NCBI GenBank assembly: GCA_903862655.1
Contig: CAIOZA010000122.1
Location: forward strand, 1-51,298
Source of the DNA: an uncultured Ignavibacteria bacterium
GTDB taxonomy: Bacteria; Bacteroidota; Ignavibacteria; Kapaibacteriales; UBA2268
Direction of reading: 5' to 3'
Length of the DNA stretch: 51,298 nucleotides
The notes under the pieces were generated by a model. The model did no database searches and had not been told where the DNA came from. It worked only from the letters and a program-made list of their open reading frames with translations. The first letter of the stretch is position 1; every line of letters starts with the position of its first letter. The translations under genes and the position numbers were made by a program. Shown one piece after another: positions 1-51,298 of this stretch.

Positions 1-1
1 T

Positions 2-484
2 CCGTATTATCTTATAAAGCGTGCACAGCAGAGCGGTTTCGATCATCGTTTCCTGAAAATAGCCAGAGATATTAACAATTCAATGCCCGAATATACTGTT
101 GAACAGATGATTTTTGCATTGAATCAATTCGAAAAACCTGTGAAGAATACTAAGATCGGATTACTTGGAATGTCCTACAAAGCCAATGTCGGAGATATAC
201 GCGAGAGTCCGTCGATTGACATCAGAGATAGTCTGCTTAAAAAAGGAGCTTCGCTAGAAATATTCGATCCATATTTTCCGGATTACAGCACCTGCACATC
301 GCTGGAGGAGATTCTAGATAAGTCATTCGCGATTCTGATCGCAACAGACCATAGAGAATTTAAGCAGATTAATTCGGAAATATTAAAAAAGTTTGATGTC
401 AAAATAGTGATTGACGGCAAGAATTGCCTTGATAAAGAAGAAATTATTAATGCCGGAATATACTATAAAGGCATTGGAAGATAA
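2..484 (+). CDS. wbpA: Nucleotide-sugar dehydrogenase, C-terminal part (probable UDP-GlcNAc 6-dehydrogenase, WbpA-like)
   Basis: The gene is cut by the left window edge. The open frame runs from base 2 (PYYLIKRAQQSGFDHRF) through an internal Met at base 83 to the stop, giving 160 visible residues. The start of the visible part is the end of the central domain of UDP-glucose/GDP-mannose dehydrogenases. The rest is the UDP-binding C-terminal domain, with the family signature GLLGMSYKANVGDIRESPS at about residues 50-68. These enzymes oxidise C6 of a nucleotide sugar to the acid with two NAD+ in the cytoplasm. The next gene, 29 bases downstream, is a close WbpE-type aminotransferase. That suggests UDP-GlcNAc as substrate in the route to diacetamido-uronic acids of surface glycans. 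Substrate is inferred from the neighbour; a UDP-glucose or UDP-GalNAc dehydrogenase cannot be excluded from this half. Confidence 0.85.
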   Translation, partial: PYYLIKRAQQSGFDHRFLKIARDINNSMPEYTVEQMIFALNQFEKPVKNTKIGLLGMSYKANVGDIRESPSIDIRDSLLKKGASLEIFDPYFPDYSTCTSLEEILDKSFAILIATDHREFKQINSEILKKFDVKIVIDGKNCLDKEEIINAGIYYKGIGR

Positions 485-513
485 ATATTACATTGATTTA
501 AAAGGAGTTTATT

Positions 514-1626
514 TTGAATTTTATTGATTTAAAGCGTCAGTACGGATTGATTAAGGATCAGGTTCAGAGCGGTATTAATGCTGTTCTCGATCATGGCATG
601 TACATTATGGGTCCGGAGATAGCACAGCTCGAAAAACAGCTGGCTGAGTATGTTGGAGTTAAGCATTGCATTGTTTGTTCATCAGGAACAGATGCACTCT
701 TTATGCCAATGATGGCATGGGGAATCGGTCCCGGCGATGCTGTATTCACAACACCCTTTACATTCATCGCAACTGCTGAGGTAATCAGCCTCGTTGGAGC
801 AACACCTGTTTTCGTAGATGTGGACGATAAAACCTACAACATCGATCCTTCAAAACTCGAAGAAGCAATTGTAAAAGTGAAAGCCGAAGGAAAACTGAAT
901 CCAAAAGCTATTATACCTGTAGATTTGTTCGGACTTCCGGCTGATTATGATTCAATTGAAGCAATCGCTAAAAAGCACAATTTATTGGTTCTCGAGGATG
1001 GGGCACAGGGCTTCGGAGGATCGAAGAATGGTCGCAAAGCCTGCTCATGGGGCGATGTTGCCGCTACTTCATTCTTCCCTGCAAAACCACTCGGATGCTA
1101 TGGCGACGGTGGTGCAATCTTCACAAATGATGACGAAATGAAGAAGCTTCTACTATCTATCAGAGTTCACGGTCAGGGCGACGATAGATATGACAACGTA
1201 AGAATCGGCATCAACGGCAGACTTGATTCAATTCAAGCTGCGATTCTTATTGCCAAGATGAGCATATTCGAAGAAGAAATCAAACAGAGAAATGTTGTCG
1301 CTAAGAAGTATATTAAGGCTCTCAGCAGCAAAGTTGTTACACCGTTCGTACCCGAAGGATATGAATCATGCTGGGCACAGTTCTGCGTTTTGGCAAAGGA
1401 CACAGCACACAGAACAGAGCTTCAGGCAAAGCTGAAAGACAAGGGAGTTCCGACAGCAGTTTATTATCCAAAGCCGCTTCATCGTCAGGATGCATTCAGC
1501 GGATTGGGACACAAGTTCGGAGATTTTCCTGTAACAGATGCACTTTCGGAGAGAATATTCGCTCTGCCGATGCATCCATACTTGACTGACGAAGAGATTG
1601 AATTGATTGCAAGTGTGATAGAATAA
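514..1626 (+). CDS. wbpE: PLP-dependent UDP-2-acetamido-2-deoxy-3-oxo-glucuronate aminotransferase (WbpE-like, DegT/DnrJ family)
   Basis: This is a 370-aa DegT/DnrJ/EryC1/StrS aminotransferase. The closest recalled family member is Pseudomonas WbpE: the opening FIDLKRQYGLIKDQV, SSGTDAL, PFTFIATAE, EDGAQGFG and SFFPAKPLGCYGDGGAIF all match. Lys191 in FFPAKPLGC is the expected PLP Schiff-base lysine. In the known pathway the enzyme transfers an amino group from glutamate to the 3-oxo position of the UDP-GlcNAc uronic acid. The start is TTG at 514, preceded by AAAGGAG at about 500-506; no better ATG fits the conserved N-terminus. It probably forms an operon with the dehydrogenase upstream. No acetyltransferase (WbpD) or 3-dehydrogenase (WbpB) gene follows, so any partners lie to the left of the window or elsewhere. 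Confidence 0.92.
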   Translation: MNFIDLKRQYGLIKDQVQSGINAVLDHGMYIMGPEIAQLEKQLAEYVGVKHCIVCSSGTDALFMPMMAWGIGPGDAVFTTPFTFIATAEVISLVGATPVFVDVDDKTYNIDPSKLEEAIVKVKAEGKLNPKAIIPVDLFGLPADYDSIEAIAKKHNLLVLEDGAQGFGGSKNGRKACSWGDVAATSFFPAKPLGCYGDGGAIFTNDDEMKKLLLSIRVHGQGDDRYDNVRIGINGRLDSIQAAILIAKMSIFEEEIKQRNVVAKKYIKALSSKVVTPFVPEGYESCWAQFCVLAKDTAHRTELQAKLKDKGVPTAVYYPKPLHRQDAFSGLGHKFGDFPVTDALSERIFALPMHPYLTDEEIELIASVIE

Positions 1627-1651
1627 ATTAAAAAAAATGATGCCTCAAAAC

Positions 1652-1728
1652 GTCATTCTGATGGAGCGTAGCGACCGTGAGAATCCAGTATTAATGCGGA
1701 CTGGATTCCTCACTACGTTCGGAATGAC
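1652..1728. repeat. Dispersed imperfect palindrome, GTCATTCTGA...CGGAATGAC family
   Basis: About 77 bases starting GTCATTCTGA and ending TTCGGAATGAC, with an inner pair GAATCCAGT...ACTGGATTC around ATTAATGCGG. It lies just after the aminotransferase stop. A second copy with the same inner arms is at 43562-43659. Function is unknown; a transcribed copy would form a strong hairpin. Confidence 0.75.
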
Positions 1729-1813
1729 AAGCCAGTATTATTGCGCTTTTGATGTAGCTTATTATAAGCCAAAATAATATTCGATTAGCATTCATAATAA
1801 TTACTTCTTTAAA

Positions 1814-2929
1814 TTAATAATTTCCATTCATTATGTTATTTAATAAATTCATGTAAATTTGCTTCCAGTTGTTATACGGAACAACAGTTTGAGCTGACCA
1901 TACATTATTAATGTCAAATATATTCCCATTTTCAATTCTAAGAGCATTTAATGAGCATCTTCCCTCTAAATCCAAATCAAAAAAATCATTCTGAAAATCA
2001 TATTTTGGATTATTAAAACGAATAAAAACTATTGCTTCTTGATTATTATGCATACCAAATGAATTACCTATTATAAAAGCTGTATCTGGTCTGGAATATA
2101 AAGGTTCTTGCCCTACGACATTAAACATTCCATAATTTAATGGTGAATATTGAAAATTAAAAAAGCAATCTATTACAGAAGTAATCTTATTGTTTACTAA
2201 CATATCAGGACATTTAATTGGTATTTTATTCCCTTTTAAAGTATCAAGAACAATAGATGTGGCTTTATATCTATAATAATCCAATGAAGAGTTTTTGTTT
2301 AACATTGAATGAATAGAGATTATTCTTACTCTTAAAATATAATCGGCATAAAGCATTGAATAATATGCCATTTTGTTGCTACCTGTGTAAACTTCCCTGA
2401 ACTTCTCACAGGCATCATCTTTTAATCTAGACAAGGATAAAGTATATCTTCCTGAGGTAGGTGGTAATGTGTCGCTATTATCTCCTATTATTTTGAGTTC
2501 TCTTTTTCCTCTTTTTTGATAGAATCTAACTTCATTTGCATATTGATTAAAAAACATAGGATTATAACTATTAATAATATACATATATTTCAAAACCCCT
2601 TTAAGTGTATCATTTAAAGCATACCAACTTTTAAAAAGCGAATCCAAAGTTGGTTTATTTCCAAATCTTAAAAGGCTGTCCAAATAAACATACCCAATTA
2701 AAACATTATATGGCATACTCGCATTTAATGGAGGGATGCTCCTGATGATTGGAAAACCCTCCTGGAATACATGAGTTGTCGAGTCCAGCCAAATATGCTG
2801 CATTTGGAATCTTTCCTTATTCAAATATCTCGTACCATTTTCATTTTGTGCGAAAAGAACAATCGAACAATTAATTAGAGGGAAGAAGAAAAACATGGCA
2901 ACTAATGCAAGAAATAAATATCGTTTCAT
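1814..2929 (-). CDS. Secreted protein of unknown function, 371 aa
   Basis: The protein begins MKRYLFLALVAMFFFFPLINCSIVLFAQ, a clear signal peptide probably cleaved after FAQ near residue 28. The Cys at about residue 21 does not sit in a good lipobox. I recognise no domain in the mature part, which is rich in Tyr, Asn and Asp and has no C-terminal sorting domain. The ATG at 2929 follows AGGATAGCTATT, an acceptable ribosome binding site, which supports the start. It stands alone, pointing left towards the WbpE-like gene, with 273 bases of AT-rich sequence upstream. It resembles lineage-specific exported proteins of this group, but that is only an impression. Confidence 0.7.
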   Translation of the reverse strand: MKRYLFLALVAMFFFFPLINCSIVLFAQNENGTRYLNKERFQMQHIWLDSTTHVFQEGFPIIRSIPPLNASMPYNVLIGYVYLDSLLRFGNKPTLDSLFKSWYALNDTLKGVLKYMYIINSYNPMFFNQYANEVRFYQKRGKRELKIIGDNSDTLPPTSGRYTLSLSRLKDDACEKFREVYTGSNKMAYYSMLYADYILRVRIISIHSMLNKNSSLDYYRYKATSIVLDTLKGNKIPIKCPDMLVNNKITSVIDCFFNFQYSPLNYGMFNVVGQEPLYSRPDTAFIIGNSFGMHNNQEAIVFIRFNNPKYDFQNDFFDLDLEGRCSLNALRIENGNIFDINNVWSAQTVVPYNNWKQIYMNLLNNIMNGNY

Positions 2930-3202
2930 AATAGCTATCCTAGTAATTTATTATGATTGTTATTTTCGTATATCTAATTTATTCTTTTGAGCTAAGTAAT
3001 AAATCCTGATAAGTAAAGATATTAAAAATATTTATAAAAAATAATATTAGTTTTGCAACCAATCTTTTGTTATTTATTTTGTCAATACTTTATATGATCG
3101 TTTATTAAGAAAAGAAAATATGGTAACATACTAAATTTAATATGGGATTTTGAATCATGGTTATGGAAAAAAAACATGAAAAAGAAAATCTATTGGTGAA
3201 AT

Positions 3203-3418
3203 ATGATGCATAAATATGAGACAATAATATATTGGAGTAACGATGATGAATGCTTCGTAGCTGAGGTTCCTGAATTGTCAGGTTGTATGGCTCACGGCAA
3301 TTCAGATGAAGAAGCGATCTCCAACGTAAAACAAGCAATCGATCTTTGGATAGAAACAGCTTACGAGTTTGGTGATCCTATACCCGTTCCTGAAGGAAGA
3401 AGACTCAATTGCGCTTAA
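3203..3418 (+). CDS. HicB-like antitoxin-family protein, no HicA next to it
   Basis: A 71-aa protein with the HicB fold signature: YETIIYWSNDDECFVAEVPELSGCMAHGNSDEEAISNVKQAIDLWI, then a tail GDPIPVPEGR typical of short HicB-family members. In complete systems HicB blocks the HicA mRNA interferase. No HicA-like frame is visible in the 270 bases upstream, and the downstream gene is a MazG-like enzyme. The protein lacks a separate DNA-binding C-terminal domain. Tandem ATG codons at 3203 and 3206 are both possible starts. It could be an orphan antitoxin or a domesticated small HicB-fold protein with another role. Confidence 0.75.
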   Translation: MMHKYETIIYWSNDDECFVAEVPELSGCMAHGNSDEEAISNVKQAIDLWIETAYEFGDPIPVPEGRRLNCA

Positions 3419-3441
3419 GATATTAATGAACAGACAAAAGT

Positions 3442-3477
3442 ATTCATCCGATGACAGTGAGTCAACGGATGAATTTT
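3442..3477 (+). terminator. Hairpin after the HicB-like gene
   Basis: ATTCATCCG at 3442-3450 pairs with CGGATGAAT at 3466-3474, followed by a short TTTC. The weak T-run suggests only a partial terminator before the MazG-like gene at 3495. Confidence 0.45.
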
Positions 3478-3494
3478 CAATAAAAAAGTAAATA

Positions 3495-3830
3495 ATGAAG
3501 AAATTTCTTGATACTGTTTCAGAGTGCATTCCAGCGGTGCAGAAAGAATTTGACGAATACCAGAAGGAACATTTTCCTGTTCGTTCGGGTGAATTCTTCT
3601 GTCTGGAGCTGAATGGTGAAGCCGGTGAACTTGCCAATCTCGAGAAAAAACTGTGGAAAGGAAAGGATATCGCTCATGAAGACCTTGCCGACGAAGCTGC
3701 TGATGTACTGATCGCCTTAATGAATTACTCAAATGTCCGAGGGATAAACCTAGGCGAAGCTGTCAGACTCAAACTCGAAAAGATAGACCAAAAGATGAGA
3801 GAGCTGAAGGAAAAAGGAGAAGAATACTAA
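3495..3830 (+). CDS. MazG-like nucleotide pyrophosphohydrolase
   Basis: A 111-aa all-alpha protein of the MazG/dUTPase-like NTP pyrophosphatase superfamily. The Mg2+-binding motif is visible as ELNGEAGELANLEKK (about residues 38-52) followed by EDLADEAADVLIALMNY (about 60-76), the expected E-x-x-E and E-x-x-D pair. Members hydrolyse (d)NTPs to NMP and pyrophosphate, often to clear non-canonical nucleotides. A substrate cannot be read from sequence. It is a single-domain, MazG-like (not full two-domain MazG) form. It follows the HicB-like gene by 76 bases with a hairpin between, so co-transcription is possible but not required. Confidence 0.85.
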   Translation: MKKFLDTVSECIPAVQKEFDEYQKEHFPVRSGEFFCLELNGEAGELANLEKKLWKGKDIAHEDLADEAADVLIALMNYSNVRGINLGEAVRLKLEKIDQKMRELKEKGEEY

Positions 3831-4001
3831 ATTCTATTTTCAATCCTCATCTCTGAAGCCACGATTAAAACTTCAATTTTAATAATAACTTGAAAAAAGT
3901 AAAATTTAGTGAATTGAGGGGGAAATTAAGATTCGCTTGGATATACCTTCGGTATCTGATTATTCTGGGTTGAGAGGCTGATTAACTCCGTTAGGAGTAA
4001 A

Positions 4002-4121
4002 ATCTTAATAGAAAATAGAATCAAGAGTATTAAGAACCCCGTTAGGGGTGAAATATAATCACATTAAATATGTCGCTCCTACGGAGCTTTGGTTGGTTTT
4101 GGATTTTTTTTCTATTAATAT
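4002..4121. repeat. MITE-like element bounded by ATCTTAATAGAAAA inverted repeats
   Basis: Left end ATCTTAATAGAAAA (4002-4015) and right end TTTTCTATTAATAT (4108-4121) are inverted repeats with one mismatch. Inside are two smaller palindromes, ACCCCGTTAGGGGT (about 4036-4049) and CGCTCCTACGGAGC (about 4073-4086). The same architecture recurs at 32511-32618, and its right half at about 15300-15355. Confidence 0.7.
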
Positions 4122-4194
4122 TATTCCCCTATGGGGAAGATTGGCTTTGATAGAATAATGCAGGAACTGTAAAGTACAAAACAATGTTAATAAT

Positions 4195-4227
4195 AGATGT
4201 CCAACACTTTGAAAGTGTTGGACATCT
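4195..4227. repeat. Perfect 16-bp-arm palindrome just after the gcvT stop codon
   Basis: AGATGTCCAACACTTT (4195-4210), one centre base, then AAAGTGTTGGACATCT (4212-4227). It starts 12 bases after the stop codon of the leftward gcvT. There is no T-run, so it is not a textbook terminator. A near-identical copy lies at 15685-15717 in the same position relative to another leftward gene. Confidence 0.85.
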
Positions 4228-4239
4228 GACTGAATATGC

Positions 4240-5328
4240 TTACATAAATGGTGTTTTGACCACTTCTGCCGTGAAGAATTTTCCACGGGCTTCGATCTCA
4301 ACGACTGATCCTATTGCTGCGTGAGACATTGGAACATAACCCAAACCTACTGGTTTGTTCAGTGTCGGGCACATGTTGCCGCTTGTAACGATTCCTGCTT
4401 CCTTACCATCGATGAATATCTTGTATCCGTGGCGTGGAATGAATTTATCTGTAGTTGGATTCAGTCCTACTAATTTTCTTGTTAATCCATTCTCTTTGAC
4501 TTTGGCAATCGCATCGCTACCGTTGAATGTTCCTTTTGCAAGCTTGGTTATCCATCCTAAGCCTGCTTCGAGTGGATTGGTTGTTTCGTCGATGTCGTTA
4601 CCATAGAGCATATAGCATTTTTCTAAACGTAGAGAATCACGGCAACCTAGTCCTACGGGCTCGATATCGAATTCTTCGCCAGCTGTGAACAAACCGTTCC
4701 ATACTGCTTCTGCTTCTTTAATTCCACCACGGAAGTAAAGCTCAAAGCCGAGTTCGCCTGTATAACCTGTGCGGGAGAGAATCATATCGACTCCGGCAAA
4801 TTTACCCATCTCGAATGCATAGTATTCTATTTTTGACAAATCAGTATCTGTAAGCTTCTGAATTGTCTTCATTGAGTTTGGTCCCTGGACTGCAAGAAGA
4901 TGAATCTGGTCGCTGTGGTCTTCGAGTGTGATGTCGAATCCAACATTGTTCTCAACGCACCAGCCCCAGTCTTTATCAACGTTTGCGCCATTGACGACGA
5001 GCATAAAATGATCCTCGCTGATACGATAGACAAGAAGATCGTCAACGATGAATCCAGACGGACGGCACATTGCAGAGTACTGAACTTTGCCGTCAAACAG
5101 CTTAGATGCATCATTGATAGTAATTTTCTGAACGAAAGCAAGAGCATCTTTGCCTTTAACGTCGAATTCGCCCATGTGAGTCACGTCGAAAATACCGACT
5201 TTTTCGCGTACGAGTTTGTGCTCGTAAATTATTCCTTTGGGGTACTGAATTGGCAGTTCGAAACCTGCAAATTCAACCATTTTGGCATTTAATTTCTTGT
5301 GCATTTCGTTGAAAATCGTCTTTTTCAT
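4240..5328 (-). CDS. gcvT: Aminomethyltransferase, glycine cleavage system T protein
   Basis: The 362-aa GcvT transfers the methylene group from aminomethyl-lipoyl-H protein to tetrahydrofolate, releasing ammonia, in the cytoplasm. Family features in order: MVEFAGFELPIQYPKGIIYEH near the N-terminus, VGIFDVTHMGEF, the folate-site segment CRPSGFIVDDLLVYR (Asp of the DD pair), SRTGYTGELGFELYF, and GLGCRDSLRLEKCYMLYG. The C-terminal barrel ends with a G-x-V-T-S-G strand. I place the start at the ATG at 5328 because GAGGATGAT precedes it; the frame stays open 15 codons upstream without a conserved sequence. The ComEA-like gene lies 57 bases upstream on the same strand. GcvH and GcvP are not in the window. 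Confidence 0.95.
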   Translation of the reverse strand: MKKTIFNEMHKKLNAKMVEFAGFELPIQYPKGIIYEHKLVREKVGIFDVTHMGEFDVKGKDALAFVQKITINDASKLFDGKVQYSAMCRPSGFIVDDLLVYRISEDHFMLVVNGANVDKDWGWCVENNVGFDITLEDHSDQIHLLAVQGPNSMKTIQKLTDTDLSKIEYYAFEMGKFAGVDMILSRTGYTGELGFELYFRGGIKEAEAVWNGLFTAGEEFDIEPVGLGCRDSLRLEKCYMLYGNDIDETTNPLEAGLGWITKLAKGTFNGSDAIAKVKENGLTRKLVGLNPTTDKFIPRHGYKIFIDGKEAGIVTSGNMCPTLNKPVGLGYVPMSHAAIGSVVEIEARGKFFTAEVVKTPFM

Positions 5329-5385
5329 ATCATCCTCACATAATCTAAAAATTGTCCAAATATAGATTTGCAATATCTGAAATAT

Positions 5386-5898
5386 TTATTTAATCTCAAT
5401 ATAATCTTTAATATTTCCGAACTTTTTAGCACCAATCCCTTTTATATTCATAAGATCTTCAATTTTTCTGAAGGGGTGAGAAGCTCGATATTGGATAATT
5501 AAATCGGCAGTTTTCTCGCCAACACCGGGGAGTTTCATCAGCTGTACGCGAGAAGCTGTGGTTAGGTTAATCTTTTCTTTTGGAAGTAATTTAGCAGGCT
5601 TATCAGGATATCTACTGGCAGATTTAATAATTGTATCGCCCTTAGCCAGTGCAGAATCGACATTGCCTTGCATATCTGTACCAATGAAAGTGGTTTTGTT
5701 GGCTTCGGCAAGAGAATCGAGAATGCGGTAAATTTCCAGAGAACGTCTTTCGTTATCGATGCCTGATGGCTTATAGTTAAATAATTTGAGACCGACACCC
5801 AAAAGTAAACCACACAAAAGAATGATGGCAAAAATTATTTCGCTTTTTGTTACTCCCAAAAAGCTCTGAAGAGACGCTATGATTTTGTCAGATTTCAA
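5386..5898 (-). CDS. ComEA-like membrane-anchored helix-hairpin-helix protein
   Basis: A 170-aa protein with one N-terminal membrane segment (FAIILLCGLLLGVGLKLF, about residues 24-41), a low-complexity linker, then a C-terminal pair of helix-hairpin-helix motifs: NLTTASRVQLMKLPGVGEKTADLIIQYR and DLMNIKGIGAKKFGNIKDYI. The GVGE and GIGA hairpins are the DNA-backbone-binding loops of this fold. The layout matches ComEA, the periplasmic DNA receptor of natural transformation, though many such proteins in Bacteroidota have no tested role. It sits upstream of gcvT on the same strand; this pairing does not suggest a shared function. Confidence 0.8.
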   Translation of the reverse strand: MKSDKIIASLQSFLGVTKSEIIFAIILLCGLLLGVGLKLFNYKPSGIDNERRSLEIYRILDSLAEANKTTFIGTDMQGNVDSALAKGDTIIKSASRYPDKPAKLLPKEKINLTTASRVQLMKLPGVGEKTADLIIQYRASHPFRKIEDLMNIKGIGAKKFGNIKDYIEIK

Positions 5899-6505
5899 AT
5901 TACCTCAAAACAATAGTCCTCAAAATTAAATAATCTTTTGAATAAATTCGAGAAATATTGCAAAATAATCTGGAATTCATGTGATTAGAAATAGAGATTA
6001 TGTGAATAAATAAGATATATGTTTCCGGCATAGTAAGCGAGGATTAAGTTTGTGAAGATGTAAAGTAGAAATAGTCTGAACTGGGTTTCTTTTGATTTTT
6101 ATGATTGAAGCCATGATTAACTTAAAAGCTTTTCATGACTTTAATATTATTCATTCTACAAATGTCAGTTCGGACAAAGAAATGAAAAGATTCGCTTCGT
6201 TAGGCCTTAGGCACCTGCATACGCAGGAATGACAAAGTTTTTAAGCCTCTTTTTTCAAAGCAGGTTTGGGGGTTTGTCTGGATCTTATTCAGGTCTAAGA
6301 TTATAAAACCTTTACTAATCAGTATTGGAACAAGGGGAGGGGCTAGTTCCTTTTACGTTAGAACGTATCCGTACAATTCTCTGCAAAAACAGCCGGAATT
6401 CTATTGATATAACTCAAAGTAACGGCAAAATTCTTTTCCAATATCAAAATCCAAAATATTTCCGTAAATTACTTTTTTTATGAATTGAAATTAATCAATC
6501 AAAAA
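5899..6505. other. Gene-free gap
   Basis: No convincing gene. Near 6190-6235 there is a CGCTTCGTTAGGCCTTAGGC stretch followed by CCTGCATACGCAGGAATGACA, part of the GGAATGACA hairpin family that recurs in the window. The region lies between divergent genes and must hold the promoters for the leftward comEA-like/gcvT pair and the rightward lipoprotein. Confidence 0.6.
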
Positions 6506-7414
6506 ATGAACGGTATCAGATTATTTATTACTCTTCTTGCTTTATCGGCAATTGTCGCTTTAAACTCTTGCAGCGAGCCAGCCGGACCGAAGAAATATCC
6601 TGCTCCGGTTACTTATCTGCTTGCTACTTCGATTGATAGTAATTCAATCATGATTCAATGGCAGCCTTCAGCTACTGAAGTAGATCCTGCTTTCGACAGA
6701 TATATAGTCAAAATCAATGGAACTGATGGTTATTCCAGATCGGATACAATTCTGAGGGTGAGTAATCCACATAAAATATCGGGATTGAATCAGGATTACG
6801 TCTATGGCATCGACATCTACACGATGATTAAAGGTGGCGAACTGAGCGAGAAGACATCTGTTGTATGGGCTCCTGCTTTCCGATTTACTGAAGAATCTTC
6901 AGGTGAGCCAATAAGAGTCTATGAGCAAGCTTCTTTGAATGGATGTGGTCTTGATTTATACGATACCGAGAGTAACCGTGCGAGAGTGCTTACACTGGAC
7001 AGTTCACATTTCTGGAATCTGGGATTGTCCGTAGGCAATAATGTACAATTTGGCACACCAAGCCTTCTAAATTTTAATTACAAGGACAATCCTCCTTGTT
7101 ACACCGAAATAAGTGATTTTTACTACGACACACCTACTTTAGATATTGTTTATACCACAGACCCATTGAGCATAGGAGTCTTTTCTCAAAAGTTAATAAA
7201 TCTGACAGAAATAGAAACACAGATTAAAAGCCATCTGATAGTTATTGTACGAACCAAAGAGCCCGGACAGTCATTATCCAATTATGCAAAGATATTAATA
7301 AAGAAAATTGACGGAAAATTCCTTCAGGGAACGGCTAACAACAGATATATAGAATGTGAAATTTCCTACCAGAAGTCATTAAGTGTTCCTTATGCTAAGA
7401 AACCGATACATTAA
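6506..7414 (+). CDS. Lipoprotein with a fibronectin type III-like domain
   Basis: The 302-aa protein starts MNGIRLFITLLALSAIVALNSCSE, a signal peptide ending in a lipobox-like LNSC, so it is probably lipid-anchored. Residues about 30-115 (PAPVTYLLATSIDSNSIMIQ, W and a Y-V-Y-G-I-D-I strand) look like a fibronectin type III sandwich. The remaining 190 residues are not recognised. I chose the ATG at 6506; a TTG seven codons upstream is in frame but adds no signal. No clear ribosome binding site is seen. It has no operon partner on this strand. Confidence 0.7.
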   Translation: MNGIRLFITLLALSAIVALNSCSEPAGPKKYPAPVTYLLATSIDSNSIMIQWQPSATEVDPAFDRYIVKINGTDGYSRSDTILRVSNPHKISGLNQDYVYGIDIYTMIKGGELSEKTSVVWAPAFRFTEESSGEPIRVYEQASLNGCGLDLYDTESNRARVLTLDSSHFWNLGLSVGNNVQFGTPSLLNFNYKDNPPCYTEISDFYYDTPTLDIVYTTDPLSIGVFSQKLINLTEIETQIKSHLIVIVRTKEPGQSLSNYAKILIKKIDGKFLQGTANNRYIECEISYQKSLSVPYAKKPIH

Positions 7415-7845
7415 TTCCAGAATGCTACTTCGTAGCTGAATAAAATTGCATTATTTGTACCGAAGATGCTGAATTTGAATAACCGCGGGTGAAACCCGTG
7501 GAGGAGGTAGAATCGCGACCACCCCGTCTCGACTGCGTCGAGCCACCCTCCTTGAAAATGAGGGGGAAAATACAATCTGCATCTTTTGCATTGTGATTTT
7601 GGCACTTTTGGCACTATTTTAATGAACGAAAAGGCATATAATATATCCGTAACCTGCTTATATTACAATCATCTTACTTTTGGGTTGGCACTTTGGCATC
7701 AATTGCATCGTGATTTTTGATTTATATCCCGATAGGGATTATATATTGGTAGAAAATCGTACACCCAAAAATAATTATTACCTCGTAGAGGTTAAATATT
7801 TAATCGCTACGCGATTAATTCTTTCTGGGGGACATTGTGCTACCA
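7415..7845. repeat. Gene-free block of dispersed repeat modules
   Basis: In order: GCTACTTCGTAGCTGAATA with TTGCATTA (7425-7455); AATAACCGCGGG..CCCGTGGAGGAG (7479-7506); GTCTCGACTGCGTCGAGCCA (7527-7546); a GCATC/TTGGCAC-rich segment (about 7577-7715); ATCCCGATAGGGAT (7727-7740); CCTCGTAGAGG (7780-7791); and TAATCGCTACGCGATTA (7801-7817) touching the intron. Related copies of these modules occur at 9767-9811, 15160-15290, 15355-15400 and 15520-15575. No gene is supported. Confidence 0.65.
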
Positions 7846-8492
7846 ATCGAGTAGGAGGTATGGGATTAATTCCCATACCGTCCTCTCACACCACCGTACG
7901 TGCCGTTCGGCATACGGCGGTTCGTTTAACATATCTCTTTCGAGATGGTTCGCCTTTTGCGGTTGCAGGTTGTTGCTCAGCTACTCTCAATATATATTCT
8001 TGGCTTCCAGCCTACCTTCAATCAAGTAGTTCCTCTCTTTATGAGGATTTTATGCTTTCCACAACTACACTAAACTTAGCTATTCTTGAACCGTTTAACG
8101 TTCAGCCCTTCCTCCGTTTTATCGAAGTACTATGACCTCTGCTGACTTCTGACAGTTTAATTGCATATCTCTATGCAGGTTGCTTCTTGCAGTTCGCTCG
8201 CTTTTCTCAGCTTCCTGTCAGACCTCCCTGGGTAAGCTCAATAACTTTCATCTCATATATCTGTCGGATTTACCTACGTAAGTTTCGGATAGTTTTGGGC
8301 TTCGTTTTGATATGCAAACTCACCCACTTACGCCTGCCTATATCCGCTTCCTGTTCGTCAGACCGAGATTTTGCCGCCGACTTCTTTCAGATTCCGTCTC
8401 GCGATGGACACCCTTGTCTTAAGCTAACGATTCCCACTATCAAGGCTCGTTCGGGACTTACACCCTATAGTTAATGAACATGCCAGGCACAC
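7846..8492 (-). mobile_element. Group II intron lacking its reverse transcriptase gene
   Basis: Read on the minus strand, the element starts GTGTGCCTGG at 8492, a GUGYG-type 5' splice site. It continues with the domain I segments TATAGGGTGTAAGTCCCGAA and GAAGTCGGCGGCAAAATCTC that are familiar from bacterial group II introns. The 3' part has the domain V hairpin AACCGCCGTATGCC..GGCACGTACGGTGGTG (7886-7922). A domain VI-like stem GGTATGGGAATT..ATCCCATACC follows, then the 3' end CTCCTACTCGAT at 7846. The whole is about 647 nt, against roughly 2.5 kb for introns that encode a protein. Only a short spacer lies where domain IV would carry the maturase/RT frame, and no RT motif is seen. The ends are placed by resemblance and could shift by a few bases. 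It would need a maturase supplied from elsewhere, or be inactive. Confidence 0.85.
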
Positions 8493-8743
8493 ATATGTAA
8501 TCGCTACGCGATACTCTGTCCTTTCCCAAGCCACCGAATGCAATATGCGAAAAGGAATGTGTTATTCCAAAGAAACGGTTTTAAAAGGAAATATATAGAA
8601 TATAAGATAGAGAGACATTAATTATTGAACGTTAGATATTAATCAACCACTTTTTAAAATTCGTAATTTGGGGCTGGCAGAGATCTTTTTTAAAAAAAAC
8701 CTGATTCTTACAAACCAGGCTTTCAGCAAATCGATAAAATCAA

Positions 8744-9625
8744 TCATTTGAGAATAACTATATCGTTAGAATGTAAGCTCAGTAAAATTCTATTTCCTAT
8801 CCCTTTTTTGCTTAGTATTTTTGCATCTCTTAGTTTAATCTCTTCATATTTTTTAGTATTCTTGTTTGCTAAAACCAGTATTAGTTGTTTGCCTTCGTCC
8901 TGATTGCTTATCAAAGATTCAATCTGTTTTGAAGCTTTTGAATCTCTTATATAATCAATTTGAAATAACCCCTCTTTTTCAACTAAGCAGAAATCCTGTA
9001 GATTGATTTCAATTCCTTTATCTCCAGTCCTTGCATCGTGCTTGTGTATCCACCCTAGATTAATCCCATTATTTTTAATAGCTGGTGCGGTTTCCGGCGG
9101 TCCGGGGTTAAAAGTTAACCCCTTCCGCTGAATCGAAACTCTGCCACCATATTCTTTTGTTGTCTGCAGAATCACATAAAATAATTTCTGCTTCTTTTGA
9201 TTCATATCCGATACGCTTCCATAAACAGGAAGCTCCGTTACCCAATTCGTATTGTTGCCAATCTTGGCAAGATAGAAATCAACTGCTTCTGCATTGACAA
9301 CATGAGCATTGTAAATTGATACCTTCTCATGCTGTGTACTGCTGATTTCAATTTCTATATTCAAGCTATCGATCTTTTTGTTTTGATTCTTATAATCTTT
9401 AAATACAGAGGATAACAGGTCTTTTTCATCAATATAAAAAGAGAATTTATCGCCTTTATTATTATCTGATGAATAATTCAGGAATGTTGTTGTAATATTA
9501 TTACCACTCAATCCACTTACAGTGGCTTTATAATCATTTGTCGCATGATCTGAAACAAGAGCAATTTCCTTATTGCATGAGATTAGTAAAAACAATGAGA
9601 ATAAAGTAGTAGAAATCTTGCTCAT
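8744..9625 (-). CDS. Lipoprotein of unknown function, 293 aa
   Basis: MSKISTTLFSLFLLISCNKE is a short signal peptide with the lipobox LISC, so the mature protein begins at Cys17 and is lipid-anchored. The rest is mixed beta/alpha, rich in Asn, Lys and Asp, with no domain I recognise. A GGTG six bases upstream of the ATG at 9625 supports the start. No gene lies within 1 kb upstream on this strand. The neighbourhood is repeat-rich and probably accessory. Confidence 0.65.
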   Translation of the reverse strand: MSKISTTLFSLFLLISCNKEIALVSDHATNDYKATVSGLSGNNITTTFLNYSSDNNKGDKFSFYIDEKDLLSSVFKDYKNQNKKIDSLNIEIEISSTQHEKVSIYNAHVVNAEAVDFYLAKIGNNTNWVTELPVYGSVSDMNQKKQKLFYVILQTTKEYGGRVSIQRKGLTFNPGPPETAPAIKNNGINLGWIHKHDARTGDKGIEINLQDFCLVEKEGLFQIDYIRDSKASKQIESLISNQDEGKQLILVLANKNTKKYEEIKLRDAKILSKKGIGNRILLSLHSNDIVILK

Positions 9626-10635
9626 TTAAGCACCTTTGTGAGAATTAATAAAAGAGTTATAGTTAATAGAACTTGATTATCAGTTAAGAATTTATTAAGT
9701 AATTACTCAAATACAAATGTATGAAATTACTACAATATTTCCTAATTATTTTTTGTATTTTGCATCGGAGATGCTGAATATGAATAACCGCGGGTGAAGC
9801 CCGTGGAGGAGAAAAAAGGCAACCTCACCCCAGCCCTAACTGTATAATTATTGCAATATTGCTGATATTTCAATGGCTTACGGAAGTTTTTAATTTTTAA
9901 CTTTCTTATTACATACACTTTAATATCCGAAAATGTTTCGCGGACATTCCCGAGGTGATCTTTGGATTTTATATGGTTTGATGTGCTTGTAATAATTGTT
10001 TGTTATTGATTCAAAATCTAAATTACTGAATTCAAATATGAATTCATAGAGAAATTTTGGTACTGGGATGTTTTTTTTGTTAAAATATGGTGTTGCAAAA
10101 GAATACAAGGACACGGCACGCCGTGTTCCTACAAGATCCAAATGAGAAGGGCGGGTTTAGAACCCGCCCCTACAGGAAATACAAAGATTCCTGCATTAGC
10201 TTCGGTTCTAATTCGTGGTCGCAGGAATGGCAAGCTAGAAGCAGAATTACAACAATTCTAGTTTGTTTTTAATGAATAATCTATCCTTATTCGATTGATG
10301 TTATTTTCTGGAACAATTTTAGGTCTGGATTTCTCAATTTTCATGTCATATTTGCTTAAACCCGGATTATGCAACAGAAACGGATTAAAATGTTGAAACC
10401 CTTCTCCCAGGCTGTTATTCCTGCGCATGCAGGAATCTTTTTTGGTAATAAAACCATAGATTCCCTTATTCACGGGAATGACAAAAATGATAAGTATTAC
10501 CAGAGAATAGATAAAATCTAATGAAAAATCTGGGTTAAATATACCATAATTTTTTGCCTTTGGCTCAGAATTTGTTAAGTTATTCGTCAATAAAGTGTTT
10601 AAAATGAAATTCCGTATAACAAATAGATAGAGCGA
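9626..10635. other. One-kilobase gene-free region with several hairpin repeats
   Basis: No real gene is supported. Visible modules: GAGATGCTGAATATGAATAA plus CCGCGGGTGAAGCCCGTGGAGGAG (9768-9811), matching 7463-7506; GGACACGGCACGCCGTGTTCC (about 10110-10130); GGGCGGGTTTAGAACCCGCCC (10149-10169); a long GCAGGAATG repeat (10187-10265) shared with 50624-50701; and TTCCTGCGCATGCAGGAA (10417-10434). A minus-strand open frame at about 9920-10090 could be a decayed gene end, but nothing identifies it. Confidence 0.6.
10187..10265. repeat. Long copy of the GCAGGAATGACA repeat shared with 50624-50701
   Basis: Both copies read ATTCCTGCATTAGCTTCG (ATCC in the right copy), a short spacer, TTCGTGRTCGCAGGAATGRC, then TAG..ATTACAACAAT..TAGTTTG. 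The homology runs past the hairpin by about 40 bases, so the unit is larger than the palindrome. Confidence 0.7.
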
Positions 10636-11826
10636 ATGCAGGAAAACAATGAAATTCGTGGTGAAAATGCCGTCCAATTCGATTCATTCAGAATTTTGGC
10701 AGAGATTATCCGATTTAAATATCTTATAATAATTTTTACAATCGTTGCTACAGCTGCGATGGGTTATTATATTTTCACCCAGCCCAACTGGTACTCTTCT
10801 ACAATTAATCTGATACCACCCAAGAGCTCAGGTTCTGCTTTCGAAGGTATGCTGGGCAACTTATCCTCGACTTTGCGAAACATAGGATTGACCAAAATCG
10901 GACCAAAGACAGACGGTTCATACTCGATGAGTATTTTGCTCGATAACCGCACGGTAAAAGATAGTATAATCCGGAAATATCAAATCCGTAAATTATACGA
11001 CATGCAAAAAGCAAAAGAGGACGAAGTACGACTGGCTTTTCAGGAGAATTTAAACGTTACTACTGAATTGGATGGTAATTACACAGTTACAATACTCGAC
11101 ACAGACCCTAATCGTGCCGCGGCTATGGCAACCGATTTTGTTGAAATTGCTAATGGACTGGCAAGGGAAGTATTTCAGGCTGAATCCAAGCTTAACAGGT
11201 CATACCTTGACTCAAGAATTCAATCGACAGATTCTGTTCTCTCCGCTACTTCGCGTCTTTTAGAAATATTTTCTAAAAAATATCAGGTATTTATGCCCGA
11301 AACTCAGGCTAAATCCATTAGTCAAGCTTTGATTGATATTAAATCCGACATCATCAAACAGGAAATTAATTTGCAACTCCTTACCAACAGATATGGTCCT
11401 GCTGATCCAATGACCTCAATGCAGAAGCAAGTTCTTGATCAGATGAAAGAAAAACTTTCCGATGCTGAGACTAAACCAGGATTTGGCGGCAATTTTGCTG
11501 TTAATGATGCTGCAGAGGTTGGAATACAATTTATGAGGCTTTATACTGAATTTGAAACTTTCACCAAGGTTAAAGCTTTTCTTTTGCCTATGCTCGAAGA
11601 GCAAAGAATAAACGAGAACAGAGAAACTCGTTCATTCATAGTTCTAGACAAAGCCTCTGTCCCAGATAAAAAATTCAAGCCAAAACGTTCACTTTATTTG
11701 CTCGGAGCATTTTTTGGTTCAATGGTGCTAAGTATCGTAATTGTTTTATTGATAATTGGTTTCAAGGATTTCAAAAAACGTTATAATCAGAATGTACAGA
11801 ACATTAAGAATGAAAAAGCAAAATAA
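10636..11826 (+). CDS. Wzz-type polysaccharide chain-length determinant
   Basis: A 396-aa inner-membrane protein with the Wzz architecture. There is a cytoplasmic N-terminus, a first membrane helix YLIIIFTIVATAAMGYYIF at about residues 30-49, and a large periplasmic alpha-helical part with coiled coil (about 130-290). A second helix (LYLLGAFFGSMVLSIVIVLLIIG) lies after the proline-rich KFKPKRS at about residue 345. No cytoplasmic tyrosine kinase domain follows, so this is the Wzz or KpsE-like form and not a fused Wzc. Wzz proteins set the chain length made by Wzy. The stop codon overlaps the ATG of the next gene (TAATG), so the two are translationally coupled, fitting a joint role in surface polysaccharide assembly. 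Confidence 0.85.
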   Translation: MQENNEIRGENAVQFDSFRILAEIIRFKYLIIIFTIVATAAMGYYIFTQPNWYSSTINLIPPKSSGSAFEGMLGNLSSTLRNIGLTKIGPKTDGSYSMSILLDNRTVKDSIIRKYQIRKLYDMQKAKEDEVRLAFQENLNVTTELDGNYTVTILDTDPNRAAAMATDFVEIANGLAREVFQAESKLNRSYLDSRIQSTDSVLSATSRLLEIFSKKYQVFMPETQAKSISQALIDIKSDIIKQEINLQLLTNRYGPADPMTSMQKQVLDQMKEKLSDAETKPGFGGNFAVNDAAEVGIQFMRLYTEFETFTKVKAFLLPMLEEQRINENRETRSFIVLDKASVPDKKFKPKRSLYLLGAFFGSMVLSIVIVLLIIGFKDFKKRYNQNVQNIKNEKAK

Positions 11827-13238
11827 TGCTGATGACTTCAAATAAAGGTGAATTGCTTAACGACAACAGACAGATAATCCTCGTTTCGACGGGGATTCTG
11901 ATTATACTGGCATTAGTCGGGCTATGGCTAAGCGTTGAAGTAGGAGCCGGGACTTATGTTTTGGCAGGGATCTCAGGCCTGCTATTGATTGCATTGATTG
12001 TCAAGTACCCAAAACTCTGGCTATATACAATAGCGATTAGTTCATTCTCTTTCTTCCGATCTGGTGCCGAAGGAGTAAGCACTGCGGATGTTCTCTATGG
12101 CGGATACTTCATAGCAAGCACATTCATCTGGGTTTTCTGGAAAATGATTGTCCAAAGAGAGAGGATTGTTACTAATATAGCGGACTGGTCAATCCTGTTC
12201 TTCTTTGCATTTCTCCTGATTAATTCATTTTGGTCATTTAACCAGGATGTTAACTTATTCGACTGGTTCAGGGAGTATGCTCTATTCTTTACTGTACTTT
12301 TGTATTTCCCCATCAAATATTATTTCCGTGAAAAAAAAGATATCGTTACACTACTTATATTGTTCGGAATATCTGTGGCAATCTGTGCTGTCGATCAATT
12401 GAGGATGTACAAAGAGAATGCACTTTCTCAGGTAGTATATGCTTATCAGTTGGGGATATCGGTTAGAATAAATCAAACACTTTTCAGTGCAGGAATTCTT
12501 TACTCTGTAATGCTTAGCCTGATTGATATGAAAGTCTGGAAAAGAGTAACTGTTTTCATTTTTTTAGTTCTCAGCACATCTGCATTATTAGTATCGTTTT
12601 CAAGATCGTTCTGGTTGTTGATTATTTTCGGAATCATACTTTTGTTTTTTTATCTTAACAAGAAACAGAAGATAATGCTTTTAATAGGTTTCTTCATTAT
12701 ATCGATTATTGGCACTGTGATTTTTCTCAATGTTTTCAAAGAAAAATCGAAATTAATGACAACAATTATTGAAAAGAGAATATTATCCTCAACCGAAGGA
12801 TCTAAGGACATATCGGTTCAATTAAGATTAGTAGAGTACGAGCAGGTATTTCGAGGAATAGCTGCAAGCCCTTGGTTTGGAAATGGATTAGGTAAAAGAG
12901 TCGAATTTTATGATCCAAATCTGCATTGGACATTTCGTGCATTTAATATCCATAATTCCTATTTTTTCATTGTCTATCGGGTAGGAATTCCTTTGGCTCT
13001 GTTTTTCTTTTTTCCTGTTATTTATAGAATTTTTTGGGGAGAGAGGTTAGCCAGACGAATTGACGATCAATTCTACAAGGCGTTACTTCTGGGAGCAACC
13101 TCAACTATTCTTTTGATAACAATAGCATCATTCGCAAGTGCTCAGTTTTTCAATAGGGATGGCACAGTTGTGCTTGCAATGTCTTATGCTTTGATTGATA
13201 TAATCAGAAATAAGTATGACAATAAATTAATAGCTTGA
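11826..13238 (+). CDS. O-antigen ligase/polymerase family membrane protein
   Basis: The 470-aa protein has about eleven or twelve hydrophobic helices with a larger loop between residues about 310 and 375. That loop holds RLVEYEQVFRGIAASPWFGNGLG and NIHNSYFFIVYRVGIP, the H-N-S/G-N-G-L-G pattern of the Wzy/WaaL (PF04932) family. These enzymes polymerise O-units or transfer the finished glycan to lipid A-core or another acceptor; sequence alone does not settle which. It overlaps the Wzz-like gene by one base, which favours a polymer-length partner (Wzy) as much as a ligase. A second ATG lies two codons in. Confidence 0.85.
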   Translation: MLMTSNKGELLNDNRQIILVSTGILIILALVGLWLSVEVGAGTYVLAGISGLLLIALIVKYPKLWLYTIAISSFSFFRSGAEGVSTADVLYGGYFIASTFIWVFWKMIVQRERIVTNIADWSILFFFAFLLINSFWSFNQDVNLFDWFREYALFFTVLLYFPIKYYFREKKDIVTLLILFGISVAICAVDQLRMYKENALSQVVYAYQLGISVRINQTLFSAGILYSVMLSLIDMKVWKRVTVFIFLVLSTSALLVSFSRSFWLLIIFGIILLFFYLNKKQKIMLLIGFFIISIIGTVIFLNVFKEKSKLMTTIIEKRILSSTEGSKDISVQLRLVEYEQVFRGIAASPWFGNGLGKRVEFYDPNLHWTFRAFNIHNSYFFIVYRVGIPLALFFFFPVIYRIFWGERLARRIDDQFYKALLLGATSTILLITIASFASAQFFNRDGTVVLAMSYALIDIIRNKYDNKLIA

Positions 13239-13316
13239 TTTTGAAAAACTTATTCCATAATTTTGCTTTTGCAGCATAACAAACACCCTTATAAATTAAG
13301 ATAAAATTAGACTAAA

Positions 13317-15137
13317 ATGGCACAGAAACCTCAACAATTCTTTACGAATCCTGAGTTTGCCTCTCTCACCCGTCAGAGGGTAATCAGAGTTATCATCATC
13401 CTGATAGCTTCAATATTCATTATCCGTCTTGGATTCCTACAAATAATCAAGGGAAGTGATTACCGAGTGGAGAGTGCGGCACAGGCAATTAAAGAAGATG
13501 TGGTCGAACCGTTCAGAGGTAATATGTATGATCGTAATGGTGAGCTTATGGTTCATAACGAGCCATCTTTTTCTGTGCATCTTACATTAAATGAATTTCA
13601 TAGGGATAGACTTCCGCTTCTTGCCTCGATACTACATACAGACACAACAGATATATTAAAAATAGTAGATAGAAGCAAAAATTTTTCTCCGTTCAAAGGA
13701 ATAAAAATCGAAAGCGATATTGATTTTGCTACTTTATCTCAGATTGAAGAGTATAGCGATATGCTCCCGGGTGTAGAAGTTGTAATTGAATCCAAGCGTT
13801 TATATAATTTTGACTGCAACATGTCACATTTTCTTGGCTATACACGCGAAATCACAATGGATCAACTCAAAAAGAGAGGTTACTTCAAGCAAGGTGAAAT
13901 TGTAGGTCAGCAGGGTTTAGAGCTATCTTACGATGATTTTCTTAGAGGACAAAAAGGGATAAATTTCGTAGCGGTTACCCGTAACGGCGAGAAAATTGCA
14001 AGATTCAACAGCGGTATTAATGATATGCCTGTAAGCAACGGATTCGATCTTCATCTAAGTATCGACAAAAAGCTTCAGGAGAGTGCCGAAGAAATGCTCA
14101 AAGACAAAAGAGGGGCTGTCGTCGCAATAGATCCGAGTAATGGAGAAGTGTTGGCTCTTGCCAGCAAACCTGATTTTGACCCCCGCAAGTTTTCGGGGAA
14201 GGTGCCTTATGATATTTATGATGCTTTACAGAATGATCCGGGTAAACCGCTTTACAACAGAGCACTGCAGTCATATTATCCACCCGGTTCTACCTGGAAA
14301 ATGCTTGTAGCTATTGCCGGATTATCGGAAGGTCTGATAACCGAGAGTTCCACTCTCGTTTGTAACGGAGCATTTCAATTCGGCAACAGAGCTTTTGGAT
14401 GCCATGGTAAACATGGTGCTATTTCCGTTCGTCAGGCTATAACAGCGTCATGCAATGTTTTCTTCTATCAGTTAGGTCTCAAGCTTGGGCTGGAAAAACT
14501 TTCTTATTACGCAAAGATGTTCGGATTTGGCGAACAAACTCATATTGATCTTCCAAACGAAGGTTCAGGACTTATGCCTACAATCGCCTGGCTGGAAAAG
14601 AAATTTGGCGGTCCCGGCAGATATCCAAAAGGAGCAATTGTCAATTATGGTATCGGGCAGGGTGAAATTTCTGTTACTCCCTTGCAAATGGCTGTTTACT
14701 GTGCAACACTTGCCAACAAAGGCACAGTCAATCAACCTCACGTTGCCAGAGCAATCAACAATAATCAGGTGCATAAGATGCAAAGGGTTGATTATGCGAT
14801 TAAGAAATTACCAATTGAGCCGCACTGGTTCGACGTTGTTCGCGAAGGTATGCTGAATGTAGTCGATTCTCCGAGTGGAACAGCATATTCTGCCAGAATT
14901 CCCGATATAAAAATGGCAGGCAAGACCGGAACTGCTCAGAATCCTCACGGGCAGGATCACTCCTGGTTTATTGCTTTCGCACCCTACGACAATCCCAAAA
15001 TTGCAGTTGCATGTATCGTCGAGAATGCCGGCTTTGGTTCTAAAGTAGCAGCTCCAATAGTGAGAGATATAATTGCTCAGTATCTGGGAAAGGCTTCTGT
15101 AAAGAAAGATACAACACAAGTACAGCCTAAGCGATAG
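13317..15137 (+). CDS. mrdA: Penicillin-binding protein 2, peptidoglycan transpeptidase
   Basis: The 606-aa class B PBP cross-links peptidoglycan for cell elongation. It has one N-terminal membrane anchor (VIRVIIILIASIFIIRLGFL, about residues 22-41), a dimerisation domain starting at EPFRGNMYDRNGE, and a C-terminal transpeptidase domain. The three catalytic motifs are present: S325-T-W-K328 in PPGSTWKML, S378-C-N380, and K536-T-G538 in AGKTGTAQN. Length and the NYGIGQGEISVTPLQMA segment fit PBP2 and not PBP3. It follows the polysaccharide pair by 78 bases. MreC/MreD and RodA, the usual neighbours, are not here, so it is detached from a typical mre-mrd operon. Confidence 0.93.
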   Translation: MAQKPQQFFTNPEFASLTRQRVIRVIIILIASIFIIRLGFLQIIKGSDYRVESAAQAIKEDVVEPFRGNMYDRNGELMVHNEPSFSVHLTLNEFHRDRLPLLASILHTDTTDILKIVDRSKNFSPFKGIKIESDIDFATLSQIEEYSDMLPGVEVVIESKRLYNFDCNMSHFLGYTREITMDQLKKRGYFKQGEIVGQQGLELSYDDFLRGQKGINFVAVTRNGEKIARFNSGINDMPVSNGFDLHLSIDKKLQESAEEMLKDKRGAVVAIDPSNGEVLALASKPDFDPRKFSGKVPYDIYDALQNDPGKPLYNRALQSYYPPGSTWKMLVAIAGLSEGLITESSTLVCNGAFQFGNRAFGCHGKHGAISVRQAITASCNVFFYQLGLKLGLEKLSYYAKMFGFGEQTHIDLPNEGSGLMPTIAWLEKKFGGPGRYPKGAIVNYGIGQGEISVTPLQMAVYCATLANKGTVNQPHVARAINNNQVHKMQRVDYAIKKLPIEPHWFDVVREGMLNVVDSPSGTAYSARIPDIKMAGKTGTAQNPHGQDHSWFIAFAPYDNPKIAVACIVENAGFGSKVAAPIVRDIIAQYLGKASVKKDTTQVQPKR

Positions 15138-15725
15138 GAATTAAAATTATACTTCATGGTTTGCATCATTTGCATCGATTTGCATCATTTTAACGAATGA
15201 TTGGTTATTTAAAATTCATCTAACCTCTTTATATTTCAATTACATCAACTTTTGGATTGCACTATTTGCATCATTTGCATCGAGTTTTTCGTATTTTTTA
15301 TGTCGCACCTACGGAGCTTTGAAATATTATGTTGATTTATTTTCTATTAAGATTTCGCTACTACGTAGCTGAATACAAATTGCATTAATTGCATCGGGTT
15401 GTTTATTTTTTTTAATTATCCTCAAAAAGAATGCAATTACACAGAGAACCACAGAGAAATACAGAATTGTTCTCACCCTTACTCTCTCCCGACAATCGGA
15501 GAGGGAGCTAATACCACCAGCACCTCGTCTCGACTGCGTCGAGCCATCCCTCCTTAAAAAGGAGGGTAAAGAATACAGATGCAATTTGCGAAATGGGGGT
15601 TGATATATCAAAAAAATGGTTTTTATTTTATATTTATGAAAAGTCAATTTGTCTGAACTGTGATTTTGGTGATTTCTGTGATTCAGATGTCCAACACCTT
15701 TAAGGTGTTAGACATCTTCTCAACT
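15138..15725. other. Gene-free gap packed with repeat modules
   Basis: No gene. Contents: a TTTGCATCATTTGCATCG-rich segment (15160-15290) matching 7577-7715 in layout; TGTCGCACCTACGGAGC with TTTTCTATTAAGATTT (15301-15355), half of the 4002-type element; GCTACTACGTAGCTGAATAC (15358-15377); CTCTCCCGACAATCGGAGAG (15482-15501); GTCTCGACTGCGTCGAGCCA (15527-15546) plus CCTCCTTAAAAAGGAGG (about 15550-15566); and the palindrome 15685-15717. Confidence 0.65.
15685..15717. repeat. AGATGTCCAACAC palindrome, second copy
   Basis: AGATGTCCAACACCTT (15685-15700), one base, AAGGTGTTAGACATCT (15702-15717): 16-bp arms with one mismatch. It starts 8 bases after the stop codon of the leftward T9SS gene, mirroring the copy at 4195-4227 after gcvT. 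Confidence 0.85.
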
Positions 15726-15802
15726 CTAAAGCTTTATAAACTTTTGAACAGTCTCCCCAATCCGCACAAAATACAAACCCGGAGGCAAACTTGAGATATA
15801 GA

Positions 15803-15848
15803 TTCTTACACCCTCCCTGCTCGCGGGGAGGTTTGGGGTGGGGTTAGG
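15803..15848. repeat. Intergenic-type repeat read in frame inside a T9SS sorting domain
   Basis: On the coding (minus) strand this reads TPNPTPNLPASREGVR, placed between the strands NVLGEIQ and YISSLPPGLYF. The DNA, CACCCCAAACCTCCCCGCG and flanks, is the CTCACCCC/CTCCC-type module also seen in non-coding gaps (about 9819-9835 and 15474-15501). Sorting domains normally have only a few residues here. Confidence 0.6.
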
Positions 15849-15895
15849 TGTGGCCTGTATTTCTCCCAGCACATTATATATCCTCACTTCGCTTT

Positions 15896-15923
15896 GTAAG
15901 GGCGAACGGCCGTTCGCCCCTAC
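15896..15923. repeat. Perfect palindrome inside the T9SS sorting domain coding sequence
   Basis: GGGCGAACGGCCGTTCGCCC (15900-15919) with flanking GTAA/CTAC is a near-perfect palindrome of the kind found between genes. In frame it encodes VGANGRSPLQSE, a segment that separates two conserved strands of the sorting domain (DFIEIF and VRIYNVLG). Confidence 0.7.
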
Positions 15924-17942
15924 GAATATTTCTATGAAATCGGAAGCAGGATTGGGAGAAATGGTAAAGGTATTATTATCATATTCGCTGACATCAACTG
16001 AAGTTAAAAATGGATTCTTTATGTATCTGACAAATCCATCAGAACCATAAGTGAGAACTTCATTATCGGACATTAATTTAATTTTTTGTGGAACATTATT
16101 ATTATCAATCCATAAGGCATCGAATGGTAATGGATTATATATTTTCCAATATTTAATTTCACCATCAGATGCAATGGTAACAAGTCTGTTTAATGAATTA
16201 AATGCCATAGAAGTGATGTAATTAGATTTCGTATATTCAAAGATGTATTTGATTTTCCAATCTGGTAAAGAAAAAATTGTTATTTTGTTATTGAAGTCAC
16301 ATACTGCACAATAATTATTATCGGTAGATATGCATATTTCCCTATCATTTACTGAATTTTGTAAGCTACTAATGAATTGAAATGTCGAGTTATATAGTTT
16401 TAATTGATCGCCATATTTAAAAATATAATAATTCCCATTGTCAGATTTAATGACCTTTGTAAAATACATAATAGGAAACGAATAATTAATTGCTCCAGTT
16501 AATAAATTCATATTAACAAATTGTCCTCCATAGTCGGTAAATTTCCATTGGCAAAATCCAGCTTCAACAAAGATAATTTCATTGTTCAGTGTTGCTGAGA
16601 AATTAAAAAATTCGGTATGCATACCACCTAAATAATTATCAATTTTAAAAAAGGACGAAGAACGTTGGCAGTTATCATTCTCCATATCGAATACATTTAT
16701 TATATTACTGTGTTCTGCATATTCTCCAAGATATTTTTGGTCTTTAGATAATGTTAGATTCAAATTAATACACCATGTTGTATCAATTCCTCGCCTGTGA
16801 ATGATTTTTTTTCTGTTCAAATTATTAAATTCAAAAAAGGTTATTGTAAAGTCATTATTGATAATTATTTCATTCTTGGATATATTAAATTCTAATAATT
16901 TAATTTCCGTTTCAGATGCTTTAAATTCTTTATAACCATTTTTATTTGACCATTGATATGGTATCAGTAAATCATGTTTTTGCAAAACAGATTTATAGAT
17001 TCCATTTTCAAATGATCCACATAAAATTGTATCATTAAAAACCAATATTGATGTTAATAATAATTTATTTACATTTGTGTCTGAAATATTTATCCATTTT
17101 TCTCCAGAATTATTACTGAAATAAACTCCTTTCTCACTGGCTATTACTAATTTGAGAGAATCAATGGCAACAAGGTCTATAGCATTCACTGAACCGCATC
17201 CGTTAAGAATTCTTCTCCAAGTAAAACCAACATCTGTGCTTTTGATAAAAAAACCAAGATTAGACCTATAAATTCCATACTCACTTAACTTATATGATCC
17301 TTCAATCCCATAGATTACCAAATCATAACTTTTAGATGTAGTCATTATTTGAGTGCGAAAAAAATGTCTTTGAAGAGTGTCGAGAACTGGATCATAAATG
17401 GATACAATATTGTCGAGTGTACTGAGAAAAAATCTTTTACCATCGGTTGTAAAAGGTTCATTAAATCCAGTATTTTTTACTTCAACCCAATTTGAATCAA
17501 TTAATTTGAATAGATTGTAATAATTATTCTTGGGGTTTTCTTTGTAAAATAAGCAATATACATCATCATTATCTAATTTTAATATTTTGGAATTGGTGGC
17601 ATCTAAAATATTATAATTACATGATGAATAGATATTATATTTCTGATTAAATTGATAAACTCCTTTATTCACTGTAGAAAAGTAAACCTTATTTTTGGTT
17701 GTGACAATTATATTCTTAATAAACAAGTTATAATTATTAGTATCATTAATTAGTTCCCAATTTTCACCAAAATCTTTGGAAATATATTAACCACTTATCG
17801 TACCAGCATATAGAATATTGCTTGAATCTTTAGCTAGACAAGTAATACTCAGATTATTTGTTTGTAGTAATGAAGTCCATGTCTCTTGTGCAAAGAGTAG
17901 CATGGGAGATAGATACAAGAATAGAATAATAAACTTTTTCAT

Positions 17943-18496
17943 TTTTTTTCATCTAATTGTTGATTGTGTTTTTAAAAAATATTTGAGAAACTATTTTTAA
18001 TATTTGATGAACTAATTATTTAAATATGTTTCTCTTCTTACTCTGTAACACAATTTAACTCAAAAAGTTACAAAAGAGATAAAAATTTATTTGAAATTTT
18101 GCCACGAAGTGGCTAAATCTGAATAACCGCGGGTACAACCCGCGGAAAACCGATTGGCATATCAATTTCCAGCCCCGGAGGGGTTGAACTTCTCGGTTTT
18201 AATTCAACCCTTTCAGAGCTGATTATGCTCTTTCCTTCACTGTCCGTGGGCTTTTACACCCACGGTTATTGAAATTATACCACTTCGTGGCATCAGACGC
18301 GTTTGTGGGGGTTTACTTATTTCTACCAATCTGCTGTGCCTACGACACAGAAAGACAACGAATGCTAGTATACTCTGACTAAAAAATACTATTTATTTCG
18401 ATTTCATCATATTCATATTTTTATCAGTTTAGCAATTTTCATATATTGCAGTTTACAATCAGGCAATTAACATCTTATAAATTACAGGTAATACAA
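17943..18496. other. Gene-free gap with a nested inverted-repeat element
   Basis: The stretch separates divergent genes. Its main content is the 191-base element at 18101-18291. The remaining 200 bases before the YfhO gene are AT-rich and likely hold its promoter. No coding frame is supported; an in-frame extension of the YfhO frame to 18446 has no conserved sequence. Confidence 0.65.
18101..18291. repeat. Nested palindromic element with about 45-bp terminal inverted repeats
   Basis: The left end GCCACGAAGTGG..AATAACCGCGGGT..ACCCGCGG (18101-18145) is the inverted, imperfect copy of the right end CCGTGGGC..CCCACGGTTATT..CCACTTCGTGGC (18244-18291). Each end contains its own hairpin. The centre has another inverted pair, GAGGGGTTGAA (18178-18188) and TTCAACCCTTTC (about 18203-18214). 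No coding frame inside. Confidence 0.75.
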
Positions 18497-21031
18497 ATGT
18501 CAAAACCATTACCAAAGAAGACGGTAAAAAGAGATCATCCGTCGAAACCACCGCTAATACCTGAAAAATATCAGGATAGCGCATTCATTCTACTTTTACT
18601 TGTCTCGGTGTTTATCTTCCTTTTCTCAGCAATCAGCGGCGGCGGATTCAACGAATTCGATAACGTTGCATCTATGAGTTTCGGCCCATACATTCAGAAG
18701 GCAGCACACGACGGCAATTTCCCACTGTGGATACCATATATATTCGGTGGTATGCCGAGTTATCCTGCTCTGCTGATTACAGGAGAGAGATTGTGGGACA
18801 TAGTGCCACAGATATTCTTCGGCTTTTCAGTATTCTTCCGTACTTTGTTCGGAAGCGATACAGCCAGAGTAGCAGTATATTATGCAATTTACGGTGCTGG
18901 TATATTTTTATTCATGCGATACAAGAAGCATGATCGTTTCATCTCGTTCATTTCGGCTTTTGCCGCTACTTTCTCGACATGGGTAATTACCTGGGTGATG
19001 ATTGGGCATAACACAAAACCTGTCGTCTTCGCCATGTTCCCGTTTATATTCTTTTTCATGGAAAAATTAAGAGAGAAATTCTCTTTGATATATGCAGTTC
19101 TGCTGATATTTGCAATACACATAATGCTCGAAGGCGGGCATTTGCAGATGATATTTTACGGGGCTTGCGCTTTTGGCTTATATTTGCTGTTCGAATTCAT
19201 CAGCAGATTAATATCAAAGGATCAACCATTGAAGGTGTTGATGGTAGCTGGTTTACTTGTAATCGGGTTTGGATCGGCTTATCTGATGTCGGCTGACAGA
19301 TACATGGCAGTTCAGGACTACACTCCTTATTCTACACGCGGTTCTGCGCCTATTGCCAAGACAGCACAGCAGCATCAGGACGCCAGCGGTGGTAACGACT
19401 ATCAATATGCTACAATGTGGTCTTACAGTCCGGGAGAAGTCCTCACACTGTTTGTGCCAAGCTATTTCGGTTACGGCACTCAGGACTATCAGGGCGATAA
19501 AGTTTCGACATACTGGGGGAACAAAGAATCAGAAGATTCGCCACCATACATGGGAATCGGGATTCTGGCTCTTGCTATCATTGGACTGTTCTATTTCAGG
19601 AAGGATACTTTCGTCCAGTTTCTGCTGGGACTGACTATCTTCTCGCTATTATTGGGAATGGGCAAGAATCTGCCAATTCTCTACGACTTCTTCTATAATA
19701 ATTTCCCGAACTTCAACAAATTCCGGGCTCCGAGCATGGCATTTGCTCTCATGCACTTTGCTGTTCCGCTTCTGGCTGGTTACGGCATCGCTGCATTTTA
19801 CAAGATGAGGGAAGATTTTACTCCCAAGAATAAAAAAATTGTGATGGGATTTTTGATTGCTTCAGGTGTGTTCTTTGTTATAGCAATTCTCTTCACTGTT
19901 GGCTTCAAGAACAGCTATTTGATTTCTATGGCAAATTCCAAGATGTTCGAATCGGTTACCAAATCTTATGGTCCGACGATTTCGGGAGAACTCCAGAATT
20001 TCAACTGGTCGAACATGATCAATGATTGGTTCATAGGTGCTGCACTTCTAATTGGCGTTGCAGTTTCCTGCTATTTATTCGTTACCAACAAATTGAATAA
20101 AACTTTATTTTTCGTCGCTTTGCTGACAATCACAGTAATTGATCTCTGGAGAGTCGATTTCCGCAGAATGGAAGTATCCAAGGAATCAATCAAAGAGGGC
20201 GTTTTCGAGAAAAAAGCAGAACTGTTCAATTTTATCAAGCAGGACAAATCTCTTTTCAGGGTAGCAGATTTTTCATCCAATCCCGCAAATATTCCGGCTT
20301 ACTACTTTGTGGAAAGCATTAACGGGTACCATGCAGCTAAGCTTAGAATCTATCAGGATGTTATGGACAATGCCAATGGCGAGCAGTTTGCTGGGTCCAC
20401 ATCGCAGCTGTTCAATCCTTTCCTTTGGAATATTATGAATGTTAAGTATATAATAACAAACAGACCATTCCCGAATTTACAACCTATATTCCAAGCACAG
20501 GCATCTGGTGATTATGTTTATCCCAATCCGGCAGGATTGCCCAGAGCATTCTTCGTGAAGCAGGCAGTCATAGCAAAGCAGATGGATATTCTGAATCATC
20601 TAAAAGTCGGGGATTTCAATCCATTGGATACAGTTTTTGTGGAAAAGGCATTGGCTTCTCAGATCGAACCCGCTGACTCAACTGCTAAAGCAGAAGTAAC
20701 AGACTTCAAGAACGAATCATTCAAAATTACTGCTAATGCAAGCGGAAATAATTTCCTCTTTATAAGTGAGATCTACTATCCGGCAGGATGGAAGGCTTAT
20801 GTTGACGGTAAAGAAACAGAAATCATCAAGTCCAATTTCGCTTTCCGTGGATTGATTCTCAGCAAAGGTCAGCACACAGTCGAGATGAAATTTACTTCCA
20901 AAGGATTCGAAACCGGCAAGACACTAAGTATTGTGGTTAATATACTATCGTTCCTTGCTCTTGGTTTCGGTATCTTCCTCTATCAAAGGAATAAGAAGAA
21001 GGATCAGCCGAAGATCACAGAAGAAGTATAA
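18497..21031 (+). CDS. YfhO-family multi-pass membrane protein
   Basis: The 844-aa protein has about a dozen membrane helices in the first 560 residues, then a soluble C-terminal domain, then a last helix (LSIVVNILSFLALGFGIFLY) and a basic tail. Family signs are the early loop GGMPSYP, the segment VESINGYHAAKLRIYQDVMD, NVKYIITNRPFPN, PRAFFV, and the C-terminal YYPAGWKAYVDGKETEI with FRGLILSKGQHTVEM. YfhO proteins are GT-C-like and are linked to glycosylation of lipoteichoic acid in Bacillus; the role in this lineage is unknown. The start at ATG 18497 is preceded by AGGTAATACAA; the frame is open 17 codons further up. A strong terminator follows at 21053. Confidence 0.88.
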   Translation: MSKPLPKKTVKRDHPSKPPLIPEKYQDSAFILLLLVSVFIFLFSAISGGGFNEFDNVASMSFGPYIQKAAHDGNFPLWIPYIFGGMPSYPALLITGERLWDIVPQIFFGFSVFFRTLFGSDTARVAVYYAIYGAGIFLFMRYKKHDRFISFISAFAATFSTWVITWVMIGHNTKPVVFAMFPFIFFFMEKLREKFSLIYAVLLIFAIHIMLEGGHLQMIFYGACAFGLYLLFEFISRLISKDQPLKVLMVAGLLVIGFGSAYLMSADRYMAVQDYTPYSTRGSAPIAKTAQQHQDASGGNDYQYATMWSYSPGEVLTLFVPSYFGYGTQDYQGDKVSTYWGNKESEDSPPYMGIGILALAIIGLFYFRKDTFVQFLLGLTIFSLLLGMGKNLPILYDFFYNNFPNFNKFRAPSMAFALMHFAVPLLAGYGIAAFYKMREDFTPKNKKIVMGFLIASGVFFVIAILFTVGFKNSYLISMANSKMFESVTKSYGPTISGELQNFNWSNMINDWFIGAALLIGVAVSCYLFVTNKLNKTLFFVALLTITVIDLWRVDFRRMEVSKESIKEGVFEKKAELFNFIKQDKSLFRVADFSSNPANIPAYYFVESINGYHAAKLRIYQDVMDNANGEQFAGSTSQLFNPFLWNIMNVKYIITNRPFPNLQPIFQAQASGDYVYPNPAGLPRAFFVKQAVIAKQMDILNHLKVGDFNPLDTVFVEKALASQIEPADSTAKAEVTDFKNESFKITANASGNNFLFISEIYYPAGWKAYVDGKETEIIKSNFAFRGLILSKGQHTVEMKFTSKGFETGKTLSIVVNILSFLALGFGIFLYQRNKKKDQPKITEEV

Positions 21032-21052
21032 ATAAGCAATTAGTTAATTTTC

Positions 21053-21084
21053 ATAAGGAGCATAGCAATATGCTCCTTATTTTT
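21053..21084 (+). terminator. Rho-independent terminator of the YfhO gene
   Basis: ATAAGGAGCATA, loop GCAA, TATGCTCCTTAT, then TTTTT. It begins 21 bases after the stop codon. Confidence 0.9.
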
Positions 21085-21143
21085 GTTATAAATTAAAAGG
21101 TTTATCTATTCACTAACCAAATCAAAAATCGATAATCTGTGCG

Positions 21144-21180
21144 ATTAAAAAAATGACTGCCCTTGCGAGACAGTCATTTT
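21144..21180 (-). terminator. Rho-independent terminator of the ene-reductase gene
   Basis: On the minus strand AAAATGACTG, an 11-base loop, CAGTCATTTT, followed by a run of T. It lies about 30 bases past the stop at 21209; the plus strand also has ATTTTT after the hairpin, so it may work both ways. Confidence 0.85.
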
Positions 21181-21208
21181 ATTTTTAACAACTTTTATTT
21201 TAGGAGTC

Positions 21209-22294
21209 TTAGTTAGCAAACGGGTAGTCTGTGTAGCCCTTTTCATCTGCTGAATAGAAAGTGTTGAAGTCGAGAGTTTCTGCTAATGGTAGATTATTCT
21301 CGTATCTTAAAACAAGATCAGGATTATTAATGAACGGTCTGCCGAAACCGACGAGGTCAGCATTTCCCGAATCGAGTATAGCTTCACCCTGTGCTTTGTC
21401 TAAACCACCACTCATGATAATTGTATTTGTGAATTTCTCTCTTACTTCCTGCTTGATTTTGACAGGTACTTCCGGTGACCCCATAGCGGAATGGTCAACA
21501 AGATGCATATATACTATTCCTCTTTTGTTCAGTTCTTCGGCAAGATAATTATATGTCTCGTCGATCTGATCGTATAAAGGCATGTCGCTGGCAACTCCGT
21601 AAGGAGATAGTCTTATTCCAACTTTATCTTTTCCGATAGCTTCGATAGCTCCATCGACTACCTCGAGAATAAATCTGCATCTATTTTCGATAGATCCGCC
21701 ATAGTTGTCGGTTCTTAGGTTGCTCACTGGAGAGAGGAACTGCTCGAGCAGGTATCCGTTAGCTCCGTGAAGTTCAATCCCGTCAAATCCTGATTTAACA
21801 GCGTTAATCCCAGCCTGAATGAATTCATTTTTGGTCGAAACAAGCTCTTCGGCTGACATTGCTTCGGGAACGGGATGATCCTGCATAGCCTGAGCATCTG
21901 TCCACATTTGTCCTACAGGCTTAACTGATGATGGAGCAACAATTTTTGCACCTTCTGGTAAGTTAAGGGGATGACTGATTCTGCCGGTGTGCATTAGCTG
22001 TGCAAAAATCTTTCCGTCATTTTCGTGTACAGCGGAAGTTACTTTCTTCCAGCCATCAATCTGAGCATCGCTGAATATACCGGGTATTCTAGCATAGCCA
22101 AGACCATTAGGGGATGGTGCAATACCTTCGGTGATAATCAAGCCGGCTGTAGATCTTTGCTTGTAGTACAAAGCCATTAATTCGTTTGGAATGTTTCCGA
22201 TAGCTCTGCAGCGTGTCATAGGTGACATGACCATACGGTTTTTGAGTTCGATACTTCCCAGCTTATATGCTGTGAATAATTTTGAATCTGCCAT
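21209..22294 (-). CDS. nemA: Old yellow enzyme family FMN-dependent ene-reductase (NemA-like)
   Basis: The 361-aa TIM-barrel flavoprotein matches alkene/N-ethylmaleimide reductases: KNRMVMSPMTRCRA, GLIITEGIAPSPNG, FAQLMHTGRISHP (Gln99 for flavin), and ELHGANGYLLEQFLSPVSN with His176/Asn179 and Tyr181. The pair His/Asn binds the carbonyl or nitro group of the substrate. NEYGGSIENR-like NYGGSIENRCRF and a terminal GFGRPFINNPDLV complete the barrel. Such enzymes reduce activated C=C bonds and nitro esters with NADPH; the natural substrate is usually unknown. It is 361 residues, the normal length, single-gene, with AGGAAATT before the ATG at 22294. No regulator lies next to it. Confidence 0.92.
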   Translation of the reverse strand: MADSKLFTAYKLGSIELKNRMVMSPMTRCRAIGNIPNELMALYYKQRSTAGLIITEGIAPSPNGLGYARIPGIFSDAQIDGWKKVTSAVHENDGKIFAQLMHTGRISHPLNLPEGAKIVAPSSVKPVGQMWTDAQAMQDHPVPEAMSAEELVSTKNEFIQAGINAVKSGFDGIELHGANGYLLEQFLSPVSNLRTDNYGGSIENRCRFILEVVDGAIEAIGKDKVGIRLSPYGVASDMPLYDQIDETYNYLAEELNKRGIVYMHLVDHSAMGSPEVPVKIKQEVREKFTNTIIMSGGLDKAQGEAILDSGNADLVGFGRPFINNPDLVLRYENNLPLAETLDFNTFYSADEKGYTDYPFAN

Positions 22295-22430
22295 AATAAT
22301 TTCCTTTTTTTTAAAGATAGTAATAATTTTCTTCCTCAGACGAAGAATAATATTAAATGTTGCAACATTAAATGTAAAAACAACATTATTATTTTAATTA
22401 AGAAAATCTTATTAAGAAATGCATAATAGA

Positions 22431-25217
22431 CTATTTCTTCACTAGCAGCTTTGCAGAATAATTTCTGCCGTTCAGTTCAAGCTGAACGAAGTATATGCCG
22501 TTGTTCAGACCTGGCTTGATCAGCTTTGTCTGCGTATCTGTGCCCAGTTTTTCTTCATATACGATTCTGCCCGTTACATCTATTATGTTTAAGTTCAGAT
22601 TGCTTCCGGTTGGCGCAACGCCTGAGCTAACGCTTATCGTGAAAACTCCCGATGTTGGATTCGGATATATCATCACTGCCGGAGTTGGTGTTTTTATCTC
22701 TTTCACATCATCGGAGAGAGCATTTGTTTTCCATACTCCTCTGCCGTAAGTAGCAGCGAAGAGTTCATTAGTGCTGTGCTGGATTTCCAGCTCATTGATT
22801 ATGCAGTTTGGCAGATTATCGCTGTAGAGCACCCATTTGTCCAGACTGTCATCCGTGTAATATACTCCTTTGTTGGTTCCGGCGTAAAGTATATTCCTCT
22901 CGCTGTTCGGCTGATGTACAATAGTCCTTAGCAGGCAACCTCCGGTAATCGGCTTTGAAATATCCTTCCAGGTATCGCCACCATCAGTTGTGATATATGT
23001 ATTTATAGTGTTGATCCATGTGTAAACCGCGGCACGGATCTTTCTTGGATTATTATAATCATAGTCTATGCTGATAATATCCATAGAATCGAGTGGAAGT
23101 CCTGCAGAAGATCGCTTCCATGTTTTGCAGCCATCTTCTGTAAGCCACAGTTCACCCGAAGAACGTCTCCAGACTTGTGCAGTGTCCTGATACCAGGATT
23201 CTTCTTTGTATATACTCAAATACTTAGAATCTGTCGGTGAGTTCTTGATGATAGAGAGAGAGGCAGAATTTATTTTCGGTTTTGGTGCTAATGTATCAAA
23301 ATTCATAACCTTTTCCCAGAGTTGACCGCCATTGTTGGAACGCCAGAGATTCTTGTAACCGATATAAATTACATTAGGATCAACGGGATCCATAGCGATT
23401 GGGGTTACCCAGTTACCACTTTCCTGTTTGGCAATAGTATCAGACAGACGGTAAGACATGGTTTTGCCACCATCGATAGTCTTGCAGAGTCCGCCGAACT
23501 GCCACACGCCATAGAATATATCGGGATTGTCGTTGTCTATCATCGTTTCCATACCGTCGTAATTCGGAATGTAGTTCAACCAGTCTCCTGTTTTGAAATA
23601 GTAACATGAATTATCCTGGGATCCGGCAGCTAATATATTAGGAGTATTTTTGCACAAACTCATACCGTAGAACTCTGTTATCACAAGCCCATCGCTCAGA
23701 TTTTCCCATACTGTCGGGAACTTAACATCGGGATGCCCCGGCTTAGCGTTCTCAAGGTAAGTATCGATCCAATCTCTCACCCATGTTTTCGAACCGGCCT
23801 CGATCGACTTTGTTCGGTAAACACCACCGTCGTTGCACCAATAGAAGTACTGATCGACGGGGTTATAAGCTGCATAGTGATGATCGGCATGAATGCTCGG
23901 TCCGAAGCAATAAATCCAAAAACTAACCAAATCCCATTCATTTCCACCATTCTCACTCATCCACATATTTATACCACCGGTATAAACCTTGTTTCGCTTA
24001 ATTGGATCGGCAAGTAGCACAAGATCGTATGAACCCTGTCCGCCACGGTCGCTTGCGTCGCCACCCCAAGCTCCAAGCATATTGTCTGTATTGACTGAGT
24101 CGCCTATAACTTTCGTTACCCAGGTTTTGCCGGCATCCTGTGACTTATAGAATCCGAAAACTCCATTACTGTTGGCACTGACAGCAAGTACATAGATATA
24201 ATTGGGATCGGCAGGGGAGACAGAAATATCCATTCTGCAAATTGGTCCTTTTGCCGGAATCCCTGTGTTCAGTTCAACCCATGAAGCACCAAAGTCTGAT
24301 GACTTCAATACACCGGCACTTCCCTGCCCCCATTGACGTGCCATAGCGGCATACAGGACATTAGTATTTTGGGGCGTCATGTCAATATCTGTGATAATGG
24401 AATCGCAAACGTGAGTCCACGTAGTTCCGGCATCGGGTGATGTCCAGATGCCAAGCTTACCGGCAGTAATGAGCTGGTCGGTATTCTGAGGATTAATAAT
24501 TATTTTTCTAAGAGCTGAATATTTAAAATTTGGCTCAGTCAGAAGTGAAGTAACGTTCCATGTCGAACCGGCATCAGTGGATTTGAAGATCCCCTGTGCG
24601 TTGCCGTCGGTCATAGCGGTTATATCAAAGTCACCAGTAGCGGCATATACAATATCCGGATTCTTTGGATCGACAGCTATGTCGCTGATAGCCAGAGTTG
24701 GCAGTTTATCACTTAAGGGAATCCAGTTTTTGCCAGCATCTTCAGTTTTCCATATACCTCCGCCGGGAGTACCGATATAGAGATAGCCAGGTTTAGTCGG
24801 ATGGAAGGCAATGCAGTTTACTCTGCCCATAGAGTAGCACGAACGTGTCTCATAGCTCGGAGGAATAGTTACAGGACCAACAGGCACCCAGCCGGACTGA
24901 GAGAGCATTCTGTCATCCTTAGCTTTTTCTAAATTATTAATATAACTTGCTGGATCAATATCCAGATATTTGAATCTACCCTTGGCATCGAAGTCCATTC
25001 TGTGATTCCACAGCCAGCGGTGAATCCAGTTATTATTCTCGCCACTTTTCTCACCCTGATTAGCCAGAATATTCTCGTAATAGGCTTTTATCGTAAAATA
25101 GTCCTTTTCATAATATTTGCTAGTGGGCTTATCGGACTGAGCAAGCAGGTTAGAAGAAGCGATACAAGCAAGAAAGAGCAGAACTAGCAATAAAGTAATA
25201 CGGTATTTGACAAACAT
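22431..25217 (-). CDS. T9SS-exported Asp-box (sortilin-like/BNR) beta-propeller protein
   Basis: The 928-aa secreted protein starts MFVKYRITLLLVLLFLACIASSNLLAQ, a signal peptide. It carries at least ten Asp-box repeats, for example WKTEDAGKNW, FKSTDAGSTW, WTSPDAGTTW, LKSSDFGASW, YKSQDAGKTW, WRSNNGGQLW and WLTEDGCKTW, expected to build one or two propellers like those of VPS10/sortilin and some xyloglucanases. The last 85 residues are a type A T9SS sorting domain (MIYPNPTSGVFTIS, NIIDVTGRIVYEE, NNGIYFVQLELNGRNYSAKLLVKK). I use the ATG at 25217, since GAGGA lies 6-7 bases before it and overlaps an earlier in-frame ATG at 25229. Enzyme activity cannot be claimed; many such proteins only bind. 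Confidence 0.85.
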   Translation of the reverse strand: MFVKYRITLLLVLLFLACIASSNLLAQSDKPTSKYYEKDYFTIKAYYENILANQGEKSGENNNWIHRWLWNHRMDFDAKGRFKYLDIDPASYINNLEKAKDDRMLSQSGWVPVGPVTIPPSYETRSCYSMGRVNCIAFHPTKPGYLYIGTPGGGIWKTEDAGKNWIPLSDKLPTLAISDIAVDPKNPDIVYAATGDFDITAMTDGNAQGIFKSTDAGSTWNVTSLLTEPNFKYSALRKIIINPQNTDQLITAGKLGIWTSPDAGTTWTHVCDSIITDIDMTPQNTNVLYAAMARQWGQGSAGVLKSSDFGASWVELNTGIPAKGPICRMDISVSPADPNYIYVLAVSANSNGVFGFYKSQDAGKTWVTKVIGDSVNTDNMLGAWGGDASDRGGQGSYDLVLLADPIKRNKVYTGGINMWMSENGGNEWDLVSFWIYCFGPSIHADHHYAAYNPVDQYFYWCNDGGVYRTKSIEAGSKTWVRDWIDTYLENAKPGHPDVKFPTVWENLSDGLVITEFYGMSLCKNTPNILAAGSQDNSCYYFKTGDWLNYIPNYDGMETMIDNDNPDIFYGVWQFGGLCKTIDGGKTMSYRLSDTIAKQESGNWVTPIAMDPVDPNVIYIGYKNLWRSNNGGQLWEKVMNFDTLAPKPKINSASLSIIKNSPTDSKYLSIYKEESWYQDTAQVWRRSSGELWLTEDGCKTWKRSSAGLPLDSMDIISIDYDYNNPRKIRAAVYTWINTINTYITTDGGDTWKDISKPITGGCLLRTIVHQPNSERNILYAGTNKGVYYTDDSLDKWVLYSDNLPNCIINELEIQHSTNELFAATYGRGVWKTNALSDDVKEIKTPTPAVMIYPNPTSGVFTISVSSGVAPTGSNLNLNIIDVTGRIVYEEKLGTDTQTKLIKPGLNNGIYFVQLELNGRNYSAKLLVKK

Positions 25218-25269
25218 GATATTCCTCATATATTTTAATGTTTCTTTACAAAAATAAGCAAAACTTCAA

Positions 25270-25378
25270 TGCAAAAACAGAAACCCCCTTAATCCCCCTT
25301 GGAACAAGGGGGAAACAAAACCACCGACTGCTTCGCTTGTATTAGCCCCATTTTTCAAAGGGGGTTCGGGGGTTTCTC
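25270..25378. repeat. CCCCCTTAATCCCCC / AAAGGGGGTTCGGGGG inverted module
   Basis: AACCCCCTTAATCCCCC..AACAAGGGGGAAAC (about 25281-25315) faces CAAAGGGGGTTCGGGGGTTT (25357-25376), giving a long imperfect inverted repeat between two leftward genes. A degenerate relative is at about 6245-6345. Confidence 0.55.
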
Positions 25379-25387
25379 CTTCAATTT

Positions 25388-25894
25388 CTAATGCCTCGAT
25401 ATCGTCATACTCATTATCGACACAAACACAGCAATAAGTGAGATAAATATAACCTGCATGTAGTAATTGCTGATATAAATTCCCGCGAGTACGAGTGGTT
25501 CAATATCGCTATCGCAATTCGCTTCAATTTCTCCTTTTGATGAAGAACCATTGAAATTAATCTCAGTCCCGACATTATCTGAAATTACCCATTTTGTACT
25601 CAGAAAAGCCGGATACTTCCAGGTAAAAGATTTATCCATAAGGGTTATATTAGCTTTCGATTTCCATGTACTGTATGATATTTCACCAATCTGCCTGTCA
25701 TTGATAACGTCTATTATTTGAGTTACCGGTTTGAGAAAACCTTTATTTTTAAAGATAAATTGTCTGTTGTTTAATTCACCTTTTAATGAGCCTTTCCAGT
25801 CATTTGATTTGAAGTAACCGACATTAACTTCCCCAGACAAAATTTCGGTTTTACTCTTAAATAATCGCTTTTTCAATCTAAATTTGTGAAGCAT
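25388..25894 (-). CDS. Small membrane-anchored protein of unknown function, 168 aa
   Basis: I recognise no family. Residues 1-125 are rich in beta-type alternation and Lys/Asn, with repeated short K-x-(S/G)-x-W pattern segments (SNDWKGSLKGELNN, YSTWKSKANITL, DKSFTWKYPAF). A membrane helix, VIFISLIAVFVSIMSM, lies near the C-terminus, so most of the protein is N-terminal and probably cytoplasmic. The ATG at 25894 follows GGAAGGAG and is clearly better than the TTG six codons earlier. It is 170 bases upstream of the Asp-box protein start on the same strand, separated by a repeat. Confidence 0.6.
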   Translation of the reverse strand: MLHKFRLKKRLFKSKTEILSGEVNVGYFKSNDWKGSLKGELNNRQFIFKNKGFLKPVTQIIDVINDRQIGEISYSTWKSKANITLMDKSFTWKYPAFLSTKWVISDNVGTEINFNGSSSKGEIEANCDSDIEPLVLAGIYISNYYMQVIFISLIAVFVSIMSMTISRH

Positions 25895-26055
25895 ATATAA
25901 TTCTCCTTCCAATTACTTTATTTAACAAACTTACAAAAAATTCTTGTGTTAATATTTACTTTTCGATTGGAATATAGAGTATTATATATTAAATTTGTCT
26001 GAAAAAATCTTTCCTTTTGTAATCTGACATGTTAAAATATGTGAAGGATAAAGAG

Positions 26056-26970
26056 ATGAAAAGAATTATTCTCATTCTAGTGTTTACCTTCGGTGTAATC
26101 TCACTTATATCACAGAATCCTACGGTTAAATTCTATCTGAAAGATGGTAGCACAAAGCAATACCTGATTGCTGACATTGATAGTATGAATATTATCAAAA
26201 GCGGAGATTCATCGAATATAACAATTGTTAATAAGAAGACCGGATCGAAGCAAATCATTAATATCAGTAAGGTAAAGAAAATATTTTTTGATGACAGCAC
26301 AAGAATTGCGTTTGAATTATCGGATTCAAGTTCAAAAGATACGACAATTTATGTCCGACTTCAAGATCTTGACAGCATTAATATTAATACTCCTGAGCAG
26401 TTTGCTTATGATACTGTCCGAATAGCCAATCAAATATGGATGAGAAAGAACCTTAATGTAAGCAGATATCGAAACGGAGATACTATTGCTCATGTGGAGG
26501 ACTCTGTGAAATGGGCTAGTTTGTCAACCGGTGCTTGGTGTTACTACAACAATGATCCATCAAACGAAGCAGTATATGGAAAACTGTATAATTGGTTTGC
26601 CGCTAGTGATCCAAGAGGATTAGCACCAGAAGGCTGGCATGTGCCGGATTATTCTGAATGGACGGCTATGGTATCTTATCTTGGTGATGACAGCCTGGCA
26701 GGAGGAAAACTTAAGGAAAATGGAACTGTTCATTGGTTGAGTCCTAATTCAGGAGCCACTAACGAGAGCGGGTTTACGGCTCTTCCTGGAGGCTTTAGGA
26801 ACTACGATGGAAGATTCAATCAGATAAGTCGGTTAGGTGCTTGGTGGACTAACGAGAAGTATGATGCTTTATTCGCATATTCCAGATATATGAGGTATGA
26901 TGATAATAAAGCACCTAGGTTGGTTGCCAGATTTATTAATGGTTTTTCAATAAGATGCATAAAGGACTGA
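26056..26970 (+). CDS. Secreted FISUMP-domain protein
   Basis: The 304-aa protein has a signal peptide (MKRIILILVFTFGVISLISQ). A short N-terminal module FYLKDGSTKQYLIADIDSM is shared with two paralogues near 35-36 kb. The C-terminal half is the Fibrobacter succinogenes major paralogous domain: IWMRKNLNVSRYRNGD, GAWCYYNNDPSNEAVYGKLY, GWHVPDYSEW, SGFTALPGGFR, WWTNEK and a final SIRCIKD. Its function is not established. I chose the ATG at 26056, preceded by AAGGATAAAG, over an in-frame ATG at 26029, because it starts the signal peptide directly. It converges on the SpoIIE phosphatase gene. Confidence 0.88.
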   Translation: MKRIILILVFTFGVISLISQNPTVKFYLKDGSTKQYLIADIDSMNIIKSGDSSNITIVNKKTGSKQIINISKVKKIFFDDSTRIAFELSDSSSKDTTIYVRLQDLDSININTPEQFAYDTVRIANQIWMRKNLNVSRYRNGDTIAHVEDSVKWASLSTGAWCYYNNDPSNEAVYGKLYNWFAASDPRGLAPEGWHVPDYSEWTAMVSYLGDDSLAGGKLKENGTVHWLSPNSGATNESGFTALPGGFRNYDGRFNQISRLGAWWTNEKYDALFAYSRYMRYDDNKAPRLVARFINGFSIRCIKD

Positions 26971-27027
26971 AATGAATTGTTTACTAAAAATTGAGGTATC
27001 GACTCGAATATTAATAATAAGCTTTTA

Positions 27028-29454
27028 TTAGTTAATTTTCAGCTTTAGTATGGACAGATCATCGATGAGGTCTTTGTGATTGTTCAAAGTTTTGATATAA
27101 GTATATAAGTCTTTCAGGCTCTTGTTTTTCTTTTCATACAGAACCAGCATTTCTCTGAAACTATAGTCATTCCAGTAATTACCTTCGGCCAGTTTAATTT
27201 CGTAAGACCCATCGGAATAAACAAATAGCGTTGTTGGCAAATCAATATTGATGGTGTCTGATTGGATTGTTGGATTCCTGACACCGCCCACGCATAGGTT
27301 TTGAGAATCAAGTAATCTGATTTCACTGCCGCAATGTCCATCCATAATAATAACAGGTGGATGTCCACAACCGGAATACGAAAGTTCATGCTTCTCGTTA
27401 TTGTAAACGCCATACCAAAGTGTAAAATACATATCACCATGATCTGACATCTGGAATCTTTTATTTAATGTCTTAACAACATCAGCCGGTTGAGTCATGT
27501 CGGTATTCGGCAGACCATGTGAACGAAGAGCATTAATGACAGAAACAGTATGCAAAGAAGCTTTTATCCCGTGACCAGAGACGTCGATAAGATAAATAGC
27601 AAAGTTGTTGTCATCTATCCAGTGATAACCGAACGAATCTCCACCCAACTGTTCGGAGGGAACATATATCCATTCTGTTATGAGCTTATCGGTAATCGGC
27701 TTTGGAATCAACGAGAGAACGTAGTCAGCAGCTCGCTTCAGATCATTATTGATAATATCTAAATATTGATCTTTTTCCTGATTTATATTTTGCAGCTCAT
27801 GATTTTTTCTGTTCAGCACTTGGTTGTTCTTCTTTTTAGTAAGGTTAAGCATATAGAAATATACGAAAGTTATGATTGCAAGAAAGGCTAAAACATAGTT
27901 GAGTGTTTTTTGATCCCTCGAAATTTTTTGTGACTGCTCGTTTACCCTTTTTAAATAAAGATTTTCTTTTAATGCGAAATCAATTTTGTTCTGTTGATGC
28001 ACTTTCTCAATTTGTTTGCTGATTGTATCTTTTATCATTTCCAGATTAATTTCCTGCTTTTTCAAAATAAATTCATACGCATTTTTATAAATTCCGAGAT
28101 TTTCATATGTTTTAGCAAGAAATCCATATAAATCATTAAGCATTTGTTTGTCACCCGATGCCTCTGCATAGGGGAGTGCAAGATTGAGATATTTCAAAGA
28201 ACCTTTGTTGTTGTTTTCAAGAGCATCAACTTGAGCCAAACTATAATAGCTGTTTGCTGTCTGTAGAGTATCTTTTATTTCAAGAGAAAGGTCTAAGGCT
28301 TTATTAAAATAATATTTTGCTTTGTTGGGAACATTCTTTTTAAAATAGATTTCACCGATCAGCGATAGATAAACTATATAGTTTATTTTTTGCTCAGAGG
28401 GTTTAATTATTTTTTCAAAATCCTTTACAAGAACCAGAGCAGAATCTGCATGACCTTCATCAAGTAGAATGGAGGCAAGATTGACCTTGGTCGTCGCTTC
28501 TAAATGAATCAATCCAATTTCTCGATATAATTTGATTGCATCATAGAAAAATTTCTTAGCTTCATAATTCTTGTCAATTTGAGCATATATGTTAGCAATA
28601 AAGCATAAAATGTTAGCTATTTTTCTCTGGTTACCCATCGATTTAGCAATTAACATGGAATTATCAAATGATACCAGCGCTTCATTTATCTTGGCTTCTG
28701 CATACTGCACACTGCCTAAAGTGAAATAATAATCAATCTGGAATGATTTGTTGGTCTTGAATGAACTTGAGCCTTTAATCTTGTTGAGATATTCTGTTGC
28801 TTTGGCTGTCATGCCAAGGGATTTATAAATATTAGACAGAGTGAGCATATAGTCAATATCTTCAGTTTTGCTAAATGTAGATTTTAAGAGTTTTTCAGCA
28901 AAATTGATATGTTCGTTAGCTTCCTTATAATTCTTAATAAACGCTAGAAGATAACTGATATTCAAATAGCAAATAACCTGGTTCTTAATGTCTTTTACAG
29001 ACTCGAAACATATGAGAGCGGATTCATAATTATTCCACGCTTCCTGATAATAACCGTTGAAATCGCTTAGCTGACCTAATAATATTTTACATAATCCTTC
29101 GAGATAGATATCCTTCCGGATTTTTACCATTTTGAGTGTCTTTTTTATGTAATGAAGAGTAGAATCATAATTTGAAAGGTTTTTGTAAGCTACGGCAATT
29201 GTGTAGAGAGCATAATTTGATTCCTTTTCCTTATTCTCAAATTGAGCTAATTGGAAGCATTCGGAGGCATAAGTTAGTGTTTTCTGGGGATCATTTTCGA
29301 GATAATAATTAGATAAACTATCAAGTTTTTTTAGTCTGTCCAAGGGGCTTGCCGATGACACCTCAGCTTCAATTCTGCTGACATCTATCCGCTGGCCAGC
29401 AACAGATAAGTGCATTAAAAATAAAAAGCAAAATATAATCGTGATTTTTTTCAT
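27028..29454 (-). CDS. TPR-repeat membrane protein with PP2C/SpoIIE phosphatase domain
   Basis: An 808-aa receptor-like phosphatase. A signal peptide (MKKITIIFCFLFLMHLSVAG) is followed by about 450 residues of tetratricopeptide repeats, expected in the periplasm. Then come a membrane helix (LNYVLAFLAIITFVYFYML, near 518-536), a short coiled coil and a C-terminal SpoIIE/PP2C domain. Metal-binding motifs are visible: LGGDSFGY, YLIDVSGHG, VYSDG and LIDDLSILKL. Such proteins dephosphorylate anti-sigma-antagonist proteins (RsbU, SpoIIE type) in partner-switching. No STAS protein, anti-sigma kinase or sigma factor is adjacent. It is alone on this strand and convergent with the FISUMP gene. Confidence 0.88.
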   Translation of the reverse strand: MKKITIIFCFLFLMHLSVAGQRIDVSRIEAEVSSASPLDRLKKLDSLSNYYLENDPQKTLTYASECFQLAQFENKEKESNYALYTIAVAYKNLSNYDSTLHYIKKTLKMVKIRKDIYLEGLCKILLGQLSDFNGYYQEAWNNYESALICFESVKDIKNQVICYLNISYLLAFIKNYKEANEHINFAEKLLKSTFSKTEDIDYMLTLSNIYKSLGMTAKATEYLNKIKGSSSFKTNKSFQIDYYFTLGSVQYAEAKINEALVSFDNSMLIAKSMGNQRKIANILCFIANIYAQIDKNYEAKKFFYDAIKLYREIGLIHLEATTKVNLASILLDEGHADSALVLVKDFEKIIKPSEQKINYIVYLSLIGEIYFKKNVPNKAKYYFNKALDLSLEIKDTLQTANSYYSLAQVDALENNNKGSLKYLNLALPYAEASGDKQMLNDLYGFLAKTYENLGIYKNAYEFILKKQEINLEMIKDTISKQIEKVHQQNKIDFALKENLYLKRVNEQSQKISRDQKTLNYVLAFLAIITFVYFYMLNLTKKKNNQVLNRKNHELQNINQEKDQYLDIINNDLKRAADYVLSLIPKPITDKLITEWIYVPSEQLGGDSFGYHWIDDNNFAIYLIDVSGHGIKASLHTVSVINALRSHGLPNTDMTQPADVVKTLNKRFQMSDHGDMYFTLWYGVYNNEKHELSYSGCGHPPVIIMDGHCGSEIRLLDSQNLCVGGVRNPTIQSDTINIDLPTTLFVYSDGSYEIKLAEGNYWNDYSFREMLVLYEKKNKSLKDLYTYIKTLNNHKDLIDDLSILKLKIN

Positions 29455-29570
29455 TTACATAAAAAGTATTTGCTATCTTCTGCAAATTTAATTAATTTTA
29501 CATTAAATAAAAGAAAAATCTAGTATATCCATATAATTTACCTTTCAACACTTTTTTATGAGGTACTATC

Positions 29571-29966
29571 GTGGCTTCTAAGAATACTATTTCTGCCAAA
29601 ACTTCGAAATCTGAAGTAAAACAAGTTATACTTGCAATTTCCACACAGGCTCAATGCGACAGAGTCAATCCTGTTCCCACCGGTGGTACAATTTCAATCA
29701 ATGGTAAGAAACCAATAATATTGCTGTTTTTTAACCAAAATCAAGTTCCTGTCCAGGCTAATGTAAAGATAGCAAATGCATCGACAGGAGTGCCAATAGA
29801 ACAATTCTTTTTAATTAATGCCTCCAGTTCATTAGCTCTCGATGTTAATATTGATTTGGGCCAGACTATGGGCACCAAGAATCTTATCTATTATAAAATC
29901 GAAATTAAAAACGTTAATAGCCCACAATTTGAGGTTGGTTATTCAGATTTTATCATTAATATTTAG
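29571..29966 (+). CDS. RVNPVP-paralogue 1, unknown family
   Basis: A 131-aa protein, first of three tandem paralogues. After a Ser/Lys-rich N-terminus without a signal peptide comes CDRVNPVPTGGTISINGKKP, then a run of alternating hydrophobic residues (IILLFFNQNQVPVQANVKI) and a C-terminal part ending DFIINI. The pattern looks like a small all-beta domain of about 100 residues. The start is GTG at 29571 with weak GAGG at 29560-29563; no ATG fits. It is followed after 9 bases by paralogue 2, so the three genes form a likely operon. I cannot assign a function. Confidence 0.65.
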   Translation: MASKNTISAKTSKSEVKQVILAISTQAQCDRVNPVPTGGTISINGKKPIILLFFNQNQVPVQANVKIANASTGVPIEQFFLINASSSLALDVNIDLGQTMGTKNLIYYKIEIKNVNSPQFEVGYSDFIINI

Positions 29967-29975
29967 GAGATAAAA

Positions 29976-30431
29976 ATGTATAAAAAAAATTCACGAGCAC
30001 TTATCATTTCGCTGATGATTCTGTCTCTGGCGCTTGGGGTATGTGTCATATTGCTGCTCATTAGACCAGCACCAGTAGCATTACCACTAATACCCGGAGC
30101 AATTGACCGGGTTCAGACTGTGCCACCATCAATACCAATGCCAATCAATGGAAAGAGGCCATTTGTACTAACATTAGTCAATCGCTGTACTACGGAAGTG
30201 GATGTGGATGTTACTATTACCGGAGTAACTGGTGCACCTATTGTGCAGCCTTATAAAATTCCAAAGGCTTTATCACCTACACAAGGATATTATCTCGGTA
30301 TTCTTATTGATAAAAATTTAGGTGGGTATTTTCCTGGAACAAATTTCAACTATAAGATTGATTTGTCATCTAGAAATAGTTCATCCAATGTTTATGCAAT
30401 TTATTCTGATAGTGCTGTCATTGTTCAATAG
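29976..30431 (+). CDS. RVNPVP-paralogue 2 with a membrane anchor, unknown family
   Basis: A 151-aa protein. The N-terminus, ALIISLMILSLALGVCVILLLI, is a membrane helix, so the remaining 115 residues are probably outside the cytoplasm. The shared segment is degenerate but clear: DRVQTVPPSIPMPINGKRPF, followed by LTLVNRCTTEVDVDVTI. Spacing to the first paralogue is 9 bases, with AGGAGATAAAA before the ATG. It is the only member with an anchor, so the trio may work at different places or as a complex. Function unknown. Confidence 0.65.
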   Translation: MYKKNSRALIISLMILSLALGVCVILLLIRPAPVALPLIPGAIDRVQTVPPSIPMPINGKRPFVLTLVNRCTTEVDVDVTITGVTGAPIVQPYKIPKALSPTQGYYLGILIDKNLGGYFPGTNFNYKIDLSSRNSSSNVYAIYSDSAVIVQ

Positions 30432-30470
30432 AGATTGAATTTTTTTAACTTATTCAATAAAGGATAATTT

Positions 30471-30800
30471 ATGAGCTTAACACTAACAATACCCGGCTTG
30501 CCTGATAGGATTCTTACTGGCAGAGTAAACCCAGTACCTCCGGGCGGAACTATCACAATCAACGGCAAAAAACCTGTCGCTATCAGTATGGAGAACAAAA
30601 CCGGCAACTCCATATTTTGTATTCTTAAGGTTAATCAGGAACCAATTATTGATGAAACTGTTAATCTTCCCGCGAATAATTCAATCAGTTTTTTTGTAGA
30701 CAGAACCACAATTGCGGCTGCATACGATATTCTGATTACAAATCAGAGCAAAACTGATAGTATGGGGACTACCATAATCGAAAACTGTATGAAAAAGTAG
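30471..30800 (+). CDS. RVNPVP-paralogue 3, unknown family
   Basis: At 109 aa this is the shortest member and nearly all conserved core: GRVNPVPPGGTITINGKKPV, then AISMENKTGNSIFCILKV and a weakly conserved C-terminal half ending IIENCMKK. No signal peptide or helix. AAAGGATAATTT precedes the ATG. The stop lies 7 bases from the stop of the terminase gene on the other strand, so the two converge almost end to end. Function unknown. Confidence 0.65.
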   Translation: MSLTLTIPGLPDRILTGRVNPVPPGGTITINGKKPVAISMENKTGNSIFCILKVNQEPIIDETVNLPANNSISFFVDRTTIAAAYDILITNQSKTDSMGTTIIENCMKK

Positions 30801-30807
30801 TTTAACT

Positions 30808-32325
30808 CTATTCAAACATAGAATCTCCGACTCTCTGCTTCTTGCGTCCACCAAGAACTGGCGGCTTTTTGTCGTCGATTGACATAAATCCGATATAGGC
30901 GAACGCATCCACCTGGTCGTCATGCCGTCCATCGGGGAAACGCATCAGTTCATCTTCGAAATCGCCGAGCCAGTGTGCTCCTGACGGGAAATACACTTTT
31001 CCCAAAGCCATTTTTGCCTTCATCACACCTGCACGCAGTACTTTGTTTCCCCTGGGAGTGAGAGCCTTAATCTGGGAACCTGCGATACTCATTTCGTTGA
31101 CTAAGATAGCCTGATAGCCAACCTGCTCAATGCCAACCAAAGTTAAGTTCCATTTAGCGACTTGAGTTGCAATCAGATTCTTGTGATGCTCCGGTGCTAG
31201 TCTTTGACGCAGAACATCAAGCACGAGAATCTCATTTTGCGGAGTGTGTGCATAGGTGAGAATGACAGTGTAATCGCTGGTGGTTGAGATACTCGACGCA
31301 AGATCGACGGTAGCGAATCTCAGGCATGAGTCCTTGCGTCTGGATTCGCTCGCACCCAAATGATTGACAAGATGATAACACTCAGCATCCTCAGTGAAAT
31401 AACTAAAATGCTCACGCTTGAAAACCGGATTTCTGCCGGGGATCGGACTCTGCTGATAGAGTGAAGCAAACCAGTAAGCTCCTGCCTGAAGCTTGATCTT
31501 AGCCAGAGCTGATTCGTCATATCTCTCTGCCCAAAGAGGTTCACCGATGCATCGACCGAGTTCGTCATCTTCCTCTGCAAGAGCAGGGAGAGTAATCTTC
31601 ACCCATGTTTCTTTGTCGGTAGGGAGAAGTGAATCAGAACCGATAGCCTCATCCAGTCTGATGATATTCGATGTTTTGGCGATGCGTCCGCATAAGTCGT
31701 CATCGTGCCAGCGGGTCATCAGTAGTACAACTTTACCGCCGGGTTCAAGCCTTGTGTAAGCAGTTGCGACAAACCATTCCCAGATATTATCGAGAATTTT
31801 CTCGCTGCTGGCTTCCTCGTTGTTCTTAACGGGATCGTCGATAATCAGAAGATCGGCACCTCGACCAGTCAGAGAGCATCCTGCACCAGTGCTTACCATG
31901 CTCCCTGATCTGTTTGCGATGCTGAACAGCTTCATTGCATGGCTGTCCTTGGCTAATCTCAGATCGGATTTGCCTTCGATCGAACGTGTGATCAGAATTT
32001 CCTTGACAAGTCTGCCCCACATGGAGGCAAAGTCAGCGGAATAGCTTGTAAGGATGATTCTCTTATTGGGGAATCTGTTGATATACCATGCCGGAAAGTA
32101 TTTGGAGATCATCTCGGATTTACCGTGACGAGGCGGCATATTGACCATAAGTCTGGAGAATTTGCCTGCAACGAGGAAGTGAAGGGCTTTATCGAGATAA
32201 CGCAGATGCGGCGGATACTTCCACTCACCCGATGAGTTGATGTATGCAAACCAGCCCGGAGAGATTGTTTCGAGGATTTCCTGACTAAGAATTTCATCGC
32301 GTGTATTTATTTCTTTTTCTTCCAT
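30808..32325 (-). CDS. terL: Orphan phage terminase large subunit
   Basis: A 505-aa TerL. The ATPase has Walker A MPPRHGKS (residues 63-70) and Walker B LLIIDDPVK (159-167), with MTRWHDDDL as the likely coupling motif. The C-terminal RNase H-like nuclease starts FATVDLASS and ends at GRHDDQVDAFAYIGF, the profile of the psiM2 ORF9-type large terminase C-terminal domain. Length and motifs are intact. Known TerL proteins cut and pump phage DNA into capsids. Yet no portal, capsid, protease, tail, integrase or small terminase gene lies within 10 kb on either side. It may be a prophage remnant, part of a gene-transfer-type system encoded elsewhere, or a reused enzyme. Confidence 0.9.
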   Translation of the reverse strand: MEEKEINTRDEILSQEILETISPGWFAYINSSGEWKYPPHLRYLDKALHFLVAGKFSRLMVNMPPRHGKSEMISKYFPAWYINRFPNKRIILTSYSADFASMWGRLVKEILITRSIEGKSDLRLAKDSHAMKLFSIANRSGSMVSTGAGCSLTGRGADLLIIDDPVKNNEEASSEKILDNIWEWFVATAYTRLEPGGKVVLLMTRWHDDDLCGRIAKTSNIIRLDEAIGSDSLLPTDKETWVKITLPALAEEDDELGRCIGEPLWAERYDESALAKIKLQAGAYWFASLYQQSPIPGRNPVFKREHFSYFTEDAECYHLVNHLGASESRRKDSCLRFATVDLASSISTTSDYTVILTYAHTPQNEILVLDVLRQRLAPEHHKNLIATQVAKWNLTLVGIEQVGYQAILVNEMSIAGSQIKALTPRGNKVLRAGVMKAKMALGKVYFPSGAHWLGDFEDELMRFPDGRHDDQVDAFAYIGFMSIDDKKPPVLGGRKKQRVGDSMFE

Positions 32326-32849
32326 TTTCTGCTTTCAATAGAACAAACCACTGGCAATCTATTGAATCAGAAGTAAACGCCAAGAAAACGGTTTTTATAA
32401 GGAATATATAGGAAATAGAAAGGGAATAATTTAGAAATACAGAATGTCGAATATCGAATGATGAAGGAAGGAAAAATTAAATTTTGTTCCGGAAACACCG
32501 GAGGTGTGAAATCTTAATAGAAAAAATGGAGGAGAGAGCATCATAGCCCCGTAGGGGCGACATCTCTTTCGCCCCTACGGGGCTTGAGTGGTGGCCGGGT
32601 ACGATTTTCTATTAAGATGCCATCCCTACGGGATTTGTTCTACATTTCTGAAATTTTCACACCCCTTGATTCCCTCTCAAGAAGGGAAAATACAGAATAC
32701 ATTTATTTCATCCCCACGGGATTATTGGAAAAGATTTTTCGATGAATATCTATTATAATTAATCCTCTACAAGAAAATAGATATATTACTCTAAATGTTA
32801 CTCTGTGATTTTTTCCTCATGACAAAATCATAGAATTACCGGATATTTA
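32326..32849. other. Gene-free gap with palindromic element
   Basis: No gene. It holds a 108-base element with perfect terminal inverted repeats (32511-32618). There is also an ACGGTTTTTATAAGGAATATATAG segment at 32389-32412 resembling 8577-8598, and short GGGATT/CCCTACGGG modules (about 32623-32635). Confidence 0.65.
32511..32618. repeat. MITE-like element with perfect 14-bp terminal inverted repeats
   Basis: ATCTTAATAGAAAA at 32511-32524 and TTTTCTATTAAGAT at 32605-32618 are exact inverted repeats. Inside, GCCCCGTAGGGGCGACAT (about 32549-32566) and TCGCCCCTACGGGGCTT (about 32569-32585) form palindromes that also pair with each other. It is a clean copy of the family at 4002-4121. Confidence 0.8.
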
Positions 32850-33491
32850 CTATTTCTTGAGCTTGGTGCCAAACACTTCTTCAAATTTCTTCAGTTTGGG
32901 AGAGATCACCATTTGGCAATAGGGTTGTGATTTATTGTCGTTGTAATAGTTCTGATGATAATCCTCGGCTTTATAGAATTTTGTGAACGGGCTAATCTCG
33001 GTAACAACAGGATTATCAAAGGCTTTTGCTTCATTCAATTTTGTCTTATACTTATCAGCCAATTCCTTTTGTGACTGATTATGATAGAAAATAACAGACC
33101 GATACTGAGTTCCTGCGTCAGCACCCTGCCGGTTTAATGTAGTGGGATCGTGCACTTTCCAAAATACTTCCAGAATCTCTTCGAATGAGATTTTAGAGGC
33201 GTCGAAAGCGATATTGCATACTTCTGCATGCCCGGTTCTGCCGCTGCACACCTGTTCATAAGTTGGATTGTCGATTGCTCTGCCCGAATAACCGGACTCG
33301 ACGAAAACCACACCTTCAAGTTGCTGGAAAACCGCTTCCACGCACCAGAAGCATCCAGCACCGATTGTAGCAGTGTCAGTGGCAGTATATTTATTGTTCA
33401 TTTTGCTTTTCTCCATTACCTGCTTTGATTTATCGTTTGCCGAGCATGAAACAGCTGCCAGCAACAATATAAGCGATATAAATATGTTCAT
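32850..33491 (-). CDS. msrA: Peptide methionine sulfoxide reductase A, probable lipoprotein
   Basis: The 213-aa MsrA reduces methionine-S-sulfoxide in proteins using the catalytic Cys47 of GCFWCVE. Also visible are YSGRAIDNPTYEQVCSGRTGHAE, the DPTTLNRQGADAGTQYRS signature, and YHQNYY near the C-terminus. Unlike cytosolic MsrA it begins MNIFISLILLLAAVSC, a signal peptide with lipobox and lipid-anchored Cys16, so it should repair proteins in the envelope. There is no fused MsrB domain and no msrB gene nearby. The recycling reductant for a periplasmic MsrA is unknown from the window. Confidence 0.93.
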   Translation of the reverse strand: MNIFISLILLLAAVSCSANDKSKQVMEKSKMNNKYTATDTATIGAGCFWCVEAVFQQLEGVVFVESGYSGRAIDNPTYEQVCSGRTGHAEVCNIAFDASKISFEEILEVFWKVHDPTTLNRQGADAGTQYRSVIFYHNQSQKELADKYKTKLNEAKAFDNPVVTEISPFTKFYKAEDYHQNYYNDNKSQPYCQMVISPKLKKFEEVFGTKLKK

Positions 33492-33582
33492 GTTATTATC
33501 CTTACAATTTTAGAATAAATCACGAATCAGTAGTCAGGATATTCTAAATGGCTGAAGAGAGTAAAAGTATAGTCTGCTGACC

Positions 33583-34179
33583 TCAATACTCATCTTTTTT
33601 ATCGCAACCCATTAACTTAAGAATCTTCTGGCCCCGAGAATATAGTGCAGGGTACGCATCGATCATTTGTGAGCGGACAATATGCTCAAGCTCTATGGAG
33701 AACTCTGGATATATCTTTGATATACGATATAGTATATCAAGACTAAAAACCTTGATTGCTCTGCGTTCGAAAGTACCATTTAACAGATTAATGCAGATGT
33801 CAGTCAGTCTGCCGAGATATTCATCGTCATCGGGCAGATCCATTAGTATGAAAAGGTGAAGAAGATTGAACATCACGCTCTGATTGCTCATTTCTGATAA
33901 TTTATCGAGGAGGACATCACGATAAGGAGTAAGCAGAGCAGGATCAATTTCGGATAAAACTATGATAACTCTAATCGCCCGTGCCGAGACTTTAGGCTTA
34001 CCCTGCAAGGAAAAATCGAGCATAGGATAGAAAAGCGCGGGATCAGAATCCACAATTTGTGCAGCCCTAAGTATAGTCCTCTTGGAGCTATCCGGCAGAA
34101 GAGATTCGACGGATGTAAGCGTTTGGTTATAATTGCTTATCGCGATTGGCATATCAGATATTGGATTGTTTCTTTTCAT
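33583..34179 (-). CDS. Helical-repeat (HEAT-like) protein of unknown function
   Basis: The 198-aa protein is all alpha, with regularly spaced paired helices: SKRTILRAAQIVDSDPALF, SARAIRVIIVLSEIDPALL, LDKLSEMSNQSVMFNLLHLF, RRAIKVFSLDILYRISKIYP. This is typical of HEAT/ARM-type superhelices that bind partner proteins. No signal peptide. The ATG at 34179 follows the FISUMP gene upstream stop by 16 bases on the same strand, so they may share a transcript. The pairing gives no clear functional clue. Confidence 0.6.
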   Translation of the reverse strand: MKRNNPISDMPIAISNYNQTLTSVESLLPDSSKRTILRAAQIVDSDPALFYPMLDFSLQGKPKVSARAIRVIIVLSEIDPALLTPYRDVLLDKLSEMSNQSVMFNLLHLFILMDLPDDDEYLGRLTDICINLLNGTFERRAIKVFSLDILYRISKIYPEFSIELEHIVRSQMIDAYPALYSRGQKILKLMGCDKKDEY

Positions 34180-34195
34180 ATAACATTCGAATTTG

Positions 34196-35107
34196 TTAAT
34201 CTTTTATGCAACGGACAGAAAAGCCATATATTTCCAAAAATCCAATCATTTCTATATTACTTTTATCGTACTTTAAATTTCTGGTCCACCTCCATTCAGC
34301 TGTCCACATAGTACACCAGATTCTAAAATTACTGAACGGGGCTTTAGCAGGAAATGGGGGAGGTTGTGCAAGTCTACCACCACCGGGCAATGCACTGAAT
34401 CCGGTTTCGTTAGAAGCTCCTGTATTGGGAGTTATCCAGTGTTCGGTGCCCGCTTCTTTTAATGCAGCACCTAACATACCCTGTTTCGTAACAAATGCCT
34501 CTAAAATAGACCAATCTTGCAATGCAGGGATTCTCCATCCTTTTGGTGCCAATACTCTTGAATCATTTACAGCATACCAATTATACAATTTACCATAAAT
34601 TGCTCCATTTGCAGGATCATTAGCTTGATAGCACCAAGCACCAGAACTAAGCATGGCCCAATAATCACCTCTAACTTCTGGGATCGAATCTCCGTTTCTA
34701 TAATGATCAACATTCAGGTTTCTATACATCCAGTGCTGCTCGCCAATTGTCACTGCGACATAAGTTGTGTAATATATTGAAATGCTGTCAATTTTATGAA
34801 TTGCAAAGTCCCATTTGAATCCGTCATGCCAGAGATTTACGTATTGATTGCTGTATTGACCGATAGAAAAAGTAATTGTGTCGATTAGCTGTACAGGATA
34901 GTAAAAAGTTTTAGAATCATTTGTAAAGACCTGAAGCTGGAGAGTCTCAGGAGCATTTGGGAATTGTATATTCGCTATTTCGCTCAAATTATACTGCTTT
35001 GTGCTACCATCCTGAAGATAGAATCTGACCAGAGGTTCTGCTGAATAGAGGGAAGCGGAAAAAAGTGACAAAATTGTTACAACGATGATGAGAAGTGCTT
35101 TTTTCAT
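34196..35107 (-). CDS. Secreted FISUMP-domain protein, second paralogue
   Basis: 303 aa with a signal peptide (MKKALLIIVVTILSLFSASLYS). It has the shared N-terminal module EPLVRFYLQDGSTKQYNLSEI, a second beta segment, and the FISUMP domain from HWMYRNLNVDHYRNGD through GAWCYQANDPANGAIYGKLY, GWRIPALQDW, GFSALPGGG to FSVRCIKD. The closest relative in the window is the gene at 35815; the two end with the same 20 or so DNA bases. A VapBC-like pair lies between them, so the pair may be a duplication later split. Confidence 0.87.
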   Translation of the reverse strand: MKKALLIIVVTILSLFSASLYSAEPLVRFYLQDGSTKQYNLSEIANIQFPNAPETLQLQVFTNDSKTFYYPVQLIDTITFSIGQYSNQYVNLWHDGFKWDFAIHKIDSISIYYTTYVAVTIGEQHWMYRNLNVDHYRNGDSIPEVRGDYWAMLSSGAWCYQANDPANGAIYGKLYNWYAVNDSRVLAPKGWRIPALQDWSILEAFVTKQGMLGAALKEAGTEHWITPNTGASNETGFSALPGGGRLAQPPPFPAKAPFSNFRIWCTMWTAEWRWTRNLKYDKSNIEMIGFLEIYGFSVRCIKD

Positions 35108-35129
35108 AAAAATGAAATTCTGTTAGATT

Positions 35130-35534
35130 CTAAATGGTTTTCATAAGTGTGAACCCGGCTTGCTCAAAGTGATGGTCAATAGTTAAAGCCTTCTGAATGT
35201 TATTCAGATCCATAATTAGAAATGACAAACAATCAACAAGACCCCATTTTTTGTCAGCATAAGTAGAATATTTCTCGAAAGCTTGATTAAATAAATCTTT
35301 CGAATTCCAGATTATTTGAATATCAGGAGAATTTAGTAATAAGTTTATTGTTCTGATCGCTTCTGTTTTATAGTCCTTTGCTAAGTAATTTCCAATTTCA
35401 TAAAGTACTAAATCTGATGTGATATATTGACTCCCGGCAAGACTTTCAGAAAGTTCTAAAGCCCAGCTATGATATTCATCTTTTTGATTGATTAATGCAA
35501 TAATAAATGAAGTATCAATAAAATAAGTATTCAT
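35130..35534 (-). CDS. vapC: PIN-domain VapC-type toxin
   Basis: The 134-aa PIN domain has the acidic metal-site residues in order: Asp7 in FIDTSFIIAL, the Glu of LVLYEIGNYL, the Asp of WGLVDCLSF and the Asp of ALTIDHHFEQAGF. VapC proteins are Mg2+-dependent RNases, many cutting tRNA or rRNA. The ATG at 35532-35534 overlaps the antitoxin stop codon by one base, the classic coupled layout. No defect is visible, so the toxin is likely active unless bound by its partner. Confidence 0.88.
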   Translation of the reverse strand: MNTYFIDTSFIIALINQKDEYHSWALELSESLAGSQYITSDLVLYEIGNYLAKDYKTEAIRTINLLLNSPDIQIIWNSKDLFNQAFEKYSTYADKKWGLVDCLSFLIMDLNNIQKALTIDHHFEQAGFTLMKTI

Positions 35535-35731
35535 TAAGCATTCCCGGAATAAAGAAAATTATCAATATTACCAGAGAAATCCTTTGGAGCATCAATCTTG
35601 ATGTTCTTTAAGTTGTCCATTAGACTACCTTTGTCGGAATTCTCCAAATTATGCATATATTTCATCAATTCTTCGAGTTCATTCTTAGATAATGAGCTTA
35701 TTTGAATCTTCAATGCCTCAACAGTTTCCAT
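35534..35731 (-). CDS. Small antitoxin paired with the PIN toxin
   Basis: A 65-aa protein starting METVEALKIQISSLSKNELEELMKYMHNLE, an alpha-helical N-terminus, then an acidic, probably disordered C-terminus that could thread into the toxin. No classical AbrB or MetJ/RHH domain is evident, so I infer its role from position (directly upstream, one-base overlap) and size. ATG at 35731. It likely represses its own operon, as VapB proteins do. Confidence 0.7.
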   Translation of the reverse strand: METVEALKIQISSLSKNELEELMKYMHNLENSDKGSLMDNLKNIKIDAPKDFSGNIDNFLYSGNA

Positions 35732-35814
35732 AAATATTCCGATGTTATTAATAAAAATAACTATTAATATATTTGAAACAACGAATATTTTTGATAATTA
35801 TTCTTATTTCTTTG

Positions 35815-36762
35815 TTAATCTTTTATGCAACGGACAGAAAACCCATAATCCTTAGCGCTATTGCTCCTGTATATACTGGCGTAATCATAGTACAAGTACC
35901 TACTCCATGCGTAAGCTGTACCAAACTCCTCAGTAGACCACCAATTACTGTTGTAACCAATATCGTCGAAATCTCCATCGTTGCTACGGTAGCCACCCGG
36001 GAGAGTGGAAAAACCACTTTCATTAGTTGCACCAGTGTTTGGACTCAACCATAAGCCATCACCTGCTTGTTTTGTGCCTGAAGTTTTAAGTTTGCCTCCT
36101 TGATCAGTTCCCCGAAAGCCTCTCATATCAACATATTCTCTTGACATACCTAAAAATATCTCCAGCTCTTTCCAATCATACTCACTAGCTACATTCCATC
36201 CCTCTGGGGCTATGCCTCTTGAATCATTTACTGCATACCAGTTATATAACTTGCCATAAATCAGACCATTTACAGGGTCGTTGTAGTAATAACACCATGC
36301 ACCAGTTTTTAAATATGACCAAGCTGTTGCATCCTGCTCTTCTGATATTAAATCACCATTACGATAATGATCAACATTCAGGTTTTTGAGCATCCAGACC
36401 TGCTTCCCGATAGTAAGGGGTTGATATTGATCGATATAGAAAATGACGCTGTCGATCGAACTTAATATGTAGCTTTTGGGATATGAAAAGATATAGACAT
36501 TGAGTATGTCACGTTTTACGCTGTCTTTTTCAAATTTGATACTAGCGATAATTTCAGTTGGATAATAAGCAATACGTGAGTCACTATAATGGATACGCAT
36601 AACATAGTTATTCTTTTTTTCTATGATATTTAAGCTGTCAATATCACCGAGATTATACTGCTTTGAACTTCCATCCTGAAGATAGAATTTGACGAGTGGT
36701 TCTGCTGAATAGAGGGATGCAGAAAAAATTATGATGACAATGATGGGAAGTGCTTTTTTCAT
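35815..36762 (-). CDS. Secreted FISUMP-domain protein, third paralogue
   Basis: 315 aa. I start at the ATG at 36762 (MKKALPIIVIIIFSASLYS, signal peptide); the frame extends four codons further to a TTG without added sense. The N-terminal module is EPLVKFYLQDGSSKQYNLGDI, nearly identical to the one at 34196. The FISUMP domain runs from VWMLKNLNVDHYRNGD through GAWCYYYNDPVNGLIYGKLY, GWNVASEYDW, GFSTLPGGYR, WWSTEE to FSVRCIKD. Alone on this strand between the VapBC pair and a HicB-like gene. Function unknown. Confidence 0.87.
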   Translation of the reverse strand: MKKALPIIVIIIFSASLYSAEPLVKFYLQDGSSKQYNLGDIDSLNIIEKKNNYVMRIHYSDSRIAYYPTEIIASIKFEKDSVKRDILNVYIFSYPKSYILSSIDSVIFYIDQYQPLTIGKQVWMLKNLNVDHYRNGDLISEEQDATAWSYLKTGAWCYYYNDPVNGLIYGKLYNWYAVNDSRGIAPEGWNVASEYDWKELEIFLGMSREYVDMRGFRGTDQGGKLKTSGTKQAGDGLWLSPNTGATNESGFSTLPGGYRSNDGDFDDIGYNSNWWSTEEFGTAYAWSRYLYYDYASIYRSNSAKDYGFSVRCIKD

Positions 36763-36798
36763 GGTTTTTGCCAATTTGAAGAGAGTTTATTTAATTTA

Positions 36799-36963
36799 TT
36801 AAATTTTGAGTTCATCACGAACTATCAGATAGTCTTGAATTGCTTCGCGGATGTTCTCAAGTGCTTCATCTTCAGTAGTACCCTGCGAAGCACACCCGGG
36901 TAAGTCTTCGCACCAGACAGCAAAACCTTCTTCGCTTTTTTTTAGTTTGATTCTATACTGCAT
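36799..36963 (-). CDS. HicB-like protein, 54 aa, no toxin partner
   Basis: This short gene reads MQYRIKLKKSEEGFAVWCED then LPGCASQGTTEDEALENIREAIQDYL, the HicB fold (type of UPF0150). It ends REVRDELKI-like VRDELKI. It is too short to contain a DNA-binding domain. The plus-side neighbour is era, 71 bases away on the same strand, and no HicA-like frame is in the gap. It may be an orphan antitoxin or a small regulator. GGAAA lies 5 bases upstream of the ATG at 36963. Confidence 0.7.
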   Translation of the reverse strand: MQYRIKLKKSEEGFAVWCEDLPGCASQGTTEDEALENIREAIQDYLIVRDELKI

Positions 36964-37034
36964 TAATTTTCCTTAATATGTATGCTCTTTCAAACGAATA
37001 ATTAAGGCCAATATTTTTACTCAAACAATTTCCT

Positions 37035-37934
37035 CTAATACCCGAATCGCGTCAGCATATCTCTGTCATTGCGCCATTTGTCTTTAATTTTGACGAATAA
37101 CTGGAGATAAACATGCATTTCGAGATAATTCTCGATTTTGTTTCTCGAGCGTTCGCCTACTTCTTTTATCTTTTCGCCATTAGCACCAACGATGATAGTC
37201 TTCTGTGACTGTTTTTCGACAATAATGTCAGCAGCAATATACCATTTGCCTACTTCACGCTCCTTGAATTCATTTATCTGGACTTCGCAAGCATAGGGGA
37301 TTTCCTCAGAAAAGTATTTGAAGATCTGCTCACGGATAATCTCAGAAACAAAGAATCTGTCGTTTTGATCGCTGAGGTAGTCATCGTCATAGAAGTACTC
37401 ATGCTCTGGCAGATACTTCTTGATAACCTCAACCAAAGCCGATGTTTCTGCTTTCTTCTTAGCAGAAATGGGCATTATTTCATCGAAGAGGTTCATGTTG
37501 GCTAATTGCTGAATAATGGGCAGTAAAAGCTTAATATTCGGCAGAAGGTCAATTTTGTTCAGTACCGCGATTTTAGGTTTGCTGATATTCTTAAGTCTTT
37601 CGATTAAATCGGCATTGAAATAGTCACCAAAATCCTTCATAGATCTTATGTCGATCACAAGTAAGACTAAATCAGCCTCAGCAAGGGATGAATCAATATA
37701 TTCCATCATTGATTTATGAAGCTCATGCTTTGGTTCAATCATACCGGGATTATCAAAAAAGACGATCTGATGATTTTCCTCAGTATGAATTCCAAGCACT
37801 TTCTTACGAGTGGTTTGCGGTTTACGTGTAACGATGGACAGCTTAGTGCCAAGAATCGCATTTAATAAAGTAGATTTACCGGCATTAGGCTTGCCAATAA
37901 TAGCAGCGAATCCAGCTTTTTTATTCATTTTCAT
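37035..37934 (-). CDS. era: Era GTPase, 30S ribosome assembly
   Basis: The 299-aa Era has a GTPase domain with G1 GKPNAGKS (residues 14-21), G3 FFDNPGM (DxxG), and G4 NKID. A KH domain follows at the C-terminus, with IIVGANGEKIKEVGERSRNKIE as the KH GXXG loop region and ending KIKDKWRNDRDMLTRFGY. G3 is DNPG and not the commoner DTPG, still a legal DxxG. Era binds 16S rRNA 3' end and checks 30S maturation. The ATG at 37934 has GAGG five bases upstream. Confidence 0.95.
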   Translation of the reverse strand: MKMNKKAGFAAIIGKPNAGKSTLLNAILGTKLSIVTRKPQTTRKKVLGIHTEENHQIVFFDNPGMIEPKHELHKSMMEYIDSSLAEADLVLLVIDIRSMKDFGDYFNADLIERLKNISKPKIAVLNKIDLLPNIKLLLPIIQQLANMNLFDEIMPISAKKKAETSALVEVIKKYLPEHEYFYDDDYLSDQNDRFFVSEIIREQIFKYFSEEIPYACEVQINEFKEREVGKWYIAADIIVEKQSQKTIIVGANGEKIKEVGERSRNKIENYLEMHVYLQLFVKIKDKWRNDRDMLTRFGY

Positions 37935-37941
37935 TTTACCT

Positions 37942-37988
37942 CAAAAAAAATGCCTTTGAATGTACGGTTCACTCCATCATCCAAAGGC
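37942..37988 (-). terminator. Rho-independent terminator between DUF3098 gene and era
   Basis: On the minus strand GCCTTTGG (37988-37981), a 22-base loop, CAAAGGC (37958-37952), then ATTTTTTTT. It ends the DUF3098 transcript, so era likely has its own promoter or relies on read-through. Confidence 0.8.
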
Positions 37989-38010
37989 TTAAAGATTTTA
38001 TTCAAATATA

Positions 38011-38337
38011 TTATTCAGGAGTTTTTGTAGTACCAAAAAATTTCCATAAACCATAAGGAATAATAAAGCAATATCCCAGTACAAGAAGAATAGGTCCAAT
38101 TGAAACTGCGAAAACATTATTCCATTTTCCGGATTCAACGGCTGGTTGATCAGTAATTCCGGTAGCCATCAGCAAATATCCAATAATAATAGTACCAACT
38201 CCTATAGCAAGAATAATAAGATTTTTCTTGATTAAAGGAAATTCCCAAGTAACTTTATTGGTCTTAGTTTTCTTTGCTGCAGCGACTAAAGAGCCTGTTC
38301 TGCTTGTAATAATTCGATCGTTTTTGTCTTTTGCCAT
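38011..38337 (-). CDS. DUF3098 family membrane protein
   Basis: The 108-aa protein has a basic N-terminus, then two membrane helices (NLIILAIGVGTIIIGYLLMA and VFAVSIGPILLVLGYCFIIPYGLW) with a short loop. It matches the DUF3098 pattern known from Bacteroidota, often encoded beside cell-division genes, although here the downstream gene is era. Function unknown. It is monocistronic with its own terminator and diverges from the peptide-transporter gene. Confidence 0.8.
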   Translation of the reverse strand: MAKDKNDRIITSRTGSLVAAAKKTKTNKVTWEFPLIKKNLIILAIGVGTIIIGYLLMATGITDQPAVESGKWNNVFAVSIGPILLVLGYCFIIPYGLWKFFGTTKTPE

Positions 38338-38549
38338 TATATTTCCAATTATGTTCTATTATTTTTGTTCAAATTTAATCAAAATCAATTGAATATAAAC
38401 GTATTTTTTTATTTAAAAAATAAACGTTTTTTCTATCTTTGTATTTTCCAGCTTTATACAAAAATCATATATGTTATTGTATTTTAGCAAAATAGACTTT
38501 AAAATCTAACGATTGTATATATTTTTTAAATTTATTTTTAGGATTCTTT

Positions 38550-40208
38550 ATGTTTAAAGGACATCCCAAAGGGCTTTTCGTAGCTTTCTTCGCTAATATG
38601 GGTGAGCGATTCGGATTCTACACAATGTATGCTATTTTTACTCTTTATATCCAGGCTAAATTTGGATATGATGCTAAGACCACCGGTGCTATCTGGAGTG
38701 TGTTTTTGTTCGGTGTATATTTTCTGCCTCTTATTGGTGGAATAATTGCCGATAGAGTTTTGGGTTATTCAAAAACAATTAACATCGGATTGGTTGTTCT
38801 TTTCATTGGCTATGCTCTGCTGTTCGTTCCGGGTACACAATTGCCTGTAATAATAACTGCTTTAGCAACAATTGCCGTTGGTACAGGCCTCTTCAAAGGA
38901 AACCTGCAGGCTTTGGTGGGTAATATGTATGATCATCCGGATTATAGCAAGAACCGCGACAGCGCCTTCAGTATTTTTTACATGGGTATTAACGTTGGTG
39001 CTTTCTTTGCACCACATGCAGCGAATGCTATGAATCAGATGATTCTGACCAGATACGGTTTTACCTACAATCAGGAAATACCTGCTCTTGCGCACAAATA
39101 TCTCAATGGAGACATGAGTGTTATGGTGAAATTGAAAGAGCTTGCCCTCACACAGATGCCTAATATGACAGACTTAAAAGTATTCTGCGATAAGTATATT
39201 TCAGCTTTGAGCGAATCTTATAATTATGCTTTTGGTTTAGCCGCAATTAGTATGATCATAAGTTTTCTAATTTTTGTTATCTTTAAAAAATACTACGCTC
39301 ATAATGATATTACAACAGATAAGAACAAAACTCAAGCCGCTAAGGATGCTGAAGTTCAGATACCCAGAAAAGAATTCAATCAGAGAATTTTTGCACTTAT
39401 TCTAGTGTTTGTCGTTGTTATTTTCTTCTGGATGTCATTCCATCAAAACGGTCTTACTATTACATGGTTTGCACGAGATTACACGAAAAGCATGATTAGC
39501 CAGGAACTCTATATTTTCTTCAATCTGTGGTCTGTTCTGTCGCTATCAGCCGCAATTATTGGATTGGTGCTGATTTTCAACACAGCCAAGCAATCAGCTA
39601 AGATGATAGGTGGCGGTTTGATTGTTGGAGGATTAGCCGTAACATATTATCTTTATACTACATTTGCAAAAACAAATCAAATCCTTCCACAGGATTTCCA
39701 ACAATTTAATCCTTTGTACATAGTGATTTTCACACCTGTAGTATTGTCGATATTCGCAGCATTAAGAAAACGCAACAAAGAACCGAAAGCACCACGTAAA
39801 ATTGCTTATGGTATGTTGGTTACAGCCTCTGCATTTATTCTCCTGAGTATTGCCTCGATGGGGCTCGAAGCACCAGGAGTTCTCGCAGCACGTGGCGGTG
39901 TTTCCACAATGTTAGTAAATCCAATGTGGCTTATTATTATGTATTTTATTCTTACAATTGCAGAGTTATTCCTGAGTCCAATGGGTATTTCTTTCGTATC
40001 GAAAGTTGCTCCTCCAAAATATAAAGGATTGATGCAGGGTGGATGGTTTGCAGCAACTTCTATCGGCAATCTGCTTGTTGGTGTTATGGCTGTATTCTGG
40101 GATCAAGTTTCACTATCTGTTTTTTGGCTAATACTAGCTTTATCTTGTCTAGTCGCAGCGGTTTTCATTTTTGCTGTTATGAAGAGATTAGAAGCTGTTG
40201 CTCAGTAA
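38550..40208 (+). CDS. POT/PTR family proton-dependent di-/tripeptide transporter
   Basis: A 552-aa MFS-type transporter of the POT family with about 14 membrane helices: MGERFGFYTMYAIFTLYIQAKFG, GLFKGNLQALVGN, FSIFYMGINVGAFFAPHAA and the C-terminal LSPMGISFVSKVAPPKYKGLMQGGW are diagnostic. It imports small peptides with protons. In the E1xxE2R motif of helix 1 only E2 and Arg are present (N-M-G-E-R), with Asn at the first Glu. I recall the same in other Bacteroidota members, so this is probably a subfamily trait affecting proton coupling. First of three genes for peptide use; the next is peptidase T, 42 bases downstream. Confidence 0.92.
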   Translation: MFKGHPKGLFVAFFANMGERFGFYTMYAIFTLYIQAKFGYDAKTTGAIWSVFLFGVYFLPLIGGIIADRVLGYSKTINIGLVVLFIGYALLFVPGTQLPVIITALATIAVGTGLFKGNLQALVGNMYDHPDYSKNRDSAFSIFYMGINVGAFFAPHAANAMNQMILTRYGFTYNQEIPALAHKYLNGDMSVMVKLKELALTQMPNMTDLKVFCDKYISALSESYNYAFGLAAISMIISFLIFVIFKKYYAHNDITTDKNKTQAAKDAEVQIPRKEFNQRIFALILVFVVVIFFWMSFHQNGLTITWFARDYTKSMISQELYIFFNLWSVLSLSAAIIGLVLIFNTAKQSAKMIGGGLIVGGLAVTYYLYTTFAKTNQILPQDFQQFNPLYIVIFTPVVLSIFAALRKRNKEPKAPRKIAYGMLVTASAFILLSIASMGLEAPGVLAARGGVSTMLVNPMWLIIMYFILTIAELFLSPMGISFVSKVAPPKYKGLMQGGWFAATSIGNLLVGVMAVFWDQVSLSVFWLILALSCLVAAVFIFAVMKRLEAVAQ

Positions 40209-40250
40209 ATAGAATTATTAAATTTAATTAACATTGTCAAACATTTTTAA

Positions 40251-41507
40251 ATGAGAATTATGAATCAGTCAGTTTTAGATAGACTTTTGAGATATGTAAA
40301 AATAGATACTCAATCAAAGGAAGATTCGGACACATTCCCGAGCACAATGAAGCAATTTGATTTAGCAAATCTTCTGGTCGGGGAATTGAAAGAGCTAGGT
40401 CTTAATGCAGAGATAGACGAGCATTGCTATGTGATGACAACAATTCCTTCGAATTTGCCTTCATCGCATCCTGCATTCGGCAAAGTCCCCGCAGTGGGCT
40501 TTGTCGCTCATGTTGACACTTCACCGGAAGTATCGGGAGAAAATGTTAAACCACAGATTATTAAATACGAAGGAGGAGATATTGTTCTCCCAGGCGATAC
40601 AAGTGTTGTCATCAAAGCATCTGAAAATCCCGGTTTAGAAGAATGTATTGGGCATACACTCGTGACAACAGACGGCACAACATTACTTGGTTCAGATGAT
40701 AAATCTGGTGTTGCCGCTATTATGACAGCAGCACAAACAATAGTAAATAATCCTGATATTCTTCACGGAGATATTCAAATCTGCTTCACTCCTGACGAAG
40801 AAGTCGGTATGGGCACAAAGTATTTCGATCTGGAGAAATTTGGAGCTAAATACGCATACACAATTGACGGCGATCTTCCCGGTGAGCTTAATAAAGAAAC
40901 ATTCAGCGCAGATGCAGCGATTGTAACTGTTTATGGCAGAGATATTCATCCAGGTAGCGCCAAGAACATCATGGTTAATTCAGTCAGAGTTATGGCTGAT
41001 ATTATTGCAAAAATGCCGAAAGACAAAGCTCCCGAAACAACTGAAAATTATGAACCATATCTTCATCCATATGTTCTCGAAGGTGGTGTATCGAAATCAA
41101 CACTAAAGATTCTCTTCAGAGATTTTGAAACAGCAGGATTAGCAGTTCACAAGGAGAGAATGAAGAAAATTGTTGCCGAAGTTCAGCTTATGTATCCGGA
41201 AGCTAAGATCCAACTTGAAATAAAGGAACAATACAGGAACATGCGCGATAAACTAATCGAACAGCCAGAAGTTCTGGATTATCTTTGGGAAGCTGCAACA
41301 ATTACAGGCGTTAATCCTTACTGGAAACCAATTAGAGGCGGCACAGACGGCTCAAGATTGACGGAAATGGGGTTGCCCACTCCGAACATCTACACAGGAG
41401 GTCAAAACTTCCACAGCCGTCAGGAATGGGTTTCAATCGATTCTCTCAATAAAACAGTAGAAACAATTGTAAATCTGATAAAAGTTTGGGTAGAAAAAAG
41501 TAAATAA
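40251..41507 (+). CDS. pepT: Peptidase T, tripeptide aminopeptidase
   Basis: The 418-aa M20B metallopeptidase removes the N-terminal residue from tripeptides in the cytoplasm. It has all the metal-site elements: FVAHVDTSPE (His, Asp), GSDDKSG (bridging Asp), TPDEEVGMG (catalytic Glu and ligand Glu), TIDGDLPGE (Asp) and NFHSRQEWV (His). HPGSAKNIMVNSV marks the lid domain and RGGTDGSRL the end. Two ATG codons, 40251 and 40260, are possible; the second better matches the usual MxxSVLDRLLRYV opening. It lies between two peptide transporters, so the three genes form a coherent uptake-and-hydrolysis operon. Confidence 0.95.
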   Translation: MRIMNQSVLDRLLRYVKIDTQSKEDSDTFPSTMKQFDLANLLVGELKELGLNAEIDEHCYVMTTIPSNLPSSHPAFGKVPAVGFVAHVDTSPEVSGENVKPQIIKYEGGDIVLPGDTSVVIKASENPGLEECIGHTLVTTDGTTLLGSDDKSGVAAIMTAAQTIVNNPDILHGDIQICFTPDEEVGMGTKYFDLEKFGAKYAYTIDGDLPGELNKETFSADAAIVTVYGRDIHPGSAKNIMVNSVRVMADIIAKMPKDKAPETTENYEPYLHPYVLEGGVSKSTLKILFRDFETAGLAVHKERMKKIVAEVQLMYPEAKIQLEIKEQYRNMRDKLIEQPEVLDYLWEAATITGVNPYWKPIRGGTDGSRLTEMGLPTPNIYTGGQNFHSRQEWVSIDSLNKTVETIVNLIKVWVEKSK

Positions 41508-41530
41508 CAAATATTAAAATTGAGGATTTA

Positions 41531-43534
41531 ATGGAAAATACATCAACGCCAAGTACCGGTTTGCCCGAAAATGCTTATCGTGAATTAAAGCCGGGAGAAG
41601 AATACCAGCCCATTCTTTCGCCACAATATACATTTCCAGAAGTAACAACATGGTCCGTCTTATGGGGATTATTAATGGCAATTATTTTTTCAGCCGCCGC
41701 AGCATATTCGGGGTTGAAAATTGGTCAGGTTTTCGAAGCAGCTATCCCTATTTCAATCATTGCTGTTGGCGTATCCAAGTTTGCAAAAAAGAAATCTGCG
41801 CTGGCGCAGAACGTAATTATTCAGTCAATCGGAGCAAGTTCAGGTGTTATCGTTGCCGGTGCCATCTTTACGATACCCGGACTTTACATATTAAAAGCTA
41901 AATACCCAGAAATTCAGGTAGATTTCTTTCAGATATTTTTCTCATCATTGCTGGGTGGATCACTAGGAATTTTATTCCTTATCCCGTTCAGAAAATATTT
42001 TGTGAAAGATATGCACGGTAAGTTTCCTTTCCCTGAAGCAACTGCAACAACCGAGATTCTTATAACTGGTGAAAAGGGTGGCAATCAGGCTGCAATATTA
42101 ATTACCAGTGGTCTAATCGGTGGACTTTTTGAATTCCTTTCCTCTTCAATGAGACTCTGGAGCGAGTCGTTCACAACCAGAATTGTTCCAATCGGTCAAT
42201 TTCTATCCGATAAGTATAAACTGGTTTTCAAAATGAGCGTTAGCCCTTTGGTTTTCAGTTTCGGTTATCTGGTTGGGCTTAAATTCTCATTGATTATTAC
42301 AATTGGTTCTCTATTATCATGGTTTGTGCTGGTACCGCTATTGAATGCAATAGGTGGAGTAGCCGCAGGAGCAAATGGTGTCAATATTTTTGCAGCAATG
42401 ACTCCTGAATCAATTTTCAGGGGATACGTCAGACCAATCGGTATCGGTGCTATAGCAATGGCCGGTCTGATCGGCATCATCCGTTCTTCGTCTGTTATCG
42501 GATCAGCATTTAAGCTGGCTGTTGGCGGTATAGGTAAGGGTAAGAAGAAATCAGAAGACGAAGTAGAAAGAACACAAAGAGACCTCAAAATGCCTGTTAT
42601 TTTGATGCTTTCTTTAGTTGTAATTATTGTTCTTTTCTTTTTCCTGATGATGGGAGTTAAAATCACAGCCGCTCAATCAGGAATTGCATTATTGACAATA
42701 GTTATTATTTCGTTCTTATTTACGACTGTTGCTGCCAATGCTATTGCTATTGTTGGCACTAACCCCGTTAGCGGAATGACATTGATGACACTCATAGTTT
42801 CCTCATTTGTTCTTGTTGGAGCCGGACTCAGTGGTCCAACAGGCATGGCGAGTGCATTGATTATCGGTGGTGTAGTTTGTACAGCATTATCAGTTGCGGG
42901 TGGATTTATTACCGATCTTAAAGTTGGTTATTGGATAGGCACAACACCAGTTAAACAGCAGATGTGGAAATTTCTGGGAGTACTAGTATCCTCGGCAACC
43001 GTCGGTCTCGTTATCTACGTACTAGCCAAAGCTTATGGATTCGTACTCACTCCTGAAACACCAAATCCACTTATAGCTCCACAGGCAAATGCTATGGCTG
43101 CCGTAATTGAGCCATTGATGCAGCCCGGTGCTCAGATTAACTGGATGCTTTATGTGGTTGGAGCCTTTATTTCTTTCTTTGTGTATCTTTTGGGAATTTC
43201 ACCACTGGCATTTGCCCTTGGTATGTTTATTCCTCTTGATTTAAATACACCGCTGATAGTTGGTGGTTTGATTAATCATTTCATCGGAAAAAGTTCGTCT
43301 GATAAAAATATATCTGAAGCCAGAATTCAGCGCGGGACATTGATTTCATCAGGCTTTATTGCAGGTGCTGCTTTGTTTGGTGTTCTGGGAGCGATGCTGC
43401 TGTTCTTTGGGGTTGATCCGGCAATTAATGTGTGGAAAGATAACCTGGTCGGAGCTGAATGGACTGCACTGATTGCATTCATCTTCATTCTCATTTATTT
43501 CGTTTGGGATACAAAAAGAGCAAAAGTAGAATAA
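41531..43534 (+). CDS. OPT-family oligopeptide transporter
   Basis: The 667-aa protein has about 16 membrane helices and the family features SAAAAYSGLKIGQVFEAAIPIS near the N-terminus, KYFVKDMHGKFPFPEATATTEIL, GANGVNIFAAMTPESIFRGYVRPIG, and LFALGMFIPLDL-like ALGMFIPLDLNTPLIVGGLINHF. OPT proteins import tri- to longer peptides or metal chelates; bacterial members near peptidases are usually taken as peptide importers. It follows pepT by 23 bases with GAGGATTTA before the ATG. Together with the POT transporter it would widen the size range of peptides brought in. Confidence 0.92.
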   Translation: MENTSTPSTGLPENAYRELKPGEEYQPILSPQYTFPEVTTWSVLWGLLMAIIFSAAAAYSGLKIGQVFEAAIPISIIAVGVSKFAKKKSALAQNVIIQSIGASSGVIVAGAIFTIPGLYILKAKYPEIQVDFFQIFFSSLLGGSLGILFLIPFRKYFVKDMHGKFPFPEATATTEILITGEKGGNQAAILITSGLIGGLFEFLSSSMRLWSESFTTRIVPIGQFLSDKYKLVFKMSVSPLVFSFGYLVGLKFSLIITIGSLLSWFVLVPLLNAIGGVAAGANGVNIFAAMTPESIFRGYVRPIGIGAIAMAGLIGIIRSSSVIGSAFKLAVGGIGKGKKKSEDEVERTQRDLKMPVILMLSLVVIIVLFFFLMMGVKITAAQSGIALLTIVIISFLFTTVAANAIAIVGTNPVSGMTLMTLIVSSFVLVGAGLSGPTGMASALIIGGVVCTALSVAGGFITDLKVGYWIGTTPVKQQMWKFLGVLVSSATVGLVIYVLAKAYGFVLTPETPNPLIAPQANAMAAVIEPLMQPGAQINWMLYVVGAFISFFVYLLGISPLAFALGMFIPLDLNTPLIVGGLINHFIGKSSSDKNISEARIQRGTLISSGFIAGAALFGVLGAMLLFFGVDPAINVWKDNLVGAEWTALIAFIFILIYFVWDTKRAKVE

Positions 43535-43561
43535 TTTTTTAAGAACGTGCTGTCAAAAAGT

Positions 43562-43659
43562 GTCATTTTGAGTGAAACGTACTGAACCGAAGAATCCAGT
43601 ATTCATGCGGGCTGGATTCGCTTCGCAGGCCTCCGGCACCTCACTTCGTTCGGAATGAC
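43562..43659. repeat. GTCATTYTGA...CGGAATGAC palindrome, second copy
   Basis: GTCATTTTGAGTG at the left and TTCGTTCGGAATGAC at the right, with the inner pair GAATCCAGT..GCTGGATTC around ATTCATGCGG as in 1652-1728. It carries an extra GCAGGCCTCCGGCACC insertion. It sits between the OPT gene and the flippase-like gene. Confidence 0.7.
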
Positions 43660-43691
43660 AAATTAATATTTTTGAATAAAAAGGTAAACGG

Positions 43692-44774
43692 ATGAACAAC
43701 AACACTAAAGAAACTACAGAAGAAGCTAAAAAGAAGCCTTCAGAAAAGAAGAAGCAATATCTTGGTATGCTGTTGGCTATCGTGCTTGTTGTTGCCTCAT
43801 TCTATTATGCAACCAAGGATATTGATCTGGCTAAACTCTGGTCAATCATCATACATGCTGATTATCTCTGGGTAATCCTGTCAATTCCTGTTATGCTCCT
43901 TTCCCACTGGGTGAGAGCTATGAGATGGCAGACAATGCTTCAGCCAATAGTTAAAAATTCTCATTTATGGAATCTATTTTCTGCGGTAATGGCTGGTTAT
44001 GCTGTCAATAATGTGAGTCCTATTCCACGTGGCGGCGAATTTGTAAGACCTTATATATTTGCCAGACGCGAGAAAGTTTCTTTCACATCTGTTTTTGCTA
44101 CTATTATTGTCGAAAGATTCGTCGATGTTCTCGTATTGTTGCTAATGTTCGGAGCTGTTTCTTTCACATTTAGGGATCAAATTCGTACTGCTCTTCCTAA
44201 CCTGCAGGCAGAAAAGATGCTCTTTCCTGTTTTGATTTTCGTTGGTGTTTTGATTTTATCATTCTGGCCCCGGTTAGTGAGAGCAGTATTAAGGGTCACA
44301 ATCAAGCCGCTCTCCGAGAAAATCCATGATAAAATCAGTGTGCTATTCGAAAAATTTGTTGTTGGTCTGAGTATCATTCATAAGCCTTCACAGTATTTCA
44401 GGCTTACGGCAGAATCACTTTTGATCTGGCTTCTCTATACAATTCCAATGTTTATGATGTTCTTCTCTTTTGGGTTCAATCAAGCACCATATAATCTTGG
44501 TTTTGATGATGCAATTCTGCTTATTGTAATCTCAGGAGTAGCTTTTTCAATTTCACCAACACCCGGGGCAATTGGAGTATTCCATTTCCTTATTCAAAAT
44601 ACGCTTGTTAAGCTTTATGGTGTAAGTTCTGAGGCTGCATTAGCTTACGCAACCGTCAATCATGGCATTGGTTATTTGCTTCAGGTGGTTGTTGGCGGAT
44701 TGTTCCTTTTGAGAGAGAATCTAAAACGAATACCCCATCAGGAAGATATAGAGCAAGATCTAGAGAAAATATAA
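43692..44774 (+). CDS. Flippase-like membrane protein (LPG_synthase_TM / UPF0104 family)
   Basis: The 360-aa protein begins with a charged Lys/Glu-rich N-terminus, then about eight membrane helices. Family signatures: LSHWVRAMRWQTML, GYAVNNVSPIPRGGEFVRPY, FATIIVERFVDVLVLLL and SISPTPGAIGVFHFL. This is the transmembrane part found in MprF and in glycosyl-lipid handling proteins such as AglD. Its substrate here is unknown, but export or flipping of a polar lipid is a fair guess. AAGGTAAACGG precedes the ATG. It is 48 bases upstream of the rlmI-like gene on the same strand. Confidence 0.85.
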   Translation: MNNNTKETTEEAKKKPSEKKKQYLGMLLAIVLVVASFYYATKDIDLAKLWSIIIHADYLWVILSIPVMLLSHWVRAMRWQTMLQPIVKNSHLWNLFSAVMAGYAVNNVSPIPRGGEFVRPYIFARREKVSFTSVFATIIVERFVDVLVLLLMFGAVSFTFRDQIRTALPNLQAEKMLFPVLIFVGVLILSFWPRLVRAVLRVTIKPLSEKIHDKISVLFEKFVVGLSIIHKPSQYFRLTAESLLIWLLYTIPMFMMFFSFGFNQAPYNLGFDDAILLIVISGVAFSISPTPGAIGVFHFLIQNTLVKLYGVSSEAALAYATVNHGIGYLLQVVVGGLFLLRENLKRIPHQEDIEQDLEKI

Positions 44775-44822
44775 ATAGCCATCTTAAAGTTCAATATTCA
44801 ATTTAGTAAAACTTCTATCAAA

Positions 44823-45995
44823 ATGGAAATATCAAAAGTATATATAAAAAAGGGTCACGAAAAGCGACTGTTTTTCGGACATCATTGGATTTTCAGCAAC
44901 GAGCTTACTCACATACCACAGCTGGAACCAGGTTCTTTAGTCGAAGTATTCAACGATCAGTCCAGATCATTTGGTTTTGGCTTCTTCAATCCAAGCAGTC
45001 TAATTTCTGTCAGATTGTTATTCACAGCTGAAGCACCCGACAAATCACTTTTCGTTACCAGAATCCAATCTGCGTTGAACTACAGAGAAAAGCTTTTCCA
45101 TGGGAGTAAAGTTTACAGGCTTATATTCGGAGAATCTGACTTTCTACCCGGATTGATTATTGACAGATATGGAGATTATTTAGCACTTCAATCCTTGTCG
45201 GCAGGAATCGAACGCAATCTTCCACAAATCGTCGAAGCACTTCTTGAAGTAATGCCAGATATAAAAGGTATATATGCTAAGAATATCTCCAATCTCCGTC
45301 TAATGGAGGGTTTGGAGCTTGGTGAATACTTATTGTACGGCACCATGCCCGAAGAAAACATCGTAGATGAAGAGGGTATCAAACTCAGCATTTCGCTTGA
45401 AGGAGGCCAAAAGACAGGCTATTACCTCGATCAGAGAATTAACCGTAAGTTTATCCGCGAATTATCCGATGGATTGCGGGTTCTGGATTGCTATACAAAT
45501 CAGGGTGGCTTCGCATTGAATGCTTCACTAGGTGGAGCAGAGGAAGTCACTGCTGTCGACACATCTCAGCCGGCACTGGACAAAGCAGCTTTGAATTCAA
45601 AAATAAATTCTTTCGGGAATATCACTTTAGTTAATGCTGACGTAGCAGATTATCTTGAGAAATCAATCGGCGAAAATAAGGAATGGGATCTGATAATCCT
45701 GGATCCACCTGCCTTTGCCAAAAACAGAAAGAAGATTCCGGTCGCAAAAGCTGGATATGGCAAAATTAACCGTTTGGCTATGAAGTTAATTCCCAGCGGT
45801 GGATTTCTGGCAAGTTCCAGTTGTTCACAACAAATTGATGAAAATGATTTCCTTGAAATTATTCACAAGGAAGCATCGAAGCAAGGTAAACAGTTGCGTT
45901 TGGTATTCAGAGGTCTGCAGTCACCATGTCATCCGATATTAACAGCAATGCCCGAGACAAAATATCTTAAGTTTTTTGTTCATCAGATTATTTAA
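44823..45995 (+). CDS. rlmI: RlmI-type 23S rRNA cytosine-C5 methyltransferase
   Basis: The 390-aa protein has an N-terminal PUA domain (KKGHEKRLFFGHHWIFSNEL, about residues 8-80) and a C-terminal SAM-dependent Rossmann methyltransferase. Visible motifs: KTGYYLDQRINRKFI, the SAM loop LDCYTNQGGFALNASLGG, VTAVDTSQPALDKA (acidic ribose binder), LIILDPPAFAKN (DPPxF) and ASSSCSQQID with a Cys. The set is that of RlmI/RlmK-like C5-cytosine methyltransferases acting on 23S rRNA; the exact target base is inferred from E. coli RlmI. No unusual change is seen. Confidence 0.88.
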   Translation: MEISKVYIKKGHEKRLFFGHHWIFSNELTHIPQLEPGSLVEVFNDQSRSFGFGFFNPSSLISVRLLFTAEAPDKSLFVTRIQSALNYREKLFHGSKVYRLIFGESDFLPGLIIDRYGDYLALQSLSAGIERNLPQIVEALLEVMPDIKGIYAKNISNLRLMEGLELGEYLLYGTMPEENIVDEEGIKLSISLEGGQKTGYYLDQRINRKFIRELSDGLRVLDCYTNQGGFALNASLGGAEEVTAVDTSQPALDKAALNSKINSFGNITLVNADVADYLEKSIGENKEWDLIILDPPAFAKNRKKIPVAKAGYGKINRLAMKLIPSGGFLASSSCSQQIDENDFLEIIHKEASKQGKQLRLVFRGLQSPCHPILTAMPETKYLKFFVHQII

Positions 45996-46175
45996 TAGAA
46001 AATTTTTATTTCTAATATCGGTTAACAATGATCAGTAGGACGATTGACCTACCTATAGCAGGACTAGCATCCTAAATTGGTAGCAAATAATTATTGGGAA
46101 ATAAATTGGATAATTAAAAATAAATTTGAAATTTCCTCTAAAAAATTCTAATTTTGTAATCCCATTTGGGGACAT

Positions 46176-46252
46176 GGCGGTCTTAGCTCAGTTGGTAGAG
46201 CATCAGATTGTGGCTTTGAGGGTCACGGGTTCGAGCCCCGTAGATCGCCCCA
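46176..46252 (+). tRNA. trnH: tRNA-His(GTG)
   Basis: The cloverleaf is complete: acceptor GCGGTCT/AGATCGC, D-arm GCTC..GAGC, anticodon stem TCAGA/TTTGA with loop TTGTGGC (anticodon GTG), and T-arm ACGGG-TTCGAGC-CCCGT. A histidine-specific extra G at -1 (46176) pairs with C73, and CCA is encoded (46250-46252). Confidence 0.96.
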
Positions 46253-46256
46253 AAAT

Positions 46257-46292
46257 AAAACAGGCTGGATATTGTATCCAGCCTGTTTTTAC
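46257..46292 (+). terminator. Rho-independent terminator after tRNA-His
   Basis: AAAACAGGCTGGATA, loop TTG, TATCCAGCCTGTTTTT. It begins four bases after the encoded CCA. Confidence 0.92.
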
Positions 46293-46370
46293 ATATAATT
46301 TTCACCAAATCCTGTTAATTTATATAACATTCAATTTCTAAAATTCCGCAAAGAGGTTGCCTAAACCACC

Positions 46371-46706
46371 TTATGCTTCATCTATTTTTAACTTAATGTT
46401 TATCGAAGGATCATTCGCCAATCTAGATAATAAACCACTGAATTCGTCGAACAATGCCGGATTAGCGTCAACTTCATCATTAATTCTTGCTTTAAGAAAT
46501 TCTATAAATTCATTGTTTGCAGAATTATTTTGAAGAGCAGCATTAATTTCATCTTTGTTTTTTGCAAGAAGTACAATAGATCTTACCAATTCCGGCAATT
46601 TGATTGACTTAATTAAGTCTTCATCATTTATTTTCAAATAATAATCGTTTACCAATTCTGTAATCACATTTTCCATTTTATCCGGATTATTTTCATTTAT
46701 CTTCAT
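46371..46706 (-). CDS. Small acidic helical protein of unknown function, 111 aa
   Basis: An acidic, all-alpha protein (KINENNPDKMENVITELVND and ANNEFIEFLKARINDEVDAN) with no signal peptide or recognised domain. The ATG at 46706 has AAAGGGACTAAA upstream. It is divergent from the FliK-like gene with a 211-base AT-rich gap, so the pair may share control. A regulatory or chaperone role for the neighbour is only a possibility. Confidence 0.55.
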   Translation of the reverse strand: MKINENNPDKMENVITELVNDYYLKINDEDLIKSIKLPELVRSIVLLAKNKDEINAALQNNSANNEFIEFLKARINDEVDANPALFDEFSGLLSRLANDPSINIKLKIDEA

Positions 46707-46917
46707 TTTAGTCCCTTTTTACCTAAAAAATACCAAATACTACGGATTGTTTTTAAAAAGTCTTTTCCATAATTTGTGGTTAGTTAAATATTAATTTTGC
46801 TAAAATATATTAACAAAACCATACAATCTTACAAAATAAGTTTTGTTAATGCACGATTATTATATTTAAAGTATTTAGGAATGATTTTGATTTAATATAT
46901 ATTTTATTTTTATAAAA

Positions 46918-48204
46918 ATGGAGAAGCCGGCAAATAGCATTTTAGGAATTACTGAAGGAAGTTCACACTCTCCTGAGTCTTCTGTGAATTATTTCAAAAG
47001 TGAGTCCGGCGGGCATGAACATCGTGAATCAAAATTCATCAGTCTTCGTGTGGGTGAAATTGTGCAAGGCTCTATTATTGAGGTCTACTCCGATAAAGAA
47101 GTTCTCGTTAAGCTGCCGATAGGTACAATGACAGCAACTCTGATGGGTAAACTAAAAAAGGGCGATGCACTTTTCTTCCGCGTAATGGAAATCGATCCAG
47201 GCCTTGTCCTCCGCATTTATGCTGTAGGCACACGAGTGAAGTCTAAGGAAAATACAACTGAGGAGCTTGTAAGAATTCTTGATCTGCCCGATCATCCTTT
47301 CTATTTAAATTTCTTTGATTATATCAAGAATAAGAGAACTCTTATCACACGCGACGAGATGCTATTGTTCTTTAAGTCTTATATCAATCTCCCAGAAGAA
47401 GAGCATAAACAGGAAACTTTGATAAATATCTATAAGACTCTTCACATGATGAAAGATGCTCTGATTCCTCTTAAGACCGATCTTTATTTCAAGTTGAAGC
47501 CATTCTTCATAGGTGAGAAGAATATTTTGAATGATTTCGAAACTATATACCGAAATTTAAATCAATTTCCACCAAACATACTTGCATTGCTCAATCAGCT
47601 TTTCACAAAGATGCGCAATCCAAGCACAGCTTTTGCAGATCTTCTTCAGTTTTTTACAATAGATACTGTCAATAAGAATGATCCAACTGTATTCTGGATA
47701 TTAAAACAGATCTCTGGATTGAATCAGAAAAGCTTCAATCCTCAGTCGTATAATTCAATCATGAGTGCCACTATTGATCTTATCAAAGCGATTGAAGGAC
47801 AGAACATTTACAATGCATTTGCTCAGCAGAACAATTCTTCGTTAATATTTTTCATACCTGTTCTTCATGCAGGAAGCTTTAGGTTTGCACAGATAATCAT
47901 AACACGCAAAGGCAAGACAAAGGACAATAAATATATTCTGAAATTCCAGATAAACACAGATACTGACATCGTTGACCTTGTTACCCAGGACAGACCGCTG
48001 GCAAATCAGCCAGGCACGATTATCCAGACTGAGGCTGAAGTAATGAAACTCTTCCTTAACCGTAACATTAATCTCATCAGAGAGCATCTTGTTAAACAGA
48101 ATTTCGTGATTGATGATCTCACTCTCCACCATGTTCCCCATGATTATTCATATACAGCTTTGCAGGGCGACAACACTCATAAAAGCATTTCTGTTGTAAT
48201 ATAA
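46918..48204 (+). CDS. FliK-like (hook-length control family) protein
   Basis: The 428-aa protein has no signal peptide. Residues about 42-105 form a small beta domain (LRVGEIVQGSIIEVYSDKEV, TATLMGKLKKGDALFFRVME) as found at the start of many FliK-like proteins. The middle is helical. The last 100 residues resemble the FliK C-terminal domain: beta strands (IPVLHAGSFRFAQIII, YILKFQINTD) then helix LNRNINLIREHLVKQNFVID and a last strand, the L-x-x-L-r-x-x-L-x-x-x-G pattern. FliK measures flagellar hook length and switches export. No other flagellar gene is in the window, so the call rests on resemblance alone. Confidence 0.5.
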   Translation: MEKPANSILGITEGSSHSPESSVNYFKSESGGHEHRESKFISLRVGEIVQGSIIEVYSDKEVLVKLPIGTMTATLMGKLKKGDALFFRVMEIDPGLVLRIYAVGTRVKSKENTTEELVRILDLPDHPFYLNFFDYIKNKRTLITRDEMLLFFKSYINLPEEEHKQETLINIYKTLHMMKDALIPLKTDLYFKLKPFFIGEKNILNDFETIYRNLNQFPPNILALLNQLFTKMRNPSTAFADLLQFFTIDTVNKNDPTVFWILKQISGLNQKSFNPQSYNSIMSATIDLIKAIEGQNIYNAFAQQNNSSLIFFIPVLHAGSFRFAQIIITRKGKTKDNKYILKFQINTDTDIVDLVTQDRPLANQPGTIIQTEAEVMKLFLNRNINLIREHLVKQNFVIDDLTLHHVPHDYSYTALQGDNTHKSISVVI

Positions 48205-48420
48205 TAAGTATTATTTCTTTGTTTCTTTCCTGAGAGAATAGTGTAGCATGATGTATTGCCCTTTACGAGAAAGACACAAAAATACATTTTTAAAATATTT
48301 ACCTGTTTTTTTTAAATCGGACAAAAATATCTTTTTTATTGTTATAATTTATTTTATCTTGCAGTTGGAATAATTATCAATCAGTTTCATATTATTTTAC
48401 TTTATTGAAAGGTGCTTTTT

Positions 48421-48981
48421 ATGTTCAATTTCAAATTTATGGGGATTTTTCTCTTTGCTTCAATCATATTAATTTCCTGCAACAGCAAAGAGAGTGCAGA
48501 CACAAATGAAGTGAAAGCTACAAAACCGCAGGCTGGCCAATCTGGAGTTAAAGATAACAATTCTCAAAAAAATATAGTGAAAATTGCAATTGGTTCGAAG
48601 GATCATACTACATTAGTAGCGGCAATCAAAGCGGCTGAATTAGTAGATGCATTATCGAATGCCGGACCATTTACAGTGTTTGCTCCTGTAAATTCAGCTT
48701 TTGACAAACTCCCTAAAGGAACAGTGGATGATCTTCTCAAACCTGAAAATAAAGGAAAGCTTACTGATATACTTCAGCATCACGTAGCACTTGCGGGATA
48801 TAAGGAATCAATGCTCAGAGATGGTCAGATACTCGGTATGGTTGATGGGACTAATGCAACAATAACGAAAAAGGATGGTGCCACATTTATCGACAAGGCT
48901 AAAATCATAGCTACAGTTGTCGCTTCCAATGGTATTGTTCATGTTATTGACGAAGTAATCCTTCCTCCTGCTAAAAAATAA
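48421..48981 (+). CDS. Fasciclin (FAS1) domain lipoprotein
   Basis: The 186-aa protein starts at ATG 48421, after GAAAGGTG, with a signal peptide and lipobox ISC (MFNFKFMGIFLFASIILISCNS), so it is lipid-anchored. A Lys/Asn linker leads to one FAS1 domain: TTLVAAIKAAELVDALSNAG, PFTVFAPVNSAFDKLPKGTV, LTDILQHHVALAG and NGIVHVIDEVILPP. FAS1 domains mediate adhesion or binding in the envelope. A strong terminator follows. The TTG three codons upstream is a poorer start. Confidence 0.9.
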   Translation: MFNFKFMGIFLFASIILISCNSKESADTNEVKATKPQAGQSGVKDNNSQKNIVKIAIGSKDHTTLVAAIKAAELVDALSNAGPFTVFAPVNSAFDKLPKGTVDDLLKPENKGKLTDILQHHVALAGYKESMLRDGQILGMVDGTNATITKKDGATFIDKAKIIATVVASNGIVHVIDEVILPPAKK

Positions 48982-49001
48982 GATTGATGATATTTTGATG
49001 T

Positions 49002-49037
49002 AAAATGGACTCCAACTCAAAGTTGTAGTCCATTTTG
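49002..49037 (+). terminator. Hairpin terminator after the fasciclin gene
   Basis: AAAATGGACTCCAACT, loop CAA, AGTTGTAGTCCATTTT with one mismatched pair, followed by TGTGT. It may serve both strands. Confidence 0.75.
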
Positions 49038-49188
49038 TGTATCAGTGAGAAAATACATAATTTTCTAAAATTCGATCAGCATCGGACGGATCGAAGTGCC
49101 ATTTAAAAATAAGATCACCGAAAATGTTTGTTTGTTCGTCATCAATGTAGCTAAATTTGAAATTACTTATGATTTATCCGGGAAATAC

Positions 49189-50109
49189 ATGAAGGAAAAG
49201 ATAGCAAGACTCAATGAGTTGAAGAAGGAACGCAATGCCGTTATTCTGGCGCATTATTATCAGGATTCAGTCATTCAGGATGTTGCAGACTTTCTGGGAG
49301 ATTCTCTGGCATTGGCTCAGGCAGCTAAGAAGGTTGAAGCTGAAGTCATTCTTTTCTGCGGTGTGCACTTTATGGCTGAAACTGCAAAAATACTGAATCC
49401 AACCAAGACAGTGGTTATTCCCGATATGGATGCCGGCTGTTCGCTTGCTGACAGTGCTCCTGCCGGTCCTTTTCGCGAATGGGTTGAAGCTCATCCTGAT
49501 CACACTGTTATTTCCTACATTAATTGTTCTGCCGAAGTAAAAGCTCTATCGGACATTATCTGCACCAGCTCAAACGCTATGAAGATAGTCAATTCACTGC
49601 CCAAAGATCAGAAGATATGCTTTGCTCCTGATAAATATCTGGGTTCTTATATTATGAAACAGACAGGCAGACCGATGGAGCTATGGAACGGGAGCTGTCA
49701 GGTGCATGAGATGTTTTCGGAGCTTGCGGTTATTAATCTTTCGTCCAAGCATCCAGATGCTGAAATTCTGGCTCATCCTGAATGTCCGGAAAACATTCTG
49801 AATTATGCTGATTATATTGGCTCAACCACAGGAATACTGAACTATGCTATTGATAGCGATAAAGAAGAATTTATTATCCTTACTGAACCCGGGATTATTC
49901 ATCAGCTTGAGGTTCATGCTCCTAATAAGAAATATCTTACTGTTCCAAATTTGAACGGATGTGCATGCAACGACTGTCCTCACATGAAGCTTAACACGAT
50001 TGACAAGATGATTGCTGCTCTCGAAACTCTACAACCTGAGATCATTATGGATGAATCTTTGAGGCTGAGAGCATTACTCCCTTTGGAAAGAATGCTGAGT
50101 TTGAGCTAA
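49189..50109 (+). CDS. nadA: Quinolinate synthase A
   Basis: The 306-aa 4Fe-4S enzyme condenses iminoaspartate with dihydroxyacetone phosphate to quinolinate in de novo NAD synthesis. Family features: ILAHYYQDSVIQDVADFLGDS, FCGVHFMAETAKILNP, DAGCSLAD (Cys84), WNGSCQVHE (Cys170), AHPECP and CACNDCPHM (Cys258, Cys260, Cys263), which supply the three cluster ligands. I start at the ATG at 49189, after GGGAAATAC; the frame stays open 31 codons upstream but that part is not conserved. NadB and NadC are not in the window. Confidence 0.94.
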   Translation: MKEKIARLNELKKERNAVILAHYYQDSVIQDVADFLGDSLALAQAAKKVEAEVILFCGVHFMAETAKILNPTKTVVIPDMDAGCSLADSAPAGPFREWVEAHPDHTVISYINCSAEVKALSDIICTSSNAMKIVNSLPKDQKICFAPDKYLGSYIMKQTGRPMELWNGSCQVHEMFSELAVINLSSKHPDAEILAHPECPENILNYADYIGSTTGILNYAIDSDKEEFIILTEPGIIHQLEVHAPNKKYLTVPNLNGCACNDCPHMKLNTIDKMIAALETLQPEIIMDESLRLRALLPLERMLSLS

Positions 50110-50150
50110 AGAATATAATTAAATTTTTCATTTCAGTAATGTGATCATTT

Positions 50151-50489
50151 ATGCGCGTTTGGGATATAGAACCTAGATACCTTTCCAGAAATCATCTGCT
50201 GGGTGAACATCGTGAACTTCATGCTATATGGATTTATCTCACAACCGAAAAAGGCGGAAGCTACCGAAAGCATCCAGAAACCTTACGTTGGGCGGATAAA
50301 CTACCAGCTCTTTATTCCAGACATGAGCAACTGATAGAAGAGTTCAGTAACAGAGGATACAAGCATCATTCTGATTTGCAATTAATGAGTGGATCGCCAG
50401 ACCAGAACGAATTTATCAATACTATCGATGAACAGAAGCAACTTCTCCTCAAAAAAGATCCTGATTGGTACGTTCAGTGGTGTTGGTGA
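50151..50489 (+). CDS. Pyrimidine-dimer DNA glycosylase family protein
   Basis: A 112-aa protein with the opening MRVWDIEPRYLSRNHLLGEHRELHAIW and YRKHPETLRWADKLPALYSRHEQLIEEF. This is the PF03013-type pattern related to phage T4 endonuclease V, which removes UV-induced pyrimidine dimers and nicks the site. T4 endonuclease V uses the amine of Thr2; here residue 2 is Arg, the norm in this bacterial branch as I recall, so activity should be tested and not assumed. It lies 41 bases after nadA on the same strand. Confidence 0.85.
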   Translation: MRVWDIEPRYLSRNHLLGEHRELHAIWIYLTTEKGGSYRKHPETLRWADKLPALYSRHEQLIEEFSNRGYKHHSDLQLMSGSPDQNEFINTIDEQKQLLLKKDPDWYVQWCW

Positions 50490-50771
50490 ATATCTTGTGA
50501 CAATTACCGACAAAAGATTGAGTCCAAATTGCTCAAAAGCGCTTTTCCCATTGATTAGAACCACTATACAGTTATGTCATTCCCGAGTATACGGGAATCT
50601 ATGATTTGCTTAGCTAAAAAAAAATCCTGCATTAGCTTCGCTGTTACTTCGTGATCGCAGGAATGACAGGTTAGGAGGGGGATTACAACAATATTAGTTT
50701 GCGACTAATAGATGATCTAAAATTAACAAAATAGGCTCTCTTCGAAAAGAGAGCCTATTTTATATAAAAGA
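50490..50771. other. Short gap with GGAATGACA repeats and a terminator
   Basis: TGTCATTCCCGAGTATACGG (50576-50595), then the long repeat 50624-50701 shared with 10187-10265. The terminator AAAATAGGCTCTCTT-CGAA-AAGAGAGCCTATTTT is at 50728-50761. No gene. Confidence 0.7.
50728..50761. terminator. Strong 15-bp hairpin terminator
   Basis: Perfect arms AAAATAGGCTCTCTT and AAGAGAGCCTATTTT with loop CGAA. U-rich on both strands, so likely bidirectional; it would end the nadA/glycosylase transcript. Confidence 0.85.
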
Positions 50772-50955
50772 CTAAGAGACCTTATTTCTTAACAAGATTC
50801 TTCTCCAAATCAACATCAGTGAGGCTTCTGTTAAAAAAAAATCCATGAGATTAAAACTATCAAACCCAAAATCATATTTTAGTTCTTTAATTCTATTTTC
50901 TGCATAACCCCTTATACCTATAGAGTCTCCAGATTTCAGGTGCAGAAAATTTCAT
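50772..50955 (-). pseudogene. Decayed C-terminal fragment of an IS1380-family transposase
   Basis: The minus strand reads APEIWRLYRYKG in one frame, then GYAENRIKELKYDFGFDSFN and LMDFFLTEAS in the next. This matches the conserved IS1380 transposase stretch W-R-x-Y-x-x-R-A-x-x-E-N-R-I-K-E-L-K-Y-D-F. One extra G in a GGGG run at about 50907-50912 splits the frames. The rest of the transposase is missing and the 3' end is poorly preserved. No terminal inverted repeats could be placed. Confidence 0.75.
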
Positions 50956-51255
50956 AATAGTAACCTAAGCAGAATAACGGTAGTTTCTATAAATTTCTTC
51001 TTCGGCACCTTACAGGTTTACTGAGAATGAAATGAATGCTGCGAAGGACCGGAAGTAAGTTACAATTAGAACAATTGTTAGTTTCATCTTTTTAACCAGG
51101 AGATATTATTTATTAGTTTCCTCTTGTTTGTATTAAAATGTAAAGAAATATAATAAATGTCCGATAACAAATTTATGGACTAAAAGTAAGATTATTTTGA
51201 TCAAATTAAATAGCAATTAAAAAAACATTTATTCTATTAATTGGATGATTTTATT
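50956..51255. other. Gene-free stretch between IS remnant and window end
   Basis: AT-rich, no convincing gene or hairpin. It probably includes decayed IS flank and the upstream region of the next gene. Confidence 0.5.
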
Positions 51256-51298
51256 ATGAATAGCATCTTAAAATCCCGCAAAACAGCCGCGTTGTTAA
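51256..51298 (+). CDS. Possible start of a gene cut by the window edge
   Basis: ATG at 51256 opens a frame MNSILKSRKTAALL that runs off the window. Only 14 residues are visible, too few to identify, and no clear ribosome binding site is seen. Confidence 0.3.
   Translation, partial: MNSILKSRKTAALL

Follow-up and report, generated by a model that had tools for sequence, protein, structure and literature searches.

Three adjacent small genes in an uncultured Ignavibacteria bacterium are best explained as a family of small, probably all-beta proteins, duplicated locally and confined to one lineage. They may be expressed from one operon, and the family would comprise an anchored product of gene 2, soluble partners, and a shared core used for assembly; we give this reading a probability of about one half. 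The genes lie in a contig stretch of 51,298 nucleotides, which is called the window below. The trio is real, without known relatives and small in scope, and it is a taxon-restricted orphan paralogue set. Its features and those of its immediate surroundings are as follows.

27028 to 29454, minus strand: gene for a protein of 808 aa with TPR and a SpoIIE-type phosphatase domain, divergent from the trio and outside it.
29455 to 29570, no strand: divergent intergenic region of 116 bases from the trio to the TPR-SpoIIE gene.
29571 to 29966, plus strand: gene 1, 131 aa, GTG start, GAGGT upstream; core at residues 30-55, no membrane segment.
29658 to 29735, plus strand: core motif of gene 1, DRVNPVPTGGTISINGKKPIILLFFN.
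29976 to 30431, plus strand: gene 2, 151 aa, AGGAG upstream; hydrophobic N-terminus at about residues 11-29, then a Pro-rich linker, then the domain from about residue 44.
30105 to 30182, plus strand: core motif of gene 2, DRVQTVPPSIPMPINGKRPFVLTLVN, with the NP and GGTI portions degraded.
30471 to 30800, plus strand: gene 3, 109 aa, AAGGA upstream; core at residues 17-42.
30519 to 30596, plus strand: core motif of gene 3, GRVNPVPPGGTITINGKKPVAISMEN.
30808 to 32325, minus strand: gene for a phage-type terminase large subunit, 505 aa, G+C 48%, convergent with the trio and outside it.

All three genes of the trio run in the same direction and are separated by 9 bases (genes 1 and 2) and 39 bases (genes 2 and 3); the ORF coordinates thus agree with an earlier note on this DNA, which had described three adjacent genes of these lengths, direction and gaps. 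The GAGGT, AGGAG and AAGGA sequences are plausible ribosome-binding sites of genes 1, 2 and 3, respectively. The G+C content of the trio (35-39%) is close to the 37.6% of the window. Peak hydropathy in a 19-residue window is 3.0 at residue 11 of gene 2 and 1.1 in both gene 1 and gene 3, which bears out the claim that only the middle gene has a membrane anchor; judged by hydropathy, neither gene 1 nor gene 3 encodes a hydrophobic segment for export. A single sigma-70-like match was found in the intergenic region (29497-29526, plus strand), and across 29300-31000 such matches are no commoner than in shuffled sequence. No terminator-like site was found within 29300-31000, for which shuffled sequence averages only 0.9. 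In addition, Rfam gave no match at gathering scores in 26900-32900, and a search for DNA repeats returned the core triplet plus short pairs. Possibly, the TPR-SpoIIE gene and the trio share regulation over the 116-base gap.

The pattern common to the three proteins is [DG]RV..VP......INGK.P. In genes 1 and 3 the core reads [DG]RVNPVPxGGTIxINGKKP, and gene 2 carries a weaker version of it, DRVQTVPPSIPMPINGKRP; downstream of the core, all three proteins have a hydrophobic strand with an Asn at its end. Local alignment scores exceed the best of 2,000 shuffles in every pair (94 versus 62 for genes 1 and 2, 97 versus 70 for genes 1 and 3, and 69 versus 61 for genes 2 and 3), and BLASTP, run as single comparisons, gave E values of 4e-9 for genes 1 and 2 and 4e-10 for genes 1 and 3. 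The earlier claim of one core in all three genes therefore stands by the shuffled controls, but needs qualifying for gene 2, where the NP and GGTI portions have decayed. Across the 26 codons of the core, genes 1 and 3 agree in 17 residues and just four of those use the same codon, with a pS of 0.89 and a pN of 0.26; over 41 codons of genes 1 and 2, pS is 0.81 and pN is 0.44. Because synonymous differences are near saturation and replacement differences are fewer in both comparisons, the trio look like real, translated genes under selection at the protein level. That they are chance open frames would fit the lack of a database relative for any of them; however, a core conserved at the protein level, near-saturated synonymous change, the putative ribosome-binding sites and scores above all shuffles leave this explanation practically no credence.

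The part that follows the core behaves differently in the three pairs. For genes 1 and 2 its global alignment score of 60.5 was matched by none of 5,000 shuffles and its local score of 45 by 24 of 5,000, whereas for genes 1 and 3 the global score was matched by 2,536 and the local score by 2,137 of 5,000 shuffles, and for genes 2 and 3 by 1,432 and 1,526 of 5,000, respectively. From these scores, genes 1 and 2 are judged to be homologous across the whole domain, and gene 3 is detectably so in the core alone. The view of the trio as diversified tandem copies of one domain accordingly held for genes 1 and 2, but for gene 3 it reaches just the core (26 residues). The lack of detectable homology of gene 3 beyond the core therefore points either to fast divergence or to sharing of the core only. 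The latter would mean that a short element alone is shared or copied, for example through recombination or as a joint sorting or docking tag, and that gene 3 is otherwise unrelated, as suggested by the post-core scores of gene 3 against genes 1 and 2, which are no better than those of shuffles, and by the BLASTP alignment of genes 1 and 3, which spans 26 residues only. However, genes 2 and 3 also have an IPG..DR stretch in common ahead of the core, fast divergence around a constrained core would look alike, and the tandem order favours duplication; we regard sharing of the core only as rather doubtful, though it deserves to be kept in view.

Pfam, PHROGs, NCBIfam and PADLOC gave no significant match for any trio protein, in agreement with the earlier statement that no named family has this core. 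A profile of the three proteins had been proposed as a check; among PDB sequences, neither gene 3 nor this three-protein profile had a significant match. In tblastn searches of 50,697 phage records, genes 1 and 2 had no match at E 1, and gene 3 had matches at E 0.9 or worse only, which is chance level; among plasmids, gene 1 had no match at E 1 and gene 3 had four, at E 0.6-0.8. Pattern scans with short exact peptides, five on viral contigs and two on genome contigs, confirmed no relative, and distant relatives can escape such scans because they rely on short exact peptides. At E 0.001 the trio profile matched the source genome only, both among 123 genomes of the order and among 391 genomes of the class, and in the phylum it matched four of 395 genomes including the source, the other three matches containing stops; the genome sets of the family, order, class and phylum and of the 60-relative searches overlap. 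Three matches in one distant genus (E 5e-4 to 9e-4) were rejected, with one or two internal stops each; in one of them, L067, a 117-aa ORF is overlapped at its end only, and the match extends beyond its stop. Within the source genome, three trio copies and no further ones were found at E 0.01, and another contig has a match to gene 3 at E 0.13. When the proteins were searched singly in 60 relatives at E 0.01, gene 3 matched the source genome only and gene 1 matched the source and two others (L006 and L007, E 0.006), of which L007 has two internal stops. Meanwhile, the profile at E 0.01 matched five of the 54 genomes of the bacterial family including the source, that is, four of the 53 others (L011, L012, L013 and L014, E 0.001-0.007). 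The best of these weak matches, in L011, falls on a type IX sorting tail and lacks INGKKP, and the L012 match lies within a protein of 782 aa that carries Ig-like (HYDIN/ASH) repeats as well as a sorting tail, likewise without INGKKP; both were rejected.

Sorting tails were tested against the trio on account of the L011 match and of a slight resemblance between the core and the start of such tails. The type IX C-terminal sorting tail (PF18962) has, by eye, a PNPT.G..TI-like start ahead of beta strands, but an unfiltered model of 19 tails, taken from the window and from relatives' loci, does not recognise the trio (2.4 bits for gene 1, -0.3 for gene 3 and -1.3 for gene 2), and this lead was rejected. 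In the comparison of profiles, the score of 11.8 stands against column shuffles with a mean of 9.6 and a maximum of 16.2 and a reversed alignment at 10.0. In addition, no PF18962 row was obtained for the trio proteins.

Structure prediction was a further check that had been proposed. AlphaFold2 with a three-row alignment modelled gene 1 with five strands and no helix, but at a mean pLDDT of 42.8 (pTM 0.37), and gene 3 reached a mean pLDDT of 33.3. Models of such low confidence are too poor to fix a fold for gene 1 or gene 3 and permit no more than the statement of a generic beta-rich domain, the beta call being drawn from the low-confidence strands of the gene 1 model (pLDDT 42.8) and the residue pattern. 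Foldseek gave no match to the gene 1 model at E 0.001 or below. Its top match to this model (pLDDT 43) was 1nc7 (TM1070) at E 0.03 and probability 0.98, followed by chains of 2ii8 and 2ii9, structures of the Anabaena sensory rhodopsin transducer (ASRT), at ranks 5, 10 and 12 and by 2ii7 from rank 25. VIA-align gave Z scores of 5.4 to 7.5 among the 50 matches listed, which we take to be mostly beta-rich proteins, and according to its own note a Z below 8 may reflect merely a common arrangement; 1nc7 scored 6.3, and 2ii9, 2iia and 2ii7 scored 6.2. The VIA-align result bears only on fold families that its list contains. Two of these, 1nc7 and 2ii7, are sequence relatives via a common family member.

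These matches raise the possibility that the trio belongs to the ASRT fold family (PF07100), small beta-sandwich proteins with soluble signalling or ligand functions, which it resembles in size and, at low model confidence, perhaps also in the beta-sandwich layout of the strands. However, unrelated proteins equal or exceed the ASRT Z scores (7zvo, Z 7.5), and a sequence-profile relation is lacking. The hhalign comparison of the genes 1 and 2 alignment with six ASRT proteins gave a probability of 0.1 and a score of 10.4, within the range of the shuffled controls (100 column shuffles, mean 11.2, maximum 17.5; reversed alignment, 20.2), so that the lead was rejected for want of sequence support. 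Moreover, hmmscan of the trio proteins returned no PF07100 row, and PF07100 is absent from the source genome and present in one of 296 genomes of the phylum. To our knowledge, no membrane-anchored tandem paralogues occur in the ASRT/TM1070 family. We consider membership of this fold family very unlikely. The small carbohydrate-binding modules 7zvo and 5fu4 share a generic beta-sandwich arrangement with the low-confidence gene 1 model (Z 7.5 and 6.5), whereas the trio adjoins phosphatase-domain and terminase genes, not genes for carbohydrate enzymes. Like the trio, taxon-restricted orphan families with tandem paralogues have few copies in one lineage, arise by local duplication and diverge rapidly around a short fixed core; compared with them, the trio stands out only by its sharp core and by its one anchored and two soluble copies.

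The window is ordinary chromosome, with polysaccharide, penicillin-binding, peptide transport, NadA and other household genes. Several of the 20 other window proteins that were scanned match PHROGs families of unknown function, and none falls into a family with a head, packaging or tail annotation. Three proteins with a Fib_succ_major (FISUMP) domain are encoded within 11 kb flanking the trio, at 26029-26970 (plus strand), 34196-35107 (minus strand) and 35815-36774 (minus strand). In addition, a PIN-domain gene at 35130-35731 (minus strand) follows a 65-codon ORF with a one-base overlap, an arrangement typical of toxin-antitoxin pairs.

The terminase gene, which ends 7 bases from gene 3, has a distribution of its own. 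At E 1e-10 it was found in 51 of the 54 genomes of the bacterial family, a count that takes in partial, split and second-type copies in some genomes, and in four genomes elsewhere in the order. Matches at E 1e-5 exist in 1,948 phage records, and a scan of viral contigs found no close relatives. We selected 20 terminase neighbourhoods by hand from the 50 matching family genomes besides the source. When their proteins were clustered, the terminase was the sole gene family common to all; the next clusters had 11 and six members at varying positions, and a longer shared gene order was seen around the terminase in close relatives only, for example L056 and L062. The motifs that we take to be catalytic, namely Walker A, Walker B (DD) and the nuclease motifs (DLA, DD..D), are kept in 21 of 21 sequences, L061 and L065 carrying variants of Walker A. 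A second, more phage-like type of terminase (L087-L094) occurs in some family genomes and groups apart from the main copies. A FastTree phylogeny was built from 32 main copies, of which 30 are distinct, five phage proteins and 10 second-type copies, including two that come from a different family of the order. In this tree the main copies stand apart from all others with a support of 0.993, the type labels having been assigned beforehand; the inner order of the main copies, L040 included, has weak support. Among the 54 family genomes an HK97-type portal was found in three and an HK97-type capsid in four, and the source genome has neither.

Given its matches in nearly all family genomes, the kept motifs, the separation of the main copies in the tree and the few genomes with HK97-type portal or capsid genes, the terminase appears to be a lone packaging ATPase/nuclease retained by vertical descent. 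It has the look of a domesticated gene or of one component of a dispersed gene transfer agent, and it seems more interesting than the trio. A published study discusses the RcGTA-like TerL of alphaproteobacteria and its descent from headful-packaging phages (PMC7947584). A search of PubMed Central for literature on lone terminases returned a single paper, which concerns the P22 terminase. Among the genomes examined, the trio is a neighbour of the terminase in the source genome only, and the two differ in G+C.

Two further explanations of the trio bear on this neighbourhood. The small proteins might be a remnant of, or an accessory to, a phage or gene-transfer-agent unit with the terminase, for example as virion or decoration proteins, to which the 7-base spacing and the wide occurrence of terminase relatives in phages lend some colour. 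However, no trio-clustering gene stands beside the terminase in any of the 20 relatives' neighbourhoods, no significant trio relative was found in phages or viral contigs, the G+C of the trio follows the window rather than the terminase, and the PHROGs scan of the 20 other window proteins gave no head, packaging or tail match. A joint unit is weakened because the terminase-bearing relatives examined in the family lack the trio, and we see only a slim prospect for it. Little credence can be given, too, to the idea that the trio are diversified proteins of a secreted or contact-dependent effector type or of an immunity type, with a constant N-terminal part and variable ends: a constant core with a divergent remainder would suit such proteins, but the trio has no family match, the sole toxin-type Pfam domain among the other window proteins is that of the PIN gene, 4.3 kb off, and genes 1 and 3 have no hydrophobic segment for export.

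We return to a locally duplicated family of small, probably beta-rich proteins. To a core shared beyond chance, full-domain paralogy of genes 1 and 2, protein-level constraint and one hydrophobic segment, this reading adds a beta fold, an operon and an assembly, which we infer. Local duplication would have given rise to the trio, and the three genes would be read as one operon. A single N-terminal membrane anchor may hold the domain of gene 2 outside the cytoplasm, an orientation suggested by the basic start of the protein, MYKKNSR, and genes 1 and 3 would be its soluble partners. The RVNPVPxGGTIxINGKKP element could be a shared structural or docking element, formed by a turn and the first edge strand, through which the paralogues would assemble with each other or with one common partner, the rest of each protein having diverged for separate roles. 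That the three products form one mixed complex is a tentative suggestion, somewhat on the doubtful side. A simple three-part complex is less likely because no route is visible by which the products of genes 1 and 3 could reach the compartment in which the gene 2 domain would lie, and the simple surface-subunit model is weakened chiefly because both lack a hydrophobic segment for export. Recruitment of genes 1 and 3 to the membrane would be easier to picture if the gene 2 domain faced the cytoplasm instead. It is unlikely that the trio represents a new small-domain family, with no counterpart in the named libraries searched, whose anchored and two soluble paralogues are co-produced and assemble via the fixed RVNPVPxGGTIxINGKKP edge element, so that, for instance, the anchored copy would tether the soluble ones to the membrane.

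As it stands, the trio is one orphan family in one genome, and its value is modest. An undescribed small domain, together with a simple example of a set of anchored and soluble paralogues, would be gained if the assembly reading holds. The conserved lone terminase may matter more, because a phage packaging motor retained by a bacterial family with no evident phage would open the question of domesticated packaging enzymes or dispersed gene transfer agents to testing.
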